Assembly (NCBI RefSeq): GCF_000517625.1
Contig: NZ_CP007055.1
Coordinates: forward strand, 2,170,001-2,234,000
Length of the DNA stretch: 64,000 nt
Direction of reading: 5' to 3'
From: Halostagnicola larsenii XH-48
GTDB lineage: Archaea > Halobacteriota > Halobacteria > Halobacteriales > Natrialbaceae
Part shown: positions 1 to 64,000 of the stretch, one piece after another
Layout: the number at the start of each line of letters is the position of its first letter
How positions within the stretch are numbered: the stretch's first letter is position 1
Notes under the pieces: model-generated
What the model was told of the DNA's origin: nothing
Database searches by the model: none
The model's input: the letters and a program-made list of their open reading frames with translations, nothing else
Position numbers and translations under genes: made by a program

Positions 1-1
1 G

Positions 2-661
2 GCGACTACCGGCGACAACGAGACGCTCGTCCTCGGCGGAGAGAAACTGACGAGCGAGCGACTGCGGATTGCGGTCGACGAATCCATCGCGGCGGAAGGA
101 GCGCTTCCCGGCGGGCACACCCGGGTGACAGCGACGGCGAACGACGTACCCACGACGAACAGCGCGCCCGCGACGAGCGACGGCGTACTCCGCGCCGGCG
201 AACCGATCGTCGTCGCCGCGGCTCCGCGGGGTCCCGAGGGGTATCACGGCGGACTGGTCCGGACGTTCGTCGTCGACGGCGACGGCGGAGATTCCCGCCG
301 AGCGCACGTTGCACTGACGCAGGCGTTTCGATCCGTTCGGTCGATGCTAACCGACGCGACGCACTCGATAACGGCCGTCGAAGCCGACCTCGAGGCCGAG
401 ATTCGCGCGTACGGGTTCGGCGACGGCGACGACATCGAGACGCGCGTCACGGGCGTCGGACTCGAGCCTCGAGAAGCGCCTGCGGCCGCCGATGCGGACG
501 TTGGACCCGAAACCGTGGTCCGAATCGAAGCGGCGGTCCGCGTCGGCGGCGAACGGTCGGTTCGCCTCGCGGACCTTCTCGCACCTGGCCAGCCCGCACA
601 GTGGCTCGAGGCTCCGTCTCGGTCGCTGGATCCTGCAGCGTACGCGGACACGGAGCGGTGA
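2..661 (+). CDS. M24-family (Xaa-Pro peptidase-like) protein, 5' truncated by window edge, active site degenerate
   Basis: The frame is open from base 2, so the gene starts outside the window. About 219 residues remain. The fold signature of M24 'pita-bread' peptidases can be followed: 'GYHGGLVRTFVVDG' corresponds to the family's GY-x-D-x-TRTF segment, 'TGVGLEPREAP' to the GHG-x-GL-x-HE-x-P segment, and 'VVRIEAAVRVGGERSVRLADLL' to the terminal IEPG...RIED segment. However, the metal ligands are mostly gone: Asp is Gly in the first segment, His is Thr in the second, and the last Glu is Ala. This suggests a non-catalytic paralogue. The 3' end carries a short direct duplication over the stop codon. 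Family assignment is by motif reading only. Confidence 0.65.
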   Translation, partial: ATTGDNETLVLGGEKLTSERLRIAVDESIAAEGALPGGHTRVTATANDVPTTNSAPATSDGVLRAGEPIVVAAAPRGPEGYHGGLVRTFVVDGDGGDSRRAHVALTQAFRSVRSMLTDATHSITAVEADLEAEIRAYGFGDGDDIETRVTGVGLEPREAPAAADADVGPETVVRIEAAVRVGGERSVRLADLLAPGQPAQWLEAPSRSLDPAAYADTER

Positions 662-695
662 TACTTGCAGCGTACGCTGACGAAAGTGGTACTCG
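632..695. repeat. Direct duplication spanning a stop codon, 32-bp offset
   Basis: A 12-bp word, TGCAGCGTACGC, occurs at 634-645 and again at 666-677, with similar flanks. The stop codon of the upstream gene (659-661) lies inside the first copy. Confidence 0.6.
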
Positions 696-715
696 AATCC
701 GGCGTCTGGACCGAT

Positions 716-745
716 CAGAACAGCCCAGAACCGCTCAGAACCGAT
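716..745. repeat. Three tandem 10-bp units over the solA stop codon
   Basis: CAGAACAGCC, CAGAACCGCT and CAGAACCGAT follow one another without gaps. The minus-strand stop codon of the flavin oxidase (735-737) lies within this array. Confidence 0.6.
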
Positions 746-1865
746 CCAGCGAAAACATCCCGATGTCGTGTTCGGTTTCTCCCTCAAGCGTAAGGTCTGC
801 GAGCACCTCTCCGATCACGCTCGCGAACTTGAACCCGTGACCTGAAAACCCGGCACCGACGGCGACCTGCGGGTGGGCAGAGAGCGTATCGAGGACGAAA
901 TCGTCGTCCGGCGTATTCGTGAACAGACAGGTCTTCAGGCGCATCGTCGGCCCCGCGCCGTCCGGGAAGTACTCTTCGGCAAACTCCCGGAGGAGGCGTT
1001 CGTCCGCCTGCGTCGGCTCGCGTTCGAAGGCGTCGGGATCGACGTCGGTCTCCCGGTGATGGTACCGGCCGAACTTGAAGCCGGGAACGCCGTGGACGGG
1101 GAAACCGTAAAATCGTCCTTCGGGAACCTGCAGGTTCCAGACGGGATGGGCCTCGGGTTCGAAGTGATCGGGGACCTCGGGTTGGAGCCACGCCAAAACC
1201 TGTCGTTCGGGCACGACGATACCCTCGAGTTCGTCGAGGAATTTCGAGGCCCACGCGCCGGCCGTGACGACGAGCTTGTCGGCGTCGTAGGTCGCGTGAT
1301 CCGTTTCGACGGTGACGCCGCCGTCTCCCGTCTCCCGCCACCCGACGACGCGCTCTCGGGCCCGGATCGTCGCTCCGGCGTCGTGGGCTCGATTGACGTG
1401 GGCGACGATACACTGTTCGGGAACGAGAAAGCCGCCGTCGGGCTGATACACCGCCTCGTAGTCCTCCGGAAGCTGATACCCCGGATAGCGATCGGAGAGA
1501 TCCGCACTCGAGAGCGCTTCGTACTCGAGACCGTGCTCTTCGCACGAACGACGCGAGCCCTCGACGAGGTCGCTCCCGGCCGGTCCGGCGTCGATCGATC
1601 CGATCTGGTAGAAGAGTTGCTGATCGTGGCCTGCCTCGAGGTCCGCCCAGAGGTCGTACGCCCGCTGGAGCAAGGGAACGTACGCGGGGTCCTCGTAGTA
1701 CGCCAGCCGGATGATACGCGTCACGCCGTGAGAGGAGCCATACCCGTGGGGGACGTCGTATCGCTCGAGTCCGAGGACGTTCGCCCCCCGTTCGGCGAGG
1801 TGAGAGATCGTCGCGGCACCCATCCCGCCGACACCGAGGACGATCGCGTCGTACCGATCGGTCAT
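735..1865 (-). CDS. solA: N-methyl-L-tryptophan oxidase / sarcosine oxidase-type FAD enzyme
   Basis: A 376-residue monomeric sarcosine oxidase family protein. It oxidatively demethylates N-methyl amino acids using FAD and releases formaldehyde, an amino acid and H2O2. The N-terminal dinucleotide fold is 'AIVLGVGGMGAATISHLAERG'. 'CLFTNTPDDDF' near residue 313 contains the Cys that carries covalent FAD in the family (Cys315 in the Bacillus enzyme). The C-terminal 'GAGFSGHGFKFA' is also typical. I chose ATG 1865 because the fold begins immediately after it; the frame stays open upstream to 1904. Substrate (sarcosine, N-methyltryptophan or another secondary amine) cannot be decided. The gene stands alone, with no obvious operon partner. 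Confidence 0.88.
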   Translation of the reverse strand: MTDRYDAIVLGVGGMGAATISHLAERGANVLGLERYDVPHGYGSSHGVTRIIRLAYYEDPAYVPLLQRAYDLWADLEAGHDQQLFYQIGSIDAGPAGSDLVEGSRRSCEEHGLEYEALSSADLSDRYPGYQLPEDYEAVYQPDGGFLVPEQCIVAHVNRAHDAGATIRARERVVGWRETGDGGVTVETDHATYDADKLVVTAGAWASKFLDELEGIVVPERQVLAWLQPEVPDHFEPEAHPVWNLQVPEGRFYGFPVHGVPGFKFGRYHHRETDVDPDAFEREPTQADERLLREFAEEYFPDGAGPTMRLKTCLFTNTPDDDFVLDTLSAHPQVAVGAGFSGHGFKFASVIGEVLADLTLEGETEHDIGMFSLDRF

Positions 1866-1914
1866 GCGCCGACCTATCACGTCACGGACGAAAACGCTTC
1901 TCACTCCGGGTCGA

Positions 1915-2361
1915 TCATTCGGCTGAATCGTCGCCAGCGGAGGGGTCGTTCGCCGACCGCTCTCGAAGGCGGCGTTTCTGCCGGCGTTCGCTCACGTGGT
2001 CGAGACCGTCGGCCAACTCGTCTCTCACTTCGCCCTCGAATCGATCGAGTTCCTCGAGAAAGGTCTCGGAGAACTCCTCGACGAGTTCGAACGTCCACTG
2101 ATCGCTGACCGCGCCCGCCGGGAGGTGCTGGTCTCGCAGTTCGTCGGCCCACGGGTCGTGACCCGCGTCTCGGAGCCGGACTTCCGCGTCCGCCATTCGG
2201 TCCATCGCGTGCCCGAGCTGATGGTGAAACGTCAGTAACGTACCGTAGGCCCGGTAGACGTGCTCGATTCCCAACTGGAGATTGTGAAGCGCGTCGAGTT
2301 CCGCCTCGCTCAACTCGAGGTCGTCGGCCCCGTTGGTCGGTGTGATATCTGAATCGTCCAT
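1915..2361 (-). CDS. Conserved haloarchaeal hypothetical protein, helical and acidic
   Basis: 148 residues, almost entirely helical in appearance, with many Glu/Asp/Leu and a basic patch near the C-terminus ('ERRQKRRLRER'). It has no signal peptide or membrane segment. Histidines cluster in 'YGTLLTFHHQLGHAMDRM', which resembles a helical bundle, but no metal motif is convincing. ATG 2361 was chosen over an upstream start at 2439 because the upstream stretch is not protein-like. I do not recognise a function. Confidence 0.7.
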   Translation of the reverse strand: MDDSDITPTNGADDLELSEAELDALHNLQLGIEHVYRAYGTLLTFHHQLGHAMDRMADAEVRLRDAGHDPWADELRDQHLPAGAVSDQWTFELVEEFSETFLEELDRFEGEVRDELADGLDHVSERRQKRRLRERSANDPSAGDDSAE

Positions 2362-2434
2362 CGTACCTGTCTGACGACGAGCGGCGGCAAAACAGTTACA
2401 GACCCAATCTCCGGACCCGGACCATCGGTGACGG

Positions 2435-2548
2435 GTCAAACCGGTGCAGCAAGTCGGTCAGCACAGTCAGATCAAGCCAACATAGCCAACTCAGACCGGT
2501 GCAGTCGGACCAGACCGGTACAGCCAGATCAGACCGTAACAGTCGAAT
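2435..2548. repeat. Degenerate tandem array, six 19-bp units
   Basis: Six consecutive 19-bp units with consensus CAGACCGGTACAGTCAGAT. The last three (2492-2510, 2511-2529, 2530-2548) are closely alike; the first three are more decayed. The array fills the spacer between two minus-strand genes, just past the stop codon of the FNT-Usp gene. Confidence 0.8.
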
Positions 2549-2563
2549 TCGGTCGACGGTTGG

Positions 2564-4456
2564 TTAGCGACGCCCGAACAATCGCTCGTAGAGACTCCGC
2601 TTGGTCGGCCGTTCGGCGAGGACGATCGATTTATCGATTTTCTCGATGATATCGAGGTGTAACGACCCCGAGACGAGCCTCGAGAGAAGTCCTCGTTCGG
2701 TCGCACCGATGACGAGCATCGTCTGGTCGTCGACGGCTCGACAGATCGCACCCTCGACATCGCCGGAGTCGTCGACCGCGAGCGTGGCATCGTCCAGCCC
2801 GTGTTCGGCGGACCACTCCTGTAAGAACTGCTCGCCCGCCTCGCGCTCGTCCGGGCCGTCGACGATGTGCAACAGCGTTATCTCCGAACCGGTTCCCGAC
2901 CGGAGCAGTTTGACGACCTCGGCGCTCAGATCGGAATCCGGGCCGCCGGCGGTCGGAAGCAAGATTCTCGAGGCGTCCAGATCACGTTCCCGGAGGACCA
3001 GAAAGTCACAGGGCAGTTGCTGTGTCAGTTCGCCGAGCGGTCGTTCGGCCCTTGCGGCGTCCCACAGGTCGTTGACTGCCCAGTTCATCACGACGAGGTC
3101 GGTGTGCTTTCGCTCTGCGGTCCTGAAGATCTCCTCGAACGAACGGTAGGTGACGACCGTCGACGTCTCGACCTCGACGTTGTAGCTTTCGACCGTTTCG
3201 CGGATCCCCTCAAGCTGGCTGTCCGACTCGTCGATGATCTGCTGGCGCTGGTTCATGCTGTAGCCTGCGATCGTCTGGTCGGGAAGCTGAACGATGTGGA
3301 CGACGTGGACGACCGCGGACTCCTTCTGGCTGGCGAGCGTGCTCGCGAAGTTGACGAGCGCCGACTCGGTTCGCGGGTTGGCGATCGGAACGAGGATGCG
3401 AAACGTATCGGGGTCCGCCGCGGTCTCCTCGACGGTGTCGATCAGGGGGACGAACGAGCGACCAGCGATACCGCCTAACAGCCATTCGGTCGGGGTGAGA
3501 CGCGAATCCGCCCCGCCAAATCGCGCAGACTCGAGGCGCTCCTCGCTAGTCTGATAGTAGTTAACGATGGTCACTAACACGACGCCGCCGATGGTGTTGC
3601 CGAGCAACACGGGGAGGACGAATCCCGTCAGTCCCGGGAGCAGGCCGAGTTCGCCGATGAAGACGACGTAGGCCATCTCGGTAAAGGAGGTGACCACGTG
3701 AAAGAGGTTCCCCAGCGGGATCGCGAGGAACGCGAGGTAGACGACGACGAGCCGCGAGATCGTATCGCGGGAGGCGAAACTCACCCAGACGACGCCGGCG
3801 ACGATGAGTCCGGCGAAGGCCGCCTTGAAGAACAGGTCCAACCACGCCGTCTCCGCGCCGTGGGTTCCGAGGTAGACCGCCGCCTCAGCCGCTTCGGGCG
3901 AGAAGACGCCGCCCCACGCGAGCACCGCCGCGCCGATCGTCCCCCCGATGAAGTTGCCGATGATGACGATCAACCAGTGGCGAAGCAGTGCCGGGACGCT
4001 CGCCAGCCGCTCTAGCGTGAGCGCGACCGGCGGAAGCGTGTTCTCGGTGTAGAGTTGATAGCCGCCGATGATGATGTAGATGAAGCCGAGTGGGTACAAC
4101 AGCGCACTCAGAATCGGGTGGCCGTCAGTCGACCCGTACAGCGACGAGTACAGCAACACCGTAATAGAAATCGCAAGTCCGGCCGCAATGCTGCTGAACA
4201 GCAGTTCGCGATTCCCGGAGGTTATCTCCTCGTCCGCGGCCGCGACGATCCGCTGAAACACTTCGTCGGATGAAAAGCGATCCCGAACGACCGCTCCGAC
4301 CGCCGGCGCCCCGCTTCTGGACCGCTCGACCGCATCCCGAACCGCATCCACCTCCGCTTCCGCCTCCGCTTGCGCGTCTGCCTCCGCTTGCGCGTCTGCC
4401 TCCGCTTGCGCATCCGCGACCGAATCCGCCTCTTCGGAGGACTCAAAATCACTCAT
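2564..4456 (-). CDS. Formate/nitrite transporter-family channel fused to two UspA domains
   Basis: 630 residues. Residues 1 to about 60 are an acidic Ala/Asp/Glu/Gln-rich leader with three exact ADAQAE repeats. Residues about 70-320 form an FNT-type channel with six hydrophobic segments and paired pore motifs 'GNFIGGTIGA' and 'LGNTIGGVVL'. The C-terminal half has two universal-stress (UspA-like) domains. The first lacks an obvious ATP loop. The second has 'GATERGLLSRLVSGS', which fits the G-2x-G-9x-GS nucleotide pattern. FNT proteins move small monovalent anions such as formate or nitrite; the Usp part may sense nucleotide state and gate the channel (inference). ATG 4456 is preferred to the TTG at 4468. 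No transport partner genes lie nearby. Confidence 0.85.
   Translation of the reverse strand: MSDFESSEEADSVADAQAEADAQAEADAQAEAEAEVDAVRDAVERSRSGAPAVGAVVRDRFSSDEVFQRIVAAADEEITSGNRELLFSSIAAGLAISITVLLYSSLYGSTDGHPILSALLYPLGFIYIIIGGYQLYTENTLPPVALTLERLASVPALLRHWLIVIIGNFIGGTIGAAVLAWGGVFSPEAAEAAVYLGTHGAETAWLDLFFKAAFAGLIVAGVVWVSFASRDTISRLVVVYLAFLAIPLGNLFHVVTSFTEMAYVVFIGELGLLPGLTGFVLPVLLGNTIGGVVLVTIVNYYQTSEERLESARFGGADSRLTPTEWLLGGIAGRSFVPLIDTVEETAADPDTFRILVPIANPRTESALVNFASTLASQKESAVVHVVHIVQLPDQTIAGYSMNQRQQIIDESDSQLEGIRETVESYNVEVETSTVVTYRSFEEIFRTAERKHTDLVVMNWAVNDLWDAARAERPLGELTQQLPCDFLVLRERDLDASRILLPTAGGPDSDLSAEVVKLLRSGTGSEITLLHIVDGPDEREAGEQFLQEWSAEHGLDDATLAVDDSGDVEGAICRAVDDQTMLVIGATERGLLSRLVSGSLHLDIIEKIDKSIVLAERPTKRSLYERLFGRR
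4362..4415. repeat. In-frame 18-bp minisatellite, three units
   Basis: Three 18-bp units (4362-4379, 4380-4397, 4398-4415); the first two are identical and the third differs at its end. They encode ADAQAE repeats in the N-terminus of the FNT-Usp protein. Confidence 0.85.
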
Positions 4457-4603
4457 TGGGTGAGTCAAATGAGTAAAGCGACTAAGCGTTTGGCTTTTGA
4501 AACAGTGAAACTCCCACCATGGGACGCCGAAACAAGCGGGTACTCGAGCCGAGTGTTGTTCGAACCGACTCTCGTTCGACGAACCGGCTGCTGAAACGAG
4601 TTG

Positions 4604-5878
4604 TCAATCCGCACTCGTCCACGTCTCGCCGATTGCCGGTGCGCTCGCGTCGAACCCGTCTTCGGACAACTCGGCCGCGAACGCCTGACAGCGATCACCG
4701 TGGACCGCGAGCACCTCCGTGTCTCGGTATGATTCGAGAAAGGCCAGAAGGCCGTCCCGATCGGCGTGGGCCGACAGGTCGTAGGCCTCGGTCTGGGCGC
4801 TGACCGGCATCATCCGGCCGTCGATCTCAGCGCTGCCCGTCTCGAGGAGGTCCCGGCCCGGCGTCCCCTCGACCTGGTAGCCCGTCATGGCGATTTTGTT
4901 CGTCGGGTGGCCCCGGACCGCCGGAACGTAGGTCATCGCGGGACCGCCGTGGAGCATCCCGCTCGTGGTGACGATCACGGTGTTTTGCTCGGCGATTCGC
5001 TTTCGCTGGCCGTCGCGGCCGGTGACGAACCGAGCGTTGCCCTTCGCCCGGCGCAGCAGGTCCGGATCGCGGAGGAACTCGCGGTTTCGATCCCGCAGAA
5101 ACAGCTCCGTCACGCGCTTGCCCATGCCGTCGACGTAACACTCGAGGTCGTGTTGTTCGCAGAGACAGAGCAGTTCCTGCGTTCGACCGATCGCGAATGC
5201 GGGGACCACGACGGTGCCACCTTCCCAAATCGTCTGTTCGACGCTTTCGACGAACGCGGCCTCGATCGACTCGCGCGGCGGTCGCGTCGTGTCCGAGTAG
5301 GTGCTCTCACAGACGACCACGTCAGCGTCCGGGCGAACGGTCGTTCCCGAAACCAGTTGCTGGGATTCCGTCTGGAAGTCGCCCGTATAGAGGAGTCTGG
5401 TATCCCCGTCGTCGACGAGAACGTGTGCGCTGCCGACGATGTGGCCCGCGTCGAAGAACGTGATCTCGTAGCCGGCGACCTCGAAGGACTCGCGGTAGCC
5501 GTGCGTTTCCGACACCTGACTCACCCGCGCGAGTTCGGCTTCGGTGAACGGGCAGTCGTAGCTCCCACCGTGCCGGGCCGGCCCGTTCGAGGTAACGCCG
5601 TGGAGTTTCAGCGTGTCTCGAGCCAGCACCGTCGCGAGGTCTCGAGTTGGCGGCGTCCAGTGGATTTCCGGGCGAGCGTCCCCTGACAGAAGCGACGGGA
5701 GCGATCCGACGTGATCGAGGTGGCCGTGACTGAGGACAACCGCCTCGGGATCGACATCGCCGACGGGAAACGACGGCGGGTTGCCCGAATCCATGCCGAA
5801 ATCGAGCAACAGCGTCCCGTCGATCACAAGCGCGCTTCGGCCGACCTCGCCGGCACCGCCGCGAAACTCGAGTTCCAT
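4604..5878 (-). CDS. Beta-CASP metallo-beta-lactamase ribonuclease
   Basis: 424 residues. The metallo-beta-lactamase signature 'LSHGHLDHVGS' lies near residue 50. Later motifs include 'DAGHIVGSAHVLV' and 'YTGDF'. The beta-CASP part is recognisable by 'VVVPAFAIGRTQELLCL', 'YDLSAHADRDGLL' and 'VHGD'. This layout is typical of archaeal CPSF-like and RNase J-like nucleases acting on RNA 5' or 3' ends. There are no N-terminal KH domains, so it is not the aCPSF1 type. It is the last gene of a minus-strand operon, 9 bp after the upstream membrane-protein gene. Whether it is an exo- or endonuclease cannot be read from sequence. Confidence 0.88.
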   Translation of the reverse strand: MELEFRGGAGEVGRSALVIDGTLLLDFGMDSGNPPSFPVGDVDPEAVVLSHGHLDHVGSLPSLLSGDARPEIHWTPPTRDLATVLARDTLKLHGVTSNGPARHGGSYDCPFTEAELARVSQVSETHGYRESFEVAGYEITFFDAGHIVGSAHVLVDDGDTRLLYTGDFQTESQQLVSGTTVRPDADVVVCESTYSDTTRPPRESIEAAFVESVEQTIWEGGTVVVPAFAIGRTQELLCLCEQHDLECYVDGMGKRVTELFLRDRNREFLRDPDLLRRAKGNARFVTGRDGQRKRIAEQNTVIVTTSGMLHGGPAMTYVPAVRGHPTNKIAMTGYQVEGTPGRDLLETGSAEIDGRMMPVSAQTEAYDLSAHADRDGLLAFLESYRDTEVLAVHGDRCQAFAAELSEDGFDASAPAIGETWTSAD

Positions 5879-5887
5879 CTGGCGATC

Positions 5888-6226
5888 CTACCGGTTCGAG
5901 CGGTTTTCGTCCATCGGTTCGCTCGAGCCGGCGGCCTCGGCCACCCCGATGAGATAGACGTCGAGCAGACAGACGAGCAACACCGCGAGCGGGACGGCCA
6001 CGTCGGTGTAGGCCACCGAACCGAGTTGGAGCGCCGTTACGACGAACGGGTCGCCTGGCTCGACGGCGCCTCTGATCGTCCGCGCGCTCAAAAACGCAAG
6101 CGCCAGCGCGTACAGGGAAAACCAGGCGATCCCGCGACGCCACTTGCCGAGATACCAGTGTCCAACGCCGGCGATGAGCACGGTACAGACGTACGCCGGC
6201 CAACGCGGGCGAGCATAGTCACTCAT
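5888..6226 (-). CDS. Small multi-pass membrane protein, haloarchaeal hypothetical
   Basis: 112 residues with about four hydrophobic stretches: near 10-27 ('AYVCTVLIAGVGHWYLG'), 31-48, 62-80 and 80-97. The charged tail 'SSEPMDENRSNR' is probably cytoplasmic. The start overlaps the end of the upstream gene by 8 bp, which implies translational coupling. The GHWYLGKWRRG turn recalls small TM2-like or DUF-type membrane proteins, but I cannot name a family. It lies between a prenyl-synthase-like gene and a beta-CASP nuclease. Confidence 0.75.
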   Translation of the reverse strand: MSDYARPRWPAYVCTVLIAGVGHWYLGKWRRGIAWFSLYALALAFLSARTIRGAVEPGDPFVVTALQLGSVAYTDVAVPLAVLLVCLLDVYLIGVAEAAGSSEPMDENRSNR

Positions 6227-7253
6227 CGGAGACGAGGACGCCCTCGAACGGGATCCGCGTCGCCCGCTCGAGTCGGACTCGGGGGGCGAGTCCGGATCGG
6301 TCGTCGCGTTCGGACCCGCGATCCGACAGGCTCCCGGCGGGATGAGACGATCCAGCGGTTTCGGGATCTGGCTCGGCCGTTTCGAGCGCCCGATCGTTCG
6401 GGGCTATCGTCTCGATCGTGTCCAAAGCGGCGCGAGCGCTCTCGAGTTCGCGCTCGAGCAGTTGCGCCTGATCCACTCCGTTAGGAGACTCGACAGGCGA
6501 TCCAGCGTTTTCAGCCGGTGTCGGATCACCAGCGTCCGCTTCCGTGAGCCGGTCCGAGAGGATGTGGGTCGCGACCGATTGCGGTGATTCGGCCGTGGGA
6601 GCTGCCGACTCGGAAGCGGCCATCGCAATCGCCCGCGAAAGCGAAGTTCCGTAGGTTCGGACCGATTCGCGGACGGTTTCGGTCGCACCGACCGCCGTCG
6701 CGCCGAGTTCGGCGGCGACACCCGCGAGTATCGCAGTCGGCGTGGCGTCGGTCGGCGTGGTCGTCCACGACGTGTCCGCCGGTGAGGAGCGATCGAGGTC
6801 AGCCGGATCGCTGTCGGGGACGACGTACGCCCGCGCCAACGCGTTCGATCCCCTCGTGAGCGCGCGAAACAGTTCGAGGCGGCTGGTCTCGTCCGTCGAT
6901 ACCTCACCGATCGATGAATGCGCGAACGCGTGGAGGTAATCGCCCGCGAGAATAGCTGCGTCCCGATCCGTTGCACTCGTATAGCGGTCGTTCTGGAGCA
7001 GGTCGTTCCGAAGCCGGACGTAGCCCTGGAGCGGTTCGATGACGAGCGATAGCGACTCGAGAGTCTGTTCTGACGGGCGCTCGCTCGAGACGACCGCGGC
7101 GCTCGCTCGAGAGAGGGCGACCGGAAACGATCGGTCGACGGGCTCGAGCGCGTCGAACGCGACTGATCGGATGTCCGGAGAGAGCGCAGGTACTGTTCGG
7201 TCGAATCGGTCGGCAATCGTTTCTCGGGCGGGTGTGGAGGTATGTTCGGTCAT
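6219..7253 (-). CDS. Degenerate trans-prenyl-synthase-like protein (haloarchaeal DUF)
   Basis: 344 residues. Residues 95-112, 'TDRDAAILAGDYLHAFAH', match the segment following the first aspartate motif in polyprenyl diphosphate synthases (A-I-L-x-GD-x-L). 'AILAGVAAELGATAVG' and 'YGTSLSRAIAMAA' (about 174-212) match the later helices. The catalytic DDxxD motifs are absent: 'RLRNDLLQND' replaces the first and nothing acidic replaces the second. The C-terminal ~110 residues are low-complexity and polar. The fold is probably an isoprenoid-synthase bundle without normal catalysis. It overlaps both neighbours by 4 and 8 bp, so it sits in the middle of a coupled operon. I believe this corresponds to a haloarchaeal DUF7114-type family, but that label is from memory. 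Confidence 0.7.
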   Translation of the reverse strand: MTEHTSTPARETIADRFDRTVPALSPDIRSVAFDALEPVDRSFPVALSRASAAVVSSERPSEQTLESLSLVIEPLQGYVRLRNDLLQNDRYTSATDRDAAILAGDYLHAFAHSSIGEVSTDETSRLELFRALTRGSNALARAYVVPDSDPADLDRSSPADTSWTTTPTDATPTAILAGVAAELGATAVGATETVRESVRTYGTSLSRAIAMAASESAAPTAESPQSVATHILSDRLTEADAGDPTPAENAGSPVESPNGVDQAQLLERELESARAALDTIETIAPNDRALETAEPDPETAGSSHPAGSLSDRGSERDDRSGLAPRVRLERATRIPFEGVLVSDE

Positions 7254-7630
7254 GGTCGATCACCTGCTACTGTCGGCGGTATCGGCGACGACGGATTCGG
7301 CGCGTCGGCGAACGAGCGTGTTCGACGACGACAGAGCGAACGCAGCGCTTCGTTCGCCCACCCGTCAGGGAAACGCACGAACGAGCGTGCGAGTGTCTGC
7401 GCCCACGTTGCAAATAGCAGGAACGCTCCCACGACCAACGTACGTGCCGTCGTGAGTAGCGAGGGGAACTCGGTCATCACTGGACGCCGCCTAAGAACGG
7501 TCGAGACTGCGCCAGCGACACTCGCCGTCAACCCAGCGGTTATCGCTACCGGGAACGCGTCGGCGAATCGGTCGCCTGACCGGCGGCGTGGTTCGAACCT
7601 ACTCCGGGAACGTTCACTGGGAGTGCTCAT
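7250..7630 (-). CDS. Small two-pass membrane protein, hypothetical
   Basis: 126 residues. It has a basic, Arg-rich N-terminus, then hydrophobic stretches near 27-45 ('AFPVAITAGLTASVAGAVS') and 58-80, then an Arg/Pro-rich tail. ATG 7630 was chosen because it lies inside the 3' end of the tetR gene (17-bp overlap); the frame also stays open upstream within tetR. Its stop codon overlaps the start of the next gene by 4 bp. Position directly behind a TetR regulator suggests regulated co-expression. No family recognised. Confidence 0.6.
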   Translation of the reverse strand: MSTPSERSRSRFEPRRRSGDRFADAFPVAITAGLTASVAGAVSTVLRRRPVMTEFPSLLTTARTLVVGAFLLFATWAQTLARSFVRFPDGWANEALRSLCRRRTRSFADAPNPSSPIPPTVAGDRP

Positions 7631-8387
7631 CGTTTTCGTCGTCGGTGGCGTTAGCCGAACGCGTCGATTCGCTATCTCGAGGGTCAGTATCATGTTCGTC
7701 GGCCAACCCGTTTGTAGCTTCTGTTCTGCGGTCCGTCGATGTCTCGAGTCTCTCATCCGGTTCGAGCGGATCGTCGATGTCTACTGTCGTCGGAAGTTCG
7801 ACGCCGTCGGCGAGAACGTCGTCGATAATCTTTTCGACGGCCGCCGTCCTGACCATCTCGAGATAGCTGTCACCCTCGAGCGTGATCTCTCGGATGCGAG
7901 CCCCGTTGAAAATGGTAACCAGCAAGGTGGCGACGGCTTCGACATCGTGTTCGACGAACGCACCGGATTCGATGCCGTCAATGAGAATGTTCTCGAGCGT
8001 GGTCTGCAGTCGTTCATCGCTCTTCTGGAACTGCTCGCGGTACGTGTCGTTGTACGGTGCCTGGGCCCGCAACTCGAGCATCGCCGTGTGAAACGACGTC
8101 CAATCGTCGTCGTCGGGCCCGTATAAGAAGAACTCGAGGAAGGTCGCCAACCGCTCGACCGGCGGATTCCCCGAGGTAGCCTCGACGCGTTCGTCGTGGC
8201 GCTCTAACAGGTAGTCGATGAAGTCCGCGACGAGGTCCTCCTTGGAGTCGTAGTGATAGAACAGGAGCGATTTGCTCTTGTCGGTCCGATCTGCGATATC
8301 CTGTGCGGTCAGATCGGTGTACCCGTGGGTACACAACGCATCGTATGTTGCGGCCATAATCGCATCGCGAACGTCCGGATCGGTCAC
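7614..8387 (-). CDS. TetR/AcrR-family transcriptional regulator
   Basis: 257 residues. The N-terminal helix-turn-helix is clear: 'YTDLTAQDIADRTDKSKSLLFYHYDSKEDL' spans residues about 23-52. The ligand-binding domain follows, and the last ~60 residues are acidic and low-complexity. The GTG start at 8387 is used because an ATG ten codons later would remove part of helix 1. A perfect inverted repeat overlaps the upstream edge of this start, which suggests autorepression. It is the first gene of a five-gene minus-strand operon with overlapping neighbours, so it probably controls the whole set. Confidence 0.87.
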   Translation of the reverse strand: MTDPDVRDAIMAATYDALCTHGYTDLTAQDIADRTDKSKSLLFYHYDSKEDLVADFIDYLLERHDERVEATSGNPPVERLATFLEFFLYGPDDDDWTSFHTAMLELRAQAPYNDTYREQFQKSDERLQTTLENILIDGIESGAFVEHDVEAVATLLVTIFNGARIREITLEGDSYLEMVRTAAVEKIIDDVLADGVELPTTVDIDDPLEPDERLETSTDRRTEATNGLADEHDTDPRDSESTRSANATDDENDEHSQ

Positions 8388-8406
8388 TAACTGACTAGTT
8401 AGTCAG
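8386..8406. promoter_or_regulatory. Palindromic operator candidate at tetR start
   Basis: CTGACTA (8391-8397), a 2-bp spacer, then TAGTCAG (8400-8406) form a perfect 7-bp inverted repeat. A second overlapping symmetry, ACTAAC...GTTAGT, lies at 8386-8403. The site touches the tetR start codon, consistent with a TetR operator (inference). Confidence 0.6.
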
Positions 8407-8449
8407 ATCGGCTCAAAGAGGTTTCGCTTCCCTCGAGCGATTTTCCGTC

Positions 8450-8839
8450 TTACCGCTGGTAGCGACTGATTCCGAACCGTTCGTAGTCGCCGAACGCGAT
8501 CTCGAGCGATCCGATCCACCAGTTCCAGCGGTCGGCCGGCGTGCCATCGGGGGCATCCGAGAGCTCCGCAATCACGAGGTCGTTGGTTAGCTCGATATCC
8601 ACCGTCGCCGTATATCGGCCCGAATCGTCGAGATCGACCGCCTGTCGAACGACGACTCGAGACTCGGCCATCGGTCCGCCGAATCGTTCGCGGAGTCGTC
8701 GCTCGAGCGATTCCGGGTCGATGGCCACGCGAACAAACAGGAGGCCGTTGCACTTGAACGCATCCGTTTGCACAGACAGGCTGCATCGAGTCGGTAGCGG
8801 ATCGGCGTTCGACTGTTTCGCTCCCTCGTTGCGGCGCAT
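8450..8839 (-). CDS. Haloarchaeal hypothetical protein, DUF-type
   Basis: Up to 129 residues from ATG 8839; a GTG at 8773 would give 107 residues and may be the true start, since conservation-like sequence begins only after it. The body reads as an alpha/beta domain: '[18 protein letters not shown]', then '[22 protein letters not shown]', then '[19 protein letters not shown]'. No signal or membrane segments are seen. It is transcribed divergently from the S6e ribosomal protein gene. I do not recognise a function. Confidence 0.55.
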
Positions 8840-8926
8840 CGACGAAATCGGGCGTCGACCACCGATCTGACCAACCACCGGTCCGGATTCGACGTATTTT
8901 TGACTGCAGGACGTTTTGCATCGGGC

Positions 8927-9316
8927 ATGGCAACTTTCACTGTCGTTGTTGGCGACCCCGATACCGGGCTCGCACACCAACTCGAGGCGGACGGACAGGA
9001 CGCGAATCGATTCCTCGGCAAGTCGATCGGCGACGAAGTCGACGGCTCCGCCGTGGGTCTAGACGGCTACACGCTCGAGATCACCGGTGGATCGGACGAC
9101 GCGGGTCGACCGCTCAACGAGACCGTCGCGGGAGCGGACCTGCAGGAAGTGCTGATGGAAGAAAAGCAGACGGGCTATCACCCGAAGCGAGACGGCGAGC
9201 GGCGCCGTATCACGGTTCGCGGTCGCGAAGTCTCGGACGCCGTCGCCCAGATCAACGCCTCGATCGTCGAAGCCGGCGACACTGACGTCGACGAACTGCT
9301 CGCAGAGGACGAGTAA
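8927..9316 (+). CDS. rps6e: 30S ribosomal protein S6e
   Basis: 129 residues matching archaeal S6e throughout: '[20 protein letters not shown]', '[12 protein letters not shown]' and '[15 protein letters not shown]'. It is a component of the small subunit. ATG 8927 is chosen; an upstream TTG at 8900 is unneeded. The gene is followed after 18 bp by a DUF7112-like gene on the same strand. Confidence 0.96.
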
Positions 9317-9334
9317 CGACAGCAATTCAGTTCT

Positions 9335-9772
9335 ATGGCAGACCGACTTTCGAGTGATCACCCGTCGGTTCGAACCGTCAGGGCGACGCTTTCGGAGACG
9401 ACGACGGGAGTCAGACTGGAGATTCCCGGCGAGGAACGCGACAGCTTTGTGGTCGACGACCTCGTGCGGGTCACGCTTGAGGGCGCCGAGCGGTTCGCGC
9501 GAGTCGAACGAGCGCTCACGGGCGACGAACTCACCATCGAAGGCGTCTACGAGACCGCAGACGGCGCTCGAGACCCGCGCGACGGAACCGACGTCTTACC
9601 CGACTGGTGTGACGAGCAGACAGTCCGAGACGGGGGATCGGTCCTGATCGACGTTATCGAGCCGGGATTCGCCTATGGCATTCGCAGCCCTGGCGAGACC
9701 GCCTATTACGACGCTTCTGAACCGCCGAAGAGTAGCCTCTCCGATATCGCCAACGATATCGACGGCTCGTAG
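9335..9772 (+). CDS. Haloarchaeal conserved protein (DUF7112-like)
   Basis: 145 residues, acidic, beta-rich in appearance, soluble. Segments such as 'SVRTVRATLSETTTGVRLEIP', 'VVDDLVRVTLEGAERFARVE' and 'VLIDVIEPGFAYGIRSPGE' suggest a small beta-barrel. It follows rps6e by 18 bp and is likely co-transcribed with it. I recall a haloarchaeal DUF7112 family in this position, but the function is unknown. Confidence 0.75.
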   Translation: MADRLSSDHPSVRTVRATLSETTTGVRLEIPGEERDSFVVDDLVRVTLEGAERFARVERALTGDELTIEGVYETADGARDPRDGTDVLPDWCDEQTVRDGGSVLIDVIEPGFAYGIRSPGETAYYDASEPPKSSLSDIANDIDGS

Positions 9773-9893
9773 GCACTTCTCGAGTGGGAACCGTCGCGTA
9801 GTCGAACGTCGAAGCCTCTCTGAGTACCAGACGAGCACGGCCACATTCGTTCGACGATCGGTAGGGCCGTGTAGTCGTTCTCGAATTCCGAGT

Positions 9894-10361
9894 TCAAGAG
9901 AGGAACGCGTACAACAACAGTCCGAAGGCGAGGTGCTGGACCATCGTCTCCTCGACGTTCGACCGAACCTGTTCTTCGTTTGCGATCGCGTACTCTTTCG
10001 TCCGAATCTTCGAGTGCATCGAGAGGACGTCGTCCTCCTCGAGCGCGTGCAATCGCGGGTAGACGGTTCCCGGGCTGAGTTCCGTCTCGAAGAACGCACT
10101 CAGGTCCGAGAGTAGCTCTTTCCCGTGGGTTTCGCCGTGTAACGAGATCAAGACGAGCAGAATTTCGTCGAGGTTCTCCTTGACCAACGCGTCCTCGAAG
10201 TGTACGCCCTCGGTCTGGAGAACGTCGTTGACTTGCGCCATTAGTTCGTCGAACTCGTGCTCGACGTCGACCGCTTCCTCAGGGTCGTCAAGCGGTGTTT
10301 CGTACGATTCCGATGTCTTTTTCGTCGCAATCACTCTCGATAATTTCGCGAGAAGTGACAT
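9894..10361 (-). CDS. PadR-like winged-helix regulator next to chemotaxis genes
   Basis: 155 residues. The C-terminal half, 'DEILLVLISLHGETHGKELLSDLSAFFETELSPGTVYPRLHALEEDDVLSMHSKIRTKEYAI', is split here by description only and has the PadR layout: helix, 'HGKELLSDL', then 'LSPGTVYPRLHALE' recognition helix, then a wing. The first ~60 residues are an acidic helical extension. ATG 10361 is used; ATG 10385 adds eight residues. Upstream lies an AT-rich promoter-like stretch and then cheD on the same strand, so it may regulate the taxis genes (inference). Confidence 0.8.
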   Translation of the reverse strand: MSLLAKLSRVIATKKTSESYETPLDDPEEAVDVEHEFDELMAQVNDVLQTEGVHFEDALVKENLDEILLVLISLHGETHGKELLSDLSAFFETELSPGTVYPRLHALEEDDVLSMHSKIRTKEYAIANEEQVRSNVEETMVQHLAFGLLLYAFLS

Positions 10362-10526
10362 GCTATCAGGTGGATCCTCACGCATTCTCGATCACCATTG
10401 TGGGGGTTCCGTGGCCAGAGACAATCCGCCACCAGTTACACGTCGCCGGTGACCGTCAGGATTGTGCGATAACCACGACTACTGAGTTCGAGGAACGGCC
10501 ACACAATAAACGACAGGGAACTGACC

Positions 10527-10595
10527 GACATAATTTTTAATAATTCAAGTTATCGTGAGTATAATAATAATAGACATATACAGTATTATTCATGT
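10527..10595. promoter_or_regulatory. AT-rich spacer, probable promoter for padR-like gene
   Basis: A strikingly AT-rich stretch in a GC-rich genome, with TTTTTAATAATT and repeated ATAATA words. It lies between cheD (ends 10644) and the padR-like gene on the minus strand. It is the only base-composition break of this kind in the first 20 kb. Confidence 0.5.
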
Positions 10596-10643
10596 TTGCG
10601 AGGCACAGTTGAACGAGGAAATGTCAGGACGCATCCGGTGCTC

Positions 10644-11378
10644 TCAGATGACTCGCTCTGACCCATCGGATCGTTGAATCGTTACCGAAGCAGTCTGGGC
10701 GTCGACGGTTACCGACCGGCCCACAGATCCACCAGTTTCCGCCGCCGTGATCGGGATGTCGTGGTCTTGGAGGGCCGTGCGTGCGGCGACCGTGTTTTGT
10801 TTACCGATCGAATCGCCGTCGTCACCGAAATCCATCATCGCCGCGCCGCCGGCGAGCTTGGCCGTCGTCGTCGAATTCGACCCGCCGACTTCCCTGAACG
10901 AATCGAGCATCGCTTCGATACCGGAGTCGCCGAACTTTGCAGGATTCGGATCCGAATTAGCGATTTCCTCGGTGGCCGGGAGCATGAAATGTAACAACCC
11001 AGTAATCGCAGCCGATTCGTCATGTAAAACGACACCGATACACGATCCGAACCCGCTCGAGCGAAGCATCTGGTACTCGTTTCGAACCGTGAGGGCGTAC
11101 TCGGCGATGCCGACTTTGAACGCCGATTCCTCGAGACTATCGTCCGGCCCCGGAACGACGGTCGGCGATTCGACCCGTGCGGCCTGATGGATCGTCACCG
11201 GATCGTTCGACCCGGGATGCACCGCTTTGGGAGACGGTGTTTTGGAGTCGAACGTGGTCGCCGACGACCGACGGTTCGAACGCGACCGAGACGGACTCGT
11301 CTCCGTTCGACAGACGGACACCTCGTGCGATTCGAATCCATCTGCGCGATCGAGTAAATCATCAGTCATCTGAATCAT
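10644..11378 (-). CDS. cheD: Chemoreceptor glutamine deamidase CheD
   Basis: 244 residues. The C-terminal ~155 residues are CheD: 'GFGSCIGVVLHD' supplies the catalytic Cys (Cys113) and 'LLHFMLP' the catalytic His (His130), followed by 'AKLAGGAAMMDF'. CheD deamidates Gln in transducers and tunes CheA activity. The N-terminal ~80 residues are Ser/Arg/Pro-rich and look disordered, longer than usual. ATG 11378 is used; an ATG three codons on is an alternative. It is divergent from cheW. No cheC partner is present in the window. Confidence 0.93.
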   Translation of the reverse strand: MIQMTDDLLDRADGFESHEVSVCRTETSPSRSRSNRRSSATTFDSKTPSPKAVHPGSNDPVTIHQAARVESPTVVPGPDDSLEESAFKVGIAEYALTVRNEYQMLRSSGFGSCIGVVLHDESAAITGLLHFMLPATEEIANSDPNPAKFGDSGIEAMLDSFREVGGSNSTTTAKLAGGAAMMDFGDDGDSIGKQNTVAARTALQDHDIPITAAETGGSVGRSVTVDAQTASVTIQRSDGSERVI

Positions 11379-11609
11379 AGTTCCGGGAATAGGCCGGAAC
11401 GGGAAGGTAGTAGTACATTCTTGGTAGCAGATGGGAAAAGGACTCTGGCCGATCCAGTGACATTTCTGAGACTTGTACGAATGGCAGGGACACGACCCCC
11501 ATGATCGGTCGCCGAAATATCGGGCCGCGAGAATTAAGTAGGTGTCGCGGGAACGATCCGGTACGAAAGCGGTTTCAACACCGGTTGAGATCGGGGGCGA
11601 ATTCAACGT

Positions 11610-12071
11610 ATGGCAGCACAAGAGTACGAGCAAGACATCGAAGACGGAGTCGAGGAGTCGAACGACCTGGAAACTGTAGACGTACTGGAGTTCGGACTCG
11701 ATACTGACGGTTTTTGCGTCGAAATCGGGTACATCGCGGAAATCGTAAACTGCGGCGAGTTGACCAACCTGCCGAGTACGCCACCGCACATCGAAGGCGT
11801 CCTCAACCTGCGCGAGGAGGCCGTGAAGGTGGTGAATCTCAAACGACTCCTCGACATCGGGGACACCTACAACGACGAAAAACTCATCGTCTTCAAGCGA
11901 AAAGACGGCGCAGACAGCCGACTCGGATGGCTCGTCGACGGCGTTCGCGGCGTCCACTCGTTCGCTCCCAGCGACGTCGAAGCCGGCGGTAACGCACCGG
12001 GCGTCGAAGGCGTTATTCGCCAAGAGGAGGATTTCGTCATCTGGCTCGATCCGGCACAGATGCGCATCTAG
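11610..12071 (+). CDS. cheW: Chemotaxis coupling protein CheW
   Basis: 153 residues with a single CheW SH3-like domain from about residue 22: 'VDVLEFGLDTDGFCVEIGYIAEIV', 'NLPSTPPHIEGVLNLREEAVKVVNLKRLL', 'LGWLVDGVRGVHSF' and 'GVIRQEEDFVIWLDP' appear in order (each shorter than the full domain). It couples transducers to CheA. It is divergent from cheD and convergent with cheB. The N-terminal 20 residues are acidic. A promoter may lie at the AT-rich 'GAATTAAGTAG' about 75 bp upstream. Confidence 0.94.
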   Translation: MAAQEYEQDIEDGVEESNDLETVDVLEFGLDTDGFCVEIGYIAEIVNCGELTNLPSTPPHIEGVLNLREEAVKVVNLKRLLDIGDTYNDEKLIVFKRKDGADSRLGWLVDGVRGVHSFAPSDVEAGGNAPGVEGVIRQEEDFVIWLDPAQMRI

Positions 12072-12165
12072 CGGGGACGACTAACGGGACGAGAAACGGG
12101 AACACGGCGGCCTATTTCTACTGGAAAATTGGAGAACGGTTGAACAATACCGACGACTGTTGGTA

Positions 12166-13305
12166 TCAATCGTCGTCAGTACACAGACGAACGATCGCAT
12201 CCGGAATGTCGTCGATCGCGAGCACCTGTTCGATCGAGCCGGTTTCGATCGCGGCTTTAGGCATTCCGAAGATCCGAGACGTCGCTTCGTCCTGTGCGAT
12301 CGTTCGACCGCCTGCATCCGCAACCGACTTGATCCCTACCGCGCCGTCTTGGCCCATTCCGGTCAGAATAACGCCGATCATGTGATCGTCGATGACATCG
12401 GCTGCGGTTCGCATCGTCGCGTCGACGGCCGGCCTGACGTTGTTGATTTTGGGCGCTTTCGAGAGATCGATGTCGATCCTGCCGCGTCGATAGCCGGTCA
12501 CCTCGAGATGGTACCCGCCTTTCGCGAGGACGCCTTCACCAGCCGTGATGGTTTCGTTAGCGCCCGCTTCGCGAAACTCGAGGTCCGTTGCCGCATCGAG
12601 ACGGTTGGCGAAGGATCCGGTCAGGGCGTCGGTCATGTGCTGGACGACGAGTACCCGAAGATCGAGTCCCGTCGGAAGGTTCGCGAGCAGCGTCTCGACC
12701 GTGTCGGGACCGCCGGTCGAGGATCCGACGAGTAGCGTGGTCGTTTTTGCGGACTCGATCGAATCGGTCGGCGACGAACCCGCTCGCGACGACGATCCGA
12801 GCGCCGAGCGCTCCCGTGATCCCGACCTCCCCGCTCTCGATGTAGCTCCAGCGTCGGCACCTCGAGTGGCGGACCCCGACGCCGAGTCAATCGTCGACCC
12901 CGATCGGGGACTCGACTGGGATGCGCCGGCGATCCGCTCGACGACTTCGTCGGCGCGGTCCCAGAGCGAAACCGATCGCTCCTTGCCGCCGGGTTTTCGG
13001 ATGATGTCGACAACGCCGCGTTCCATCAACTCGAGCGCTTCCTCGGCGTCTTCGTGGACGTGAGCGCTCAAAACGACGATCGGAACCGGATGGCGCTCCA
13101 TGATTTTGTCGACCGCCCAGTGGCCTCCCTGTCCGGGCATCGAGATGTCCATCGTGATAACCTCGACGTTCGTGTTTTCGACGAGTTCGACCGCGGATTC
13201 GCCGTCGCTGGCTTCGCCGACGACCTCGTGTCCGCGCTGCTCGATAATCTCGGTGAGAATATTCCGCATGAACGCAGAGTCATCAACGATACCAACAGTG
13301 ACCAT
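12166..13305 (-). CDS. cheB: Protein-glutamate methylesterase/deamidase CheB
   Basis: 379 residues. The N-terminal receiver domain has Asp8/Asp9, the phospho-acceptor Asp53 in 'VITMDISMPG' and 'KPGG' near residue 105. A Ser/Arg-rich linker (about 130-175) leads to the methylesterase domain, with 'LLVGSSTGGPDTV', 'VVQHMTDALTGSF' and 'LTGMGQDGAVG' holding the Ser, His and Asp. CheB demethylates transducers during adaptation. It is the third gene of parA-cheW2-cheB on the minus strand, with 25 bp after cheW2. Confidence 0.95.
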   Translation of the reverse strand: MVTVGIVDDSAFMRNILTEIIEQRGHEVVGEASDGESAVELVENTNVEVITMDISMPGQGGHWAVDKIMERHPVPIVVLSAHVHEDAEEALELMERGVVDIIRKPGGKERSVSLWDRADEVVERIAGASQSSPRSGSTIDSASGSATRGADAGATSRAGRSGSRERSALGSSSRAGSSPTDSIESAKTTTLLVGSSTGGPDTVETLLANLPTGLDLRVLVVQHMTDALTGSFANRLDAATDLEFREAGANETITAGEGVLAKGGYHLEVTGYRRGRIDIDLSKAPKINNVRPAVDATMRTAADVIDDHMIGVILTGMGQDGAVGIKSVADAGGRTIAQDEATSRIFGMPKAAIETGSIEQVLAIDDIPDAIVRLCTDDD

Positions 13306-13330
13306 GTTATGAAGGTTCAGGGAGCCAGTA

Positions 13331-14461
13331 CTAATACTCTTTCAGTGTCTCCATGAGCGCGGTGAAATCGACCAGCGGGACCTGGGCCTGTTCGTCGGCT
13401 CGATAGCCGTGGATGATCCCCTGGAGGTAGGACTCGTCGATCGTGACGAGATCCATCTCGGTGATATCGTAGATGGGCGTGATCGAATCCTCGCTCGCGG
13501 ATTCGACGTGGCTGATGTCGTCGACGCGCACGCCGATCCGGTGTTCGTCCTCGATTTCCTCCTGGACGATGATGTAGTCCCCGCCAGCGCCGTTTTCGTG
13601 GCTCGCGTTCGAGAGATCGACGATCACTTTGGGGTTCAAGACGGCGATGATCTTGCCCCGCATATCGGTGACGCCGTCGATCGGTTCCGGCGACCGGGGA
13701 TACCGGGTCAATCCCGAGAGCTCCTCGACGGAACTGATGCTCTCGAGCGGAGCGGCGAACAGTTCGTCGTTGAGTTCGAAGAACAGCAGTTTCGTCTGCT
13801 CCGTCTCGTTGGCTTTTCCTTCCTCGCCCGTGACGAAGTCGACCTCCGTCTTCGTGACCGCCATCCGTTCGCCGGTCGCGACGCCACCGAAGCCGGCCAC
13901 CGCTCCGCCCGATTGGTCAGTGTCCGCCTCGAGGGAGGATTCGGTTGCAGTCTGCTGGTCGTTGACGGACGGTTCCGGTTCGTGTTCGAGGTTCGTATTC
14001 ATGTCGTTGTATTCGTATACCGTCCCCGACTCGGAGCCGGTCGGTTCGGCCCCGGTCGCTGACGGCTGGGTTCGTTCAGGTTGGTCGTGATCGGTGCCGT
14101 CCGTTTCTGCGCTTTCAACACTAGCATCCGTAACACCAGCATCATCAACAGCGGCATCATCGGCAGCGGCATCGTCGGCACCGGCAGAACCAGTGTCGAT
14201 ATCGGCAGGGCTTTCGTCGACAACAGCAGAGCCTTCGTCGCCATCGGCCCCACCCTTCTCGTCGTCGGCGGTCGTGCCGCCATCGGCCTCGGTGGTCTCG
14301 GCTTCTGTATCGAACGACGGGTCCGATGACCCGCTCGGAGAAACGCCGAGTTTCTCCGCCTTTTTCTGTTCGTCCGCTGAAAACTTCTCGCGCGTTCGAG
14401 AGCCAACGTCCGATAGCTGGTCTTCGAACTCGTCGTCTGGATCTGGTTCGTCCTCACTCAT
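13331..14461 (-). CDS. CheW-domain protein with ~220-residue disordered N-terminus (ParP-like layout)
   Basis: 376 residues. Residues 1-220 are highly acidic and rich in Ala, Thr, Ser and Gly ('DDAAADDAAVDDAG' and similar), so probably disordered. A short helical segment, 'SRTREKFSADEQKKAEKLG', lies near 21-39. Residues about 220-374 form a CheW domain: 'KLLFFELNDELFAAPLESI', 'DGVTDMRGKIIAVLNPK', 'IGVRVDDISHVE' and 'YLQGIIHGYR'. The start overlaps the stop of the ParA ATPase gene by 4 bp (ATGA), so the two are translationally coupled. In Vibrio, ParP is also a CheW-like protein with an extended N-terminal linker that binds the ParA-like ATPase ParC; the resemblance here is by architecture only. 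Confidence 0.88.
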   Translation of the reverse strand: MSEDEPDPDDEFEDQLSDVGSRTREKFSADEQKKAEKLGVSPSGSSDPSFDTEAETTEADGGTTADDEKGGADGDEGSAVVDESPADIDTGSAGADDAAADDAAVDDAGVTDASVESAETDGTDHDQPERTQPSATGAEPTGSESGTVYEYNDMNTNLEHEPEPSVNDQQTATESSLEADTDQSGGAVAGFGGVATGERMAVTKTEVDFVTGEEGKANETEQTKLLFFELNDELFAAPLESISSVEELSGLTRYPRSPEPIDGVTDMRGKIIAVLNPKVIVDLSNASHENGAGGDYIIVQEEIEDEHRIGVRVDDISHVESASEDSITPIYDITEMDLVTIDESYLQGIIHGYRADEQAQVPLVDFTALMETLKEY

Positions 14462-15357
14462 GCTTTTGCCTCCTGTTCTCGAATCTGCTCTCGTCGCCGA
14501 CGAACGCCGTCGACGGATAGCTGCTTTGCCGCCTCGACATCGATTCCGAACGTCGGCGGCTCGGTCTGTGTCACGACCAGCTGGACGAGCTCGTCGTAGG
14601 TCTCGAGTTCCGCGTTCGAGAGCGATTCGTCGTAGGCGTAGACCGAGCGTTGGTTCTTCTTCGCCCGCGCGAACGCGGCCCGGTGGTCCGTCACGACGCC
14701 TTTCTCCCCGAACGTGTCCTCGAACCAGGAAACGATTCGCTGGTGCTCGGTGGTCATCTTCGTGGAGTCGACGGTCATCACCGAGGCGAGATACGAGATA
14801 TCGAGGTCGTGCATCATCTCGAGAACGTCGTACTGATCGAACAGCAAGTCGACCGAGTGGGGCATCTCCGTCTCCGGAATCATCGGGATGACGATGTTCT
14901 CTCCGGCGGTCACCGCGTTTTTCGCGTACGGCGAGAAATCCGGCGGGCAGTCACAGACGATGTAGTGATACTCGTCCTCGAAGTGCTCGAGGAGGCGGCC
15001 GAAGCGGTTTTCGCCGGCATCCGCCGCGTCGAGCGGCGTTTTGTTTCCGTTGTACGACTGGTTTGCGGGGATGAGGTCGAACTCCTCGTGATCGGTTTCG
15101 ATCAGGTCCGTTACCCGTTTCCACTTCGATGGATCGAGCAACACCTCGTCAAGCGAGAGCGCGTCGAGGTCGAAATACTGCTCGCGTTTACCGAGGTTTG
15201 CCGTCAGCGTTCCCTGAGGGTCGAAATCGACGAGAAGGACTTCGAATCCACGGGCTGAAAGGCCTCCCGCGAGGTTCATCGCGGTGAACGTTTTCCCGGT
15301 GCCGCCTTTCTGGAGCGACACGGCGATCACTTCCGGTGTCTTGCCCGTCGTTGTCAT
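14458..15357 (-). CDS. parA: ParA/MinD-superfamily ATPase in chemotaxis cluster
   Basis: 299 residues. The deviant Walker A motif 'KGGTGKT' carries signature Lys17 and P-loop Lys22. 'LLVDFDPQGTLTANLG' is the Walker A' segment and 'YHYIVCDCPPDFSPYAKNA' the Walker B region. These mark a dimerising ParA-type ATPase. No parB gene, plasmid replication gene or centromere-like array is nearby. It heads the parA-cheW2-cheB operon and is divergent from cheA, which suggests a role in positioning or segregating chemosensory arrays rather than DNA (inference). Confidence 0.9.
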   Translation of the reverse strand: MTTTGKTPEVIAVSLQKGGTGKTFTAMNLAGGLSARGFEVLLVDFDPQGTLTANLGKREQYFDLDALSLDEVLLDPSKWKRVTDLIETDHEEFDLIPANQSYNGNKTPLDAADAGENRFGRLLEHFEDEYHYIVCDCPPDFSPYAKNAVTAGENIVIPMIPETEMPHSVDLLFDQYDVLEMMHDLDISYLASVMTVDSTKMTTEHQRIVSWFEDTFGEKGVVTDHRAAFARAKKNQRSVYAYDESLSNAELETYDELVQLVVTQTEPPTFGIDVEAAKQLSVDGVRRRREQIREQEAKA

Positions 15358-15826
15358 TCTCCCGTTCCCCCTGTCTGATTGTGCGATTGAATCGTACTGT
15401 TATCCTGATTCGTCATACAACGACTCCCTCGGTCACTGGTAGGTTCGTTCTGCGAAGAGATGCGAAGTTCGTGTGCTGTTACACGAGAACTGTCAAACGC
15501 GACCCGGATAACTGTTCTGGCCCCGTTTCCGGGCGCTCTCGAGTAGTAGCCACGAAATTACGGTTTCAGATCGGTTCGGTGCGGTCCCCGAACTGGCCGC
15601 AGGTGTGATCCCGAAACAGGCCGCAGTGTCTATCCGGATTGGGATCGATTGTGTTGATTACTGCGATCTGATGGTTCGGCGAGACGGACAGTACAGGAAG
15701 CCACCCGCAAATAGGCGTTTCAGGACTCGTACCGACCACAAACGATCGATTCCAAACGTTCTGTTGAGATGGTAATTCAGCCAACAAGCCTAAATCGTTG
15801 GTATTCAACGTACTACATATCAAGGT
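15358..15826. other. Divergent parA / cheA intergenic region
   Basis: 469 bp with no convincing gene. It should hold the promoters of parA (minus) and cheA (plus). A TATA-like CCTAAATCG lies about 30 bp before the cheA start. A two-unit 24-bp tandem repeat is at 15585-15632. Confidence 0.6.
15585..15632. repeat. Two 24-bp tandem units upstream of cheA
   Basis: 15585-15608 and 15609-15632 share the core CCCGAA-x-x-xGGCCGCAG followed by TGT. It is about 200 bp before cheA and might be a regulatory duplication or just repeat decay. Confidence 0.55.
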
Positions 15827-17803
15827 ATGAGTGACGTTTTTGATACATTCATTCGAGAAAGTCAGGACGACCTTCTCCAGCTCAACAACTCGTTGCTGGC
15901 TCTCGAGGACAATCCAAGTGACGCCGAGGCAATCGATGCGGTATTTAGGGTGAGTCACAATCTCAAGGGGAACTTCGGTGCGATGGGGTTCGAAGCGCCG
16001 TCGAACCTGGCCCACGCGCTCGAAGACCTTCTAGACGAGGTTCGGGAGGGGAACATGGCGGTGACCAGCGACCGGATGAATCTCCTGTTCGAAGCGGTCG
16101 ACTCGCTCGACGAGATGGTCACACAGATCGCGAAGTCGGGGGAGGTGCAACTGGATCCGAGCGGTACGGTCTCCCAGCTCAGAGCGGAGATCGACGGGAG
16201 CGACGGTGACGAAGTCGCCGCCGCTCCGGGCGATGGCAACGATTCGGCCGAGGATTCGATCGACGTTCCGTTCGACACGCTCGCCGAAACGGAAGCGGCG
16301 ACCGCCGATTCGATCTTCCACCTCGACCTCGTCATCGGCGACGGCGAATCGAATCTCGTCGACGCGATGTTTATTCTCGGGGACATTCAGGACGGCTACA
16401 CCGTCCACGCGGGTGTGCCCGCAATAACCGACATCGAATCCGGCGAGTTCGAGGATAGATTCGAACTGTACGTCTCGCCGAACGAGGAGGCAGATGCCGA
16501 CGACATCTTCGAGGAGTACGACGGCCACCGATACCTCGAGTCGGTCGAAGTCGCCGACGTAACCGAGGACGTGAAACGCGGACTCGCGGACGGAGACTCC
16601 ACCGGAGACGACGGCTCCACGGGAGACGAAAGCGGCGGGTCGGTTCTCGACAACCACGATACGGAAATCGAATCGATCCGGGTCGACGTGACGACCATCG
16701 ACGAGCTGTACAATCAGGTCGAGGAGATGGTGACGAGCCGAATCAAACTCCGAAACACGATCGAGGAGCTGGGCGTTTCGGAGGTCGAAAAGGAACTCAG
16801 CGAACACGACAAGATCACGTCCAGAATTCAGGACACCGTCCTCGAGATGCGGTTGGTTCCCGTCCGGACGATCGCGGGACACTTCCCGCGGCTCGTTCGC
16901 GATATCGCACAGGAACAGGGCAAGGAGATCACCTTCGAGATGACCGGCGTCGACATCGAGATGGATCGGTCGATCCTAAACGAGATGCGGGACCCGCTCG
17001 TCCACCTCATCCGAAACGCGATCGATCACGGGATCGAGGAGCCGGATATTCGGGAGGCAAAGGGGAAATCTCGAGAGGGAACCATCGAACTCCGTGGAAC
17101 GCGCGAACGCGACACGGTGACGCTCGCCATCGAGGACGACGGCGCGGGACTCGATCCGGAACGGCTCCGAAAGAAGGCGATCGAGAAGGACGTCATGAGC
17201 CCGGCGAAAGTCCAGTCGCTCGAGCGCTCTGAGGTCTACGAGCTGATCTTCCATCCCGGCTTCTCGACCAACGACGAGGTGACCGACATCAGCGGTCGCG
17301 GCGTGGGAATGGACGTCGTCAATCGCGTCGTTCAGAGCGTCGACGGCGACATCGACGTCGAGAGCGAGCCCGGAGAGGGAACGTGCGTCACGTTGACGCT
17401 TCCGGTGAGCGTGGCGATCGAACGGGTGCTGTTCGTCGAAATCGGCGATGAAGCATATGGCATTCCGATCAAGAACGTCGACGACATCTCGGTTATCTCG
17501 GATCTCGACATTCAGTCGATTGACAACTCGAAGATCCTGAGTCACGATTCGAAAACGTATCCGATCATCGACCTCGGCGAGTCGCTTTCGGTCCCGGAGA
17601 CCGAACAACACGACGACGACCTGATCGTTCGGGTCAAAGACGGCATTCGAAAAGTCGCACTGCGGTGTGACGGGATGAACGGCCAGGAAGAAGTCGTCAT
17701 CAAACCGTTCCACGGTTCGCTCAGCAGCACCGAGGGAATCAGCGGTGCGTCCGTCCTCGGCGAGGGCGACGTGGTGATGATCCTCGACGTCGAATCGTTG
17801 TAG
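15827..17803 (+). CDS. cheA: Chemotaxis histidine kinase CheA
   Basis: 658 residues. The HPt domain holds phospho-acceptor His44 in 'RVSHNLKGNF'. Residues about 155-245 form a CheY-binding (P2-like) domain. A Gly/Asp/Ser linker near 255-275 precedes the dimerisation helices (about 285-345). The ATPase domain has the N box 'HLIRNAIDHGIEEPD', 'AIEDDGAGLDPERL' and 'GRGVGMDVV'. A CheW-like regulatory domain ends the protein. It receives transducer signals and phosphorylates CheY and CheB. It is divergent from parA and followed by two globin transducers on the same strand. No cheY or cheR gene is in the window. Confidence 0.96.
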   Translation: MSDVFDTFIRESQDDLLQLNNSLLALEDNPSDAEAIDAVFRVSHNLKGNFGAMGFEAPSNLAHALEDLLDEVREGNMAVTSDRMNLLFEAVDSLDEMVTQIAKSGEVQLDPSGTVSQLRAEIDGSDGDEVAAAPGDGNDSAEDSIDVPFDTLAETEAATADSIFHLDLVIGDGESNLVDAMFILGDIQDGYTVHAGVPAITDIESGEFEDRFELYVSPNEEADADDIFEEYDGHRYLESVEVADVTEDVKRGLADGDSTGDDGSTGDESGGSVLDNHDTEIESIRVDVTTIDELYNQVEEMVTSRIKLRNTIEELGVSEVEKELSEHDKITSRIQDTVLEMRLVPVRTIAGHFPRLVRDIAQEQGKEITFEMTGVDIEMDRSILNEMRDPLVHLIRNAIDHGIEEPDIREAKGKSREGTIELRGTRERDTVTLAIEDDGAGLDPERLRKKAIEKDVMSPAKVQSLERSEVYELIFHPGFSTNDEVTDISGRGVGMDVVNRVVQSVDGDIDVESEPGEGTCVTLTLPVSVAIERVLFVEIGDEAYGIPIKNVDDISVISDLDIQSIDNSKILSHDSKTYPIIDLGESLSVPETEQHDDDLIVRVKDGIRKVALRCDGMNGQEEVVIKPFHGSLSSTEGISGASVLGEGDVVMILDVESL

Positions 17804-17960
17804 CCGATTCGTCGCGAGGGCGAACTCTCGAGCGACCCGATTTTTCAGGATCCCAGTGGGGATTCTCAGAGCCCCATGTGCGAACGAGCACGGCGCTCGA
17901 GCGTGCTGGGGGCCAGTAAACCTAAACCCCGATAGTGAGCACGTATACTAACAACTACCC

Positions 17961-19430
17961 ATGAACGAGGATCCATATCGAACGGACGGCGGGACTGCGA
18001 CCGGGGTTGACCAACTCGATGAACTCGGCATCGACGGCCAGTCGCTGGCGTGGCGAAAGGAGTTCACGCGGTTCGACGAAACCGATCGAAAACGACTCGA
18101 GGAAATTTCGTCGGTTATCCGAGCGGAGTCCGACCGCATCGCTCAAACGATCGCCGATCACTCGATCGAGATGGGAACCATCGACTCGGCTGGCGCCGAG
18201 AACCTTCGACAGCAAACGGACGGCTACATAGACGAGATGGCGTCCGGGTCGTACGGCCAGCAGTATTACGAGAAGCGGGCGAAGGCCGGCGAGCGCTACG
18301 AGCAGATGGGAGTCGAGCCGAGTATCGTTATCGGAGCCTACACGGTACACACCGAGGCCCTGGCCGAAGGAATCGCAACCGACGTGCTCGAGGAGATGGG
18401 TGTCGCGAACGCAGATCCCGATACCGACGTTGCTGCAGGTACCGTTCAAGACGGTGTCGAGACGATGGTTCAGCGGATCGTCTCGATGGTCAAGTTACTG
18501 AACTTAGACCAGCAGGTCGCGGTCGATCAGTACGTCAAGTCCTACGCCGACCTCGAGGAGGACGCCAAGCGGCGGGAATCGATCGCCCAGCGAACCCAGG
18601 AGATGATCGCGGAACTCCGGAACGCGACCGAAGACGTCCAGAAAGCGACGAGCGAAATTGATTCGATGACGACGACCCAGTCGGAATCGATTTCGACGGT
18701 CACGAGCGAGGTTTCGACGGTCTCTGCGACCGTCGAGGAAGTCGCCTCGAACGCACAGGAGGTCAGTTCGACCAGCGACGAGAGCGCGGAGTTCGTCGAG
18801 GATTCCCTCGACAACGGCGAACAGGCGATAGAGAGCATGGAAAGCGTCGAGCAAGCGACCGAACAGGTCTCGGACGACGTCGAGGCCCTGCGAGAGGGGG
18901 TAGAAGAAATCGACGAGGTCGTCGAAGTCATCAACGACATCGCAGACCAGACGAACCTCCTGGCCGTAAACGCCTCCATCGAGGCGGCAGACAGCGGCCA
19001 GACGGGAGACCGGTTTGCGGTCGTCGCGAACGAAGTGAAGTCACTGGCTGAAAACTCGAAAGAGGAAGCGAAAAACATCGAACGGACGGTCACGCAGATC
19101 CAGCAGGATACCGAACACACCGCGACGAGCCTCGAGACGGCGATCGAAGAGCTCGACGAGAGCGTCCAGATGGTACAGGAGACGGTCGACAACCTCACTC
19201 GGATCGAGGACCTGGTGAGCGACACGTCCGAGGGCATCAATCAGGTTGCGGTGGCGACCGACGATCAGGCGGCGAGTATCGAGGAGGTCGCGAGCATGAC
19301 AGAAGAGGCGAAGCGTCAAACTGAAGAAGTATCTTCGAAATCCGAGGATATCGCCGATGTTGCGGACGAGCAGTTCGAGCTGATGGACGATCTCGAGACC
19401 GAAGCAAAGCGGCTGACTGAAGACGGATAG
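17961..19430 (+). CDS. Soluble globin-coupled transducer paralogue with Tyr in place of the heme-ligand His
   Basis: 489 residues with no membrane segment. Residues about 22-190 align with HemAT globin-sensor domains ('[20 protein letters not shown]', '[22 protein letters not shown]'). At the proximal-histidine position the protein has Tyr113 ('GERYEQM'), while the next gene has His124 ('GKLHDML'). Residues about 200-485 are a methyl-accepting signalling domain with the hairpin tip '[20 protein letters not shown]'. It may bind heme through Tyr, bind another ligand, or be heme-free. It lies directly after cheA and 121 bp before its paralogue. Confidence 0.88.
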
Positions 19431-19515
19431 AGCGAACATATTCGGGCTAGGTATTGCTCGTGTAGAACGATCAGTTCCACGGATAAAATCACATACGTCT
19501 GGAATAACAAGTGGA

Positions 19516-19524
19516 TTTATATAC
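19516..19524 (+). promoter_or_regulatory. TATA box for globin transducer hemAT
   Basis: TTTATATAC lies about 30 bp upstream of ATG 19552, at the spacing expected for a short-leader or leaderless haloarchaeal transcript. Confidence 0.65.
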
Positions 19525-19551
19525 GTAAAAGAGAATTACAAATTCGTTATT

Positions 19552-21201
19552 ATGATCGGCGATGGGAGCGAGTACAAAATCTCTGAGGGGGATCGACGGA
19601 ACGTTATCGGGTCGCAGCTAACTGACGAACTCGGTATCGACGCGGCGCGAATCGAGTGGCGAAAGGACTTCACGCGGTTCGATCGGGCGGATGCAGACCG
19701 CCTCGAGTCGATGTCGGAGTTGTTCGACACCATTGCAGACGGTCTCGTCGATGATTTCTATGCGGAGATGCAGTCTCACGAGGAGACGGTTGCGATACTG
19801 GACTCCTCGAGCAAGGAAGTCGAGAGCCTGAAACGGACTCAGGCGGAGTATCTCAAAGATCTTGGTCGCGGGAACTACGGGCAGGACTACTTCGACCGGC
19901 GAGCGAAAATCGGGAAGCTTCACGACATGCTCGATCTCGGACCGGAAATCTACCTGGGGGCGTACTCGATCTACTACGAAGGTATTCTCGACGCAATCGC
20001 ACGTTCGGCCAAAGATCAGCCGGCGCTTTCCGGCGGTTCGGACGGTGCCGAAACGACAGCAGCGACGGAGTCGCCGACAGGCGCTGGCGCGACAGTATCA
20101 GGAACGGACGCAACCGCAGCAACTGACGCGTCCGCAGGTACCGGCGCGGCGGCAACGAAAACCCGAGAAGAGCCGCTTCTCACCGCCAGCGAAGCTCAGG
20201 AGGCGGTCGACGACGCCGTCGACGAGGTGGTCGATCGGACGCTCTCGGCGCTCAAACTCATCAACCTCGATCAGCAGATCGTGATGGACACCTACATCCA
20301 CTCCTACGCGGATATCGAGGCGGAACTCGAGCGCCGAGAGCGCGTCACCGAAAGCGTCGAAGAAAACGTTTCGAAGCTTCGCGGCTCCGCAGACGACGCC
20401 GTCGAGCGGTCGAACGAAGTCGGCCAGCTCGCCGAAGAGCAGGTCGAGTCGATGTCCCAGGTGTCGGGCGAGATCTCGAGTCTCTCGGCGACGGTCGAGG
20501 AAATCGCCTCGAACGCCGAGGAGGTCAGTTCGACCAGCGAAACCGCGACGAATATCGCGGACAACGCCTCCGACACCGCCGGCGATGCACTCGAGAAGAT
20601 GGAGAGCCTCGAGCGAGCCGCTGGAGAGGTCGCCGAAGATGTCGAGAATCTCCGCGAACGGGTCGACCGGATCGACGAGATCGTGAAGGTCATCAACACG
20701 ATTGCCGATCAGACGAACTTGCTTGCGATCAACGCCTCGATCGAGGCCGCGACTGCGGGTGAGGCCGGTGACAGCTTCGCCGTCGTCGCCGACGAGGTCA
20801 AATCCCTCGCCGAGGAGTCCCAGGAGGAGGCAAAGAACATCGAGCAGATGATCGAGCAGATCAAAGCGGACACCGAAAATACCGTCGAGAGCATGAACCG
20901 AGCGGGGGCGGAAACCGACGATGCGGTCGATCTCGTCGAGGACGCCGTCGAGGACCTGAACCGGATCGAATCGTCGGTTCGAGAGGCGACGACCGGTATT
21001 CAAGAGGTCGCCGACGCGACTGACGATCAGGCTGCAAGCACCGAGGAAGTCGCCAGCATGACCGACTCCTCGATGGGGAAAGCCGAAGAGATCGCTGACG
21101 CCAGCAACGAGATCGCCGACGCAAACGAGTATCAGGCCGAACTCGCCAAGGAGATCGAAGCCGAGGTCGACGAGTTACGAGATAACGACCTCCAACGCTG
21201 A
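19552..21201 (+). CDS. hemAT: HemAT-type globin-coupled aerotaxis transducer
   Basis: 549 residues, soluble. The globin-sensor domain (about 25-160) includes '[20 protein letters not shown]' and '[22 protein letters not shown]', which contains the proximal heme ligand His124. An Ala/Thr/Gly-rich insertion of about 50 residues (163-213) interrupts the domain before '[21 protein letters not shown]'. The methyl-accepting domain follows, with tip '[20 protein letters not shown]'. HemAT proteins sense oxygen and feed CheA. It has its own TATA box, so it can be expressed separately from the paralogue upstream. Confidence 0.93.
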
Positions 21202-21300
21202 ATTCCGGTCCCGATTATCGCGATTCAATCGTCATCGTCCCCCGAGACGGTGAGCGCCTGTATTTACTGTGGACAACTGTGTTCGACGTTGGCCGGTGGG

Positions 21301-22833
21301 TTAGTCGTCGGTCAGGATATCCGCGGAGAGTCCCTGAGCCATCTCGATTTCCTTCGAGTTGTTGAGCGTGAACGCGGTCCGTTCGGTGACGGCCTCGATG
21401 GCTTCTCGAGCGCTCGGATAGCCGTTGCCCGACTTCTTGACGCCGCCGAACGGAAGCTGGATCTCCGCGCCGATACACGGGAGGTTCGCGTACGCGAGGC
21501 CGATCTCGGCTTCGTCGCGAAACCGGTTGATCTTCCGGTAGTCTTCGCTGACGATCGCGCCCGCGAGGCCGTAGGGAGTGTCGTTGTGGATCTCGAGCGC
21601 CCGGTCGATGTCGCCGTCGTACTCGAGGAGGGCGACGTGGGGTCCGAAACACTCCTCTTGGAGACACCGCAGGTCGGAGTCGTACTCGAGTTCGTAGACG
21701 AACGGGCCGACCCAGTGGCCGGTTTCATGACCCTCGGGAATCTCCTCATCCCCGAGTTCGAAGCGGTCGACGAGCACCTCGGCCCCTTCCTTGCGGGCCA
21801 GTTCGTTGTGTTTCGCGATCTTTTCGACGTGCTGGGCCTCGATCGCGGGACCCATGAACGTCGATTCATCGAGCGGATCGCCGACGGAGATGCTCTCTGC
21901 GACCTCGACGAAACGGTCCTTGAACTCCTCGTAGACGTCGGTGTGGACGATCAGGCGCTCGGAAGAGACGCAGCGCTGACCGGTCGTCTTGAAACTGGAC
22001 ATGATTGCCGAGTGGATCGCGATGTCCATGTCGGCGTCTTCGGTGATGATGATCCCGTTTTTGCCGCCCATTTCGCAGGCCGCGAGTTTGCCGGGCTCGG
22101 CCCCGACCTTGCCGGCGATCTCGTGGCCGACTTCCGCGGAGCCGGTAAAGAGAACGGTGTCGACGCGCTCGTCGTCGGTGATGGCCGCACCGGCGTCGCC
22201 GAAGCCCTGCACCATGTTGAATACGCCGTCGGGGATGCCTGCGTCCTCGAACATTTCCGCGATGATCTGGCCGCACCACGGCGTCTGTTCGGCGGGCTTC
22301 CAGACGACCGTGTTGCCCTCGACCAGCGCGATAGCCATGTGCCAGAACGGGATCGCGACGGGGAAGTTCCAGGGAGTGATACAGCCGACGACGCCACGCG
22401 GTTTGCGGCGCATGTACGCATCCTTCGAGGCTATTTCGCTCGGAACGACGTCGCCGTGGGGATGGCGGGCGTTGGCCGCGGCCCACTCGACCATGTGATA
22501 GGCTTCGACGACATCGGCTCGCCCCTCCGAGATTTCCTTGCCGCACTCTTTCGTGACGATTTCGCCCAGTTCGTCCGTCCGATCGCGGAGTTCGTGGTAG
22601 ATGTCCCAGAGGTACTCCGCGCGGTCGATATACGAGAGGGATCGCCACTCCTCGGTCGCGTCTTCAGCGGCCTCGAGCGCCCGGTCGACATCCGACTCGG
22701 TTCCACGGGCGAACGACGCGAGCCGTTCACCCGTCGCCGGGTTCTCGCTGTCGAACGTTTCCGCGCCGTCGCCGTCGGTCCACTCGCCTGCAATGTAGTG
22801 TTCGTACGTGTCGCCGGCAGATTGACTCGCCAT
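21301..22833 (-). CDS. Aldehyde dehydrogenase family, probable delta-1-pyrroline-5-carboxylate dehydrogenase
   Basis: 510 residues with full ALDH signatures: 'ITPWNFPVAIPFWHMA', 'VLFTGSAEVGHEIAG', 'ACEMGGKNGIIITEDAD' (catalytic Glu), 'KTTGQRCVSSERLIVH' (catalytic Cys) and 'ECFGPHVALLEY'. It is divergent from an HTH-10 regulator that is followed by proline dehydrogenase. This context makes conversion of P5C/glutamate semialdehyde to glutamate the best guess. From the protein alone it could also be another NAD(P)-dependent aldehyde dehydrogenase. ATG 22833; the divergent spacer to the regulator is 86 bp. Confidence 0.85.
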   Translation of the reverse strand: MASQSAGDTYEHYIAGEWTDGDGAETFDSENPATGERLASFARGTESDVDRALEAAEDATEEWRSLSYIDRAEYLWDIYHELRDRTDELGEIVTKECGKEISEGRADVVEAYHMVEWAAANARHPHGDVVPSEIASKDAYMRRKPRGVVGCITPWNFPVAIPFWHMAIALVEGNTVVWKPAEQTPWCGQIIAEMFEDAGIPDGVFNMVQGFGDAGAAITDDERVDTVLFTGSAEVGHEIAGKVGAEPGKLAACEMGGKNGIIITEDADMDIAIHSAIMSSFKTTGQRCVSSERLIVHTDVYEEFKDRFVEVAESISVGDPLDESTFMGPAIEAQHVEKIAKHNELARKEGAEVLVDRFELGDEEIPEGHETGHWVGPFVYELEYDSDLRCLQEECFGPHVALLEYDGDIDRALEIHNDTPYGLAGAIVSEDYRKINRFRDEAEIGLAYANLPCIGAEIQLPFGGVKKSGNGYPSAREAIEAVTERTAFTLNNSKEIEMAQGLSADILTDD

Positions 22834-22919
22834 ACCCTGTTATCGGTCTCCGATCAGTAGTAAATGGCCCCTCCCATGGTCGGGACAAACGTATAAATAT
22901 GTGCGTGATACTACCAGAC
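22834..22919. promoter_or_regulatory. Divergent promoter region of the proline-catabolism genes
   Basis: An 86-bp spacer. TATAAATA (22892-22899) sits about 25 bp before the HTH-10 gene start. A weaker TTTACTACT on the other strand (about 22855-22863) could serve the ALDH gene. A weak symmetry TCCC...GGGA at 22872-22885 lies between them. Confidence 0.65.
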
Positions 22920-23672
22920 ATGGCAACCACAGAGACCGCAGACGAGTATCCGCCCGCCGGTGCGTGTCTCACCCTCGAGATCTGGCACCCGAACTGCTGG
23001 ACGCTCGAGGTGACCGAGGCGACCGAGGCGAGTCTTCTGGCACACACCGTCTACAACGCGACCGACGGCCGGGTCAAGGGCCACTTTACCGCCTACGGCG
23101 ACTCGCTCGCGGCGGTCACCGACCTGATCGACGCGACCCGGAGCTCGCCGTTGACCGATTCCGTCGTCGTGATGCAACGGAGATACGGGTTCGACGAAGC
23201 CGGATCCGTTCCGGGAAACGCCGCACGAGAGCTGTTCGTCGAGTACGATCCGACCAACACGATCAGCGACGCGCTCGCCTCGGAGGGGTTCATCCAAGAA
23301 TCGGCGGTCCGAATCCGCAACGGCACCGAGTACTGGTCGGTGTTCGTCGGGGACACGGACCGCGATCGGCTCCACGATCGACTCGAGACCGTCCGCGAGA
23401 AGGGCTCAGCCGAGATCACGGTCGCGAAGATCACGACACACGACGCGTTCAACACCGAAACGCCGGGCCGCGTCGCGCTCCTCTCGACGCGCCAGCGCGA
23501 CGTCTTCGAACTCGCGTGCGAACACAACTACTACGCCTGGCCCAGGGAGATCACGACGCGGGAGCTTGCAGAGAAGGCGGACGTGTCGAAGACGACGCTG
23601 CTCGAGCACCTCCGAAAGGCGGAAGCGAAACTGCTCGACCCGGCTATCGAAGAAGTTAGCCAGCCGCTGTGA
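22920..23672 (+). CDS. HTH-10 (Bat-type) transcriptional regulator of proline catabolism
   Basis: 250 residues. The C-terminal HTH-10 domain is typical of haloarchaeal bacterio-opsin-activator-like regulators: 'LLSTRQRDVFELACEHNYYAWPREITTRELAEKADVSKTTLLEHLRKAEAKLL' is the region from about residue 185 to 238. The N-terminal ~170 residues form the usual ligand-sensing part. ATG 22920 is supported by a TATA box 25 bp upstream. It is flanked by P5C-type ALDH (divergent) and proline dehydrogenase (downstream, 110 bp), so it probably activates both in response to proline (inference). Confidence 0.87.
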   Translation: MATTETADEYPPAGACLTLEIWHPNCWTLEVTEATEASLLAHTVYNATDGRVKGHFTAYGDSLAAVTDLIDATRSSPLTDSVVVMQRRYGFDEAGSVPGNAARELFVEYDPTNTISDALASEGFIQESAVRIRNGTEYWSVFVGDTDRDRLHDRLETVREKGSAEITVAKITTHDAFNTETPGRVALLSTRQRDVFELACEHNYYAWPREITTRELAEKADVSKTTLLEHLRKAEAKLLDPAIEEVSQPL

Positions 23673-23782
23673 ACGGACGTTCGAACGCTCGAGACGATTC
23701 GAATCGTTATTTTCCCAAAAAACCTGGCGAAACGTTTGGTCGGTGTAGCGCTTAAGCGTTCTCAGTCGAGATACCAGTTTAG

Positions 23783-24754
23783 ATGATACCACCGATCGCC
23801 AGTCGGTTCGTCGCCGGGGAGTCGCCAGCGAAGGCCATAGAGCACGTCCAGCAGCTCGACGACGACGAGGTCGGGGCGATCCTCAACCTGCTCGGCGAAC
23901 ACCACACGGACCCGGACGTGATCGCCGAGGACGTCGACGCCTACCGGTCGCTCGCCGACTCCATCGCGCGGACAACGTTCGACGCCTGTATCTCCGTCAA
24001 ACCCTCGCAGATCGGCCTCGATATCGGACCCGAGGAGTTCGAGTCCAACCTCGAGCGGATCGTCTCGCACGCGGCCGACCGCGACGTTTTCGTCTGGGTC
24101 GATATGGAAGATCACACGACGACGGACGCGACGCTCGAGGCGTACGAACGGCTGGCTCGAGAGTACGCGCCGGACCGGAGCGCTCGAGCGGAGGAGGTGG
24201 CGGGTGCCGGAGCGACGGAAGCGACAGAAATCGGATCGACGAAAACGGCGGAAAGCGGATCGGGTACGGACGGAGTGATGGTCGAAGACGGAGCGGTCGG
24301 CGAAGGCGTCCTCGGACTCTGCCTGCAGGCGAACCTGAAACGCACGCGCGAGGATCTCGAGCGGTTGTCCGACGTTCCCGGCAAAGTTCGACTGGTCAAA
24401 GGGGCCTACGACGAGCCGAAATCCATCGCCTACAAAGAGAAAGAGCGGGTCGACGAGGCCTACCGGACGCTTCTCGAGGACGCCTTCGAGAACCGCGACG
24501 GCGGCATCGCGGTCGGGAGCCACGACCCCGCCATGATCGAGTACGCACGGGAGCTACACGAGGAGTACGGAACCCCCTACGAGGTCCAGATGCTGATGGG
24601 CGTTCGCGACGACGCCCAGCGCGACCTGGCGGCCGACGGCGTCACGGTCTATCAGTACGTTCCCTACGGCTCCCGCTGGCTGTCGTACTTCTATCGGCGC
24701 GTCCGCGAACGAAAGGAGAACCTGCTGTTTGCCGTCCGCGCGGTCCTTTCGTGA
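23783..24754 (+). CDS. Proline dehydrogenase
   Basis: 323 residues. It starts 'MIPPIASRFVAGESP' and continues 'VGAILNLLGEHHTDPDVI', 'ISVKPSQIGLDIG', 'VFVWVDMEDHTTTDATL', 'LVKGAYDEPKSIAYKEK', 'GSHDPAMIEYA' and 'YEVQMLMGVRDDAQRDL', ending 'YVPYGSRWLSYFYRRVRE'. These are PF01619 family signatures including the FAD- and proline-binding residues. It oxidises proline to P5C. An insertion at about 130-172, rich in Ala, Glu, Gly and Thr, interrupts the barrel and is probably a surface loop. The HTH-10 regulator lies upstream on the same strand. Confidence 0.92.
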   Translation: MIPPIASRFVAGESPAKAIEHVQQLDDDEVGAILNLLGEHHTDPDVIAEDVDAYRSLADSIARTTFDACISVKPSQIGLDIGPEEFESNLERIVSHAADRDVFVWVDMEDHTTTDATLEAYERLAREYAPDRSARAEEVAGAGATEATEIGSTKTAESGSGTDGVMVEDGAVGEGVLGLCLQANLKRTREDLERLSDVPGKVRLVKGAYDEPKSIAYKEKERVDEAYRTLLEDAFENRDGGIAVGSHDPAMIEYARELHEEYGTPYEVQMLMGVRDDAQRDLAADGVTVYQYVPYGSRWLSYFYRRVRERKENLLFAVRAVLS

Positions 24755-24883
24755 GCGGCAAGCGTTTCGTCTCGTCCGCGGCGATCATCTCGTGGGAGCC
24801 AGTAGGCAGTACGTTTCGTCGACGGTAAACGGCCTTCGACCGCGAACGATAGAGCAATCCACGTAGCCCTTGCAAGGTGAGAC

Positions 24884-25933
24884 ATGCGCGAACTCGACGG
24901 CGCGGACGCGGGCGGCCAGTTCGTTCGAACGGCGCTTTCGCTGGCGGCCCTCGAGAACGAACCGATCCGGATCGAGAACGTCCGCGGCGATCGCTCGACG
25001 CCGGGGATGCGACCCCAGCACCTCGCGGTCCTCGAGACGATGGAAGCGATCTGCGACGCCGAGGTCTCGGGTGCGGCGGTCGGCTCGGAGACGATCGAGT
25101 TCGAACCGAGACTCGAGTCCGACGGCGAGAAAGCAACCATTCCGGGCGGCAGCTACGCCGTCGGTATCGCTACTGCGGGGAGCATCACGCTCCTGTTCGA
25201 CGCCGTCTTGCCGCTCGCGACGGCGCTCGAGGAACCCCTGTCACTCACCGTCACCGGCGGGACCGACGTGACCTGGTCGCCGCCGATCGAGTACGCGACG
25301 CATGTCAAATTCCCGGTGCTCCGGCGGTTCGGACTCGAGGTGTGCTGTGACGTTGACCGCCGCGGCTTCTATCCGGACGGCGGCGGGCGTGCGACGCTTC
25401 ACCTGGCCCCGTCAAATATCGAGCCGATCGATCTCGAGATGCGGGGGAGCGTCGACGGCGTCCGGTGTTACTCGACCGAGTCCGCGTCGCTCGCGAACAG
25501 CGACGTGGCCGCTCGGCAGGCAACGGGGGCGCTCGAGCGGCTTTCGACCCGCTGCGACGATGCCGGCGGGCTCGAGGTTCGGACCCGACGGGAGACGACG
25601 GCGGCGAGCGACTGTCCCGGGTCGGCGGTCGTGCTCCGCCTCGAACACGCCGGCGGACTGGCGGGGTTCAGTTCGCTCGGCGAGCGAGGGAAGCCGGCCG
25701 AACGCGTGGGCGAGGACGCGGCCGACGCGGCGAACCGGTTTCTCGAGTCCGGGGCGGCCGTCGACCGGCACCTTGCGGACCAACTGCTCGTCTTTCTCGC
25801 GCTCGCGGGCGGAGCAGTCCGAACCTCGGCCGTCACCGATCACGTCGCGGCCAGTCTGGGGCTGCTCGATGAGTTCAGATACGAGTTCGATCGCGAACGG
25901 GCGGACGACTCCGTCCTCGTACGACGAGCGTAG
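24884..25933 (+). CDS. rtcA: RNA 3'-terminal phosphate cyclase
   Basis: 349 residues. 'GGQFVRTALSLAALENEPIRIENVRGDRSTPGMRPQHL' is the N-terminal RtcA signature (residues about 10-48). The C-terminal 'VDRHLADQLLVFLALAGG' has the family's active-site His region. RtcA turns RNA 3'-phosphates into 2',3'-cyclic phosphates through covalent AMP. The family is archaeal and bacterial; a role in RNA repair or tRNA metabolism is likely. It lies alone between proline dehydrogenase and KDG kinase. Confidence 0.93.
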   Translation: MRELDGADAGGQFVRTALSLAALENEPIRIENVRGDRSTPGMRPQHLAVLETMEAICDAEVSGAAVGSETIEFEPRLESDGEKATIPGGSYAVGIATAGSITLLFDAVLPLATALEEPLSLTVTGGTDVTWSPPIEYATHVKFPVLRRFGLEVCCDVDRRGFYPDGGGRATLHLAPSNIEPIDLEMRGSVDGVRCYSTESASLANSDVAARQATGALERLSTRCDDAGGLEVRTRRETTAASDCPGSAVVLRLEHAGGLAGFSSLGERGKPAERVGEDAADAANRFLESGAAVDRHLADQLLVFLALAGGAVRTSAVTDHVAASLGLLDEFRYEFDRERADDSVLVRRA

Positions 25934-25975
25934 GGAGAACTCAGCTCTGGAGTCCGCTCGAGAGATCAGTATCCC

Positions 25976-25984
25976 TTTTATCAC
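25976..25984 (+). promoter_or_regulatory. TATA-like box ahead of a short upstream ORF and kdgK
   Basis: TTTTATCAC sits about 25 bp before ATG 26004, not before the KDG kinase start at 26050. This spacing would make the 17-codon upstream ORF the first, leaderless, reading frame. Confidence 0.5.
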
Positions 25985-26003
25985 GCCATCCGTTTTGCCA
26001 GCC

Positions 26004-26057
26004 ATGACAGAGTTACGGCAGATGGCGAGCCCCCGTGGCGGTGAAACCCGTGAGTGA
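26004..26057 (+). CDS. Possible 17-residue leaderless upstream ORF overlapping kdgK start
   Basis: ATG 26004 reads [17 protein letters not shown] and stops at TGA 26055-26057, in a different frame from kdgK, overlapping its GTG start at 26050. The ATG lies at leaderless spacing from the TATA-like box. It may regulate kdgK by termination-reinitiation, or may be chance. The protein has no recognisable domain. Confidence 0.35.
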
Positions 26058-27003
26058 TCTCGTTACCTTCGGCGAAACGATGCTGCGGCTTTCCCCGGCC
26101 GGAAACGAGCGGATCGAAACGGCGAGCGAGTTCGAGGTTCGCGCGGCGGGTGCAGAGAGCAACGTCGCGATCGCGGCAGAGCGGCTTGGAACCCCGTCGA
26201 CGTGGCTCTCGAAGCTTCCGGACAACCCGCTGGGACGGCGCGTCGCCGGCGAACTCGAGCGCTACGGCATCGACGCCGACCCGGTCTGGACCCAGGAGGG
26301 CCGGCAGGGAACCTACTACCTCGAGCAGGCGGGCAAACCGCGCGGGACGAACGTCGTCTACGACCGGGCGAACGCGGCGGTCACGACCGCCGAATCCGAG
26401 GAGTTCGACCTCGAGGCGCTCCGAAACGCCGAGGTGTTTTTCACCTCGGGGATCACGCCCGCGCTTTCCTCGACGCTCGCGGAGACGACGGCGACGCTGC
26501 TCGAGACCGCGAGCCAAAGCGGGACGACGACGGCGTTCGACCTGAACTATCGGAACAAGCTCTGGAGTCCGGCCGAGGCGAGAGAGACGCTGACCGCGCT
26601 CTTCGATTCGATCGACGTGCTCGTCGTCGCCGCTCGAGACGCCCGACACGTGCTCGATCTCGAGGGCGACGCCGAGGAACTGGCGGCGACGCTCGGAACC
26701 GAGTACGGGTTCGAGACGGTCGTGCTCACCCGCGGCTCAGCGGGCGCGCTCGCCTGGCACGGCGGCGAGTACCACGAGCACGACGCCTACGAAACCGAGA
26801 CCGTCGACCCGATCGGCACGGGCGACGCGTTTACGGGCGCGTTTCTCGCTCGCCGGATCGACGGCGACGACGTCTCGAGAGCGCTCGAGTACGCCGCGGC
26901 GACGGCCGCGCTCAAGCGAACGATTCCCGGCGACATCGCGGTCATCACGCCGGATGAAGTCGAATCGGTCATTGACGAGCAGACCTCGGATATTTCGCGA
27001 TAA
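26050..27003 (+). CDS. kdgK: 2-keto-3-deoxygluconate kinase, PfkB family
   Basis: About 317 residues. '[19 protein letters not shown]' at the start, '[15 protein letters not shown]', '[24 protein letters not shown]' (split region about 90-113) and the ATP/catalytic motif '[15 protein letters not shown]' near the C-terminus define a KDG kinase. It phosphorylates KDG to KDPG in the semi-phosphorylative Entner-Doudoroff route used by haloarchaea. GTG 26050 gives the family-typical start [12 protein letters not shown] 26035 adds five residues. Neither KDPG aldolase nor glucose dehydrogenase is nearby. Confidence 0.9.
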
Positions 27004-27132
27004 GCGACTGCAGCGTGCGTTTTCGAGTGCTTGGAGGGCCGAAGGCTCGAGTTTCGTGCGAGCGAATAGCAAACACAATTGGACGGTTTTGTCAGAAACT
27101 GCTTTAGGGTACCGTCGGAAGTCGAGACTGTC

Positions 27133-28299
27133 ATGTACAGAATAACCGCGATCGCACTCGCAGCGTTGTTGATGACCGCGACGCTCCCAGCCGCCGCCAT
27201 CGGCGGGGTTGCGGGCGCAGGCCCACAGGAATCGTCCCAATCGATGGCCGCCGATGGTGACGCCTACGCGGGAACGCACGTCGCGTTCGAGACGTCGAAC
27301 ACCGCGGTGACGAACTACAGCGTCGGCGGCGAGGCGGTGTTCGAGAACGTGAGCGTCGACTCCCAGAGCGACCACGAAAGCGAGACGGGAATCGGGAGCA
27401 GTTCGGGGCTCTCGGCGGTGACGAACGTCTCCGGACTCGGACTCACGATAGACGCACAAACGGAGACGCGAGTGAAAATCGCATCCGAGGGATCCGCGTC
27501 GATGAGCGCCCACGACACCGAACGGGGTATCCTCACCGTCGACGCCGGCAGCGAGTCCCAGTACGTCGAGGCGACGCTCGCCGAGGGAGCCAACGCGACG
27601 GCCGAGAGCGACGGCAACGCTGTCGTCGTCGAAAGCGAAAATCGTAGCGGAGCCTTCGTCATCGCCGGCGACGGCGAGGTCGACGTCAACGACGAAGGCG
27701 ACGTGACGGCCGAACTCGGCAGTAACTCGACGCTCGTCTTCCGATCGTACGACGAGGGCGAGCGCGACGAGGCGGCCAAAGAGCAGGAACGGCTGATCGC
27801 AAACGGTACGGCGACGGCCGAGGTGTACGCCGACCACCGAGACGGCGAGCGGGTCGCCGACGTGGCTACCTACGGTGAGGATATCGCCGTCGAGACGAAG
27901 GCCGAAAGCGAGGAACGACTCGAGATGACCGCCGAGCGCGCCCAGAGGGAGGGAACGGTCATCATCGCGACGGTCTCCGAGACGGCGATCGACGGGGCCG
28001 AATCGGCCGACGACCTCGAGGTAACCGTCGACGGCGAGGCCGCCGCCGAGGCGTCCTCGTACAGCGAGCTCGAGGGTGCCATCGGCGGCGACCAGTCGCG
28101 GTACATGGTGACCCAGTCGGGCGAGGCCGACGCATCGGCTGACGTCCTCATCGCCGTCAACCACTTCTCGGAGCGAGACGTGGCGGTCCAGCCCGCGAGC
28201 GCCGACGGCGGTGCACTCGGCGACAGCGTGCCCGGCTTCGGCGTCGGCGTTTCGGTCGTCACGCTGGTGTCGGCCGCGGCCGCTCGAGTCCGCAGCTAA
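27133..28299 (+). CDS. Secreted surface protein with PGF-CTERM anchor
   Basis: 388 residues. The Sec-type signal 'YRITAIALAALLMTATLPAAAIGGVAGA' (listed in part) is followed by an Asn-X-Ser/Thr-rich, acidic, beta-rich ectodomain. The C-terminus 'VPGFGVGVSVVTLVSAAA' then 'RVRS' is a PGF-CTERM signal for archaeosortase processing and lipid attachment at the cell surface. The middle contains an Ala/Glu helical stretch around 'DEAAKEQERLIANGTATAEVY'-like sequence. No enzymatic motif is seen. It stands alone between kdgK and a long non-coding spacer. Confidence 0.82.
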   Translation: MYRITAIALAALLMTATLPAAAIGGVAGAGPQESSQSMAADGDAYAGTHVAFETSNTAVTNYSVGGEAVFENVSVDSQSDHESETGIGSSSGLSAVTNVSGLGLTIDAQTETRVKIASEGSASMSAHDTERGILTVDAGSESQYVEATLAEGANATAESDGNAVVVESENRSGAFVIAGDGEVDVNDEGDVTAELGSNSTLVFRSYDEGERDEAAKEQERLIANGTATAEVYADHRDGERVADVATYGEDIAVETKAESEERLEMTAERAQREGTVIIATVSETAIDGAESADDLEVTVDGEAAAEASSYSELEGAIGGDQSRYMVTQSGEADASADVLIAVNHFSERDVAVQPASADGGALGDSVPGFGVGVSVVTLVSAAAARVRS

Positions 28300-28773
28300 T
28301 CGGCGCGACGAGTGAACGCGAACGCTGGCCGGATCTTCGTCAGCAGAGTGAGTTTATCCAGTTTTTCGCCATCAGCGTACTCTATTTGGCCGGGAGGACG
28401 ACTCGAGCACCGCGAGAGCCGTTCGACCCGGGGAAGGGCAGGCTGACGGCTGGTCCTGGCGGATTGAAAGGGCGAAGCGGGCGCGGTTCGGAGCGAGTGA
28501 AGCGAGTGAGAACCGCGAATGCGAACGGGGAACGAGCGGGCTGAACAGCGTGAAGCCCGCGAACCAAGTGACCCGTGAGCGGTTTCGCGCTCGGATAGGG
28601 CCGACACAGCGACCGCGAAACCGCGGAGGGCTTTCTATTTGTTCACTCTTCCAGAGCAAGTTCTGGTGTCGCACTCAAAACCATGAGACCTGAGTCGCTC
28701 AACTATCACCTTCAACTATCACCTTCTGTACTAGCCGCGGAACGATTTTTTGTGTCGGCGCGAAAGTCGACGT
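28300..28773. other. Intergenic region with a multi-hairpin element
   Basis: 474 bp without a credible gene. It contains a structured, GC-rich repeat-like element (about 28459-28640). The final ~100 bp are less GC-rich and should hold the promoter of the FAD oxidoreductase. Confidence 0.6.
28459..28640. ncRNA. Candidate structured RNA or non-autonomous element, three nested hairpins
   Basis: A 5' GGATTGAAAG and a 3' CTTTCTATT can pair through GAAAG/CTTTC (28466-28470 and 28631-28635). Inside are three perfect hairpins: CGCGGTTC/GAACCGCG (28482-28489, 28510-28517), GCGGGCT/AGCCCGC (28536-28542, 28554-28560) and GCGGTTTCGCG/CGCGAAACCGC (28579-28589, 28614-28624). The shape is a closed multi-branch. 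It could be an RNA gene, a MITE or a remnant related to IS200/IS605-type ends. Strand is unknown. Confidence 0.4.
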
Positions 28774-30309
28774 ATGGTACACGTCGCGATCATCGGTGGG
28801 TACGGCAGCGCGGGCGTCGCCGTCGCCGACGAACTGGTCGACCGGGCGGACGAAGACTCCGAACGCGACCTCGAGCTAACGCTGATCGACGACGGCGAGC
28901 CGGGCGGCGGCCTCTGCATTCTCAGGGGGTGTATGCCCTCGAAGGACGTTCTCTCGGCCGCACAGCACCGGTATCAGGTCAGACACGACGACCGACTCGA
29001 GGGGGTTCCCGAGGCCGTTCCCGAGCGCGTCGTCGCCCAGAAAGACGACCATATCTCCGGGTTCGCACAGCACCGCCGGGATCACGTCCACGAACTCGCC
29101 GAGCGCGAGAACGTCGAGTTCATCCACGACACCGCCGAATTCGTCGACGACCGCGTGCTCGAGGTCGGCGATCGAACCCTCGAGCCCGATTACGTCGTCA
29201 TCGCGACGGGCTCGGCGGTCAACGTCCCCGACCTGCCCGGCATCGAGGACGTCCCGTTTTCGACCAGCGCGGACGTACTCGACGCCACCGAGTTCCCCGA
29301 GAGCGCGATCGTGATGGGCTTTGGCTACATCGGCCTCGAACTCGTCCCGTACCTCTCGGAGGTCGGCGGCGTCGATGTCACGGTCATCGAACACGACGAG
29401 CACCCCCTCGATGAGATGGAACCAGCATACGGCGAGACGATTCTCGAGCTCTACCGCGAGCACTTCGACGTGGAGATCCTCACGGAGACCGACGAGAAAC
29501 GACTCGAGGCTATCGGATCGGGTGGCGATGCCGGCAGTACCGGCGATGAGGCGACAACCGCTGCCGACGCGACGGCGGCCGCGTCCGACGGCGTCCGCCT
29601 GCACGTCGACCGAGACGGCGTCGAAGAAACGCTCGAGGCCGAGGAGCTGTACCTCTTCACCGGTCGTCGCCCCAACGTGGACGGCCTGGGCCTCGAGAAT
29701 ACGGCGCTCGAGGTCGGAGAGGGGTGGGTCGGCTCGACGATGCAGGCTCGCGACGACGAGCGCGTGTTCGTAGTCGGCGACGTCAACGGGAGAGAGCCGA
29801 TCTTACACGTCGCCAAAGAACAGGGGTTCGCGGCCGGACGAAACGTCTTGCGTCACGACCGCGGGCAGGATCTCGAGGCGTACGCGAACGTGCCCCACCA
29901 CGTCATCTTCTCGGGGCTCGGCGTCTACCCATTCGCCCGGATCGGACACACGCCGGCGACGGCAGGCGAGAGCGACATGGACACCATCGTCGTCTCGAGC
30001 GATGCGTCCTCCGAGGGCGTGTTCAAGTCGAAGAATCACCCGGAGGGGCGCGCGACGCTCGTTGTCAACGCCGAGGACGGCTCGGTATTGGGCTATCAGG
30101 GCCTTCACCTCCACGCGGATGTGATGGCCAAGACGATGCAACTGGCCGTCGAGATGGCACTGGACGTTCGCGAAATTCCGAGTCGCGCCTACCACCCGAC
30201 GACACCCGAAATCCTCGACAGTCTCCTGCGGGCGGCCGAGGCAGAACTCGAGGAGCGATCCGAGAACGGTGCCGCCGGACCGCCCGCGGATGCCGACCGC
30301 TCCGAATAG
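28774..30309 (+). CDS. FAD-dependent pyridine nucleotide-disulfide oxidoreductase
   Basis: 511 residues of the dihydrolipoamide-dehydrogenase/mercuric-reductase class. The FAD fold 'VAIIGGYGSAGVAVADEL' is slightly unusual (GGYGSAG). The redox disulfide is Cys48-x4-Cys53 in 'GLCILRGCMPSK'. The NAD(P) domain has 'IVMGFGYIGLELVPYLSEVG', and 'VFVVGDVNGR' is the second FAD motif. The C-terminal 'AYHPTTPEILDSLL' supplies the partner-subunit His-Glu pair. A Gly/Ala/Asp/Thr insertion sits near 245-275. The substrate is unknown; no 2-oxoacid dehydrogenase genes are adjacent. A 27-bp stop-codon duplication follows. Confidence 0.88.
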   Translation: MVHVAIIGGYGSAGVAVADELVDRADEDSERDLELTLIDDGEPGGGLCILRGCMPSKDVLSAAQHRYQVRHDDRLEGVPEAVPERVVAQKDDHISGFAQHRRDHVHELAERENVEFIHDTAEFVDDRVLEVGDRTLEPDYVVIATGSAVNVPDLPGIEDVPFSTSADVLDATEFPESAIVMGFGYIGLELVPYLSEVGGVDVTVIEHDEHPLDEMEPAYGETILELYREHFDVEILTETDEKRLEAIGSGGDAGSTGDEATTAADATAAASDGVRLHVDRDGVEETLEAEELYLFTGRRPNVDGLGLENTALEVGEGWVGSTMQARDDERVFVVGDVNGREPILHVAKEQGFAAGRNVLRHDRGQDLEAYANVPHHVIFSGLGVYPFARIGHTPATAGESDMDTIVVSSDASSEGVFKSKNHPEGRATLVVNAEDGSVLGYQGLHLHADVMAKTMQLAVEMALDVREIPSRAYHPTTPEILDSLLRAAEAELEERSENGAAGPPADADRSE

Positions 30310-30349
30310 TGCTCGACCCCCACCCGCGGACATCGACCGCTCCGAGTAG
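30283..30349. repeat. 27-bp duplication including the stop codon
   Basis: 30283-30309 and 30323-30349 share CCCGCGGA-x3-CGACCGCTCCGA-x-TAG. The first copy contains the oxidoreductase stop codon; the second repeats the same codons and stop downstream. Confidence 0.75.
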
Positions 30350-30430
30350 CGGTCCTTCTTCGGACGCATCCTGTCGACTCGAGACGACGTAACCCCATTC
30401 TTAAGCGAGCGGACTGTCTCCACTTCGATA

Positions 30431-32923
30431 ATGTCACGGTCAGTGAGGGGTGGGGATCGAGGCCGAGACCGGCTCTCGATCGCAGTCGTGGTAATCCTCG
30501 CGGTGTCGCTCGCGATCGCAAGCGGCCCCGCGGCCGTCGCCGGAACCAGCGCCGTTGTGGACGGCGGAAACGAGGGCTGGTCGTCCACTGTCTCGAACAG
30601 TCTTTCGTACACCTCGAGCGATCTCCCGAACGCCTCGAATACCTCGAGCGGTCTCCTAAACGCCTCGAGCGATCTGCCAGGGGGCCAGTCCCAGTGGGCC
30701 GACGCCACCACACCCACAACCGATTCGAACCGAACGGCGATCGATCCGGCACTCGAGAACGCGACCGGAACGCAGTCCGTAGTGTCGGTGGTCGTCGAGT
30801 TCGACGAGCCGTCGAACCGTTCGTTTGAGGCCGGGGCCACCGCACGGCAGGCGGCGACCGATTCGGTCCAGCGGCCGCTCGAGACCTACGCGAACCAGAC
30901 CGACGGCGTCGGTTTCGAGCACGGGTTCTGGGTCACCAACGCCGCCGTGGTGACCGTGGATACGGAACAGATAGCACTCGCGGACACGGTGGACGAAATA
31001 GCCGAACTCGATCGCGTAGAACACGTTCGTCAGGAAGCGGCGGTTTCTATTCTGCAGGTCAGAGACGACCAGTCGACGGAATCCGACGCGGCCACGCTCG
31101 CATCGACGGCCAGCGACGACGCGTCGTACAACCTCGAGCAAACCAACGTCTCGGCGGTCTGGGACGGGTTCCGTACGACCGGCGAGAACGCGACGATCGC
31201 GGTCCTCGATTCCGGCGTCGATGACGGTCACCCCGACATCGACCTCGAGGGGTGGGCGGACTTCACGAGCGATCCGTCGGACGATCCGACCGTCTACGAC
31301 GACCACGGCACGCTGGTCTCGGGCGTCGCGACCGGCGGCGACGAAAGCGGAGCACCGATCGGCGTCGCGCCGGACGCGAACCTGCTCCACGGCGCGGTCG
31401 TCGCGGACTGTGCGGACGGGACCTGCAGAACGTCCGAGTCGGCCGTTCTCGAGGGGATCGAGTGGGCCGTCGAGCAAGAGGCCGACGCCGTCAGCATCAG
31501 CCTCGGCTGGTACCGCTACAGCGAGTCGTTCATCAGCGCCGTCGAGCGCGCGAACGACGCCGGAACGGTCGTCGTCGGCGCGAGCGGCAATCAGGGAAAC
31601 GGATCCTCGCTCACGCCGGGGAACGTCTACGACGCGCTGAGCGTGGGTGCAACGAACGAATCCCGGGGCGTCGCCCCGTTCTCGAGCGGCGAAACGATCG
31701 AGACCGACGACGCGTGGGGATGGGACGCGCCGGACGACTGGCCGGAGACGTACCACACGCCGGGGGTCGTCGCGCCGGGCGTCGGCATCGAGAGCACGGC
31801 CCCCGACGGAGCGTATCGCACGGCCAGCGGAACGAGCATCGCGGCCCCGCACGTCGCCGGGGTCGTCGCGCTCGTCCAATCGGTGACGACGGCAGATCTC
31901 GAGGCCGAGGAGATCGTCGACGCGCTCAGAGCAACCGCCAAAAAACCGGCCGAAGCGTGTTCGCTCGAGGACGACTGCGGGACGAATCCTGACACTCGCT
32001 ACGGAAACGGCATCGTCGACGCGTACGCGGCGATCGACGCGCTCGGAACCCACGCCACCGTCGACGGAACGGTCACCGACCGGGTAACGGGCGAACCGAT
32101 CCCCGACGCGGCGGTGGTACTGACCGCGGGCGACGGCGAGAGGTACGAAACGACGACGGACGCAGACGGCAGGTTCGACGTGACGGGACTCTCCGGCGCA
32201 CAGAAATATACCGTCTCCGTCGACGCGGACGGCTACAATTCCGTCGCCGAGACGAGCGACGTACCCGCCGACGGGACGACGACGATCGACTCTGCGCTGG
32301 CCGGAACCGGAGCGGTCGACGTACTCCTGACCGACGACCACTTCGGCAGTGGGATCGAGGACGCGACGGTCGAACTCGTCGGCGATCGCGGAACGTACAC
32401 CGCGACCCACGTCGAAAACGAAACGTACACCGCCGAGAACGTTCCGGCGCTGGGCGAGTACGAGCTGCGCATGGCCGCCGACGGATACGAACCCGAGAGC
32501 GCCACCGTCTCGCTCGAGACGGACGCCGAACCGATCGCCGAATCGTACGCGCTCGAGGGGAACGCGACCCTCGAGATCACCGCCGAGACGGACGATGGCG
32601 ACCCCGTCGAGAACGCGTCGCTCTCGATCACACGTGAATCGGGGGCGTCGTTCGAACCCCCAGAACGGACCGCCGGGAACGGAACGCTCGCGGTGACGGT
32701 ACCCGGAGCGGGTGACAGATACACGATCGAGGCCACGGAATCCGACGCAGGATCGGGATCCGCCGAGAGCGCGGCTCTCGAGAGCGGGGAACGTGCTTCC
32801 GTAACGGTCGTCCTCTCCGATCGCGTGCTTTCGACGCCCGGGTTCGGACTCGCCCCGGCGGCACTCGCAATATTCGTGCTCCTCGGGCGGATGGGGATGG
32901 AGTGGAACCGAAATCGTCGCTGA
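30431..32923 (+). CDS. Secreted subtilisin-like (S8) protease with PGF-CTERM anchor
   Basis: 830 residues. A signal peptide (about 14-38) precedes a Ser/Thr/Asn-rich stretch and an I9-type propeptide (about 113-208). The catalytic domain has Asp260 ('IAVLDSGVDDGHPD'), His292 ('DDHGTLVSGVA'), Asn387 ('GASGNQGNG') and Ser469 ('ASGTSIAAPHVAG'). Three beta-sandwich, carboxypeptidase-regulatory-like repeats follow ('VDGTVTDRVTGEPIPDAAV' and later copies). The C-terminus 'TPGFGLAPAALAIFVLL' plus basic tail is a PGF-CTERM signal. It is probably a cell-surface protease. A 30-bp in-frame repeat lies in the N-terminal region. Confidence 0.92.
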   Translation: MSRSVRGGDRGRDRLSIAVVVILAVSLAIASGPAAVAGTSAVVDGGNEGWSSTVSNSLSYTSSDLPNASNTSSGLLNASSDLPGGQSQWADATTPTTDSNRTAIDPALENATGTQSVVSVVVEFDEPSNRSFEAGATARQAATDSVQRPLETYANQTDGVGFEHGFWVTNAAVVTVDTEQIALADTVDEIAELDRVEHVRQEAAVSILQVRDDQSTESDAATLASTASDDASYNLEQTNVSAVWDGFRTTGENATIAVLDSGVDDGHPDIDLEGWADFTSDPSDDPTVYDDHGTLVSGVATGGDESGAPIGVAPDANLLHGAVVADCADGTCRTSESAVLEGIEWAVEQEADAVSISLGWYRYSESFISAVERANDAGTVVVGASGNQGNGSSLTPGNVYDALSVGATNESRGVAPFSSGETIETDDAWGWDAPDDWPETYHTPGVVAPGVGIESTAPDGAYRTASGTSIAAPHVAGVVALVQSVTTADLEAEEIVDALRATAKKPAEACSLEDDCGTNPDTRYGNGIVDAYAAIDALGTHATVDGTVTDRVTGEPIPDAAVVLTAGDGERYETTTDADGRFDVTGLSGAQKYTVSVDADGYNSVAETSDVPADGTTTIDSALAGTGAVDVLLTDDHFGSGIEDATVELVGDRGTYTATHVENETYTAENVPALGEYELRMAADGYEPESATVSLETDAEPIAESYALEGNATLEITAETDDGDPVENASLSITRESGASFEPPERTAGNGTLAVTVPGAGDRYTIEATESDAGSGSAESAALESGERASVTVVLSDRVLSTPGFGLAPAALAIFVLLGRMGMEWNRNRR
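30611..30670. repeat. In-frame 30-bp tandem repeat in subtilase gene
   Basis: Two 30-bp units (30611-30640, 30641-30670) sharing ACCTCGAGCG-x-TCTCC, encoding Ser/Leu/Asn-rich linker sequence before the propeptide. Confidence 0.7.
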
Positions 32924-33005
32924 CGATTCGGTGCGCCTCATTTCAGTACTCGACGGCTGTGTTGTCAGGACTCGACGGCTATGCCGTGGCTCCGACGGAT
33001 ACGTG

Positions 33006-34733
33006 CTATGTTGTGGCCGGATCCGTGCCAGTAGCAGTCGTCTCGAGATCGAATCGACCGAGGCGCGTCTCCATCTCGGCGGCCATCTCGTCGATCGATT
33101 CCGAGATATCGGCCATTCGGTCGATGGTTTCGGTCTGCTGGTCGATGTTCGTCGAGACGGCAGCCATCCGGTCGTCGATCTCGGCACTGCGCTCGGAGAG
33201 ATCGGTTACGATGTCCTGGACGGCCTGTGCGTCTGCCGCCTGATCTTCGGCCGCTCGAGCGATGTTCTGAATCCCCTGATCCGTTTCCTGTACCGCGTCG
33301 TCTATCTCGTCTATATGTTCGACGATGCCGTCGACGGCCTCGGCGCTCGTCTCGACCGTGGTATTGGCCCGTTCGATCGTTTCGACGGTCTCATCGACGT
33401 CCGACTGGATGCCCTCGAGATCGCTCGAGATCGTCTCGGCGGTCTCTTTGGACTCGTCGGCGAGTCGCTTGATCTCCTGGGCGACGACCGCGAACCGGTC
33501 GCCGGACCCGTCCGCGCGCGCCGCTTCGATGTTGGCGTTGACCGCCAGCAGATTCGTCTGATCGGCGATGTCGCTGACGAGTTCCGCCATCTCCCCGATC
33601 ATGCCCATCTGTTCTTGAAGCGTCTGGACCTGCGTCACCGTTTTTCCGGACGCCTCCATCGATTCGGTCATCCGCTCGAGCGCGGTTTCGGCCTCCGTCG
33701 ACCCCCGGTCGGTTCGGTCGCTCGCCTCCGCGGCCCGCTGCTCGATGGTGCCCGCGTTCGCCGTGATCTCCTCGATCGCCGCGGAAAGATTCGAGACGTT
33801 TTCCTCGACGACGGCCGCCTGCTCGGCCTGTTCGCTCGTTTTCGAGTCCACGGCCTGGCTCGCCCGATCGATCTCGACGGTCGCGCTCGAGGTCTCCTCG
33901 GCCGCGTCGACGAGGTCATCGCTGATCTGGCTCAACTGTTCGGAGTTGTGTCGCACCTCCGCGAGCGCGTCGTGAATCGTCTCGATCGCGCTCGAGAGAT
34001 CCGTTGCCATCGCCGAGAAGCGGTCGTACGCGTCCTGTACTTCCTCGGAGTCGCCGTCGGGCGCTGGAACCTCCGGCTCGATCGTGAAATCGCCGTCGCT
34101 GAGCCTGTCCATCCAGCCCTGGAACGATTCGACGACGTTCTGCTGGTAGGCCTGATACTGCTCTAGGGTCTCCTGGCGATTGATCGCCTCGACGCGTTCG
34201 GAAACGTCGCGGTTGATCTCGATCGCCCCGGTGAGTTCGCCGGCGGCGTCGAAAAGCGGGAAGAACGTTCGGCTAACGTGGATCGTCTCGCCGTCGACCT
34301 CGACGACGCCCTCTAAGTTCTGAATCGACTCCTCTGTCTCGAGGACCTCCTTCATGACGGAGTTATCGGCTTCCTCGAGGTCGAACAGGTTCTTCTCGAG
34401 CAGTTCGCCGGGAACGCGCCCGAAGAGGTCGCGACACGCCTCGTTCGAGTGGGTGAAGTTACCCTCGGCGTCGATGACGAAGATGGGATCAGTCGAGCCT
34501 TGCAGATAGCTTACGATGATCGACTCGGCGGTGGCCTCCCCGAACGGCGTTTCCGCGGAAACGCGCTCGACGTCACCGGCCGGGTCTACCAACGCTCCAT
34601 CAATGTCATCCCAGTCGCCGGTGTGACCACCGGGATTAGCTGTGTCAGTCTCACTGGGTTCGGATCCCGTCGAAGAATCTGCCGGTTCTGCCGGGCCGGT
34701 AATCCCGACCAATCCTGCCAACAAATTGCGCAT
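33006..34733 (-). CDS. Cytoplasmic methyl-accepting transducer with PAS domain
   Basis: 575 residues, no transmembrane segments. An acidic N-terminus leads to a PAS domain at about 70-182 ('DPIFVIDAEGNFTHSNEACRD', then 'LTGAIEINRDVSER', listed in parts). A HAMP-like/linker region follows. The signalling domain (about 270-560) has the canonical tip '[20 protein letters not shown]'. It probably senses a cytoplasmic signal (redox, light or ligand) and feeds CheA. It is 12 kb from the che island. A perfectly placed TATA box lies upstream. Confidence 0.92.
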   Translation of the reverse strand: MRNLLAGLVGITGPAEPADSSTGSEPSETDTANPGGHTGDWDDIDGALVDPAGDVERVSAETPFGEATAESIIVSYLQGSTDPIFVIDAEGNFTHSNEACRDLFGRVPGELLEKNLFDLEEADNSVMKEVLETEESIQNLEGVVEVDGETIHVSRTFFPLFDAAGELTGAIEINRDVSERVEAINRQETLEQYQAYQQNVVESFQGWMDRLSDGDFTIEPEVPAPDGDSEEVQDAYDRFSAMATDLSSAIETIHDALAEVRHNSEQLSQISDDLVDAAEETSSATVEIDRASQAVDSKTSEQAEQAAVVEENVSNLSAAIEEITANAGTIEQRAAEASDRTDRGSTEAETALERMTESMEASGKTVTQVQTLQEQMGMIGEMAELVSDIADQTNLLAVNANIEAARADGSGDRFAVVAQEIKRLADESKETAETISSDLEGIQSDVDETVETIERANTTVETSAEAVDGIVEHIDEIDDAVQETDQGIQNIARAAEDQAADAQAVQDIVTDLSERSAEIDDRMAAVSTNIDQQTETIDRMADISESIDEMAAEMETRLGRFDLETTATGTDPATT

Positions 34734-35159
34734 GGCAAGCGTTATGCAGACCCAATATTTAAATCAGATGGCGGATTTCCCCGGGAAATCAGACAGCACA
34801 GAGACACGACATCCACAGTTTCCCAAGTTATCGACGGGAAGAAAGCGGCGCGGATACGACGGAGCGCCCAGTGGCGAGATACCGCCTGCTCTGAGAATCG
34901 GTCGCTCATTCACCACTGGCGAAACATACGTAAATATACATGACCGAGACACCAGTTATATGGGAACGTCCCCTGTCGATCCCGCGTCCACTCCGTCGAA
35001 TGCGATAGTAACACACGGGATACCAGATAACAATCACATCAGGGAGACTATATATCTGTCCGGTTCCGAACGTGGTAACGTGATGCAACTACGACGCAGC
35101 ACAGCGGACAGTCGGATAGATTCGAACGAATCCCCCACCCAAGTGCAGGTGAGCAACTG
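34734..35159. other. Divergent transducer / DoxX intergenic region
   Basis: 426 bp, clearly less GC-rich than its surroundings, with no credible gene. It holds the transducer promoter (34753-34764) and a TATA-like CTATATATC at about 35049-35057 that would give doxX an ~80-nt leader. Another AT-rich GTAAATATACATG lies near 34930-34943. Confidence 0.6.
34753..34764 (-). promoter_or_regulatory. TATA box of PAS transducer
   Basis: ATTTAAATATTG on the minus strand, centred about 26 bp before ATG 34733: leaderless geometry. Confidence 0.7.
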
Positions 35160-35579
35160 ATGGTACTCGAGAACTCCATCAGCGCGGAACTGCTGTTGGC
35201 CGGTCGGATCCTGTTCGGTCTCGTGATCGCGTTTACCGGGCTCAATCACTTCCTCGACGCGGAGAGCATGATCGGCTACGCCGAAGCGAAGGGCGTCCCG
35301 GCGGCGTCGCTCGCGATTCCTGTATCGGGTGCAGTGTTGCTCTTCGGCGGGTTGGGCATCGTGCTGGGCGTCTTCCCGGTGCTGGCCGCGGCGGTCCTCG
35401 TCGTGTTCTTCGTCGTCGTCACGCCGAAGATGCACGACTTCTGGAACGTCCCCGAGGACCAGAAGCAGGGCGAGATCAACAGCTTCCTCAAAAACGTCGG
35501 ACTGCTCGGCGCGTCGCTCGTCTTTCTCGCGCTCGGCGTGTCCTCGTGGCCGTACGCGGTGAACCTCGGTCTCTTCTGA
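35160..35579 (+). CDS. DoxX-family membrane protein
   Basis: 139 residues with four hydrophobic segments. 'LLLAGRILFGLVIAFTGLNHFLD' opens the protein (residues about 11-33), followed by 'GYAEAKGVPAA', 'SGAVLLFGGLGIVLGVFP' and 'VVTPKMHDFWNVPEDQKQGE'. These are typical DoxX/DoxD-like features; members act in membrane redox or thiosulfate-quinone chemistry or as accessory proteins. The specific role here is unknown. It is preceded by a long AT-richer spacer, so it is probably individually regulated. Confidence 0.87.
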   Translation: MVLENSISAELLLAGRILFGLVIAFTGLNHFLDAESMIGYAEAKGVPAASLAIPVSGAVLLFGGLGIVLGVFPVLAAAVLVVFFVVVTPKMHDFWNVPEDQKQGEINSFLKNVGLLGASLVFLALGVSSWPYAVNLGLF

Positions 35580-35728
35580 GCGTCGATCTCAGCTGATCGG
35601 CCGCTAAGACGAATCAGCAGCGCTCGAGTACTCCAAGCGATGGTGCCGACTCGAGAAGCACGGCCGCCGATCGAATTCGGCGAACGGCGTTTCGTCGCCG
35701 TCAACGCGTCACAGACCACCACAACTCG

Positions 35729-35736
35729 TTTATTAG
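35729..35736 (+). promoter_or_regulatory. TATA box of GNAT gene
   Basis: TTTATTAG about 27 bp before ATG 35760. It supports that start over ORF extensions further upstream. Confidence 0.6.
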
Positions 35737-35759
35737 TTGACGACATCAGTCGAGTCGAC

Positions 35760-36386
35760 ATGCCTCGAATTCGATCGGCGACGCTCGAGGACGTTCCGGC
35801 GATCCGGCGGATCGCGACCGAGAGTTGGCACGCGGTCTACGACGACATTCTGGGTCCCGAGACGGTCGACGCGCAGACCAACAAGTGGTACGCGGCCGAG
35901 GCCCTCGAGGAAAGCCTCGAGCGGGTAGCGAACCGAGACGTCGGCGCGTATCTGGTCGCCGAGCGCGAACCCAGTGTGAATCGCAAACCCGCCGACGCGA
36001 CGGAGACGACGCCGACAGAGACCTCACCCGATCAGGAACCACCGGGGTCGGTCGTCGGGTTCGTCCAGGGGACTCCCGAACGAACCTCGAGTGAACCGAC
36101 GCGATATTCACGGCGAGTCGCGGTCCTCACCCGGATCTACGTCGATCCCGACTCGTGGAACGGCGGCGTCGGTTCGACGCTGGTTGGGGCCCTCGAAGAA
36201 TCCCTCGACGACTCGTTCGAAACGCTCCGGGTGCACGTTCTCGCCGGCAACGATGTCGGCATCTCGTTCTACGAATCGACCGGCTTCGAACGCGTCGAGA
36301 CCCAGCGCAGCGATCTCGAGGAAAACATTGACGAGACGAGCATCGACGAACCGCTCGAGGAGCACGTCTACGAGAAAACGCTGTAG
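35760..36386 (+). CDS. GNAT-family N-acetyltransferase
   Basis: 208 residues. 'RIRSATLEDVPAIRRIATESW' begins the domain. Beta4 and the acetyl-CoA loop are in 'VAVLTRIYVDPDSWNGGVGSTLVGALE' (read in parts), and 'NDVGISFYESTGFERV' is the C-terminal GNAT signature. A polar insertion (about 74-97, rich in Thr, Glu and Pro) lies between strands. The acceptor substrate is not predictable. It is monocistronic and supported by its own TATA box. Confidence 0.88.
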   Translation: MPRIRSATLEDVPAIRRIATESWHAVYDDILGPETVDAQTNKWYAAEALEESLERVANRDVGAYLVAEREPSVNRKPADATETTPTETSPDQEPPGSVVGFVQGTPERTSSEPTRYSRRVAVLTRIYVDPDSWNGGVGSTLVGALEESLDDSFETLRVHVLAGNDVGISFYESTGFERVETQRSDLEENIDETSIDEPLEEHVYEKTL

Positions 36387-36440
36387 TCCCGACGAAGCGA
36401 TGAAATCCGCAAGATGAGAGGGTGTCGACGCTGCCGGCGA

Positions 36441-37736
36441 TTACAGCGTGTTTTCGGCGTCGCCGTCGACGACCTCGATGCCGCGATTGTTGACCGCCGT
36501 CGGATCGAGACCGACTTCCTGCAGGAACGTCTTGTACTCGCGTTCGCACTGTTCGGCGTCCTTTTGCTTGTCGCTGGCCCGATCACAGAGCGCGACGAGG
36601 TTCTCCGGCACGTCGTTCTGGTAGACGATCCAGTGGTTGATCAGGTCCGATAGCCGTCGGATGGGGCTCGTGAAGTGGCCGTAGATCTCGAAGTTCAGCG
36701 CGTGGTGCCCGCCGAAGGGGTCGTTCATGTATCGTGCGCGTGGCATGACTTTCATCACGGCCCACTGGATCTTATCGAGTTGGCGACCCGGCGCGTCCTC
36801 GAGCGTGGCATTGACCGCCATTCGCGGGTCGTCCCACTTGTCGCCGGGGATCGAAACGCCGTCTAAGTCCTGAATCTCCTGGAGCGCCTTCGACCACTCG
36901 TCGGGACTCGGTTGCGGGTGAACCCGATACATCGCCTCGACGCCGCGAGACCACATGAGTTCGTGCGTGACGGCCTTGTTCGCTTTCAGCATGCACTCCT
37001 CGATGATGGTGTGTGCACGGTCGCGAGCGGGGTTCAACACGAGCGAGCCGTCTTCCTTGCGGATCTCGTGCATCCGGTCGGCGAGTTCGTGCACCAGCGT
37101 GTTCTCCTCGTGCAGCGGTGCTTCGGGGTCCTCGAGTCGGTTCTCGGCCTGCGAGTAGGTGAGCCGTTCGTCGGATTCGATCACCGACTTGTAGATGTCG
37201 ATCGTCTCGTAGGAGAGGTTCTCCTTGTCCAGATGCATCTCGACGGTGTGGGCGAATCGCTCCTCGTTCGGAACGAGCGAGCAGACCGATTCGGCCAGCA
37301 CCGGCGGCAGCATGTGGATGGTGTATCCCGGCAGGTAAACCGTGTTCCCGCGTTCGACGGCCTCGTCCCACATCGCCGTCTCCGGGTTGACGTAGTGGGT
37401 GACGTCGGCGATGTGAACCCAGAGGACGTACTCCTCTTCGCGCTCTTCGACCGAAATCGCATCGTCGAAGTCCTGGGCGTCGATCGGATCGGTCGTCCAG
37501 GTCGTCAGATCGCGCAGATCCTGGCGGGCGTCGATCTCCTCGTCGATCTCACCCTGCACGTCTCGAGTCAGTTCCTCGGCCTCCTCGAGGACCGCCTGCG
37601 GGAACTCGTCGCGGATCTCGAACTTCTCGAATAACTCCTCGCGTTTGTTCTCGAGGTGACGGGCGAGATCCTCGGAAATCTCGACCGGACCCTGCCCTTC
37701 GGCCGTGCCTGCGTCGGCCTGTGTCTCGTCGCTCAT
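36441..37736 (-). CDS. RNB-domain exoribonuclease (RNase II/R family)
   Basis: 431 residues, essentially only the catalytic RNB domain. The metal-binding Asp cluster is 'TDPIDAQDFDDAIS' (residues 82-95), followed by 'HIADVTHYVNPET', 'YLPGYTIHMLPPVLAES', 'IIEECMLKANKAV' and 'YGHFTSPIRRLSDLINH'. Cold-shock and S1 RNA-binding domains of bacterial RNase R are absent, as in haloarchaeal RNase R-like proteins. It degrades RNA 3' to 5'. ATG 37736 is chosen; the ORF runs on upstream in low-quality sequence. A CxxC protein gene lies upstream on the same strand. Confidence 0.92.
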   Translation of the reverse strand: MSDETQADAGTAEGQGPVEISEDLARHLENKREELFEKFEIRDEFPQAVLEEAEELTRDVQGEIDEEIDARQDLRDLTTWTTDPIDAQDFDDAISVEEREEEYVLWVHIADVTHYVNPETAMWDEAVERGNTVYLPGYTIHMLPPVLAESVCSLVPNEERFAHTVEMHLDKENLSYETIDIYKSVIESDERLTYSQAENRLEDPEAPLHEENTLVHELADRMHEIRKEDGSLVLNPARDRAHTIIEECMLKANKAVTHELMWSRGVEAMYRVHPQPSPDEWSKALQEIQDLDGVSIPGDKWDDPRMAVNATLEDAPGRQLDKIQWAVMKVMPRARYMNDPFGGHHALNFEIYGHFTSPIRRLSDLINHWIVYQNDVPENLVALCDRASDKQKDAEQCEREYKTFLQEVGLDPTAVNNRGIEVVDGDAENTL

Positions 37737-37852
37737 ACCGGTGCGTACGGACGTGTCCCTGAAAGCCGTGTCGGGACGACATCCCCGGCGCGTGAAACGC
37801 GTCTCGAATCCACACCCCTTTGCAAAACGAGTGTCGACCGCCCCCGCTTTAC

Positions 37853-38143
37853 TCACCGCTCCTCGAGCGGGCCGTACCGATCCTCGACGGTCGCGACGTA
37901 GCGAGACAGAAACTCGAGTTGCGAGCACTCACCAGCGTCGATATCGACGAGCAACTCCTCGAGCTCGGTCCGGGCGTGATGACAGAGGTCGTCGTGACAG
38001 ACGGTACAGAAGTATTCGAACTCCTTGCCGTCGCGCTCCCAGCGGTTCCCGTACTTGTCGTACTCTCGAGCCGTCTCGCGGTCGGTGCACGTGCCGCACG
38101 CGACGCACGTGACGGTCTCGGGATCGGTTCTGGCGGGCCACAT
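37853..38143 (-). CDS. Small zinc-ribbon-like CxxC protein
   Basis: 96 residues with two cysteine knuckles: 'CVACGTC' near residue 13 and 'CTVCHDDLCHH' near 46, joined by a charged stretch, then a C-terminal helix. This is the pattern of haloarchaeal zinc-binding microproteins. ATG 38143 is used; a TATA-like TAAGTATTC lies ~25 bp upstream on the minus strand. It precedes the RNB exonuclease gene by 116 bp on the same strand. Function unknown. Confidence 0.7.
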   Translation of the reverse strand: MWPARTDPETVTCVACGTCTDRETAREYDKYGNRWERDGKEFEYFCTVCHDDLCHHARTELEELLVDIDAGECSQLEFLSRYVATVEDRYGPLEER

Positions 38144-38355
38144 ACAAACTGGATTGGAGTGAGAATACTTAGCGATTGCCACACCCGTCGGCGACGACGA
38201 GTGTCTCGTCGGCCGAGCACATCGATGGTCGCACACGGGAGTCATCAGCGCGTGCCGTGAACGCCTGCGTACAGCAGGAACCGCTTCGTATACGACAGAA
38301 ACAACTCTGCGTACACGGACCCATCACCGCGAGCGCCCGACCCCGAGAACGGTCG

Positions 38356-38363
38356 TTTTATAC
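38356..38363 (+). promoter_or_regulatory. TATA box of PUA-domain gene
   Basis: TTTTATAC, about 27 bp before ATG 38387; leaderless geometry. Confidence 0.7.
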
Positions 38364-38386
38364 GCGAACCGCCCGTTCGCACGAGC

Positions 38387-38866
38387 ATGGAGGTCAAATC
38401 TCGACACCATCTCCGCAGCGACGTCGTCTCCGATCTCGAGACGACGCTTGCCAACCAGCTCGGCGTCGAACTCGACGGCGACGCCTACGAACGCGTCGAG
38501 TTCGAAACGGTCGACTGGGAGGTCATCCTCGTCGACGGCGAACCGCAGATCGCGTACTTCGACGACGAGCCGTTTCTCACCGTCCGCGGCGCGAACGCAC
38601 ACGAACCGGAGAAGCGACTCGTCACTGTCGATTCCGGAGCGATCTCCTTCGTCAGCGACGGTGCGGACGTCATGCGTCCCGGCATTACGGAGGCAACGGG
38701 CGACATCGCCGAGGGCGACCTCGTCGTCATCGCCGAAGAGTCTCACGGGAAAATCCTCGCCGTCGGTCGGGCCCGCGTCGACGGCACGCAGATGGTCGGC
38801 GACGAAGGGAAAGTCGTCGACTCGCTACACCACGTCGGCGACGACCTCTACGAATTCGCGGGATAG
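38387..38866 (+). CDS. PUA-domain RNA-binding protein (MCT-1-like)
   Basis: 159 residues. The C-terminal PUA domain begins near residue 78: 'LVTVDSGAISFVSDGADVMRPGI', then 'GDLVVIAEESHGKILAVGRA' (parts). The N-terminal ~75 residues match the pre-PUA domain of archaeal MCT-1/Tma20-like proteins. It probably binds tRNA or ribosomal RNA in translation initiation or recycling. TATA box and start fit exactly. It is convergent with the TFB gene, with a short tandem-repeat array between them. Confidence 0.88.
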   Translation: MEVKSRHHLRSDVVSDLETTLANQLGVELDGDAYERVEFETVDWEVILVDGEPQIAYFDDEPFLTVRGANAHEPEKRLVTVDSGAISFVSDGADVMRPGITEATGDIAEGDLVVIAEESHGKILAVGRARVDGTQMVGDEGKVVDSLHHVGDDLYEFAG

Positions 38867-38901
38867 GTTTCAGACGGCAGAATGCGGTTCTGAGCGGGTC
38901 C

Positions 38902-38972
38902 GATTCTCATCACGGTTCGATCGTCCACGACTCGCTGATCGTTCACGGCTCCCCGATTATTCACGACTCGCA
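38902..38972. repeat. Degenerate 18-bp tandem array between convergent genes
   Basis: Three 18-bp units (38919-38936, 38937-38954, 38955-38972) with consensus GATCGTTCACGACTCGCT, preceded by a decayed fourth. The array ends 2 bp before the TFB stop codon. Confidence 0.75.
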
Positions 38973-38974
38973 GG

Positions 38975-39940
38975 TTACTGGTGGATTCCCATCGCTTCGA
39001 TCTGTTCTTGATACCGATTCCGGATCGTCACTTCGGTGACCTGCGCGACGTCCGCGACCTCGCGCTGGGTCTTCTTTTCGTTACACAGCAGCGAACTGGC
39101 GTAGATCGCCGCGGCGGCGTAGCCGGTCGGCGATTTACCAGAGAGGAGTCCCTTCTCGGTCGTCGTGTCGATGATCTCGTTTGCCTTGCCCTGCACTTCC
39201 TCGGATAGCTCGAGTTCGGAGCAAAACCGCGGCACGTACTTTTTCGGATTGACCGGTTCCATTTTGAGCGAGAGTTCCTGTGCGACGTAGCGATAGGTCC
39301 GACCAATCTCCTTGCGGTCGACGCGGGAAACCGCGGCGACTTCCTCGAGCGAGCGGGGAATTCCTTCCATTCGACAGGCTGCGTACAGCGTGCTGGTTGC
39401 GACGCCTTCGATCGAGCGCCCGCGAATGAGGTTCTCGTCGAGCGCCCGTCGGTACATCACGCAGGCGACTTCCCTGACCGAACGCGGGATTGCGAGCGCG
39501 GAGGCCATCCGATCAGTTTCCGAGAGCGCGAACTGCAGGTTTCTCTCGCCGGCGTCTTTGGTCCGGATGCGTTCTTGCCACTTGCGGAGTCGCCGCATCT
39601 GACTGCGCTTGTCCGCAGAAAGCGAGCGCCCGTAGGCGTCCTGATCCTTCCAGTCGATAGACGTCGTCAGCCCCTTGTCGTGCATCGTCTTCGTCGTCGG
39701 CGCGCCGACGCGGGACTTGTTCTGTCGTTCCGAGTGGTTGAACGCCCGCCACTCGGGGCCGTGATCGATGTTCGTCTCCTCGGCGATCAACCCGCAGTGA
39801 TCGCAGACGAGTTCCCCCTGATCGTCGCTGTTGACGAGTGTTCCGGTCTCACATTCGGCACACACCCGTTCACCATCCGACTTCTGGTCTTCCTGCTCCG
39901 TTACGGTGTCACGCTCGCGTTGACGGGTGGGACTTTCCAT
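38975..39940 (-). CDS. tfb: Transcription initiation factor IIB (TFB)
   Basis: 321 residues. The N-terminal zinc ribbon has '[10 protein letters not shown]' and '[12 protein letters not shown]' (about 27-54). The B-finger '[20 protein letters not shown]' follows. Two cyclin-like repeats bind TBP and BRE DNA: first '[23 protein letters not shown]' region, second '[16 protein letters not shown]', ending with a recognition helix '[17 protein letters not shown]'. Haloarchaea encode several TFBs; which paralogue this is cannot be told here. It is transcribed away from sepF. Confidence 0.96.
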
Positions 39941-40104
39941 TTCATCTTGATACTCGCCTCCCGATGCCTTAACACCTCGCCACCGCGAGACCGTCTAATC
40001 GACACGTTTGCGCAGTCGTCTACTGGTTGGCATCAAAGGAATTCATGCTATCAGGACAGTGTCTGACGTAAGAACTATACTCACGGCGAGGCTGAATTCG
40101 GTCA

Positions 40105-40461
40105 ATGGGACTTATGACTAAAATCCTGGGCGGGGAGCAATCCAGATCCGCCGAGGATTACGTCGAGTTGAACCTCGACGACGTGACCGACAACACGACC
40201 GAGGCGACGATGCAGGTACACGTCGCGGAAGTCGACGGACAGGAAGCCGCCATCGACATCAAAGACACCGTCTACGACGGCGACATCGTCATCGCGGATA
40301 TCACGCGACTCCGGACGAACGACAAAACGGTCGAACACATCGTCGACGAGCTCCGACAGGTCGCAAACGAAGTCGACGGCGACATCGTTCGGAAAGGCGA
40401 CGACCAGATCATCATCACCCCGACCGGCGTCAAAATCGGCCGCGAAAAACTCGGCCGATAG
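40105..40461 (+). CDS. sepF: Archaeal SepF, FtsZ membrane anchor
   Basis: 118 residues. The N-terminal amphipathic 'MGLMTKILGG' resembles the SepF membrane-targeting sequence. The core 'MQVHVAEVDGQEAAIDIKDTVYDGDIVIADI' region and 'VEHIVDELRQVANEVDGDI' form the SepF domain, ending 'IIITPTGVKIGREKL'. SepF tethers FtsZ to the membrane during archaeal cell division. A TATA-like ACTATAC lies about 25-30 bp upstream. It is monocistronic and divergent from tfb. Confidence 0.92.
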   Translation: MGLMTKILGGEQSRSAEDYVELNLDDVTDNTTEATMQVHVAEVDGQEAAIDIKDTVYDGDIVIADITRLRTNDKTVEHIVDELRQVANEVDGDIVRKGDDQIIITPTGVKIGREKLGR

Positions 40462-40606
40462 CCGCGCGAGTCGAGACAGTTCTCGAGTCGATCCTCGTCC
40501 CACGTTCGTTTTCCTCACCGACAGGACCCGCAGGACTGCCTGTCTATCCGATCCGTTCACTGAAGCGATCGCCAGGTACTTGCGTTCGGTCGACCGATCG
40601 ACTGTC

Positions 40607-40780
40607 ATGACGACGTTCGATTCGGTGCCCGACTACCTCTGGCAAGCGGTCGTCTTGCTGATCGCGATTCTCGGCTACCAGATCATCGCTCGAGGCGAAG
40701 TGACCCTCTCTATCGCCGTCATCGCGATCGTCGGTTTCGTCGTCGTCTCCTGGGCGGTCGACTCCCTTCGAAGCGAGTGA
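40607..40780 (+). CDS. Small two-pass membrane protein
   Basis: 57 residues. Two hydrophobic stretches: 'LWQAVVLLIAILGYQIIA' and 'LSIAVIAIVGFVVVSWAV', separated by 'RGEVT'. ATG 40607 starts 'MTTFDSVPDYLWQ'. It has the look of a conserved haloarchaeal microprotein, but I do not recognise it. It lies between sepF and citrate synthase on the same strand. Confidence 0.65.
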   Translation: MTTFDSVPDYLWQAVVLLIAILGYQIIARGEVTLSIAVIAIVGFVVVSWAVDSLRSE

Positions 40781-41002
40781 GTGACCCTCGAGACGCGAAG
40801 CCACGTTTCGCTCCGAGCGTTTCACATTCTATCGTTTCGATATAGTTTATACGCAAAACAGTTCTATTTATAGTAGTCTGTGCGTAATTAACAAATTCGC
40901 TGAATTTCTCCGATAGCGCTCAGTACCCGCAACATCGCCCGCATTCGGCCGTCACAGCGGACAAACGACAATACTTTTCCATCGGGGTCCGAAACGAGAG
41001 GT

Positions 41003-42151
41003 ATGGCAGACGACCTCAAGAAAGGGCTGGAGGGAGTGTTGGTCGCAGAGTCAGGACTCAGCTCCATCGACGGCGACGAGGGTCGCTTGGTGTATCGCGG
41101 GTACACCATCGAAGACCTCGCGCGCGGCGCGAGCTACGAAGAAGTAGCGTACCTGCTCTGGCACGGAACGCTTCCGGACGAAGAGGAACTCGCGGAGTTC
41201 TCCGAGGCGATGGCCGCAGAGCGCGACGTAGACGACGCCATTCTCGAGACGATACAGTCGCTGGTCGAGGCCGACGAGCGCCCGATGGCGGCGATGCGTA
41301 CCGCTGTCTCGATGCTCTCTGCATCCGAACCCGAACCCGACGCGGACCCGGGTGACCGCGAGGCGTCACTGCGCAAGGGGCGTCGGATCACGGCCAAGAT
41401 CCCGACGATTCTCGCGGCGTTCGAGCGGTATCGACAGGGCAAAGAGCCCGTCGACCCCGACACCAGTCTCGGGCTCGCGGCCAATTTCCTCTACATGATG
41501 ACCGGCGAGGAACCTGACGAGGTCGCCGCCGAAACGTTCGATCAGGCGCTGATTCTCCACGCCGATCACGGGCTCAACGCCTCGACGTTCACTTCGATGG
41601 TCATCGGCTCGACGATGGCCGACATCTACTCCTGTGTCACCGGCGGGATCGGTGCCCTCTCGGGGCCGCTCCACGGCGGCGCGAATCAGGACGTCATGGA
41701 GGTCCTCATCGAAATCGACGAGAGCGGACTCGATCCCCTCGAATGGGTCGAGCAAGCGACCGAGGAAGGTCGACGCATCCCCGGCTTCGGCCACCGCGTG
41801 TACAGCGTCAAAGACCCTCGAGCGAAGATCCTTCAGGAGCGAAGCCGCGAGCTCGCCGAAACCGGCGACTCGAAGTGGTACGACATCACCACGACCATCG
41901 AAGACTACCTCACCGACGAGAAGGGACTCGTCGAGAAGGGTATCGCGCCGAACGTCGACTTCTACTCGGGGTCGGTCTACTACCAGCTTGGCATCCCGAT
42001 CGACATGTACACGCCCATCTTCGCGATGAGCCGCTCGAGCGGCTGGATCGCACACGTCCTCGAGTACCAGGAGGACAACCGACTCATCCGACCGCGCGCA
42101 CGCTACACCGGTCCGGACGAACAGGAACTCGCTCCGGTCGAAGACCGGTAG
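41003..42151 (+). CDS. gltA: Citrate synthase
   Basis: 382 residues of the short archaeal/Gram-positive type. 'GRLVYRGYTIEDLA' lies near the N-terminus. The catalytic region includes 'ILHADHGLNASTFTSMV', 'GALSGPLHGGANQDVMEVL' and 'PGFGHRVYSVKDPRA' (His residues), with 'DFYSGSVYYQLGIPIDMYTPIF' near the C-terminus (in parts). It condenses acetyl-CoA and oxaloacetate in the TCA cycle. A TATA-like AATACTTTT lies ~27 bp before the start, and a broader AT-rich patch lies at 40840-40905. Confidence 0.96.
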   Translation: MADDLKKGLEGVLVAESGLSSIDGDEGRLVYRGYTIEDLARGASYEEVAYLLWHGTLPDEEELAEFSEAMAAERDVDDAILETIQSLVEADERPMAAMRTAVSMLSASEPEPDADPGDREASLRKGRRITAKIPTILAAFERYRQGKEPVDPDTSLGLAANFLYMMTGEEPDEVAAETFDQALILHADHGLNASTFTSMVIGSTMADIYSCVTGGIGALSGPLHGGANQDVMEVLIEIDESGLDPLEWVEQATEEGRRIPGFGHRVYSVKDPRAKILQERSRELAETGDSKWYDITTTIEDYLTDEKGLVEKGIAPNVDFYSGSVYYQLGIPIDMYTPIFAMSRSSGWIAHVLEYQEDNRLIRPRARYTGPDEQELAPVEDR

Positions 42152-42196
42152 CACGGATTCGCAGCGAACAGTAAGATTCGCCTTTTTCGAGAACCG

Positions 42197-42742
42197 ATGC
42201 TCGTCTTCGTCTACGGAACGCTCACCGACGCCGCTCGAGTCGAGAACGTACTCGACGAGACGGGTCGCGAGCCCGGATCGACCGATAACGCGAGGGCATT
42301 CGACGCAGCGTTCGTTGGCGACGCCACGCTCGAGGGACTCCACCGCGTCGACGGCGCGTATCCGACGCTCGTCCCTGGCGGATGCGTCACCGGACGAGTG
42401 CTCTCGATCGACGAGAGCCATCTCGGGGCGCTCGACGCCTACGAGGGGCTCGCACAGGGCCTGTACGTGCGAGCGGGGCTGCCACGAATCCAGCGCGGCG
42501 AGTCGCCTGCAACGTCGCCCGTAGACGACTTCGAGGTCGCTGTGTACGACGAGCCAGGCACCGTTCCGGCGCAGGGACCGGATCTCGAGTCGATCGTCTG
42601 GACGTACATCGGTGACCCCGATCGGCTCGGGATCGAACCTGAACGTGAGATAGAGGCCTACTGGCCGGGTTCGTCCCCCTTTCGCGAACGCGTGCACCGA
42701 TTTCTCAACCGGAATCGAATCGTGGTACTGATCGGCGAATGA
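42197..42742 (+). CDS. Gamma-glutamylcyclotransferase-like protein
   Basis: 181 residues. 'MLVFVYGTLTDA' contains the YGTL substrate loop of the GGCT/BtrG superfamily. 'FVGDATLEGLHRVDGAYPTLVPGG', 'VTGRVLSIDESHLGALDAYEG' and 'YVRAGLPRI' continue the fold, with a Glu in the DAYEG turn serving as catalytic acid. Such proteins cyclise gamma-glutamyl amines; the substrate in haloarchaea, which use gamma-glutamylcysteine, is an interesting guess only. It follows citrate synthase by 45 bp and may be co-transcribed. Confidence 0.87.
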   Translation: MLVFVYGTLTDAARVENVLDETGREPGSTDNARAFDAAFVGDATLEGLHRVDGAYPTLVPGGCVTGRVLSIDESHLGALDAYEGLAQGLYVRAGLPRIQRGESPATSPVDDFEVAVYDEPGTVPAQGPDLESIVWTYIGDPDRLGIEPEREIEAYWPGSSPFRERVHRFLNRNRIVVLIGE

Positions 42743-43008
42743 CGATCGTCTGCTTACCGTCAGACACCAGTTTCACCTCGCTTCCCGCTTGCGATTTCAC
42801 TTCCGCCCCGGAGGCATGAGATTTATATGTTCCCGGTCCTCCTGTATAGTCGCACGTCACACGCCGTGCATTCCCTGTATTCCCGTAGTGCTGTTCGCTC
42901 GTAACGGCACTACCTTTCAACACTTCTGATGAGCGGTGTATATCGACTGGTCGGCGATAGACAGTATCCGACAGCAATCCTTACAATTCGTCCCGAGTAC
43001 TCGAGGAT

Positions 43009-44220
43009 ATGCTCTCACTTGAGGCTATTCTCGAGGCGCGTCCGCGGGTTCGAGAGACATCGCGACACACGCCGTGTGAGTACTCGCATACGTTCTCCGC
43101 GCTGACGGGCGCGGAGATCCATCTGAAGCTCGAAAACCAGCAGCGAACGGGCGCGTTCAAGATTCGGGGCGCGACGAACCGGATCGCGACGCTCACGCAG
43201 GCCGAGAAAGACGCGGGCGTCGTCACCGCGAGCGCGGGCAATCACGCGCAGGGGGTCGCGCTCGCCGCGACGCGAACGGGCGTCGACTCGAAGATCGTCA
43301 TGCCCGAAAACGCGCCCATCGCGAAGGTCAAGGCGACGAAAAACTACGGGGCATCGGTCGTCCTCCACGGCGTCGACTACAGCGAGGCCGCCGAGCGCGC
43401 ACACGAAATCGAACGCGAGGAGGACAGAACCTATCTCCACGCCTTCGACGACCCGGACGTGATGGCGGGTCAGGGAACGATCGGCCTCGAGATCATAGAG
43501 GACTGCCCCGAGGTCGACACCGTCGTCGTGCCGATCGGTGGGGGCGGACTCATCAGCGGGATCGCGACGGCGATCAAAGAACAACGCCCGGACGTGCGCG
43601 TGATCGGGGTACAAGCGGAAGGTGCCTCGAGCGCGGCCAGTTCGCTCGAGAAGGGAGAACTGGTCACGCTCGATTCGGTCGATACCGTCGCGGACGGCAT
43701 CGCGACCCGAAGCATCGGCGAGCAGACGTTCCCGATCATCCGCGAGCGCGTCGACGAGGTGGTCACGGTCTCCGATCCGCGGATCGCCACGGCGTTAGTC
43801 CAACTCCTCGAGCGCTCGAAGACGCTCGTCGAAGGCGCCGGTGCGGTTCCGCTCGCGGCCGTGCTCTTCGAGCGATTCGACTACGACGAAGACGAGGTCA
43901 TCGTCCCCGCACTCTGTGGGGGCAACATCGACATGAACATGCTCTCGACGGTCATCGTCCGCGGATTGGTCGAGACGGGGCGCTACCTCAAGATTCGAAC
44001 CGTCCTCACGGACCGGCCCGGCGCGCTCGAGGATCTCCTCGACATCTTCTCGGCCCACCGGGCGAACATCTACGGCATCCAGCACGATCGGACCTCTCGA
44101 GACATCAGCATGAGCGACACCGAGGTCGAAATCGACCTCGAGATGCGCGGGCACGACCACGTCGAGGCGTTCCTCGAGGACCTTCGGTCCGAGGGTTACG
44201 AAGTCGACGTGCTGGTGTAA
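43009..44220 (+). CDS. ilvA: Threonine ammonia-lyase (threonine deaminase)
   Basis: 403 residues. PLP-binding Lys51 lies in 'RTGAFKIRGATNR'. 'SAGNHAQGVALAAT' and 'IPIGGGGLISGIA'-type sequence (as 'VPIGGGGLISGIATAI') bind substrate and phosphate. The C-terminal ACT-like domain starts near residue 325 ('YLKIRTVLTDRPGALEDLL'). It makes 2-oxobutyrate from threonine for isoleucine synthesis. The short single ACT form is close to catabolic/biodegradative types too, so anabolic versus catabolic use is not settled. Confidence 0.93.
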   Translation: MLSLEAILEARPRVRETSRHTPCEYSHTFSALTGAEIHLKLENQQRTGAFKIRGATNRIATLTQAEKDAGVVTASAGNHAQGVALAATRTGVDSKIVMPENAPIAKVKATKNYGASVVLHGVDYSEAAERAHEIEREEDRTYLHAFDDPDVMAGQGTIGLEIIEDCPEVDTVVVPIGGGGLISGIATAIKEQRPDVRVIGVQAEGASSAASSLEKGELVTLDSVDTVADGIATRSIGEQTFPIIRERVDEVVTVSDPRIATALVQLLERSKTLVEGAGAVPLAAVLFERFDYDEDEVIVPALCGGNIDMNMLSTVIVRGLVETGRYLKIRTVLTDRPGALEDLLDIFSAHRANIYGIQHDRTSRDISMSDTEVEIDLEMRGHDHVEAFLEDLRSEGYEVDVLV

Positions 44221-44292
44221 GCGCTCGCGCGTGCTCGGCGGTTCCACTAGCTTCGGTACGTTTACGTCGGCTCCGAAACATCGCTCGAGCGA

Positions 44293-44511
44293 GTGCATTC
44301 ACGACGCAAATCTGCCCTCCTCTGGGGTTTGGTCGGTGCGATGGCGTTTCTCGCCGTGTTGCAGGGCTATACGCTCGCTCGAGGCCCGTTGCTCTCGATC
44401 ACGCGGGCCGTTCTCGTCGCCACTGTCGTCGGCGGGATGACGGCCCTGGTCGCCTACGGACTCGAGCACCGTATCGCCGAGTGGACGGCCAAACGGGCGG
44501 AGGAGCGATGA
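44293..44511 (+). CDS. Small two-pass membrane protein
   Basis: 72 residues from GTG 44293. Hydrophobic stretches 'ALLWGLVGAMAFLAVLQGY' and 'ITRAVLVATVVGGMTALVAYG' are followed by a charged tail 'EHRIAEWTAKRAEER'. A TATA-like CGTTTACG lies ~27-35 bp upstream, supporting the GTG as a leaderless start. It precedes tRNA-Ser. A haloarchaeal DUF is likely but I cannot name it with confidence. Confidence 0.65.
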   Translation: MHSRRKSALLWGLVGAMAFLAVLQGYTLARGPLLSITRAVLVATVVGGMTALVAYGLEHRIAEWTAKRAEER

Positions 44512-44540
44512 TCGCAGGCGGGCGCGGTCACTATCGTAGT

Positions 44541-44548
44541 CTTTAAAC
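44541..44548 (+). promoter_or_regulatory. TATA box of tRNA-Ser
   Basis: CTTTAAAC about 26-33 bp upstream of the mature tRNA 5' end. Confidence 0.65.
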
Positions 44549-44573
44549 GACCGACCCGGTTACCTACGAGTGA

Positions 44574-44654
44574 GCCAGGATGGCCGAACGGTAAGGCGCA
44601 CGCCTGGAAAGCGTGTTCCCTTTGGGATTCAGGGTTCAAATCCCTGTCCTGGCG
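44574..44654 (+). tRNA. tRNA-Ser (anticodon GGA)
   Basis: Acceptor arms GCCAGGA (44574-44580) and TCCTGGC (44647-44653) pair perfectly, with discriminator G44654. The anticodon stem CACGC/GCGTG encloses loop CTGGAAA with anticodon GGA, reading TCC/TCT. The long variable arm TTCCCTTTGGGATT is typical of tRNA-Ser. The T arm is CAGGGTTCAAATCCCTG. No CCA is encoded and no intron is visible. Confidence 0.95.
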
Positions 44655-44706
44655 TTTTGTCGAACTCAATCGACGAGCGGAGCGAGTCGCGATTTCGACA
44701 AAACGC
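44652..44706. terminator. Perfect 13-bp inverted repeat after tRNA-Ser
   Basis: GCGTTTTGTCGAA (44652-44664) and TTCGACAAAACGC (44694-44706) are perfect reverse complements with a 29-nt loop that itself contains a CGAC/GTCG symmetry. The T-run just after the tRNA could be the archaeal terminator. The hairpin may instead belong to the repeat scar. Confidence 0.45.
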
Positions 44707-44713
44707 GAAGAGG

Positions 44714-44783
44714 GGATTTGAATCAGGGAGGTCGCGCACAGCGAGCAACGCGAGCGAGCACGTCCGACCGTGGTTCAAATCCC
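44714..44783. repeat. Inverted copy of tRNA T-arm sequence
   Basis: GGGATTTGAA (44714-44723) is the reverse complement of TTCAAATCCC (44774-44783), both derived from the tRNA-Ser T arm. Between them a GGTCG/CGACC pair can extend the fold. Confidence 0.55.
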
Positions 44784-44884
44784 TGTCCTGACAGCAAATC
44801 GACTGAGCCCTCGAGAAAACGCACCGCAAACCGGTCTTGTACTCCGCTTCGAGACGACAATTCTAGTCAGTACAGCAAAGATCG

Positions 44885-44992
44885 TCAGTTGAACCACTCG
44901 CTGTTGAGCCCATCATCGTCGATGAGATACCACCGAACGAACGTGTAGCCGACGCCGAGTAACACGGCGACAGCCACGATATTGGCTAACAT
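44885..44992 (-). CDS. 35-residue single-pass membrane microprotein
   Basis: MLANIVAVAVLLGVGYTFVR followed by WYLIDDDGLNSEWFN. One N-terminal hydrophobic helix and an acidic, aromatic tail. A Shine-Dalgarno-like AGGAG lies 7 nt before the ATG, which is unusual in a genome with many leaderless genes. Codon use (GC-rich third positions) matches neighbours. It is below usual gene-calling cut-offs. Function unknown. Confidence 0.5.
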   Translation of the reverse strand: MLANIVAVAVLLGVGYTFVRWYLIDDDGLNSEWFN

Positions 44993-45161
44993 CTCCTTAC
45001 TCCTAGCTACTCTGGCGGGATACATTGATTTTTCGTAATGTCTGCCTACATACTCTCGAGACTATTCGACTCCTTCCACCGAAATTCGTCCCGTAACAAC
45101 CGCTCTTTGGCAGTTTTTCGAGCGAGCGCTAGTACTCTCACCCAAATCACTCGAGTCGGCG

Positions 45162-45275
45162 TCACCGCTCGATCTCGAGCGGGGAGTCGGTCGCGATCCA
45201 GCAGTCGGGGTCGTCTCGGTCGCGCAGTTCGAGCAGTCCGTCGTCACAGACCACGAGTTCGTATCGGTCGTCCAT
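45162..45275 (-). CDS. Small acidic haloarchaeal protein (DUF7331-like)
   Basis: 37 residues, MDDRYELVVCDDGLLELRDR then DDPDCWIATDSPLEIER. The pattern 'ELVV-DDG---L-DR---D-WI-SD' recalls small acidic haloarchaeal proteins that I associate with the DUF7331 label (from memory). The protein is soluble and has two cysteines. ATG 45275 is the natural start; the frame continues upstream without protein-like sequence. It lies opposite the SRAP gene's promoter region. Confidence 0.5.
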   Translation of the reverse strand: MDDRYELVVCDDGLLELRDRDDPDCWIATDSPLEIER

Positions 45276-45447
45276 TGGAATCGTCCGTCGATCCACCGAG
45301 AACGGGTATGGTAACGGGGCACCTACCGTCCGCTGCCAGGGCGGTATGGACCGTGTACTATCCTCCCGGGGCGTGAAATTCGAGCACCGATTCGATGGCG
45401 GCCGCACCGATGAAAGGGACTTATCGATGGGCCCCATTGGAATCGGT

Positions 45448-46149
45448 ATGTGTGGTCGCTATACGCTCTTCGTCGATCAGGACGACCTCGAGGACCGGTT
45501 CGACGCCCGGTTTACCGAGCCGTTCGCGCCGCGGTACAACATGGCTCCGGGCCAGCGCCTGCCCGTCATCACGAGCGAGAACCCGGAAACGATCCAGTCC
45601 CTCGAGTGGGGACTGGTGCCGTCGTGGGCCGACGACGATAGCAACGGGCTGATCAACGCGCGTGCGGAGACCGTCGATGAGAAACCGAGTTTTCGCGAAG
45701 CCTACGACCAGCGTCGCGCGCTGGTACTCGCCGACGGGTTCTACGAGTGGACTGAGACTGACGACGGCGGGAAACAGCCGTATCGAGTCGCGTTCGAGGA
45801 CGATCGACCGTTCGCGATGGCGGGGCTCTGGGAGCGCTGGGAGCCGGAGACGACCCAGACCGGCCTCGAGTCGTTCGGCGGCGGCGCTGGGGACGCCGAG
45901 GCGGGCGACGGGGCGGGGCCGCTCGAGACCTTCACGATCGTGACGACGCCGCCGAACGACCTCGTCGGCGAGTTACACCACCGAATGGCGGCGATTCTCG
46001 AGCCGACGGTCGAGCGCGACTGGCTGACGGGTGCAGCGTCGACGACGGCGCTCGAACCCCATCCGGCCGACGAAATGGTCGCCTACCCGGTTTCGACGGC
46101 GGTGAACAGTCCGGCGACCGACGAGCCGTCGTTGGTCGAGTCGGTGTGA
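45448..46149 (+). CDS. SRAP domain protein (HMCES/YedK family) sensing abasic DNA
   Basis: 233 residues. The initiator Met is followed by catalytic Cys2 ('MCGRYTLF'), essential for crosslinking abasic sites in single-stranded DNA. 'PRYNMAPGQRLPVI', 'SLEWGLVPSWADD', 'LINARAETVDEKPSFREA', 'LVLADGFYEWTE' (catalytic Glu) and 'ELHHRMAAIL' (catalytic His) complete the domain. A Gly/Ala-rich insertion near 153-165 is a likely loop. Start position is fixed by the need for Cys2. The 3' end runs into a decaying tandem array. Confidence 0.94.
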   Translation: MCGRYTLFVDQDDLEDRFDARFTEPFAPRYNMAPGQRLPVITSENPETIQSLEWGLVPSWADDDSNGLINARAETVDEKPSFREAYDQRRALVLADGFYEWTETDDGGKQPYRVAFEDDRPFAMAGLWERWEPETTQTGLESFGGGAGDAEAGDGAGPLETFTIVTTPPNDLVGELHHRMAAILEPTVERDWLTGAASTTALEPHPADEMVAYPVSTAVNSPATDEPSLVESV

Positions 46150-46227
46150 CCGGTCGTCCTCGAGTCAGTACCATCGGCAGGCTCAAGTCAGCGCCATTAG
46201 CGGACTCGAGTCGGTGTAGTGCCCCAC
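46135..46227. repeat. Degenerate 23-bp tandem array at SRAP stop codon
   Basis: Units 46159-46181, 46182-46204 and 46205-46227 begin CTCGAGTC or CTCAAGTC. A diverged first unit (46135-46158) includes the last codons and stop of the SRAP gene: CGAGTCGGTGTGA there, CGAGTCGGTGTAG in the last unit. Confidence 0.7.
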
Positions 46228-46385
46228 AGTAGAATATAAAAGCAGCACGGAAACGACGGCGCACGTTTTTGCAGTTGTGCGCTATTGTGTCACACACTCG
46301 CCGCACAAATCGTCCGCGGTGTTGCGGTTTTGAGATGGAATCGAACCCGCAATCGAACCAACCCGATCGACACGGAGAGTGAAGA

Positions 46386-46394
46386 TTTATATAG
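46386..46394 (+). promoter_or_regulatory. TATA box of thermosome gene
   Basis: TTTATATAG about 27-35 bp before ATG 46421. Confidence 0.75.
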
Positions 46395-46420
46395 AAGGAC
46401 AAACATAGATTCAGCTGACT

Positions 46421-48088
46421 ATGAGTCAGCGAATGCAACAGGGACAGCCGATGATCGTGATGAGCGAGGACTCCCAGCGCGTCAAAGACCAGGACGCGCA
46501 GGATTACAACATCAGCGCCGCTCGAGCGGTCGCCGAGGCCGTCCGCTCGACGCTCGGCCCGAAAGGGATGGACAAGATGCTCGTCGACTCGATGGGATCG
46601 GTAACCATCACGAACGACGGCGTCACCATCCTCAAGGAGATGGACATCGACAACCCGACGGCCGAGATGATCATCGAGGTCGCCGAAACGCAGGAGGACG
46701 AAGCCGGCGACGGCACAACGACCGCCGTCGCGATCGCGGGCGAACTCCTCAAGAACGCCGAGGATCTTCTCGAGCAGGACATTCACCCGACGGCCATCAT
46801 CAAGGGATTCCACATGGCCGCAGAGCAGGCTCGAGAGGAAATCGACGACATCGCCGAGGACATCGACCCCAGCGACGAGGAACTCATCCGCAAAACTGCC
46901 GAAACCTCGATGACCGGCAAAGGTGCCGAGGTCAACAAAGAGCACCTCTCTCAGCTCATCGTGGACGCCGTTTCCGGCGTCACCGTCGAAACGGACGACG
47001 GCGAGAACGTCGTCGACCTCGAGTTCCTGAACATCGAGACCCAGACCGGCCGTGCAGTCGGCGAATCCGACCTCCTCGAGGGCGGCATCGTCGACAAGGA
47101 TCCGGTCCACGATAACATGCCGACCAGCGCCGAGGACGCGAACATCCTCCTGCTGAACGATCCGATCGAGATCGAAGAGACCGATGTCGACACCGAAGTC
47201 TCCGTGACGGATCCGGACCAGCTCCAGCAGTTCTTAGACCGCGAGGAAAAACAGCTCAAAGAGAAGGTCCAGCAGATCGTCGACCTCGACGCGGACGTCG
47301 TCTTCTGTCAGAAAGGCATCGACGACCTCGCACAGCACTACCTCGCCAAAGAGGGTATCCTCGCCGTTCGTCGCGCGAAAAAGAGCGACCTCGAGTTCCT
47401 CTCGGAGGTCGTCGACGCCGCCGTCGTCTCGGATCTCGCGAGCGCGACCGCCGAGGACCTCGGCTTCGGTGACGTCACCCGCGACGAGGAAGACGAACTG
47501 TTCTACGTCGAAGGCGAGGACGCCCACGGCGTTACCCTCCTCCTTCGTGGCTCGACCGACCACGTCGTCGACGAACTCGAGCGCGGCGTCAACGACGCAC
47601 TCGACGTCGTCGCCCAGACCGTCTCCGACGGGCGCGTCCTGGCCGGCGGCGGTGCGATCGAGGTCGAACTGGCATCGCGTCTCCGCGATTACGCTGACTC
47701 CGTTTCCGGACGCGAACAGCTCGCCGTCGAGGCGTTCGCCGACTCGGTCGAGCTCGTCCCGCGCGTGCTCGCCGAGAACGCTGGTCTCGACAGCATCGAC
47801 ACGCTCGTCGACCTCCGTGCAGCCCACGAGGACGGCGACGTAAAGGCCGGCCTGAACGTCTTCTCGGGCGACGTCGAGGATACCTTCGAAGCTGGCGTCG
47901 TCGAGCCGGCCCACGCCAAAGAGCAGGCCGTGACCTCTGCGAGCGAGGCGGCGAACCTCGTTCTCAAGATCGACGACATCATCTCCGCTGGCGACCTCTC
48001 CACCGACAAGGGCGACGACGAAGGTGGCGCACCCGGCGGCGCAGGCGGCATGGGTGGCATGGGCGGCGGCATGGGCGGCATGATGTAG
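46421..48088 (+). CDS. Thermosome subunit (group II chaperonin)
   Basis: 555 residues. '[16 protein letters not shown]' and '[18 protein letters not shown]' are ATP-site motifs of group II chaperonins; '[14 protein letters not shown]' near 410 is another. The C-terminus ends in Gly/Met repeats ('[14 protein letters not shown]'), which line the folding chamber. It folds cytosolic proteins in an ATP-driven hetero-oligomer. Which haloarchaeal paralogue (cct/ths 1-3) it is cannot be told. The TATA box is strong, as expected for a heat-inducible, abundant protein. Confidence 0.97.
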
Positions 48089-48387
48089 GCGAGGTTCTCA
48101 CTCGCTTCGCTCGTTCCGAACCTCGTAAGGGACGCGGAACCGACGGTTCCGCGGGAAGGAGAGCGGGGCGCGTTCGCGCCCGCGAGCGAGGCTCGAGAAC
48201 ACATCAACCAGCCAGCCGACGGGATAGCGAACGACCGACTGTTTCGACGATTTTTTGCGAACGAGTCTCGCGAGGGGTGACTCGAGACGGGCGAGAGACG
48301 ACACGCTCTGGGGCCACACAGGCAGTGATCGGGAATCAGTCGTGGGCGCTCACCGAGTAGCGAGAAAATCGCCGCGTCGCAGAAGGG
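48089..48387. other. Downstream spacer of thermosome with stacked hairpins
   Basis: 299 bp with no gene. Three hairpins follow the stop codon: CGAGGTTC/GAACCTCG (48090-48097, 48118-48125), GCGGAACC/GGTTCCGC (48134-48141, 48145-48152) and GGGCGCG/CGCGCCC (48166-48172, 48175-48181). They are GC-only stems without T-tracts, so not typical archaeal terminators. Confidence 0.55.
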
Positions 48388-48852
48388 TTACTCGTCTTCG
48401 CGGACTTCGAGTTCGAACTGTTCGTTCTCCGAAACGGTGTTGAGCACGACGCTCGTGTTCGAGGCTTTGATGTCGGGATCGGTCAGCAGCGCTTTGATCT
48501 GTTCGTTCATTCCGTCGGTGTCGACGAACTTACCAATAGCGATCACGTCGTAATCGCCAGTAACCTCGTAGACGCTCGTCATCTGCTGGTGGTCGCGGAG
48601 GGTTTCGGTGATGTCGGGGAGCGCGTTCCCTTCGACTTTGAGCTGGATGACCGCCGTTACGTCGTAGCCGACCGCATCGTAGTCGACTCGAGGGGTGTAA
48701 CCGTCGATTACGTCCTGATCCTCGAGATCCGAAAGGTGATTCGAGACGGTCGTCACAGAAACGTCGAGTTCCTCGGCGAGACTTCGGAGGCTCGCCCGGC
48801 CGTCACCGAGCAACGCATTCACCAACTTTGCATCGAGATTTTCGTACGTCAT
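48388..48852 (-). CDS. lrp: Lrp/AsnC-family regulator next to glnA
   Basis: 154 residues. The N-terminal HTH '[40 protein letters not shown]' (residues about 6-45, read in parts) and the RAM effector domain '[18 protein letters not shown]' are typical. It is divergent from glnA with a 126-bp spacer, an arrangement in which the Lrp protein commonly controls glutamine synthetase in haloarchaea. ATG 48852 is used rather than the upstream start at 48876. The C-terminus is acidic. Confidence 0.92.
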
Positions 48853-48978
48853 CACATCAACCCACGCACCCATCACATTAGAACTTTACGAATATCCAAT
48901 TTCCTCGGGGGAGTAGAAGATTTGCTCGATACAGTAGGGTTTTAGTAGTAGGGATCGTCGGATAGGACGACGAGAAAG

Positions 48979-50334
48979 ATGACAAGCGGAAACATCACAT
49001 CTGCAGAACAGGACGTATTGGAGGAGATCGAAGAGAAGGATGTCGACTTCCTTCGACTCCAGTTTACCGACATCCTCGGCACCGTCAAGAACGTCTCCGT
49101 TCCGGCCCGACAGGCCGAAAAAGCGTTCACCGACGGGATTTATTTCGATGGCTCTTCGATCGAAGGCTTCGTTCGCATTCAGGAGTCCGATATGCGCCTC
49201 GTTCCGGATCCGGATACGTTCGCCGTCCTGCCGTGGAGAAACAGCGAGGAAAGCGCCTCCGCCCGAATGATCTGTGACGTGTACAACACGTCGACGGGCG
49301 AGCCGTTCGAAGGCGACCCGCGCTACGTTCTCAAGCAGGCCCTAGAGCGTGCAGAGGACCTCGGCTATACGGTCAACGCCGCACCGGAGCCGGAGTTCTT
49401 CCTGTTCGAGGAAGACGAAGAAGGCCGCGCGACGACCGAGACCAACGACGCCGGCGGCTACTTCGACCTCGCACCGAAAGACCTCGCCAGCGACGTGCGC
49501 CGCGACATCATCTACGGGCTCGAGGACATGGGCTTCGAAATCGAAGCCAGTCACCACGAGGTCGCAGAGGGCCAACACGAGATCAACTTCGAGTACGACG
49601 ACGCGCTCACGACGGCTGACAACGTCGGTACCTTCCGCACCGTCGTTCGCGCAATCGCCGCCGAACACGACCTGCACGCAACCTTCATGCCCAAGCCGAT
49701 TCCGAAGATCAACGGCTCGGGAATGCACACGCACCTCTCGCTTTTCACCGAGGACGGCGAGAACGCGTTCCACGACGGCGACGACGAGTTCGACCTCTCG
49801 GAGGAAGCTCACGCCTTCACCGCCGGGATCCTCGAGCACGCGCCGGCGATCACGGCGATCTCGAACCCGACGGTCAACAGCTACAAGCGCCTGGTTCCGG
49901 GCTACGAAGCGCCCGTCTACATCGCGTGGTCCGACCGCAACCGCTCGGCGCTAATTCGTAAGCCGGCCGCGCGCATCCCGGCCGCTTCGCGTATCGAAGC
50001 CCGCTTCCCCGATCCGTCGTGTAACGCGTACCTCGCGTTCGCCGCGCTCATCCACGCCGGACTCGACGGCATCGAGAAGGGACTCGAGTGTCCGGACCCG
50101 GTCCGCGAGAACATCTACGACTTCGACGAGGCAAAGCGCGAGGAGTACGGCATCGAGACGCTCCCGACGAACCTCGGCGAGGCGGTCGACGCCCTCGAGG
50201 AGGACGAGGTCATCTACAACGCGCTCGGCGACCACATCGGACAGAAGTTCGTCCAAGCCAAGAGTCAGGAGTTCCAGGACTACCTGGTCGACGTCTCCCA
50301 GTGGGAACTCGACCGGTACCTCGAGACGTTCTAG
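48979..50334 (+). CDS. glnA: Glutamine synthetase type I
   Basis: 451 residues. '[20 protein letters not shown]', '[19 protein letters not shown]', '[11 protein letters not shown]', '[19 protein letters not shown]' (metal/ammonium residues), '[20 protein letters not shown]' and '[20 protein letters not shown]' appear in the standard order. It makes glutamine from glutamate, ammonia and ATP. The bacterial adenylylation-loop consensus is not evident. A TATA-like GTTTTAGTAG lies ~35-40 bp upstream. The adjacent divergent lrp gene probably regulates it. Confidence 0.97.
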
Positions 50335-50566
50335 GACGACCCGCAGTTGCTGTGGCCGCTTGCGACCGGTTTTCTCTCCTCTCTTTGCGTCCGCGCATCA
50401 AGCCGTCAGTTGCGACTGAACCGAGTTCTCTCGAACCAGCTTTCTCCCGCCTCGAGAACCACTACTCGAGCCAGCAGCGATCGAAGCGGGAACTCCAGTC
50501 GCCGCAGAACAATCGATTCGTGGGCGGCGCGCCCCTCGCCGTGTCCGCTGAGGTAGTGACGCAGGC

Positions 50567-51838
50567 TCAGGATCGCCACTCGCCGATTCGGTTGCGTATT
50601 CGTCCCGGAATCCCGAGTACCGAAATCCCGGCACCGAACAGGACCATCAGGACGTAGACTCCGAGCGTCGAGGTCCAGACGGTAAACATCGCGAGGATCG
50701 CCCAGATACCCTCGAGGAAGTAAAACGCCGCGATGGCCATCGCCGTCCCGTAGAGCAAGACGACGTACGGTCCCCAGCCCACGAAATGCCCCCGTCGGAT
50801 CCGGCCCCGGACGTATCGTTTGAGTTCGCCCTCGAGCGAATCGCGTTCGACCGTCCGTCGGTCGACATCGGCTTCGAAGGACTCGAGGCGGTCTCGAAGC
50901 CGCTCGATCTCTTCTCGGAGCGCCTCCGGATCGTCGGCTCTGTCCCGCGTCTGGGCGCTCGTGCGGTCGTCCGATCGGTCTCCGTCAGCACCCGTAGCGT
51001 CGTCGGTCATCGCTTCTGTCGAAACCTGTCGCACGCCGGGACTTTGTAGCTGCCGATCCGTATCACGACCCGCAAGGACCGCATTGATGATCGCGCCGAA
51101 GATGACGATGATCGAGCCGATATAGAGCCAGATGAGAACGAGAAACACCGCCCCGAGTGCGCCGTAGACGGCGTATTCGTCTACAAACCCTGCGTAGACG
51201 GAAAAGACTCGGCTCAGGAGAAACCAGCCGAGCGAGGCCACGACGGTCCCGGGAATCGCTTCGCGAAGTTCGATATCGACCCCTGGAAAGACGAAAAACA
51301 TCGGGAGGAACGCGGCGAACAGGCCGATCAGAACCAACACGGGGCCGATCAGCGCGGCCCCGATGATCGGAACGAACGCGAGCACTGCCTCGACGATCGT
51401 GATCCCGAGGAGTCCGCCCGTAACGGCAGTCGCGACGAGCAAGATGTCCCAGAACGTATCGATCAGTGATTTCGAAGAGACAGTCCCGTATATCTTCGAA
51501 AACGCTCGGTCGAGTCCTCGCAAGACCCGACTCGAGCCCCAGAGCAGCCCGAGCGCACCGATGACGGTCGCGCTTCGTCGTCCCGTCTCATCGACGATCG
51601 TTTCGGTGAGCAGTTGCTGTGCGGAGGTCGTGAGCACGTCGTCGGCCGCCCTCGTTACGTATTCCGTGAGCTGTTCGCCACCGATCGTCGCCGCGAGCGC
51701 AAGCGCGAGCAACATCAACGGGACGAGCGAAACGAACGCGTAGTAGGCGACGCCGGCAGCTAACAGCGTCAATTGCTCGGTGCGCGCGAGCGAGACGGCG
51801 CGTTGGCCCACCTCGAGGAGCCGTCTGTAATCAGTCAC
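50567..51838 (-). CDS. YihY/BrkB-family membrane protein with coiled-coil extension
   Basis: 423 residues. Six membrane segments lie in residues about 20-265, starting 'LTLLAAGVAYYAFVSLVPLMLL', which is the YihY signature, with 'GLLWGSSRVLRGLDRAFSKIYG' after the second. A charged coiled coil occupies about 300-345 ('EALREEIERLRDRLESFEAD'). Two more membrane helices end the protein, a haloarchaeal-style extension. The family (formerly mis-called RNase BN) has no proven function; transport or envelope integrity is suggested. It is convergent with glnA. Confidence 0.88.
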   Translation of the reverse strand: MTDYRRLLEVGQRAVSLARTEQLTLLAAGVAYYAFVSLVPLMLLALALAATIGGEQLTEYVTRAADDVLTTSAQQLLTETIVDETGRRSATVIGALGLLWGSSRVLRGLDRAFSKIYGTVSSKSLIDTFWDILLVATAVTGGLLGITIVEAVLAFVPIIGAALIGPVLVLIGLFAAFLPMFFVFPGVDIELREAIPGTVVASLGWFLLSRVFSVYAGFVDEYAVYGALGAVFLVLIWLYIGSIIVIFGAIINAVLAGRDTDRQLQSPGVRQVSTEAMTDDATGADGDRSDDRTSAQTRDRADDPEALREEIERLRDRLESFEADVDRRTVERDSLEGELKRYVRGRIRRGHFVGWGPYVVLLYGTAMAIAAFYFLEGIWAILAMFTVWTSTLGVYVLMVLFGAGISVLGIPGRIRNRIGEWRS

Positions 51839-51910
51839 GGCGTACTAGTCGCACTCGAGCGCCAAATATCGAGAGCCTCCGATTCGAGTGACGCTCAGCC
51901 AGACACACCG

Positions 51911-51918
51911 TTTTATGG
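51911..51918 (+). promoter_or_regulatory. TATA box of zinc-ribbon microprotein gene
   Basis: TTTTATGG about 25 bp before ATG 51940. Confidence 0.55.
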
Positions 51919-51939
51919 GTGGCTCTCGAGACAGTCCCC

Positions 51940-52140
51940 ATGAACGACACTCGATGTCCCGATTGTGCCGTGACGATGGAAGAGACGACGCTTCGATCCC
52001 AGGACGGCTTTTCGCTCACCATCAACACCGGCAAACGAAGCGGCCTGCTGGGGAAACTCGGCGTCGGATCGACGACCGGCGTCGACGCGGTGTGCTGTCC
52101 GGAGTGCGGCCTCGTTCGACTCTACGCCGACCTTGAGTAA
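51940..52140 (+). CDS. Small zinc-ribbon protein
   Basis: 66 residues. 'CPDCAVTMEE' near the start and 'CCPECGLVRLYADLE' at the end provide a four-cysteine zinc ribbon; the middle has a Gly-rich turn 'RSGLLGKLGVGSTTG'. It resembles archaeal ribbon proteins of unknown function. It is leaderless by TATA spacing. It converges on the trm1 gene, with a tandem array between them starting 3 bp after its stop codon. Confidence 0.75.
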   Translation: MNDTRCPDCAVTMEETTLRSQDGFSLTINTGKRSGLLGKLGVGSTTGVDAVCCPECGLVRLYADLE

Positions 52141-52142
52141 CC

Positions 52143-52237
52143 GGCTCGGTCGAAGGGAAACCGACTCAATCGAAGGCGGAATCGACTCAACCGAAGAGAG
52201 AACCGGCTCGGTCGAAGGGGAACCGACTCGATCGACG
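52143..52237. repeat. Degenerate 20/21-bp tandem array between convergent genes
   Basis: Units 52143-52162, 52163-52183, 52184-52204, 52205-52224 and a partial fifth. The consensus is approximately GACTCGATCGAAGGGGAACC. Alternate units (first and fourth) are the most alike, suggesting a higher-order duplication. Confidence 0.8.
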
Positions 52238-52254
52238 TGAGGCCTCCGAGGCGT

Positions 52255-53373
52255 CTACTCGCGAAGATCGCCGGCGGTCGCGTCGAAGATCTCCTCGACG
52301 GTCGCGTCGGATTTGAACGTCGTCCCGCCGTAGTGGGTTCTGGAGGTTCGATAGCCCGCTTCGCGAAGGGTCGCGAGAAAGTCGTCCATCGCGTTGGCCG
52401 GGAGCCCCCAGTTCTTGCACAGTTTGTGTTGGTCGTAGTACGTCGGCACCTCGAGTTCGGCCGCGAGCGTCTCGAGTAGGTCCTGGACCGTCTCCGCGGT
52501 CTCGAACTCGTCGGTGAGCTCCCTCCGAACTGCCTCGAGGAATTCGTCGTCCTGAATCGCGCCGAGCCAGACCGGGCCGGCAACCAGGATCCGTTCGCCG
52601 TCGCAGTTCGGACAGCGCTCGAGCGGCTCCGCAATCAGTCCCGGCGTCGCCTCGCGGTGGAGGCAATCTTCGCAGTGAGAGAGGTAGCCGAGTTCCTCGA
52701 GGGACCGATCCGCCGCGGTCGACTTCCGCTCGAGTTCGAGGTACGTGCGGACGTAATGGCTCGTCGCGTGGGTCAGAATTGGCGTGACGCCGACGTCGAA
52801 ACGAGCGGCGCTTCGGGCGAGCGCAGAGAGGAGGGTACGGACGCCCATCTCGGTGTGGTAGTCGGTGTTTCGCGGCACCGAGGCGTACGACCGTTTCCCG
52901 CTGTTGAGGTGGGCACCACACAGCGGCGCGGTGTCGGTCGCCGTGACACAGACGAGGTTGTGACAGTTCGCGAACGCCGCGTCCGCGAAGGGCATCGGCG
53001 TCCCGAACGGATCGAGATCGATCACGTCGAACATCGACTCGTGCATCACGGCGTTCGCGTTCGCCCGCTCGAGGGTCGCCTCGCAGTCGTTTCGCTCTAC
53101 GTTCTCGCGAGCGAGCGAAACGGCGTCGGGATCGACGTCACAGCAGGTGACGTCCCAGCCGTCTTTCGCCGCGCGAACGCCGCGAACGCCGCTGGCGGTC
53201 ATCGCGTCGAGATACGTCTCCGCTCTCGGTTCGCGGTCGCGAAAGGCCCGCAGCGCCGCGATCGTCAAGTCGCGGTTCAACTCCTGGCGCGGGTTGTAAA
53301 AGACCGACTCCTCGAATCCCTCCGTCTGTTCGCCGGGAACCTCGAGCTCGACGTTCCCCTCCGTAACGCGCAT
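52255..53373 (-). CDS. trm1: tRNA (guanine(26)-N2)-dimethyltransferase Trm1
   Basis: 372 residues. 'FYNPRQELNRDLTIAALRAF' and 'YLDAMTASGVRGVRAA' open the SAM-binding fold; 'DVIDLDPFGTPMPFADAA' is the catalytic DPFG segment. A C-terminal zinc site is formed by 'HCEDCLHRE' and 'CPNCDGERI'. It dimethylates G26 of tRNAs. ATG 53373 is favoured over ATG 53379, two codons earlier. It converges on the zinc-ribbon gene. Confidence 0.95.
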   Translation of the reverse strand: MRVTEGNVELEVPGEQTEGFEESVFYNPRQELNRDLTIAALRAFRDREPRAETYLDAMTASGVRGVRAAKDGWDVTCCDVDPDAVSLARENVERNDCEATLERANANAVMHESMFDVIDLDPFGTPMPFADAAFANCHNLVCVTATDTAPLCGAHLNSGKRSYASVPRNTDYHTEMGVRTLLSALARSAARFDVGVTPILTHATSHYVRTYLELERKSTAADRSLEELGYLSHCEDCLHREATPGLIAEPLERCPNCDGERILVAGPVWLGAIQDDEFLEAVRRELTDEFETAETVQDLLETLAAELEVPTYYDQHKLCKNWGLPANAMDDFLATLREAGYRTSRTHYGGTTFKSDATVEEIFDATAGDLRE

Positions 53374-53461
53374 ACCCACACTCCGAGAAGCGGGGCGAAA
53401 AACAACGTGGTCTGACTCGGAGTGGCTGGATCCGATCGTCCAGATATCGTCCGCGGCAGCG

Positions 53462-53908
53462 TTACCGCGAAAAGACGCTGTCTGCCGTCGCCGCGCCGAC
53501 GACGCTGAAGATGGATCCGATACTCACGGCCTTAAACGTGATCAGCGCCGTTTGGGCGCTCGTCTCGCCGGACTCGAGGAACGTGTCGGGGGCGTCGAAC
53601 AGGAGCGCAAGCAGCGTCACCGAGCCGAACGAGACGCACATCAGCGAGATGAATCTGATCGGGATCCCGACCAGTTCCCGTTCTACCTCCGGATCTCGAG
53701 TCGAGTCGGCTTTGTACAGCGTCGCGTAGCCGATGGCGAACACGATGCCCATCGTGGCGAGTCCTTGGACGATACTCATGCTGTCTGCCAGACGCCACAC
53801 CTCCTCGGTCACGACGAACGGCCCCGCTAGCAAAAACCCGCCGACGATCTGCTGGGCGGAGTCGGCGAGCCGAAACTGGGGCGGGCGGTGCGGTCGCCGT
53901 ATTTTCAT
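53462..53908 (-). CDS. DUF2391-family membrane protein
   Basis: 148 residues with four hydrophobic segments: 'AQQIVGGFLLAGPFVVTEEVW', 'IVQGLATMGIVFAIGYATLY', 'PIRFISLMCVSFGSVTLLALL' (in parts) and 'ITFKAVSIGSIFSVVGAATAD'. The order and the basic N-terminus 'MKIRRPHRPPQF' fit putative integral membrane proteins labelled DUF2391. Function unknown. ATG 53908 is chosen; sequence further upstream is not protein-like. Confidence 0.78.
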   Translation of the reverse strand: MKIRRPHRPPQFRLADSAQQIVGGFLLAGPFVVTEEVWRLADSMSIVQGLATMGIVFAIGYATLYKADSTRDPEVERELVGIPIRFISLMCVSFGSVTLLALLFDAPDTFLESGETSAQTALITFKAVSIGSIFSVVGAATADSVFSR

Positions 53909-54078
53909 AGTGACGGTAGCATTTGAAACGTGAAATATCGACCGGCTTGCCCGGCAGGACGACGCCATCGGTCGCTATCCGAGTGACGCGACGGCAGCAT
54001 CGCTCGCCGCTCGAGTAACACGACGCCGTCCTCTGTCACCGCTCGAGAGCGAGGAGCGCCGCTACGACAACCAAACGG

Positions 54079-54086
54079 ATTTTACA
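54079..54086 (+). promoter_or_regulatory. TATA box of SWIM-like gene
   Basis: ATTTTACA about 25 bp before GTG 54108; supports that GTG as a leaderless start. Confidence 0.55.
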
Positions 54087-54107
54087 GTTCGGGACAGAGG
54101 TTCGGTC

Positions 54108-54464
54108 GTGTCCGATTCGAACCCCGTCGAGGCGTGGGAGGCCCGACTCGAGGAGGCCGGGAGACTCACGCCCGACATCGTCGAGCAGATCACGAACCTG
54201 CACGACGACCGCGGGGTACAGGCCATCGAAGCCGTCGGCGAAGGCCGGGTGAAAGCCTACCAGGATTTCACGATCGTCGTGGGCTACGACGACGAGTACA
54301 TCGTCGAGGACCGGGGCTGTACGTGCAAAGACAGCGAGTACAATCTCGACGACGACGATCCGACTGCCCTGTGTTGGCACGCGCTGGCGGTCGTCATCGC
54401 CCGGCGTGTCGGCCACGTCGACTACCACGACATGTGGTACTCCGAGGTTCGAGAGCTGCTGTAG
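54108..54464 (+). CDS. SWIM-type zinc-finger protein
   Basis: 118 residues. 'VEDRGCTCKDSEYNLDDDD' then 'ALCWHALAVVIARR' gives a CxC...CxH SWIM finger at about 70-92. The N-terminal part is helical with a small beta unit 'RVKAYQDFTIVVGYDDEYIV'. SWIM fingers bind DNA or proteins; the context gives no further hint. GTG start, TATA-supported. Confidence 0.8.
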   Translation: MSDSNPVEAWEARLEEAGRLTPDIVEQITNLHDDRGVQAIEAVGEGRVKAYQDFTIVVGYDDEYIVEDRGCTCKDSEYNLDDDDPTALCWHALAVVIARRVGHVDYHDMWYSEVRELL

Positions 54465-54522
54465 AGCCGAGTTCGAAACCGCTGTAGGCGTCGAACGTGG
54501 TCACCGCGACGCCACTCGAGAC

Positions 54523-55185
54523 TCAGTCTTCGGCGCAGATGTCGACGAAGTTGCGGAGGATCCGTAACCCCGTCTCGCCGCTTTTCTCGGGGTGGAACTG
54601 CGTCCCGAAGACGGTTCCGTCCTCGTTGGCGATGATCGAGGGGAATTCCTGTTCGTAGTCGGTCGAGGCGACGGTCGCGTTCGCCGCGTCAGGAACGGCG
54701 TAATAGGAGTGAACGAAGTAGGCGTACTGCCCGTCGATGCCCTCGACCAGCGGGTGCTCGCGCTCGACCGCGAGTTCGTTCCAGCCCATGTGGGGGACTT
54801 TCTGCCCGCTGTCGAAGCGAACGTTCGTCCCGGGGATCAGATCCAATCCTTCGACGGCGGCGTCGCCGTCGGTTTCGCCCTCCTCGCTCGAGGTGAGCAA
54901 CATCTGCATCCCGAGACAGATTCCAAAGAGCGGTTGGCCGCGCTCGGCGATTGCCGCTAAGTCCTCGCGGATCGAGTCGGCGTTCTCGACTCCCTCCCGG
55001 AAGGCTCCGACGCCGGGGAGGACGACCCCGTCGGCGGCCTCGAACGCCTCGGGGTCGTCGGCGATCTCGACGGCTGCGCCCGCGCGTTCTAACCCTCGAG
55101 TGACGCTCCGGAGGTTCCCGAGCCCGTAGTCGACGACGACCACGGAGGCGAGTTCCTCCTCGGGCGGCGATGGCATCGTGCTCAT
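54523..55185 (-). CDS. hisH: Imidazole glycerol phosphate synthase subunit HisH
   Basis: 220 residues. 'VVVVDYGLGNLRSVTRGLERAG' opens the fold; 'PLFGICLGMQMLLTSSEEGE' contains the nucleophilic Cys; 'VPHMGWNEL', 'YFVHSYYAVP' and 'GTQFHPEKSGETGLR' provide the catalytic His and Glu. It supplies ammonia from glutamine to HisF in histidine synthesis. An acidic insertion 'EEGETDGDAAVEG' follows the Cys segment. No other his genes are in the window. ATG 55185 is used. Confidence 0.95.
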   Translation of the reverse strand: MSTMPSPPEEELASVVVVDYGLGNLRSVTRGLERAGAAVEIADDPEAFEAADGVVLPGVGAFREGVENADSIREDLAAIAERGQPLFGICLGMQMLLTSSEEGETDGDAAVEGLDLIPGTNVRFDSGQKVPHMGWNELAVEREHPLVEGIDGQYAYFVHSYYAVPDAANATVASTDYEQEFPSIIANEDGTVFGTQFHPEKSGETGLRILRNFVDICAED

Positions 55186-55276
55186 GCGTAGACGGTGGAG
55201 TGGGAGGGGCAAGTGCGTTACTCTTCGAGCAAGTAGATGGATCCCGCCAGACGAGGAAGAAACAGCGTCAGCCGAG

Positions 55277-56236
55277 TTACTTCACGAGCGATTCAGCCAT
55301 CCGCTTGGGGAACCCCTTCAGGAGTTCCACGATTCCCATCGGCTCTTCGTCCTCTCGGATGTACGACCGGGTTCGCTGGCTGATAATCTCGACGCTGATA
55401 ATCAGTACCAAGATCACGATGATCGTCGCCATCATGTTTGTGTAGGCGAACAGCCGCTGTTGGGTGTTCAATACGTACCCGATCCCGCCAGCGCCGATGA
55501 TACCCAGTCCGACGGCGATGCGGATGTTGATCTCGAAGATGTACAGCGTCCACGCGATAAACGGCGTGTACACCTGCGAAAGCATCCCGAAGATGATTAC
55601 CTGAATACGGCCGGCACCTGTCGTGCGGATCGCCTCGATCGGGCCGTCTTCGACCTCCTCGAGTTCGTCGGTGAACAATCGGCCCAGATTTCCGACCGTG
55701 TCCGTCGCGACCGCAATCGTCGCCGTGAACGCCGATACCCCGCCGAGCGGGATGTAGATCAGCGCCCAGACGAGCGCCGGAATCGCGCGGATCGACGACA
55801 TAACGCCGCGGAAAAGGAAGTTAAACGGGAACGGCGTGACTCGGCCCGACCCGAGCACCGCGAACAGTAGCGCTAACGGGAAGCCCAGAATAGTCCCGCC
55901 GAATCCGATCGCGAGCGTGATTCCCGCTTCACCAAAGAGGTTCTCCTCGAGGATGTAATCGACGTACTGCATGAAGTCGAGAAACGGTAGGAAGCCGAAG
56001 TAGGTCGTCCGCGGGAAGTACTGGCCGAGCGCTTCGAAGAAATTCGGCGCGTACTGAATGAGTTCGCCGATCGAAAGCTCGACCATCGTCAACGCGTGGT
56101 TAAATGTAACGAGCAACACAACCAACCCAATACCGCCGAGAATTCGACGGCGTCGCCGTGCGCGCTGAATCGACTGGTACTGTTCTTCGACAGCTGCCGA
56201 AACCGTTTCCGCGGACGGGTCAGTATCCGTACTCAT
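55277..56236 (-). CDS. phnE: Phosphonate/phosphate-type ABC transporter permease
   Basis: 319 residues with about six membrane segments and the permease signature 'RGVMSSIRAIPALVWALIY' (EAA-like loop). The region 'EVEDGPIEAIRTTGAGRIQVI' is the cytoplasmic coupling loop typical of PhnE. Its start overlaps the ATPase gene by 4 bp. With phnC and phnD it forms an importer for phosphonate or phosphite. No phosphonate lyase genes are nearby. Confidence 0.93.
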   Translation of the reverse strand: MSTDTDPSAETVSAAVEEQYQSIQRARRRRRILGGIGLVVLLVTFNHALTMVELSIGELIQYAPNFFEALGQYFPRTTYFGFLPFLDFMQYVDYILEENLFGEAGITLAIGFGGTILGFPLALLFAVLGSGRVTPFPFNFLFRGVMSSIRAIPALVWALIYIPLGGVSAFTATIAVATDTVGNLGRLFTDELEEVEDGPIEAIRTTGAGRIQVIIFGMLSQVYTPFIAWTLYIFEINIRIAVGLGIIGAGGIGYVLNTQQRLFAYTNMMATIIVILVLIISVEIISQRTRSYIREDEEPMGIVELLKGFPKRMAESLVK

Positions 56237-57033
56237 ACACCGACGACCCCAGTTGTTCCCGAATCACTATCGTTATCCTCCTCTTGCTGCCGTCCGAGGC
56301 CGGTCAGTTGGTCGATATTGACATCTTCGTAGATTTCTTCGATGACGTCGAGGTCGAACTCGTCTGCGTAGCCGTCGAAGACGACCTGTCCCTGTTTCAG
56401 TCCGATGAAGCGCTGTCCGAACTCCTCGGCGAGGGTGACCTGGTGGAGACTCACGGCCGTCGTCAGCCCGTGCTCTTCGGTCGCCGTCAGCAGGTACTCC
56501 ATCACCTGCTGGGCGCTGCCGGGGTCGAGGCTGGCAACGGGTTCGTCAGCCAGCAGCGTCTCCGGTTCCTGTACGAGTGCTCGAGCGATACCAACTCGTT
56601 GCTGTTGGCCGCCGCTCATCCGCCGGGCACTTTGCTGGGCTTCCTCGAGTAGTCCGACGGTCTCGAGGGCTTCGAGTGCGCGATACTTGTCCGCTTTGTC
56701 GTTTCGTTTGAAGAGGCTCTTGAGAAGAGCAGTGCGCTTGAGCGACCCGGTAAGCGCGTTCGCATAGGCGCTCATCTGCCCGATGATATTGTGCTGCTGG
56801 AAGACCATTGCGGTGTCGGGGTGCGGTTCGTGGATTTCAGTCCCATCGATGATGACCTCACCGGATGACGGTGCTGTCAATCCGTTCATACATCGCAAGA
56901 GTGTAGATTTCCCGGAGCCAGACGTTCCCAGTACGACGACGAATTCGCCGTCGGGGATCGTAAACGACACGTCCTCTAGGGCCTGTGTGTCTCCGAATCG
57001 TTTGCTGAGATTCTGTACTTCAATAGTACTCAT
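56233..57033 (-). CDS. phnC: Phosphonate-type ABC transporter ATPase
   Basis: 266 residues. Walker A 'VLGTSGSGKSTLL', signature 'RMSGGQQQRVGIARAL', Walker B 'LLADEPVASLDPGSAQ' and 'SLHQVTLAEEFGQRFIGL' (switch His) appear in order. The PhnC-type spacing and the neighbouring phnD and phnE indicate phosphonate/phosphite uptake. It is translationally coupled to phnE through a 4-bp overlap. Confidence 0.95.
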   Translation of the reverse strand: MSTIEVQNLSKRFGDTQALEDVSFTIPDGEFVVVLGTSGSGKSTLLRCMNGLTAPSSGEVIIDGTEIHEPHPDTAMVFQQHNIIGQMSAYANALTGSLKRTALLKSLFKRNDKADKYRALEALETVGLLEEAQQSARRMSGGQQQRVGIARALVQEPETLLADEPVASLDPGSAQQVMEYLLTATEEHGLTTAVSLHQVTLAEEFGQRFIGLKQGQVVFDGYADEFDLDVIEEIYEDVNIDQLTGLGRQQEEDNDSDSGTTGVVGV

Positions 57034-57102
57034 TTGTTCAACGTGGACATTGTATTCGATTGTGTAAAATGATGTTATTCGACGCGCCCTTCAACGTGGT
57101 CG

Positions 57103-58092
57103 TTATTCGCCAGCGAGGTCGCTAAACTCGAGACCGAGTGCGTCCATCGCGTCCTGAATCGGCTGGTAATCGTCGATTGTCGCCTCCTCGACGCCGGTAA
57201 ACCAGAGGGGTTCCTCGGCGTCTTCGTCGACGAGATCCGCTTCTTCTGCGGACAACAGGGCTTCCTCGATATCGTCGACGACGGGATCGTCCCAGTTCGA
57301 ACGCGCGACGATCGGTGCACGAGGGATCGGGTCGGAAACCGAAAGCAACTGCAACTCTTCGTCACCACTTCCGAGATTGTCGACTTCGGCGGAGTTTTCC
57401 ATGAACTCGTCGGGCATCTGCTCTTCGTCGAGGTACTGCGAGGAAACGAACGCTCCCGTTCCGGCCGCGACGACATCCTCACGGTTCAGGAGTTCGTTCA
57501 TCGCAGTATTGTGGTCGGAGTAGCTAACCTCGAAGTCGACTGGGTCACCGTCGGGTGCGTCGCCGACATCTAGACCGCCGTCGCTGAGCATCAGTAGTGG
57601 GAAGAGGCCGCCGCTGACCGAAAGCTGAGAGGCGAGAGCCACCTCGTGATCCTGTTCGATGTCACTGATCTCGTCGATCGGACTGTCCGGCGTCGTGACC
57701 ACGGTCGAGAAATAGACCGCGGCACCGTACTGAATACGCATACCGAGGATATCCATCGCGTCTGGAGCAGCCACGACCCCGGTCGGGGAGATGTCAGCTA
57801 AATGTGCCTGGTCGTTCTGAATCGCGGTGACCGTAGCGGTGTAGCTACTCGCCTCGGATGCATTGATGACGACATCGGTTTCCGACTCGAGGTAGTCGAA
57901 AAACTGTGCGTACTGGTCGAGCATGTCGACGTCCCCCTCGGCGGGGTTGAGCACCATATCGATCTCGTTTTCGTCGTCCTCGTCACTGCCGACGAGATCG
58001 CCGAGACAACCTGCAAGCCCAACGGTCGCCGCAGCACCTGTACCTGTCAAAAACGCACGTCGATTACTACCCATTCGCCCACGTTCAGACAT
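57103..58092 (-). CDS. phnD: Phosphonate-type substrate-binding lipoprotein PhnD
   Basis: 329 residues. The N-terminus 'MGSNRRAFLTGTGAAATVGL' plus 'AGC' is a Tat-type signal with lipobox LAGC, the usual haloarchaeal lipoprotein export route. The mature part has PhnD features: 'DMVLNPAEGDVDMLDQYAQF' , 'AHLADISPTGVVAAPDAM', 'VDFEVSYSDHNTAMNELLNRE' (in parts). I use ATG 58092 rather than ATG 58074 because a TATA box lies about 24 bp upstream of it. It is first in phnDCE. Confidence 0.92.
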   Translation of the reverse strand: MSERGRMGSNRRAFLTGTGAAATVGLAGCLGDLVGSDEDDENEIDMVLNPAEGDVDMLDQYAQFFDYLESETDVVINASEASSYTATVTAIQNDQAHLADISPTGVVAAPDAMDILGMRIQYGAAVYFSTVVTTPDSPIDEISDIEQDHEVALASQLSVSGGLFPLLMLSDGGLDVGDAPDGDPVDFEVSYSDHNTAMNELLNREDVVAAGTGAFVSSQYLDEEQMPDEFMENSAEVDNLGSGDEELQLLSVSDPIPRAPIVARSNWDDPVVDDIEEALLSAEEADLVDEDAEEPLWFTGVEEATIDDYQPIQDAMDALGLEFSDLAGE

Positions 58093-58110
58093 AGTTCCTA
58101 CTGATGTCCA

Positions 58111-58120
58111 ACATATTTAG
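58111..58120 (-). promoter_or_regulatory. TATA box of phnDCE operon
   Basis: CTAAATATGT on the minus strand, about 20-28 bp before ATG 58092. Confidence 0.6.
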
Positions 58121-58193
58121 TGTTTTCTATGTCACGAATAGTGGACTATAGAGAGATAACGACGAATACCTTAATATATCCGAGAACGGGTGG

Positions 58194-58793
58194 TTAAAAA
58201 CCATCCAACCGACGTTGGGTGCTCGAGTTACCGTCAGCGCCGGCGAGGTCCGCCGCCGTCTCGAGCGCTTCTTTGAACGTCTCTTCCTGGCTGCGGTCGT
58301 ACAGCGTCGCCGCCGGATGCACCGAGAGGACGACGCGTCGAGGCGAGCCGTTGACTCGAATCTCCTCGACGGACCCCGCCTCAGAGGTTATCCCGACGGA
58401 GCGACCGAGCAAGTGTTCGCTGGGAACCTTCCCGAGCGTGACGAGCACGTCCGGATCCAGGCGCTCGATTTCGGCCTCGAGGTAGCCGCGACAGTTCTCG
58501 AGTTCCGTCTTCGTCGGGTCGCGGTTCTCGGGCGGCCGACAGCGTACGCAGTTGGTGATCCGAACGTCCTCGCGCTCGAGGCCGACGACGAGCAGGGTGT
58601 CGTCGAGCACCGACCCGCTCCGACCGACGAACGGCTCGCCCTGTTCGTCTTCGTTCGCGCCCGGTCCCTCGCCGACGAACAGGATGTCGGCGTCTTCGGG
58701 ACCAGTTCCGTTGACGATCTGGCTCCGCGAGTCGACCAGTTTCGGGCACCGCTCACAGGCCGTTACCTCGAGTCCTTCTAGCTCTTCGTCCAT
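58194..58793 (-). CDS. Uracil-DNA glycosylase, family 4 (Fe-S)
   Basis: 199 residues. 'TACERCPKLVDSRSQIVNGTG' begins the iron-sulfur region (first two Cys); 'CVRCRPPENRDPTKTELENC' holds further cluster Cys. The active site is 'FVGEGPGANEDEQGEPFVG'-type (read 'LFVGEGPGANEDEQGEPFV'), and 'LSVHPAATLYDR' is the DNA-minor-groove loop. It removes uracil from DNA. ATG 58793 is favoured over GTG/ORF start at 58808. Confidence 0.93.
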   Translation of the reverse strand: MDEELEGLEVTACERCPKLVDSRSQIVNGTGPEDADILFVGEGPGANEDEQGEPFVGRSGSVLDDTLLVVGLEREDVRITNCVRCRPPENRDPTKTELENCRGYLEAEIERLDPDVLVTLGKVPSEHLLGRSVGITSEAGSVEEIRVNGSPRRVVLSVHPAATLYDRSQEETFKEALETAADLAGADGNSSTQRRLDGF

Positions 58794-58866
58794 GGTCGTC
58801 GCTTGCACGCCCCGGTACTACGTGTTTCGGGTCGCACGTATCGGCCGGTCGCGAGCGGCCGCCACC

Positions 58867-59427
58867 TCATGCGTCACTGAACCGATAGTCACGGCCCGCA
58901 CGCGCGGCCGCTCTTGCCACCCGAATCGGTTCCGGCCGGCCGCCTTCGGGGGTGAACTCGCGAACGACCGTCTCGGCCCGCGAGCGTTCGATTCCCGCGG
59001 TGCGAACGTACACCGTTTCGCCGTTGATCGACACCGGTCGTCGCGGCGGGAGCGACCGGTAGCGCTCGAGGCGTTGCTCGAGTTGGTCCCCGGAGAAAGC
59101 GTCGCTGAGGCCGTCTTCGAGGCCGGCGCTCGCTTCGAACGTCACGGCGATAACGGATTGGTCGGTTGTTCGTGCGATACGTGAGAGGTCGACGATGTTG
59201 TACCACGCGGGGGCGACGGCACCGAGTAGCAGAACCTCGACGTCCGGCCGGTCGATGTCGTCGACGAGCGACACGATGGCGTCGGTTGCGTCCATCCCCC
59301 CGACAGTACACGTCGAAAACGCGAGCCCGTCGACGACGCGGTCGGCCCGAACGACTGCGCCGGCGAGCGTGCTCTGCTCACCCGCCGCTGATTCTGCGAT
59401 ACCCAGCGCCCGCGCCCCGGCTTTCAT
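58867..59427 (-). CDS. DUF99 family protein (endonuclease V-like fold)
   Basis: 186 residues. 'ARALGIAESAAGEQSTLAGAVVRADRVVDGLAF' (region 5-37), 'DVEVLLLGAVAPAWYNIVDL' and 'TDQSVIAVTFEASAGLE' follow the UPF0215/DUF99 pattern; the family shares an RNase H-like fold with endonuclease V. Catalytic competence is uncertain. Its ATG overlaps the stop codon of the upstream DUF5786 gene by one base (TAATG), so the two are coupled. Confidence 0.87.
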   Translation of the reverse strand: MKAGARALGIAESAAGEQSTLAGAVVRADRVVDGLAFSTCTVGGMDATDAIVSLVDDIDRPDVEVLLLGAVAPAWYNIVDLSRIARTTDQSVIAVTFEASAGLEDGLSDAFSGDQLEQRLERYRSLPPRRPVSINGETVYVRTAGIERSRAETVVREFTPEGGRPEPIRVARAAARAGRDYRFSDA

Positions 59428-59609
59428 TAGGCGTCGTCGTCTTCGTCTTTGATCTCCGCGAGCCGATCGAGCAGTTCGTCGCTCGAGGCCCCGTTTTCGA
59501 ACTCGAGCGTGCCGTCGTGGTGGCTCTGTTCGGACTCTACCGCATCGTCATCGTCAAAATCCGCGTCAACCTCTTGCTGTTCGGATTCGTCGTAGCTTCC
59601 GAATCCCAT
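59427..59609 (-). CDS. DUF5786-like small acidic protein
   Basis: 60 residues. 'MGFGSYDESEQQEVDADF' begins the protein and the rest is Asp/Glu-rich with a short C-terminal helix 'SDELLDRLAEIKDEDD'. The GFGSYDESEQ start is characteristic of haloarchaeal DUF5786 microproteins. ATG 59609 is chosen because upstream sequence is not conserved-looking. It is coupled to DUF99 through a TAATG junction. Function unknown. Confidence 0.8.
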   Translation of the reverse strand: MGFGSYDESEQQEVDADFDDDDAVESEQSHHDGTLEFENGASSDELLDRLAEIKDEDDDA

Positions 59610-59718
59610 ACAGTGTCTCATACGACCCGGGGCATCAAAAGTTTCGTGGGTCAGACGCCTATCAGTTTTCGTGAATATCGACGCCAGTATTATACCGACG
59701 GCTCCCAAGAAATCGCCT

Positions 59719-60336
59719 ATGGAGGTCCATCACGTCACCGAGGATGCCGAGACGTTCACCTGCAACGCCTTTCTCGTTCGTGGCGACCGAACGACACTTG
59801 TCGACGCGGGCGCGTGGGAGGGCGTCGTCGACGAGGTGCGATCCCACCTCGAGGGCGAATCCCTCGACGACATCGTTCTGACGCACCAGCACGGTGACCA
59901 CGTCGCGGAACTCGAGGCCGTTTGCGACGCCTTCGACCCCGACGTATACGCGTACGCGGCCCATTCGCTTCGAACGCACGAGATCGACGACGGCGACGCG
60001 GTTCGGATCGGCGACGAATCCTTCGAGGTCGTCTACACGCCCGGCCACGCCGACGATCACGTCTCTCTGGTCTCGGAGACGACGCTGTTTTCGGGCGACG
60101 TGGTCGTCCACGACGACGGCGCGTTCGACTACGGGAGCTTCGGCCGGACCGACATGGCCGGCCAGTCCCGCGAGCGGCTCATCGAGAGCCTCGAGGAACT
60201 GCTCTCGCGTCTGTCTAACTCTGTCAAACACATGTACGCGGGCCACGGCGGCGTCTTCCACGGCGACGTCACGGACGTGGTCGAGACGGCGCTCGAGCGA
60301 GCCGAAAAACGCGAGCCGAAGTACCCAGACGAGTGA
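59719..60336 (+). CDS. MBL-fold metallo-hydrolase
   Basis: 205 residues. 'ILTHQHGDHVAELEAVC'-type sequence gives the zinc motif HxHxDH ('VLTHQHGDHVA'), 'VVYTPGHADDHVSL' the third His, 'LFSGDVVVHDDGAFD' the bridging Asp and 'MYAGHGGVFHGD' the last His. It resembles glyoxalase II-like hydrolases, but substrate is unknown. The gene is divergent from the DUF5786-DUF99 pair. Confidence 0.92.
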   Translation: MEVHHVTEDAETFTCNAFLVRGDRTTLVDAGAWEGVVDEVRSHLEGESLDDIVLTHQHGDHVAELEAVCDAFDPDVYAYAAHSLRTHEIDDGDAVRIGDESFEVVYTPGHADDHVSLVSETTLFSGDVVVHDDGAFDYGSFGRTDMAGQSRERLIESLEELLSRLSNSVKHMYAGHGGVFHGDVTDVVETALERAEKREPKYPDE

Positions 60337-60423
60337 GCGGGTGATCTCGAGGATCGTCGATCCCTGCGACCGAACCAGTCGCTCGAGAATCGTCGAGTCG
60401 AAATCGAGTGAGAAAACCGCCGA

Positions 60424-60573
60424 TTATGCCGCGCGCGCTTCCTTGGCTTTCGGGCGGAGCTTCTTGTAGCCGCACTTGCGACAGCGGTTCGCCCCTTTCG
60501 AGTTGCGAGCGTTACAGCGCATGCAGATCATCTTCTCGAGCATTCGTTTTTCCGCAGCGTCGAAACTGGCCAT
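60424..60573 (-). CDS. rpl40e: 50S ribosomal protein L40e
   Basis: 49 residues: [20 protein letters not shown] followed by [18 protein letters not shown] and a basic tail. The zinc site is C-x2-C...C-x2-C ('CMRC', 'CRKC'). It fits archaeal L40e in length and sequence. It is below common ORF cut-offs but unambiguous. It is a minus-strand gene between the MBL hydrolase and tsr3. Confidence 0.95.
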
Positions 60574-60663
60574 GCAGGTGGGTTGGCCGGTGGCGCATAT
60601 AATGGCTGCGGTCCGTACTGACGGTCGTTTTCAGGGGGTCCGACGGGAACCAGTGCGTCGCCC

Positions 60664-61164
60664 TCACTCGTCGGCCAGGTAGTCGTCCTGCACGGCGACG
60701 ATATCGCTCGAGTCCGTACACGCGGCGTACCGATCGAGCGGTTCCTCGTTGAGCGTCAGGAAGGTCTCGCCCCAGCGGAACGGCTCGAGGAGGTCCGCGG
60801 CCGCCTCGGCTTCTCCGAAGATGCGCAGCGCCCCGGCGAGCGCTTCGACGGTCGTCAGTTGGAAGGGGCGGCCGTAGTTGATAGGGTTGGCGGCGACGAG
60901 AAAGGGCAGCGCGCGGTGGACGCCGTTCATCGAGAACGACGCCTCCTCGGCGGACTCCCACGAGCAATCCAGAGCGACGAGCGTTCCGAGGCCGTCCTCG
61001 GCGTCCGCGGGCGAGAGCGCCTGCTCCGCGTGGGGATTGAGGACGACCCCGTAGGGTACCTGTCGCATCGACCGATGGAGGATCGCCCGGTCGAACTTCT
61101 CGAGGCGACGGGCGGTGCACTTGTCGGGGTCGTCGTCGCCTTCGTAGTAGACGTGACACTCCAC
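60664..61164 (-). CDS. tsr3: 16S rRNA aminocarboxypropyltransferase Tsr3 (DUF367)
   Basis: 166 residues. '[18 protein letters not shown]' , '[20 protein letters not shown]', '[16 protein letters not shown]' and '[30 protein letters not shown]' (in parts) are Tsr3/DUF367 hallmarks. Tsr3 adds an aminocarboxypropyl group to a hypermodified base in small-subunit rRNA using SAM. GTG 61164 gives a family-typical N-terminus; the longer frame runs into the neighbouring gene. Confidence 0.92.
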
Positions 61165-61220
61165 ACCCGGTGTAGGCGGGGCCGGGAGAAAAATCGTGTG
61201 ACTCGAGCAAACCCGCCGAC

Positions 61221-63029
61221 TCACACCGTCGACGAATCGGAAGGCGACTTGTGGATCGTCTCCCCGCGATTCAGCCGGGCAGCGATCGTGAACGTCTGTT
61301 CGGCCTCCCGGCGAGTCGGAAAGTGTGCCGCCAGATACCGTGCCGTCGCGATCAGGGGGACCCATCGGCGGTCCGCGTCTTCACCTCGCTCTCGAGCCAG
61401 TTCGAACTGCTCGAATGCGGCCTCGAGGTTCTGGAGCGTGTGGAACCCGGCGTCTTCGCGCAGGAGGCCGTGGCCCAGCGTTCGCTTCAGTTCGTCCGCG
61501 TCGCCGTCGCAGGCGACGAACTCGGCCACGAGACGACCGGCCCGGTCGACCTCGCCCTCGGCGTCGAACGTCTCGAGGAGGTCCTCGAGAATTGCGTCGG
61601 GGTCGCGTCCAGTCTCATTTTCCTCGGGGTCGGGGATCGGGGCTGGCGGCGTGTTGAGGAATCGATCGAGGTAGACGTTGATCGCGACGTCGAAGACGGC
61701 CCGGTAGAGTTCGATCGCATCGGTCCGGCGGGTCGACTGGTGGACCGCGTTGGCGTAGGTGAACGTGTGGTGGACGGTGTTCCAGTCGGAGAACTCGTTC
61801 GCCGTCCCGAACTGCGCGACGCGGGTCGCGGCCGCGTGAACGACTTCGGCGGCGAGCGCTTCGGTCGTCGCCCCCGCGCGGACGGCGTCGGCCAGGGCGT
61901 CTACGATCGCCTCCGGATCGTCCCCGAGCAGCGTCGGCTGAAAGTCCTCGGGCGGCGACCACGACGAACCCGTTCCGCCTCCCGCGCTCGCCAGTGTCTC
62001 GAGCCCGCTCGTCTCGGTCACGTCGCCGCCGTAGACCTCCTCGAGCAGCGCCACGAGATCGACCGGCTGTCGCCACGACGACCGCTCGTCGCTTCGGGAG
62101 GCCGTCGCGAGCGGTTCGACCAGACTCGCGAGCGTCGTCGGGGCGTGCTCCCAGCCGACGTGCTCGAGCGTTTCGAAGGCCTTGTTCGCGAAATCGAGCA
62201 CGTGCCCGGTCGAGAGATAGGGATGGTCCGTGGCGGCCGCGAAAACCAGTTCCGCGACCGCCGCCTCGTCGTACCCGGCGGCGACCGCCGTGCGCAGACA
62301 CCGCTCCGCGCCGTCTGCGTCCCGCACTTCGATACACTCGCGGAACCAGGATTTCAGCCGCTCGAGGGAGACATCCGTCGTCGAGAACGCGGGCTGGGAA
62401 ACGGTCGGCGGTTCGCCGTCGCAGTCGATCGCGACGTGGCGAACACCGGTATAGAGCGCCCGCTTTCGGTCTTCGGACGCTACGTCATCCATCACGTTCG
62501 CCATGCAACCGAGGATGGTCAGGCCGGAACTCCAGCCAGCCTCGCGATACTGGGTTCCGAACTCGAGAGTTCGTTCGACCGGCGAGCGGTAGTCCACGCC
62601 CGCGTCGAGCAGTCCGATCGTCGATTTGGCGAGGACGAGTCGCAGGTTCTCCGCGAGGCCCGCCTCGAGGCGGTCGGCCCAGTGTTCGTCGGGTGGCTTC
62701 TCTCGCTCCGGCGTCGGATCGACGTAGACCGTGCCGTCTCGGACCTCGACGGGATACGTCTGTACGTCGTCGGCCCACGGATCGAACGTATCGCCACACG
62801 AGAGTTCGAATCGCGCGTGGTGCCAGTGGCAGGTGAGGATGCCGTCGTCGACGGTGCCTTCGGCGAGCGGAAATCCCATGTGGGGACAGCGGTTGTCGAC
62901 CGCGCGTATCTCCCCTTCGTGGGCGAAGACCGCGAGCGCTTTCCCGCCGCGGGAGATCAGGGTTCGGCCCTCCGCCTCGAGTTCCTCGAGCGACGCGACT
63001 TCGAACAGGTCGTCGGAGCTGGTAGCCAT
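61221..63029 (-). CDS. Rieske 2Fe-2S domain fused to a large helical, His-rich domain
   Basis: 602 residues. The N-terminal ~110 residues are a Rieske ferredoxin-like domain with Cys48, His50, Cys67 and His70 ('CPHMGFPL' and '[10 protein letters not shown]'). The remaining ~490 residues are all-helical and acidic, with His-containing segments such as '[19 protein letters not shown]', '[15 protein letters not shown]' and '[17 protein letters not shown]'. The pattern loosely recalls questin-oxidase-like helical proteins, but I cannot assign it firmly. No partner reductase is adjacent. It precedes tsr3 by 56 bp on the same strand. Confidence 0.78.
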
Positions 63030-63158
63030 GCAACGGTCTACCACGGCATCGGTGAAAACCGTTCCCTGCACCGCGTTCGTGGCTTCGAACCGCTCGAGAA
63101 CGAGCGACGTCCGAGACGCCGGTGCTTTTCACCCGCGGGGTCGAATCTCGACGCACCC

Positions 63159-63488
63159 ATGGACGGAGACGCCCTCGTGAGACGCTACTACGACGCGCTC
63201 GACGACCACGAGTACGAGACGCTCGAGGGGCTACTGGACCCCGGTTTCGTCCAGCAACGACCGGACCGAACCTTCGAGAGCCGCGAGGCGTTCGTCCAGT
63301 TCATGCGCGAGAAACGGCCGAACCCCGACACCAGCCATGACCTCGTGGAACTGGTCGTCGACGACGACCGCGGTCGAATCGCCGCTCGAGGGCGGGTGCT
63401 CGAGGGCGAACAGGAATTATTCGAGTTCGCGGATTTCTTTGAGTTAGTGGGCGACTCGATCGTTCGGTTGGAAACGTACAGCCGATAA
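63159..63488 (+). CDS. SnoaL/NTF2-like protein
   Basis: 109 residues. 'VRRYYDALDDHEYETLEGLLDPGFVQQRPD' (in parts), 'FESREAFVQFMREKRP', 'RIAARGRVLEGEQELFEFADFFELVGDSI' fit the cone-shaped NTF2-like fold used by SnoaL-type isomerases and many binding proteins. No catalytic residues can be assigned. ATG 63159 starts the fold exactly. It is divergent from the Rieske fusion gene with a 129-bp spacer, so a functional link is possible. Confidence 0.82.
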   Translation: MDGDALVRRYYDALDDHEYETLEGLLDPGFVQQRPDRTFESREAFVQFMREKRPNPDTSHDLVELVVDDDRGRIAARGRVLEGEQELFEFADFFELVGDSIVRLETYSR

Positions 63489-63587
63489 ACGAAGAAAAGG
63501 ACAGTTTCCCGTCCACCTCCAGCAGGGCGATTAGGGAGGATATCTCGAGGGACATGTGTAGACGAGGACATGATGGTTTTTAGAATG

Positions 63588-63596
63588 GTTTAAGAT
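63588..63596 (+). promoter_or_regulatory. TATA box of RDD gene
   Basis: GTTTAAGAT about 25-30 bp before ATG 63619. Confidence 0.55.
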
Positions 63597-63618
63597 CTAT
63601 TGATTCTTGATACATATC

Positions 63619-64000
63619 ATGACGGAACAATCGGCCGGCTATGTCGGGACGCAAGACGACGTAATTCTCGGTAGGGTCGGTGCGTTCGTACTTGATTATA
63701 TCCTCTCGCTCATTCTTGGAATGATTCTGGGATTTGGATTAGCGATCGCCCTCGATTCGGTCGCGGGTGTGTATCTCGGCATGCCTATCGGACTGCTCGG
63801 ATACTATATTCTTCTCGAAGGGGCGACCGGGCAGACGCTTGGAAAACGTCTCGCCGGTGTTATCGTCGTCAGTCGCGATGGAAGTTCGATTACCTTTCGC
63901 CAGGCGCTCGTTCGTAATCTCCTTCGAATCGTCGATGGGATTTTGAGCTACGCGGTTGGGCTCGTCGTCATGCTCGTTAGCGACGACCGACAACGCGTCG
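63619..64000 (+). CDS. RDD-family membrane protein, 3' end beyond window
   Basis: 127 residues are visible. 'LGRVGAFVLDYILSLILGMI' is the RDD signature region (R...D), followed by a second hydrophobic hairpin 'GMPIGLLGYYILLEGATGQT' and 'LGKRLAGVIVVSRDGSSIT', then 'RQALVRNLLRIVDGI'. RDD proteins are small polytopic membrane proteins, some linked to cation or osmolyte transport. The gene runs off the right edge. It is too short inside the window to appear as a closed ORF. Confidence 0.85.
   Translation, partial: MTEQSAGYVGTQDDVILGRVGAFVLDYILSLILGMILGFGLAIALDSVAGVYLGMPIGLLGYYILLEGATGQTLGKRLAGVIVVSRDGSSITFRQALVRNLLRIVDGILSYAVGLVVMLVSDDRQRV

Follow-up and report, generated by a model that had tools for sequence, protein, structure and literature searches.

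Introduction

HemAT, the heme-based aerotaxis transducer of Bacillus subtilis and Halobacterium salinarum, is a soluble protein that combines a protoglobin with an MCP domain. The heme site of the B. subtilis protein (HemAT-Bs) consists of the proximal His123 and the distal Tyr70 and Thr95 (PMC13401364; PMC12805357), and the same protein responds to ethanol independently of its heme (PMC7542364). Non-heme sensor globins are already known as well. In Bacillus RsbR, both the proximal His and the distal Tyr have been lost, giving a non-heme globin (PMC4976288) whose N-terminal domain dimerises like HemAT (PMC2867796). The title of a further study, Stranzl et al. 2011 (cited in PMC5862856), calls the globin sensor domains of Bacillus sporulation-kinase relatives non-heme.

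Here we describe two adjacent haloarchaeal genes, P1 and P2, whose products share the HemAT architecture. We consider it likely, with a probability of roughly 0.7, that P1 is a cytoplasmic chemoreceptor in which a heme-less sensor globin responds to a non-gas cue, encoded beside an oxygen receptor, P2.

Results

The window, by which we mean the whole 64,000-nucleotide stretch of DNA analysed here, sits on a 2.79-Mb contig of a 4.13-Mb genome in five contigs. The initial annotation had placed tandem globin transducers at 17961–21201. Both open reading frames are present, on the same strand and downstream of cheA, and these coordinates span the two genes together. The genes and domains are as follows.

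12166..13305, reverse strand: cheB-like gene of the chemotaxis neighbourhood, with receiver and methylesterase domains (putative name, from the N-terminal sequence)
15827..17803, forward strand: cheA (CheA_Halo, by domain match), directly upstream of P1
17961..19430, forward strand: P1, soluble globin–MCP transducer without the proximal His (489-residue open reading frame, domain matches)
18039..18545, forward strand: P1 sensor-globin domain, residues 27–195 (Protoglobin match; low-confidence fold model)
18813..19313, forward strand: P1 MCP signalling domain (domain match)
19552..21201, forward strand: P2, HemAT-like globin–MCP transducer with all heme residues (549-residue open reading frame, domain matches)
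20569..21060, forward strand: P2 MCP signalling domain (domain match)

Each protein begins with a Protoglobin domain (PF11563; E 3e-18 in P1 and 1e-30 in P2, both above the cut-off) and ends with an MCPsignal domain (PF00015). Membrane spans are absent from both, hydropathy maxima staying below 1.0 (0.97 for P1, 19-residue window), and the two proteins therefore have the make-up of globin-coupled sensors. Three genomes share the order cheA–P1–P2; a fourth, strain A56, seems to have it too, judging from an assembly overlap. The window contains one further MCP gene (33006–34733, reverse strand, 575 residues), which has no globin domain match.

The two proteins differ at the proximal ligand (F8) position.

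18297..18299, forward strand: P1 Tyr113, at the proximal ligand position (alignments, including HemAT-Bs)
19921..19923, forward strand: P2 His124, proximal ligand (alignments, including HemAT-Bs)

That Tyr113 lies exactly opposite His124 had been read from the sequence in the initial annotation, and both the residue numbers and the pairing stand. The residues share one column in the pairwise alignment and in alignments of 73 and 110 sequences, and each has His123 of HemAT-Bs (structure 1or4) as its partner; P2 thus has the proximal His of HemAT, and P1 has Tyr in its place. We considered misalignment of Tyr113 and ruled it out, as the F-helix motif is gap-free in all of these alignments. Of 110 haloarchaeal globin transducers, 101 have His at F8 and 5 have Asp; Tyr occurs in only 4, namely P1 and its three orthologues, all from Halostagnicola. 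Because His occupies the position in such a large share of these relatives, its replacement in P1 is no chance event.

Ferric heme can be ligated by Tyr. P1 might bind ferric heme through Tyr113, in the manner of F8 His-to-Tyr globin variants or Tyr-ligated heme carriers, and respond to redox state, heme, or NO instead of sensing oxygen. The placement of Tyr113 precisely at the ligand position is what such ligation would need, and the adjacent Arg112 is invariant. Conservation of Tyr113 among orthologues, to which the initial annotation had looked, holds in 4 of 4. It is no proof of ligation, however, and is hardly informative, because the orthologues share 85–87% identity and show no variation in 71% of their columns. 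Further, the P1 group stands apart, with no Tyr at F8 in any other globin transducer among the 110 sampled, and in the open-licence literature we found neither a precedent for a proximal tyrosine in globins nor a Tyr-ligated sensor globin. An alternative conserved His as the heme ligand of P1 was considered and rejected. Among the P1 orthologues only His67 never varies (one of them has Tyr in place of His130), and His67 is not a special ligand because many heme-binding relatives also have His there (FYDH motif).

The remainder of the heme site also bears on this question.

18153..18155, forward strand: P1 Ala65, at the distal Tyr (B10) position (110-sequence alignment)
18159..18164, forward strand: P1 His67/Ser68, site of a six-residue deletion, where helix C is missing in the model (alignment and model)
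18213..18215, forward strand: P1 Gln85, at the HemAT-Bs Thr95 position (alignments)
19759..19761, forward strand: P2 Tyr70, distal (B10) (alignments)
19837..19839, forward strand: P2 Thr96, equivalent of HemAT-Bs Thr95 (alignments)

P2 is like HemAT at all three pocket positions, retaining His, Tyr, and Thr, whereas P1 is altered at all three, with Tyr, Ala, and Gln, respectively, in their place. The B10 residue is Tyr in 97 of the 110 haloarchaeal transducers; in P1 the F-Y pair at B9/B10 is replaced by I-A, and the B/E junction is shorter by six residues in the alignment. P1 and P2 are identical at 7/48 positions in helices B, C, and E, compared with 37/76 across helix H and the N-terminal cap (Fisher p 1e-4). 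Thus, as judged from the alignments, the heme pocket has been rebuilt in P1, while the N-terminal cap and helix H, which serves dimerisation and signalling, have been kept.

Predicted helices tell a similar story. The same prediction method yields six helices in P2 (B, C, E, F, G, and H) and, in P1, all of these except C. Confidence is low for both models (mean pLDDT 55 for P1 and 60 for P2), and therefore helix order alone was used. In comparisons with solved structures, the low-confidence P1 model gave Z scores of 14–16 to sensor globins, among them 15.8 to AfGcHK and 15.1 to HemAT-Bs (1or4), and 11.8 to the heme-less RsbR domain (2bnl). The predictions indicate that P1 retains the sensor-globin fold and has lost helix C. 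P1 is therefore like HemAT in predicted fold but has neither its three pocket residues nor its helix C.

Tyr113 does occupy the iron-ligand position, but with helix C and the distal residues gone, and in a model too weak to show a cavity. Ligation by Tyr113, which the initial annotation had offered as one reading of P1, seems improbable given that the heme site has been lost elsewhere as well; loss of heme is preferred because it fits all of the pocket changes, of which Tyr ligation explains one. The other pocket losses had gone unmentioned in the initial annotation. Two counterpoints should be noted. First, a clade of transducers represented by L018 and L040 keeps the proximal His without the B10 Tyr, and such globins can still hold heme. 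Second, a mean pLDDT of 55 does not establish loss of the heme cavity.

A gene that has lost its heme site could also be a duplicate decaying on its way to loss. Confinement of P1 to one genus would fit such a course: a P1-family profile run against 391 genomes scored 424–430 bits in three Halostagnicola genomes and no more than 130 for everything else, and a further genome from this genus group carries the His-type receptor only. The deviation of the hairpin tip from near-invariant residues, described below, would fit as well. Against this, P1 is intact wherever it is present. The dN/dS of its globin domain is 0.20–0.28 over the full length (0.17 for the partial A56 sequence), like the 0.19–0.22 of P2, and we therefore conclude that P1 is under purifying selection and is being maintained, not decaying. 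The signalling parts of the two proteins give 0.05–0.14 (P1, 0.05–0.08). These ratios rule out a pseudogene and make decay very improbable.

In the fourth genome, that of Halostagnicola sp. A56, P1 is split at a 118-base identical overlap. The stretch lies inside the P1 gene on both contigs concerned (L006, around 5004, and L008, around 5046), and on one A56 contig P1 forms a fusion with a truncated gene for an RNA polymerase subunit. A genuine break was considered and rejected, since the overlap joins the two halves and the fusion points to a likely assembly chimera; the split therefore lends no weight to decay.

In the phylogenetic tree, the P1 lineage has a long stem (1.5–2.3 changes per column) and short tips, the pattern that a change of function would leave. 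Its origin can be read in two ways, and the AU test rejects neither: tandem duplication of P2 (p 0.53) and common descent with the clade that has Asp at F8 (p 0.59).

The signalling domains of P1 and P2 are 49% identical across 299 aligned residues, and P1 departs from its relatives at the hairpin tip.

18984..19016, forward strand: P1 hairpin-tip stretch of 11 residues, altered at near-invariant positions (alignment with relatives)

Relative to near-invariant residues of the relatives, this stretch carries A to S, E to Q, and G to R changes in all four orthologues. The near-invariant Glu is presumably the counterpart of E391 of Escherichia coli Tsr. Judging from these substitutions, coupling of P1 to CheA may differ from that of P2; altered coupling is also a counterpoint to an account of P1 that turns on its sensor domain.

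Discussion

The direct observations on P1 are its sequence, its alignment, its place in the census, the selection acting on it, and its gene neighbourhood. From its sequence we infer that it lacks heme, and we extend this, again conditionally, to the class of its ligand and to its sharing of receptor teams with P2. The heme features have been lost, yet selection maintains the protein; P1 therefore probably responds to a signal that is not oxygen or adjusts the activity of P2.

A mechanism can be proposed along the following lines. The N-terminal sensor globin of P1 would no longer bind heme, the heme residues on both the distal and the proximal side having been replaced along with helix C. The globin fold, the N-terminal cap, and helices G and H are retained; it is by these two helices that sensor globins dimerise and transmit the signal to the MCP rod. 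The cue would be something other than a gas, for example a hydrophobic or amphiphilic small molecule that occupies the remodelled core. Its signal would pass through helix H to the rod, and the output would most likely go to the CheA encoded next to it, in the same receptor teams as P2.

The chief rival to this scheme lies within the heme-less reading itself. P1 could have no ligand of its own and act as a modulator, setting the gain or bias of oxygen signalling in mixed dimers or teams with P2. The two genes are adjacent and inherited together in Halostagnicola, helix H is conserved, and the extent of identity between the signalling domains is compatible with such partnership. The globin domain of P1 is, however, under purifying selection of its own, P2-like receptors function alone in most relatives, and a TATA-like stretch upstream of P2 suggests separate expression. 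We regard pure modulation as tenable but doubtful. The two readings are not mutually exclusive, and our confidences in them overlap for that reason.

For a heme-less P1 with a cue of its own, the closest parallel is RsbR. Like RsbR, P1 has both the proximal His and the distal Tyr replaced on a sensor-globin fold, the fold being that of the low-confidence model. They differ in that RsbR carries a STAS domain in the stressosome, whereas P1 carries an MCP domain in an archaeon. By this analogy, P1 is best read as an archaeal counterpart of Bacillus RsbR on a chemoreceptor. The Bacillus sporulation-kinase-type domains would, from the title of the report on them, share the non-heme globin fold with P1 and differ from it in output and lineage.

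P1 thus represents no new heme chemistry. In the open-licence literature, we found no description of a non-heme sensor globin on an archaeal chemoreceptor in tandem with a heme-type sister. Globin–MCP receptors are usually annotated as oxygen sensors, and if P1 is heme-less, this annotation is wrong for some haloarchaeal receptors. The compact pair beside cheA would then be a test case for the re-purposing of a gas sensor, and P1 bears on a question dating from RsbR, namely what non-heme sensor globins detect.

The Asp-type transducers of Natrialbaceae (L053–L056, L058, L127–L132, and L134) are, like P1, haloarchaeal globin–MCP proteins without the proximal His. They differ from P1 in having Asp rather than Tyr, within the motif FFERR...IDPF or ADLF, in having no six-residue deletion, and in partly keeping the B10 Tyr. 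In the two neighbourhoods read, they adjoin mutS and a small tRNA-binding-type gene, not che genes. A broader idea, which we hold at a little short of even odds, is that haloarchaea turned heme oxygen receptors into heme-less chemoreceptors, possibly more than once (the Tyr type in Halostagnicola and the Asp type across Natrialbaceae). These would form a new class of cytoplasmic sensors in archaea, detecting a non-gas signal and sharing arrays with the oxygen receptor.

Other variants occur among these globin transducers. The L018/L040 clade (contexts L079 and L080), which keeps the proximal His, lacks the distal Thr in addition to the distal Tyr. Its genes lie near peroxiredoxin genes, with a copper-nitrite-reductase-like gene also present in L080, and the clade is possibly a sensor of another gas. 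Three more sequences on a long branch (L045, L049, and L050) keep the His, but B10 is occupied by Leu and the Thr95 position by Ile.

Follow-up and report, generated by a model that had tools for sequence, protein, structure and literature searches.

A modular, structured intergenic element of haloarchaea with a conserved core, interchangeable tails and a putative role at RNA 3' ends

The ends of IS200/IS605 elements and omega RNA carry a hairpin arm comparable in shape to the one reported here. Unlike these, the element family described below has neither a nearby tnpB nor an Rfam match. A sequence-only reading of the locus had listed an IS200/IS605 derivative among its hypotheses; however, tblastn searches with a single haloarchaeal TnpB fragment and a single TnpA (run without a positive control) detected no tnpA or tnpB in the window or closer than about 1.5 kb to 237 copies of the element, and an IS605 origin was rejected on this basis. 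The one IS200/IS605 tnpA query also served as the probe for a RAYT-type partner in these neighbourhoods, with a match at 0 of 237 loci.

The family is close in kind to the REP/BIME repeats of bacteria, which are short, palindromic, intergenic and multicopy and often lie near gene 3' ends (see RepRanger, PMC12306157; the available part of its text holds no names beginning with Halo or Natr), and to the haloarchaeal repeats that are dispersed without a transposase, namely, the PATEs, MITEs, and SMRs of Haloquadratum walsbyi, which have palindromes near their ends (available part of PMC3119063). PATEs are described there as resembling IS605 ends, whereas the 237 copies above have no such genes beside them. 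Compared with REP/BIME sequences, our family is larger, and unlike the H. walsbyi repeats, it has core sites common to several genera. Its modular core-plus-tail make-up and its invariant G-rich strand set it apart from both kinds. A further likeness is to haloarchaeal termination signals: in Haloferax volcanii, intergenic termination sites show T stretches that end at C; in a reporter, T5C reached 95%, and one hairpin that was tested produced 59% termination on its own (available part of PMC7237163). In the present family, too, a hairpin precedes a short run of T with a final C, but in contrast to the signals described in that text, the run is only T3, a long 5' core is conserved, and conserved sequence extends beyond CTTTC.

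Here, we define a structured intergenic element in the window, a stretch of 64,000 nucleotides from Halostagnicola larsenii XH-48, and trace it through one haloarchaeal family, where 99 of 125 genomes carry matches. It is absent from Rfam (gathering and relaxed scans, E up to 0.5 and 1, gave only tRNA above threshold, along with weak unrelated matches), and no prior description of the repeat family was found in open PMC text.

Window locus and type-2 core

The element lies in a spacer between a gene ending at 28299 and a gene starting at 28774; these neighbours encode a protein of 375 aa that has no Pfam match and a pyridine-nucleotide-disulphide oxidoreductase. The element overlaps none of the called genes, as the sequence-only reading had stated. 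It spans 28388 to 28635 in the order GGCCGGGAG-hairpin-CGACCCGGGGAAGGGCAGGC, then CCTGGCGGATTGAAAGGGC, and finally GGGCTTTC (Table 1). The extent proposed earlier, 28459-28640, captured the right part, but the conserved element begins at 28388. All three perfect stems reported there were recovered, with 8 bp (28482-28489/28510-28517), 7 bp (28536-28542/28554-28560) and 11 bp (28579-28589/28614-28624), and the pair said to close them is present, but only five of its base pairs are perfect (GAAAG/CTTTC), the extension being imperfect. These hairpins are the arm tail shared with other copies, with GGATTGAAAG at 28461, TGAAAGGG at 28465, GGGCTTTC to 28635 and CTTTCTATT at 28631-28639, altered by a family of REP-like hairpins.

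Table 1. Parts of the element in the window
Feature	Position	Strand	Basis
Type-2 core, GGCCGGGAG-hairpin-CGACCCGGGGAAGGGCAGGC	28388..28443	+	covariance model R1 match
Basal helix, CCGGG/CCCGG	28390-28394 with 28427-28431	+	A1 pair counts, window-to-model alignment
Covarying core hairpin	28397-28401 with 28419-28423	+	A1 pair counts, window-to-model alignment
G-rich linker, ending in TGAAAGGGC	28432..28473	+	sequence; motif order same in related copies
Linker CAGG and CCTG, pairing possible	28439-28442 and 28455-28458	+	sequence
Arm (tail) module, GGATTGAAAGGGC to GGGCTTTCTATT; element reported earlier	28461..28639	+	sequence; frame common to other copies
REP-like hairpin CGCGGTTC-[GGAGCGAGTGAAGCGAGTGA]-GAACCGCG, nested in arm	28482..28517	+	dispersed in 95/125 family genomes
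7-bp hairpin, part of REP-like insert	28536..28560	+	stem search
Segment between 8-bp direct repeats ACCGCGAA (28512-28519, 28612-28619)	28512..28619	+	absent in congener G001
11-bp arm stem	28579..28624	+	stem search
Conserved 3' end GGGCTTTC	28628..28635	+	kept in type-2 variety A, most type-1 copies

Disjoint stems of 11, 8, and 7 bp occurred in none of 2000 dinucleotide-preserving shuffles, and any stem of at least 11 bp occurred in 9 of 2000. Folding energy is only mildly unusual and alone would not single the element out (28440-28660, z -1.58, with 13 of 200 shuffles folding equally well; 28385-28645, z -2.10, with 5 of 200).

The 5' core was modelled from an alignment (A1) of 39 type-2 cores, in which the window's genus and locus L340 were left out. 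The resulting covariance model, R1, matches the window at 28388-28443 with 69.5 bits (E 6.3e-17), the next best match having E 0.33. Two-sided changes occur in all five pairs of the core hairpin according to the A1 pair counts; the covariation score of the whole 10-pair structure is 0.283, against 0.124 for shuffled and at most 0.098 for slid controls, with all two-sided changes falling in the hairpin. Near-invariant as it is, the basal helix carries little covariation information, and the G-rich single-stranded segments are invariant across the 39 sequences. The element is thus built from a 5' core, consisting of a covarying hairpin and an invariant G-rich strand, followed by interchangeable tails.

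R1 matches were found in the 99 family genomes with at least 1 to 18 per genome among the matches listed, counts that are lower bounds because 45 candidates were scored per genome. The core pattern GGCCGGGAGN{30,60}GGGGAAGGGCAGG matched 30 of 195 genomes of the order and 0 controls. In a phylum-wide sample of 196 genomes, strong R1 matches are confined to the order: eight order genomes match (best E at most 4e-11), and six other genomes give only weak matches (E 2e-4 to 9e-4). For the proposal of a dispersed, structured haloarchaeal intergenic element, homologues and covariation were among the checks set beforehand, and both were found. The accompanying suggestion that other elements share its start holds in a looser form: the exact GATTGAAAGGGC is rare (8 of 125 family genomes, in 10 places, some apparently in coding sequence), but many copies of the frame TGAAAGGG(G)C...GGGCTTTC exist.

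A search for insertion polymorphism, also proposed in that reading, revealed presence/absence variation. blastn with 28455-28645 identified the orthologous site upstream of the oxidoreductase gene in two of four congeners (G001 and G004), of which G001 lacks 100 bases between the ACCGCGAA repeats and reads straight across one repeat copy. In G002, the identical gene pair is 85 bp apart, compared with 474 bp in the window, and the element is absent; G003 gave no blastn match to this region. At an orthologous site in another genus, the element is likewise present or absent.

Type-1 copies, tails and pairing

A second kind of core, type 1, was defined by the pattern GGCTGGGGAGGN{15,45}TGAAAGGGG, which occurs in 26 of 195 order genomes with up to 44 copies in one, the reversed control giving none. 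In GTDB contigs, at least 120 stretches match, and among the matches listed nearly all are haloarchaeal; L127, L154, L189, and L205 (three bacterial, one groundwater Euryarchaeota) are likely chance matches and were omitted from the type-1 counts. nhmmer with 155 type-1 sequences found no type-1 left domain (the GGCTGGGGAGG core) at 28388-28640, and R1 gave no match on 20 sources, mainly type-1 and plasmid loci. The two cores differ, and the arm is common to both. A G-quadruplex paper containing GGCTGGGGAGG (PMC7565180) was set aside as unrelated, the sequence in the available part of its text being from Hadesarchaea.

Tails vary on both cores. Variety A of type 2, with the arm tail, accounts for 16 of 45 copies, and GGGCTTTC is present in 16 of 16 of these TGAAAGG-type tails; in variety C, the core is followed by another tail, which carries GGAGGAGTGCTTTT. 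In type 1, GGGCTTTC lies within 420 nt in 156 of 174 copies, and conserved bases continue past CTTTC, which is unexpected for a bare terminator. The type-1 left domain also precedes a different tail. A further tail type, GCGGTCACAAGTGGTC...GCTGTTGCGGTC, takes the place of the arm after many of the type-1 left domains at L284-L303 (G281, G240, and G294).

Pairing in the arm and the hairpin is kept through compensatory change. With arms of less than 70 nt omitted (138 of 156 kept), type-1 arms pair at 9.4 of 10 positions with themselves, compared with 6.9 with the arms of other copies; 121 of 138 self-pair at 9 or more, compared with 11.7%, and there are 93 distinct left 10-mers. On the + strand, G-T pairs are more frequent than A-C pairs in each of three sets (12:6, p 0.24; 36:14, p 0.003; 9:1, p 0.02; only arms with at least 7 of 10 Watson-Crick pairs counted), which makes + the probable folding strand.

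Candidate roles

The copies are intergenic, and their wobble substitutions fit the + strand. Based on sequence, the element probably shapes RNA ends; the fuller reading that we tentatively prefer, and which we rate at somewhat less than an even chance, is a putative RNA-level 3'-end element (a terminator or insulator) acting on the + strand and spreading like REP sequences. According to this model, the transcript of the gene ending at 28299 would run into the element and the RNA would fold; the stable arm and the short T stretch ending in C would help to end or stabilise the transcript; such an ending would insulate the gene starting at 28774; and copies would multiply within lineages as REP-type repeats do. 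The family offers a ready entry point for studying how haloarchaeal transcripts end where genes lie close together.

This 3'-end reading derives from the wobble bias together with placement at gene ends: the hairpins are on the sense strand, near stop codons or between converging genes, with a short T run and C, which is consistent with a structured RNA at transcript ends. Neighbouring genes were taken from a codon-usage caller, both neighbours being called for 62 of 67 type-2 copies, of which 7 are composites and 55 solo. The downstream gene is antisense, its 3' end facing the element, in 45 of the 55 solo copies, compared with 99 of 235 background spacers (at least 200 bp, from long loci), the 55 copies being non-independent because several sites recur beside the identical gene in different genera (shared C-terminal residues). 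The context classes are 23 "--", 22 "+-", 7 "-+" and 3 "++"; the window copy, 88 nt past a stop codon, belongs to the rare "++" class. Three further type-2 copies in the same genome are antisense to the downstream gene at a distance of 134-234 nt, and their tail contains a T4 tract (GCTTTTCATC); two of them lie 9 and 30 nt past the upstream stop codon.

Several observations argue against the 3'-end reading. The T stretch in the window is only TTTC (28632-28635), and type-1 copies show no orientation bias (41 "++", 36 "-+", 28 "--", and 25 "+-"; n = 130), a result identical under two gene callers. In the 23 "--" cases, the upstream gene points away, and a + strand transcript would need another origin. 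Moreover, the identical gene pair of G002 does without the element. A scan for bacterial-type terminators (a short hairpin plus at least five T in eight) found none in the element, and an E. coli-type terminator was rejected accordingly.

Because the element has spread within lineages and leaves empty sites, some copying process is required. The main rival remains a purely selfish element: non-autonomous mobile DNA (MITE, foldback or PATE-like) without a host role, whose arms would serve as ends that a trans-acting transposase recognises in single-stranded or cruciform DNA form. We regard it as unlikely, though a serious contender. The empty site of G002 and the variable site in another genus fit it, as do the random orientation of type-1 copies, 0 of 156 of which lie within genes, and the way they cluster by genome (the tree has 20 label changes, compared with at least 58 in 500 shuffles; mean identity 0.715 within and 0.621 between genomes; 91 copies, 11 groups). 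It is also consistent with type-1/type-2 head-to-head arrangements, of which 22 instances, including repeats of the same site, reduce to 11 distinct composites with both ends, 409-580 bp long and with mirrored GAAAGCCC/GGGCTTTC ends. On the other hand, the recurrence of type-2 sites beside the same genes in several genera fits retention better than recent hopping, no target duplication was recognised by eye, the tnpA/tnpB searches around the 237 copies were negative, and outer inverted repeats occur in one species only, Halopiger goleimassiliensis (scores of 16.5, 13, and 10, compared with a cross-pair mean of 8.9 and maximum of 17.5). At L117-L120 of that species, inverted ATTYCGGGTGTGRATTGATC-like flanks lie about 70-100 bp outside the composite arms; three of these four loci show them clearly.

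An independent small RNA gene, with a product acting in trans (for instance, bound by an RNA-binding protein), would account for the invariant single-stranded G-rich segments of the 39 cores, which exceed the needs of a terminator, and for the wobble bias on the + strand. We consider it improbable, since neither a TATA-like signal nor an AT peak at a fixed distance was found ahead of the core in 58 solo copies, most copies border on the end of a gene, and the tails are interchangeable. Least probable in our view, and quite doubtful, is a role at the DNA level, as a G-quadruplex or as a hairpin bound by a nucleoid protein or a topoisomerase, in the manner proposed for bacterial REPs. The type-1 linker, with 51% G and at least four GG tracts in every core, speaks for it, and 137 of 174 type-1 cores have a G4Hunter score of at least 1.2, but the window's own linker scores just 0.72, and the wobble bias suits RNA better than DNA.

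Plasmid arm and REP-like hairpins

The TGAAAGGG(G)C-arm-GGGCTTTC tail follows the type-1 core, the type-2 core, and also a conserved noncoding region of about 450 bp, which on many haloarchaeal plasmids lies divergent to a gene for an OB-fold/RPA-like protein of about 290 aa (L350-L353 and L356-L363). Among the 12 plasmid regions inspected, the arm has both ends in 9, is truncated in 1, degenerate in 1 and lacking in 1. The RPA-like protein has tblastn matches in 190 plasmid records, weak Pfam OB-fold matches, and an NCBIfam assignment as replication factor A. The region itself, which belongs to no Rfam family, could be a single-stranded DNA promoter, an origin or a structured RNA. The type-1 pattern was found in 0 viral contigs, and phages gave no match to the plasmid arm region. 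The common arm ties chromosomal repeats to a conserved plasmid region beside a gene for a single-stranded DNA-binding protein. Because the same tail ends all three, it is conceivable that a dedicated protein recognises it and that it has moved from plasmids to chromosomes; that the arm is a module of a haloarchaeal RNA toolkit on chromosomes and plasmids, with such recognition and spread, is a speculative idea that we think improbable.

The arm in the window is altered by the REP-like insert. Its hairpin at 28482-28517 is, like REP sequences, a short extragenic palindrome with many copies, here nested in a larger element, and some of the genomes with matches carry it in tandem arrays. Such arrays, with units of about 16 and 50-77 bp, were seen at L011, L023, L025, and G029:C1:1582576-1582941. 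In many copies, including 28482-28517, REP-like and core hairpins have loops with the sequence GCGAGC-GAA-GCGAGC or CGAGC...GCGAG. These are seen on the + strand only and, by analogy with GNA loops, may be suited to tandem sheared G-A pairs. A second REP-like hairpin, followed by another GC-rich palindrome, is located in the window at 48090-48125 on the - strand.
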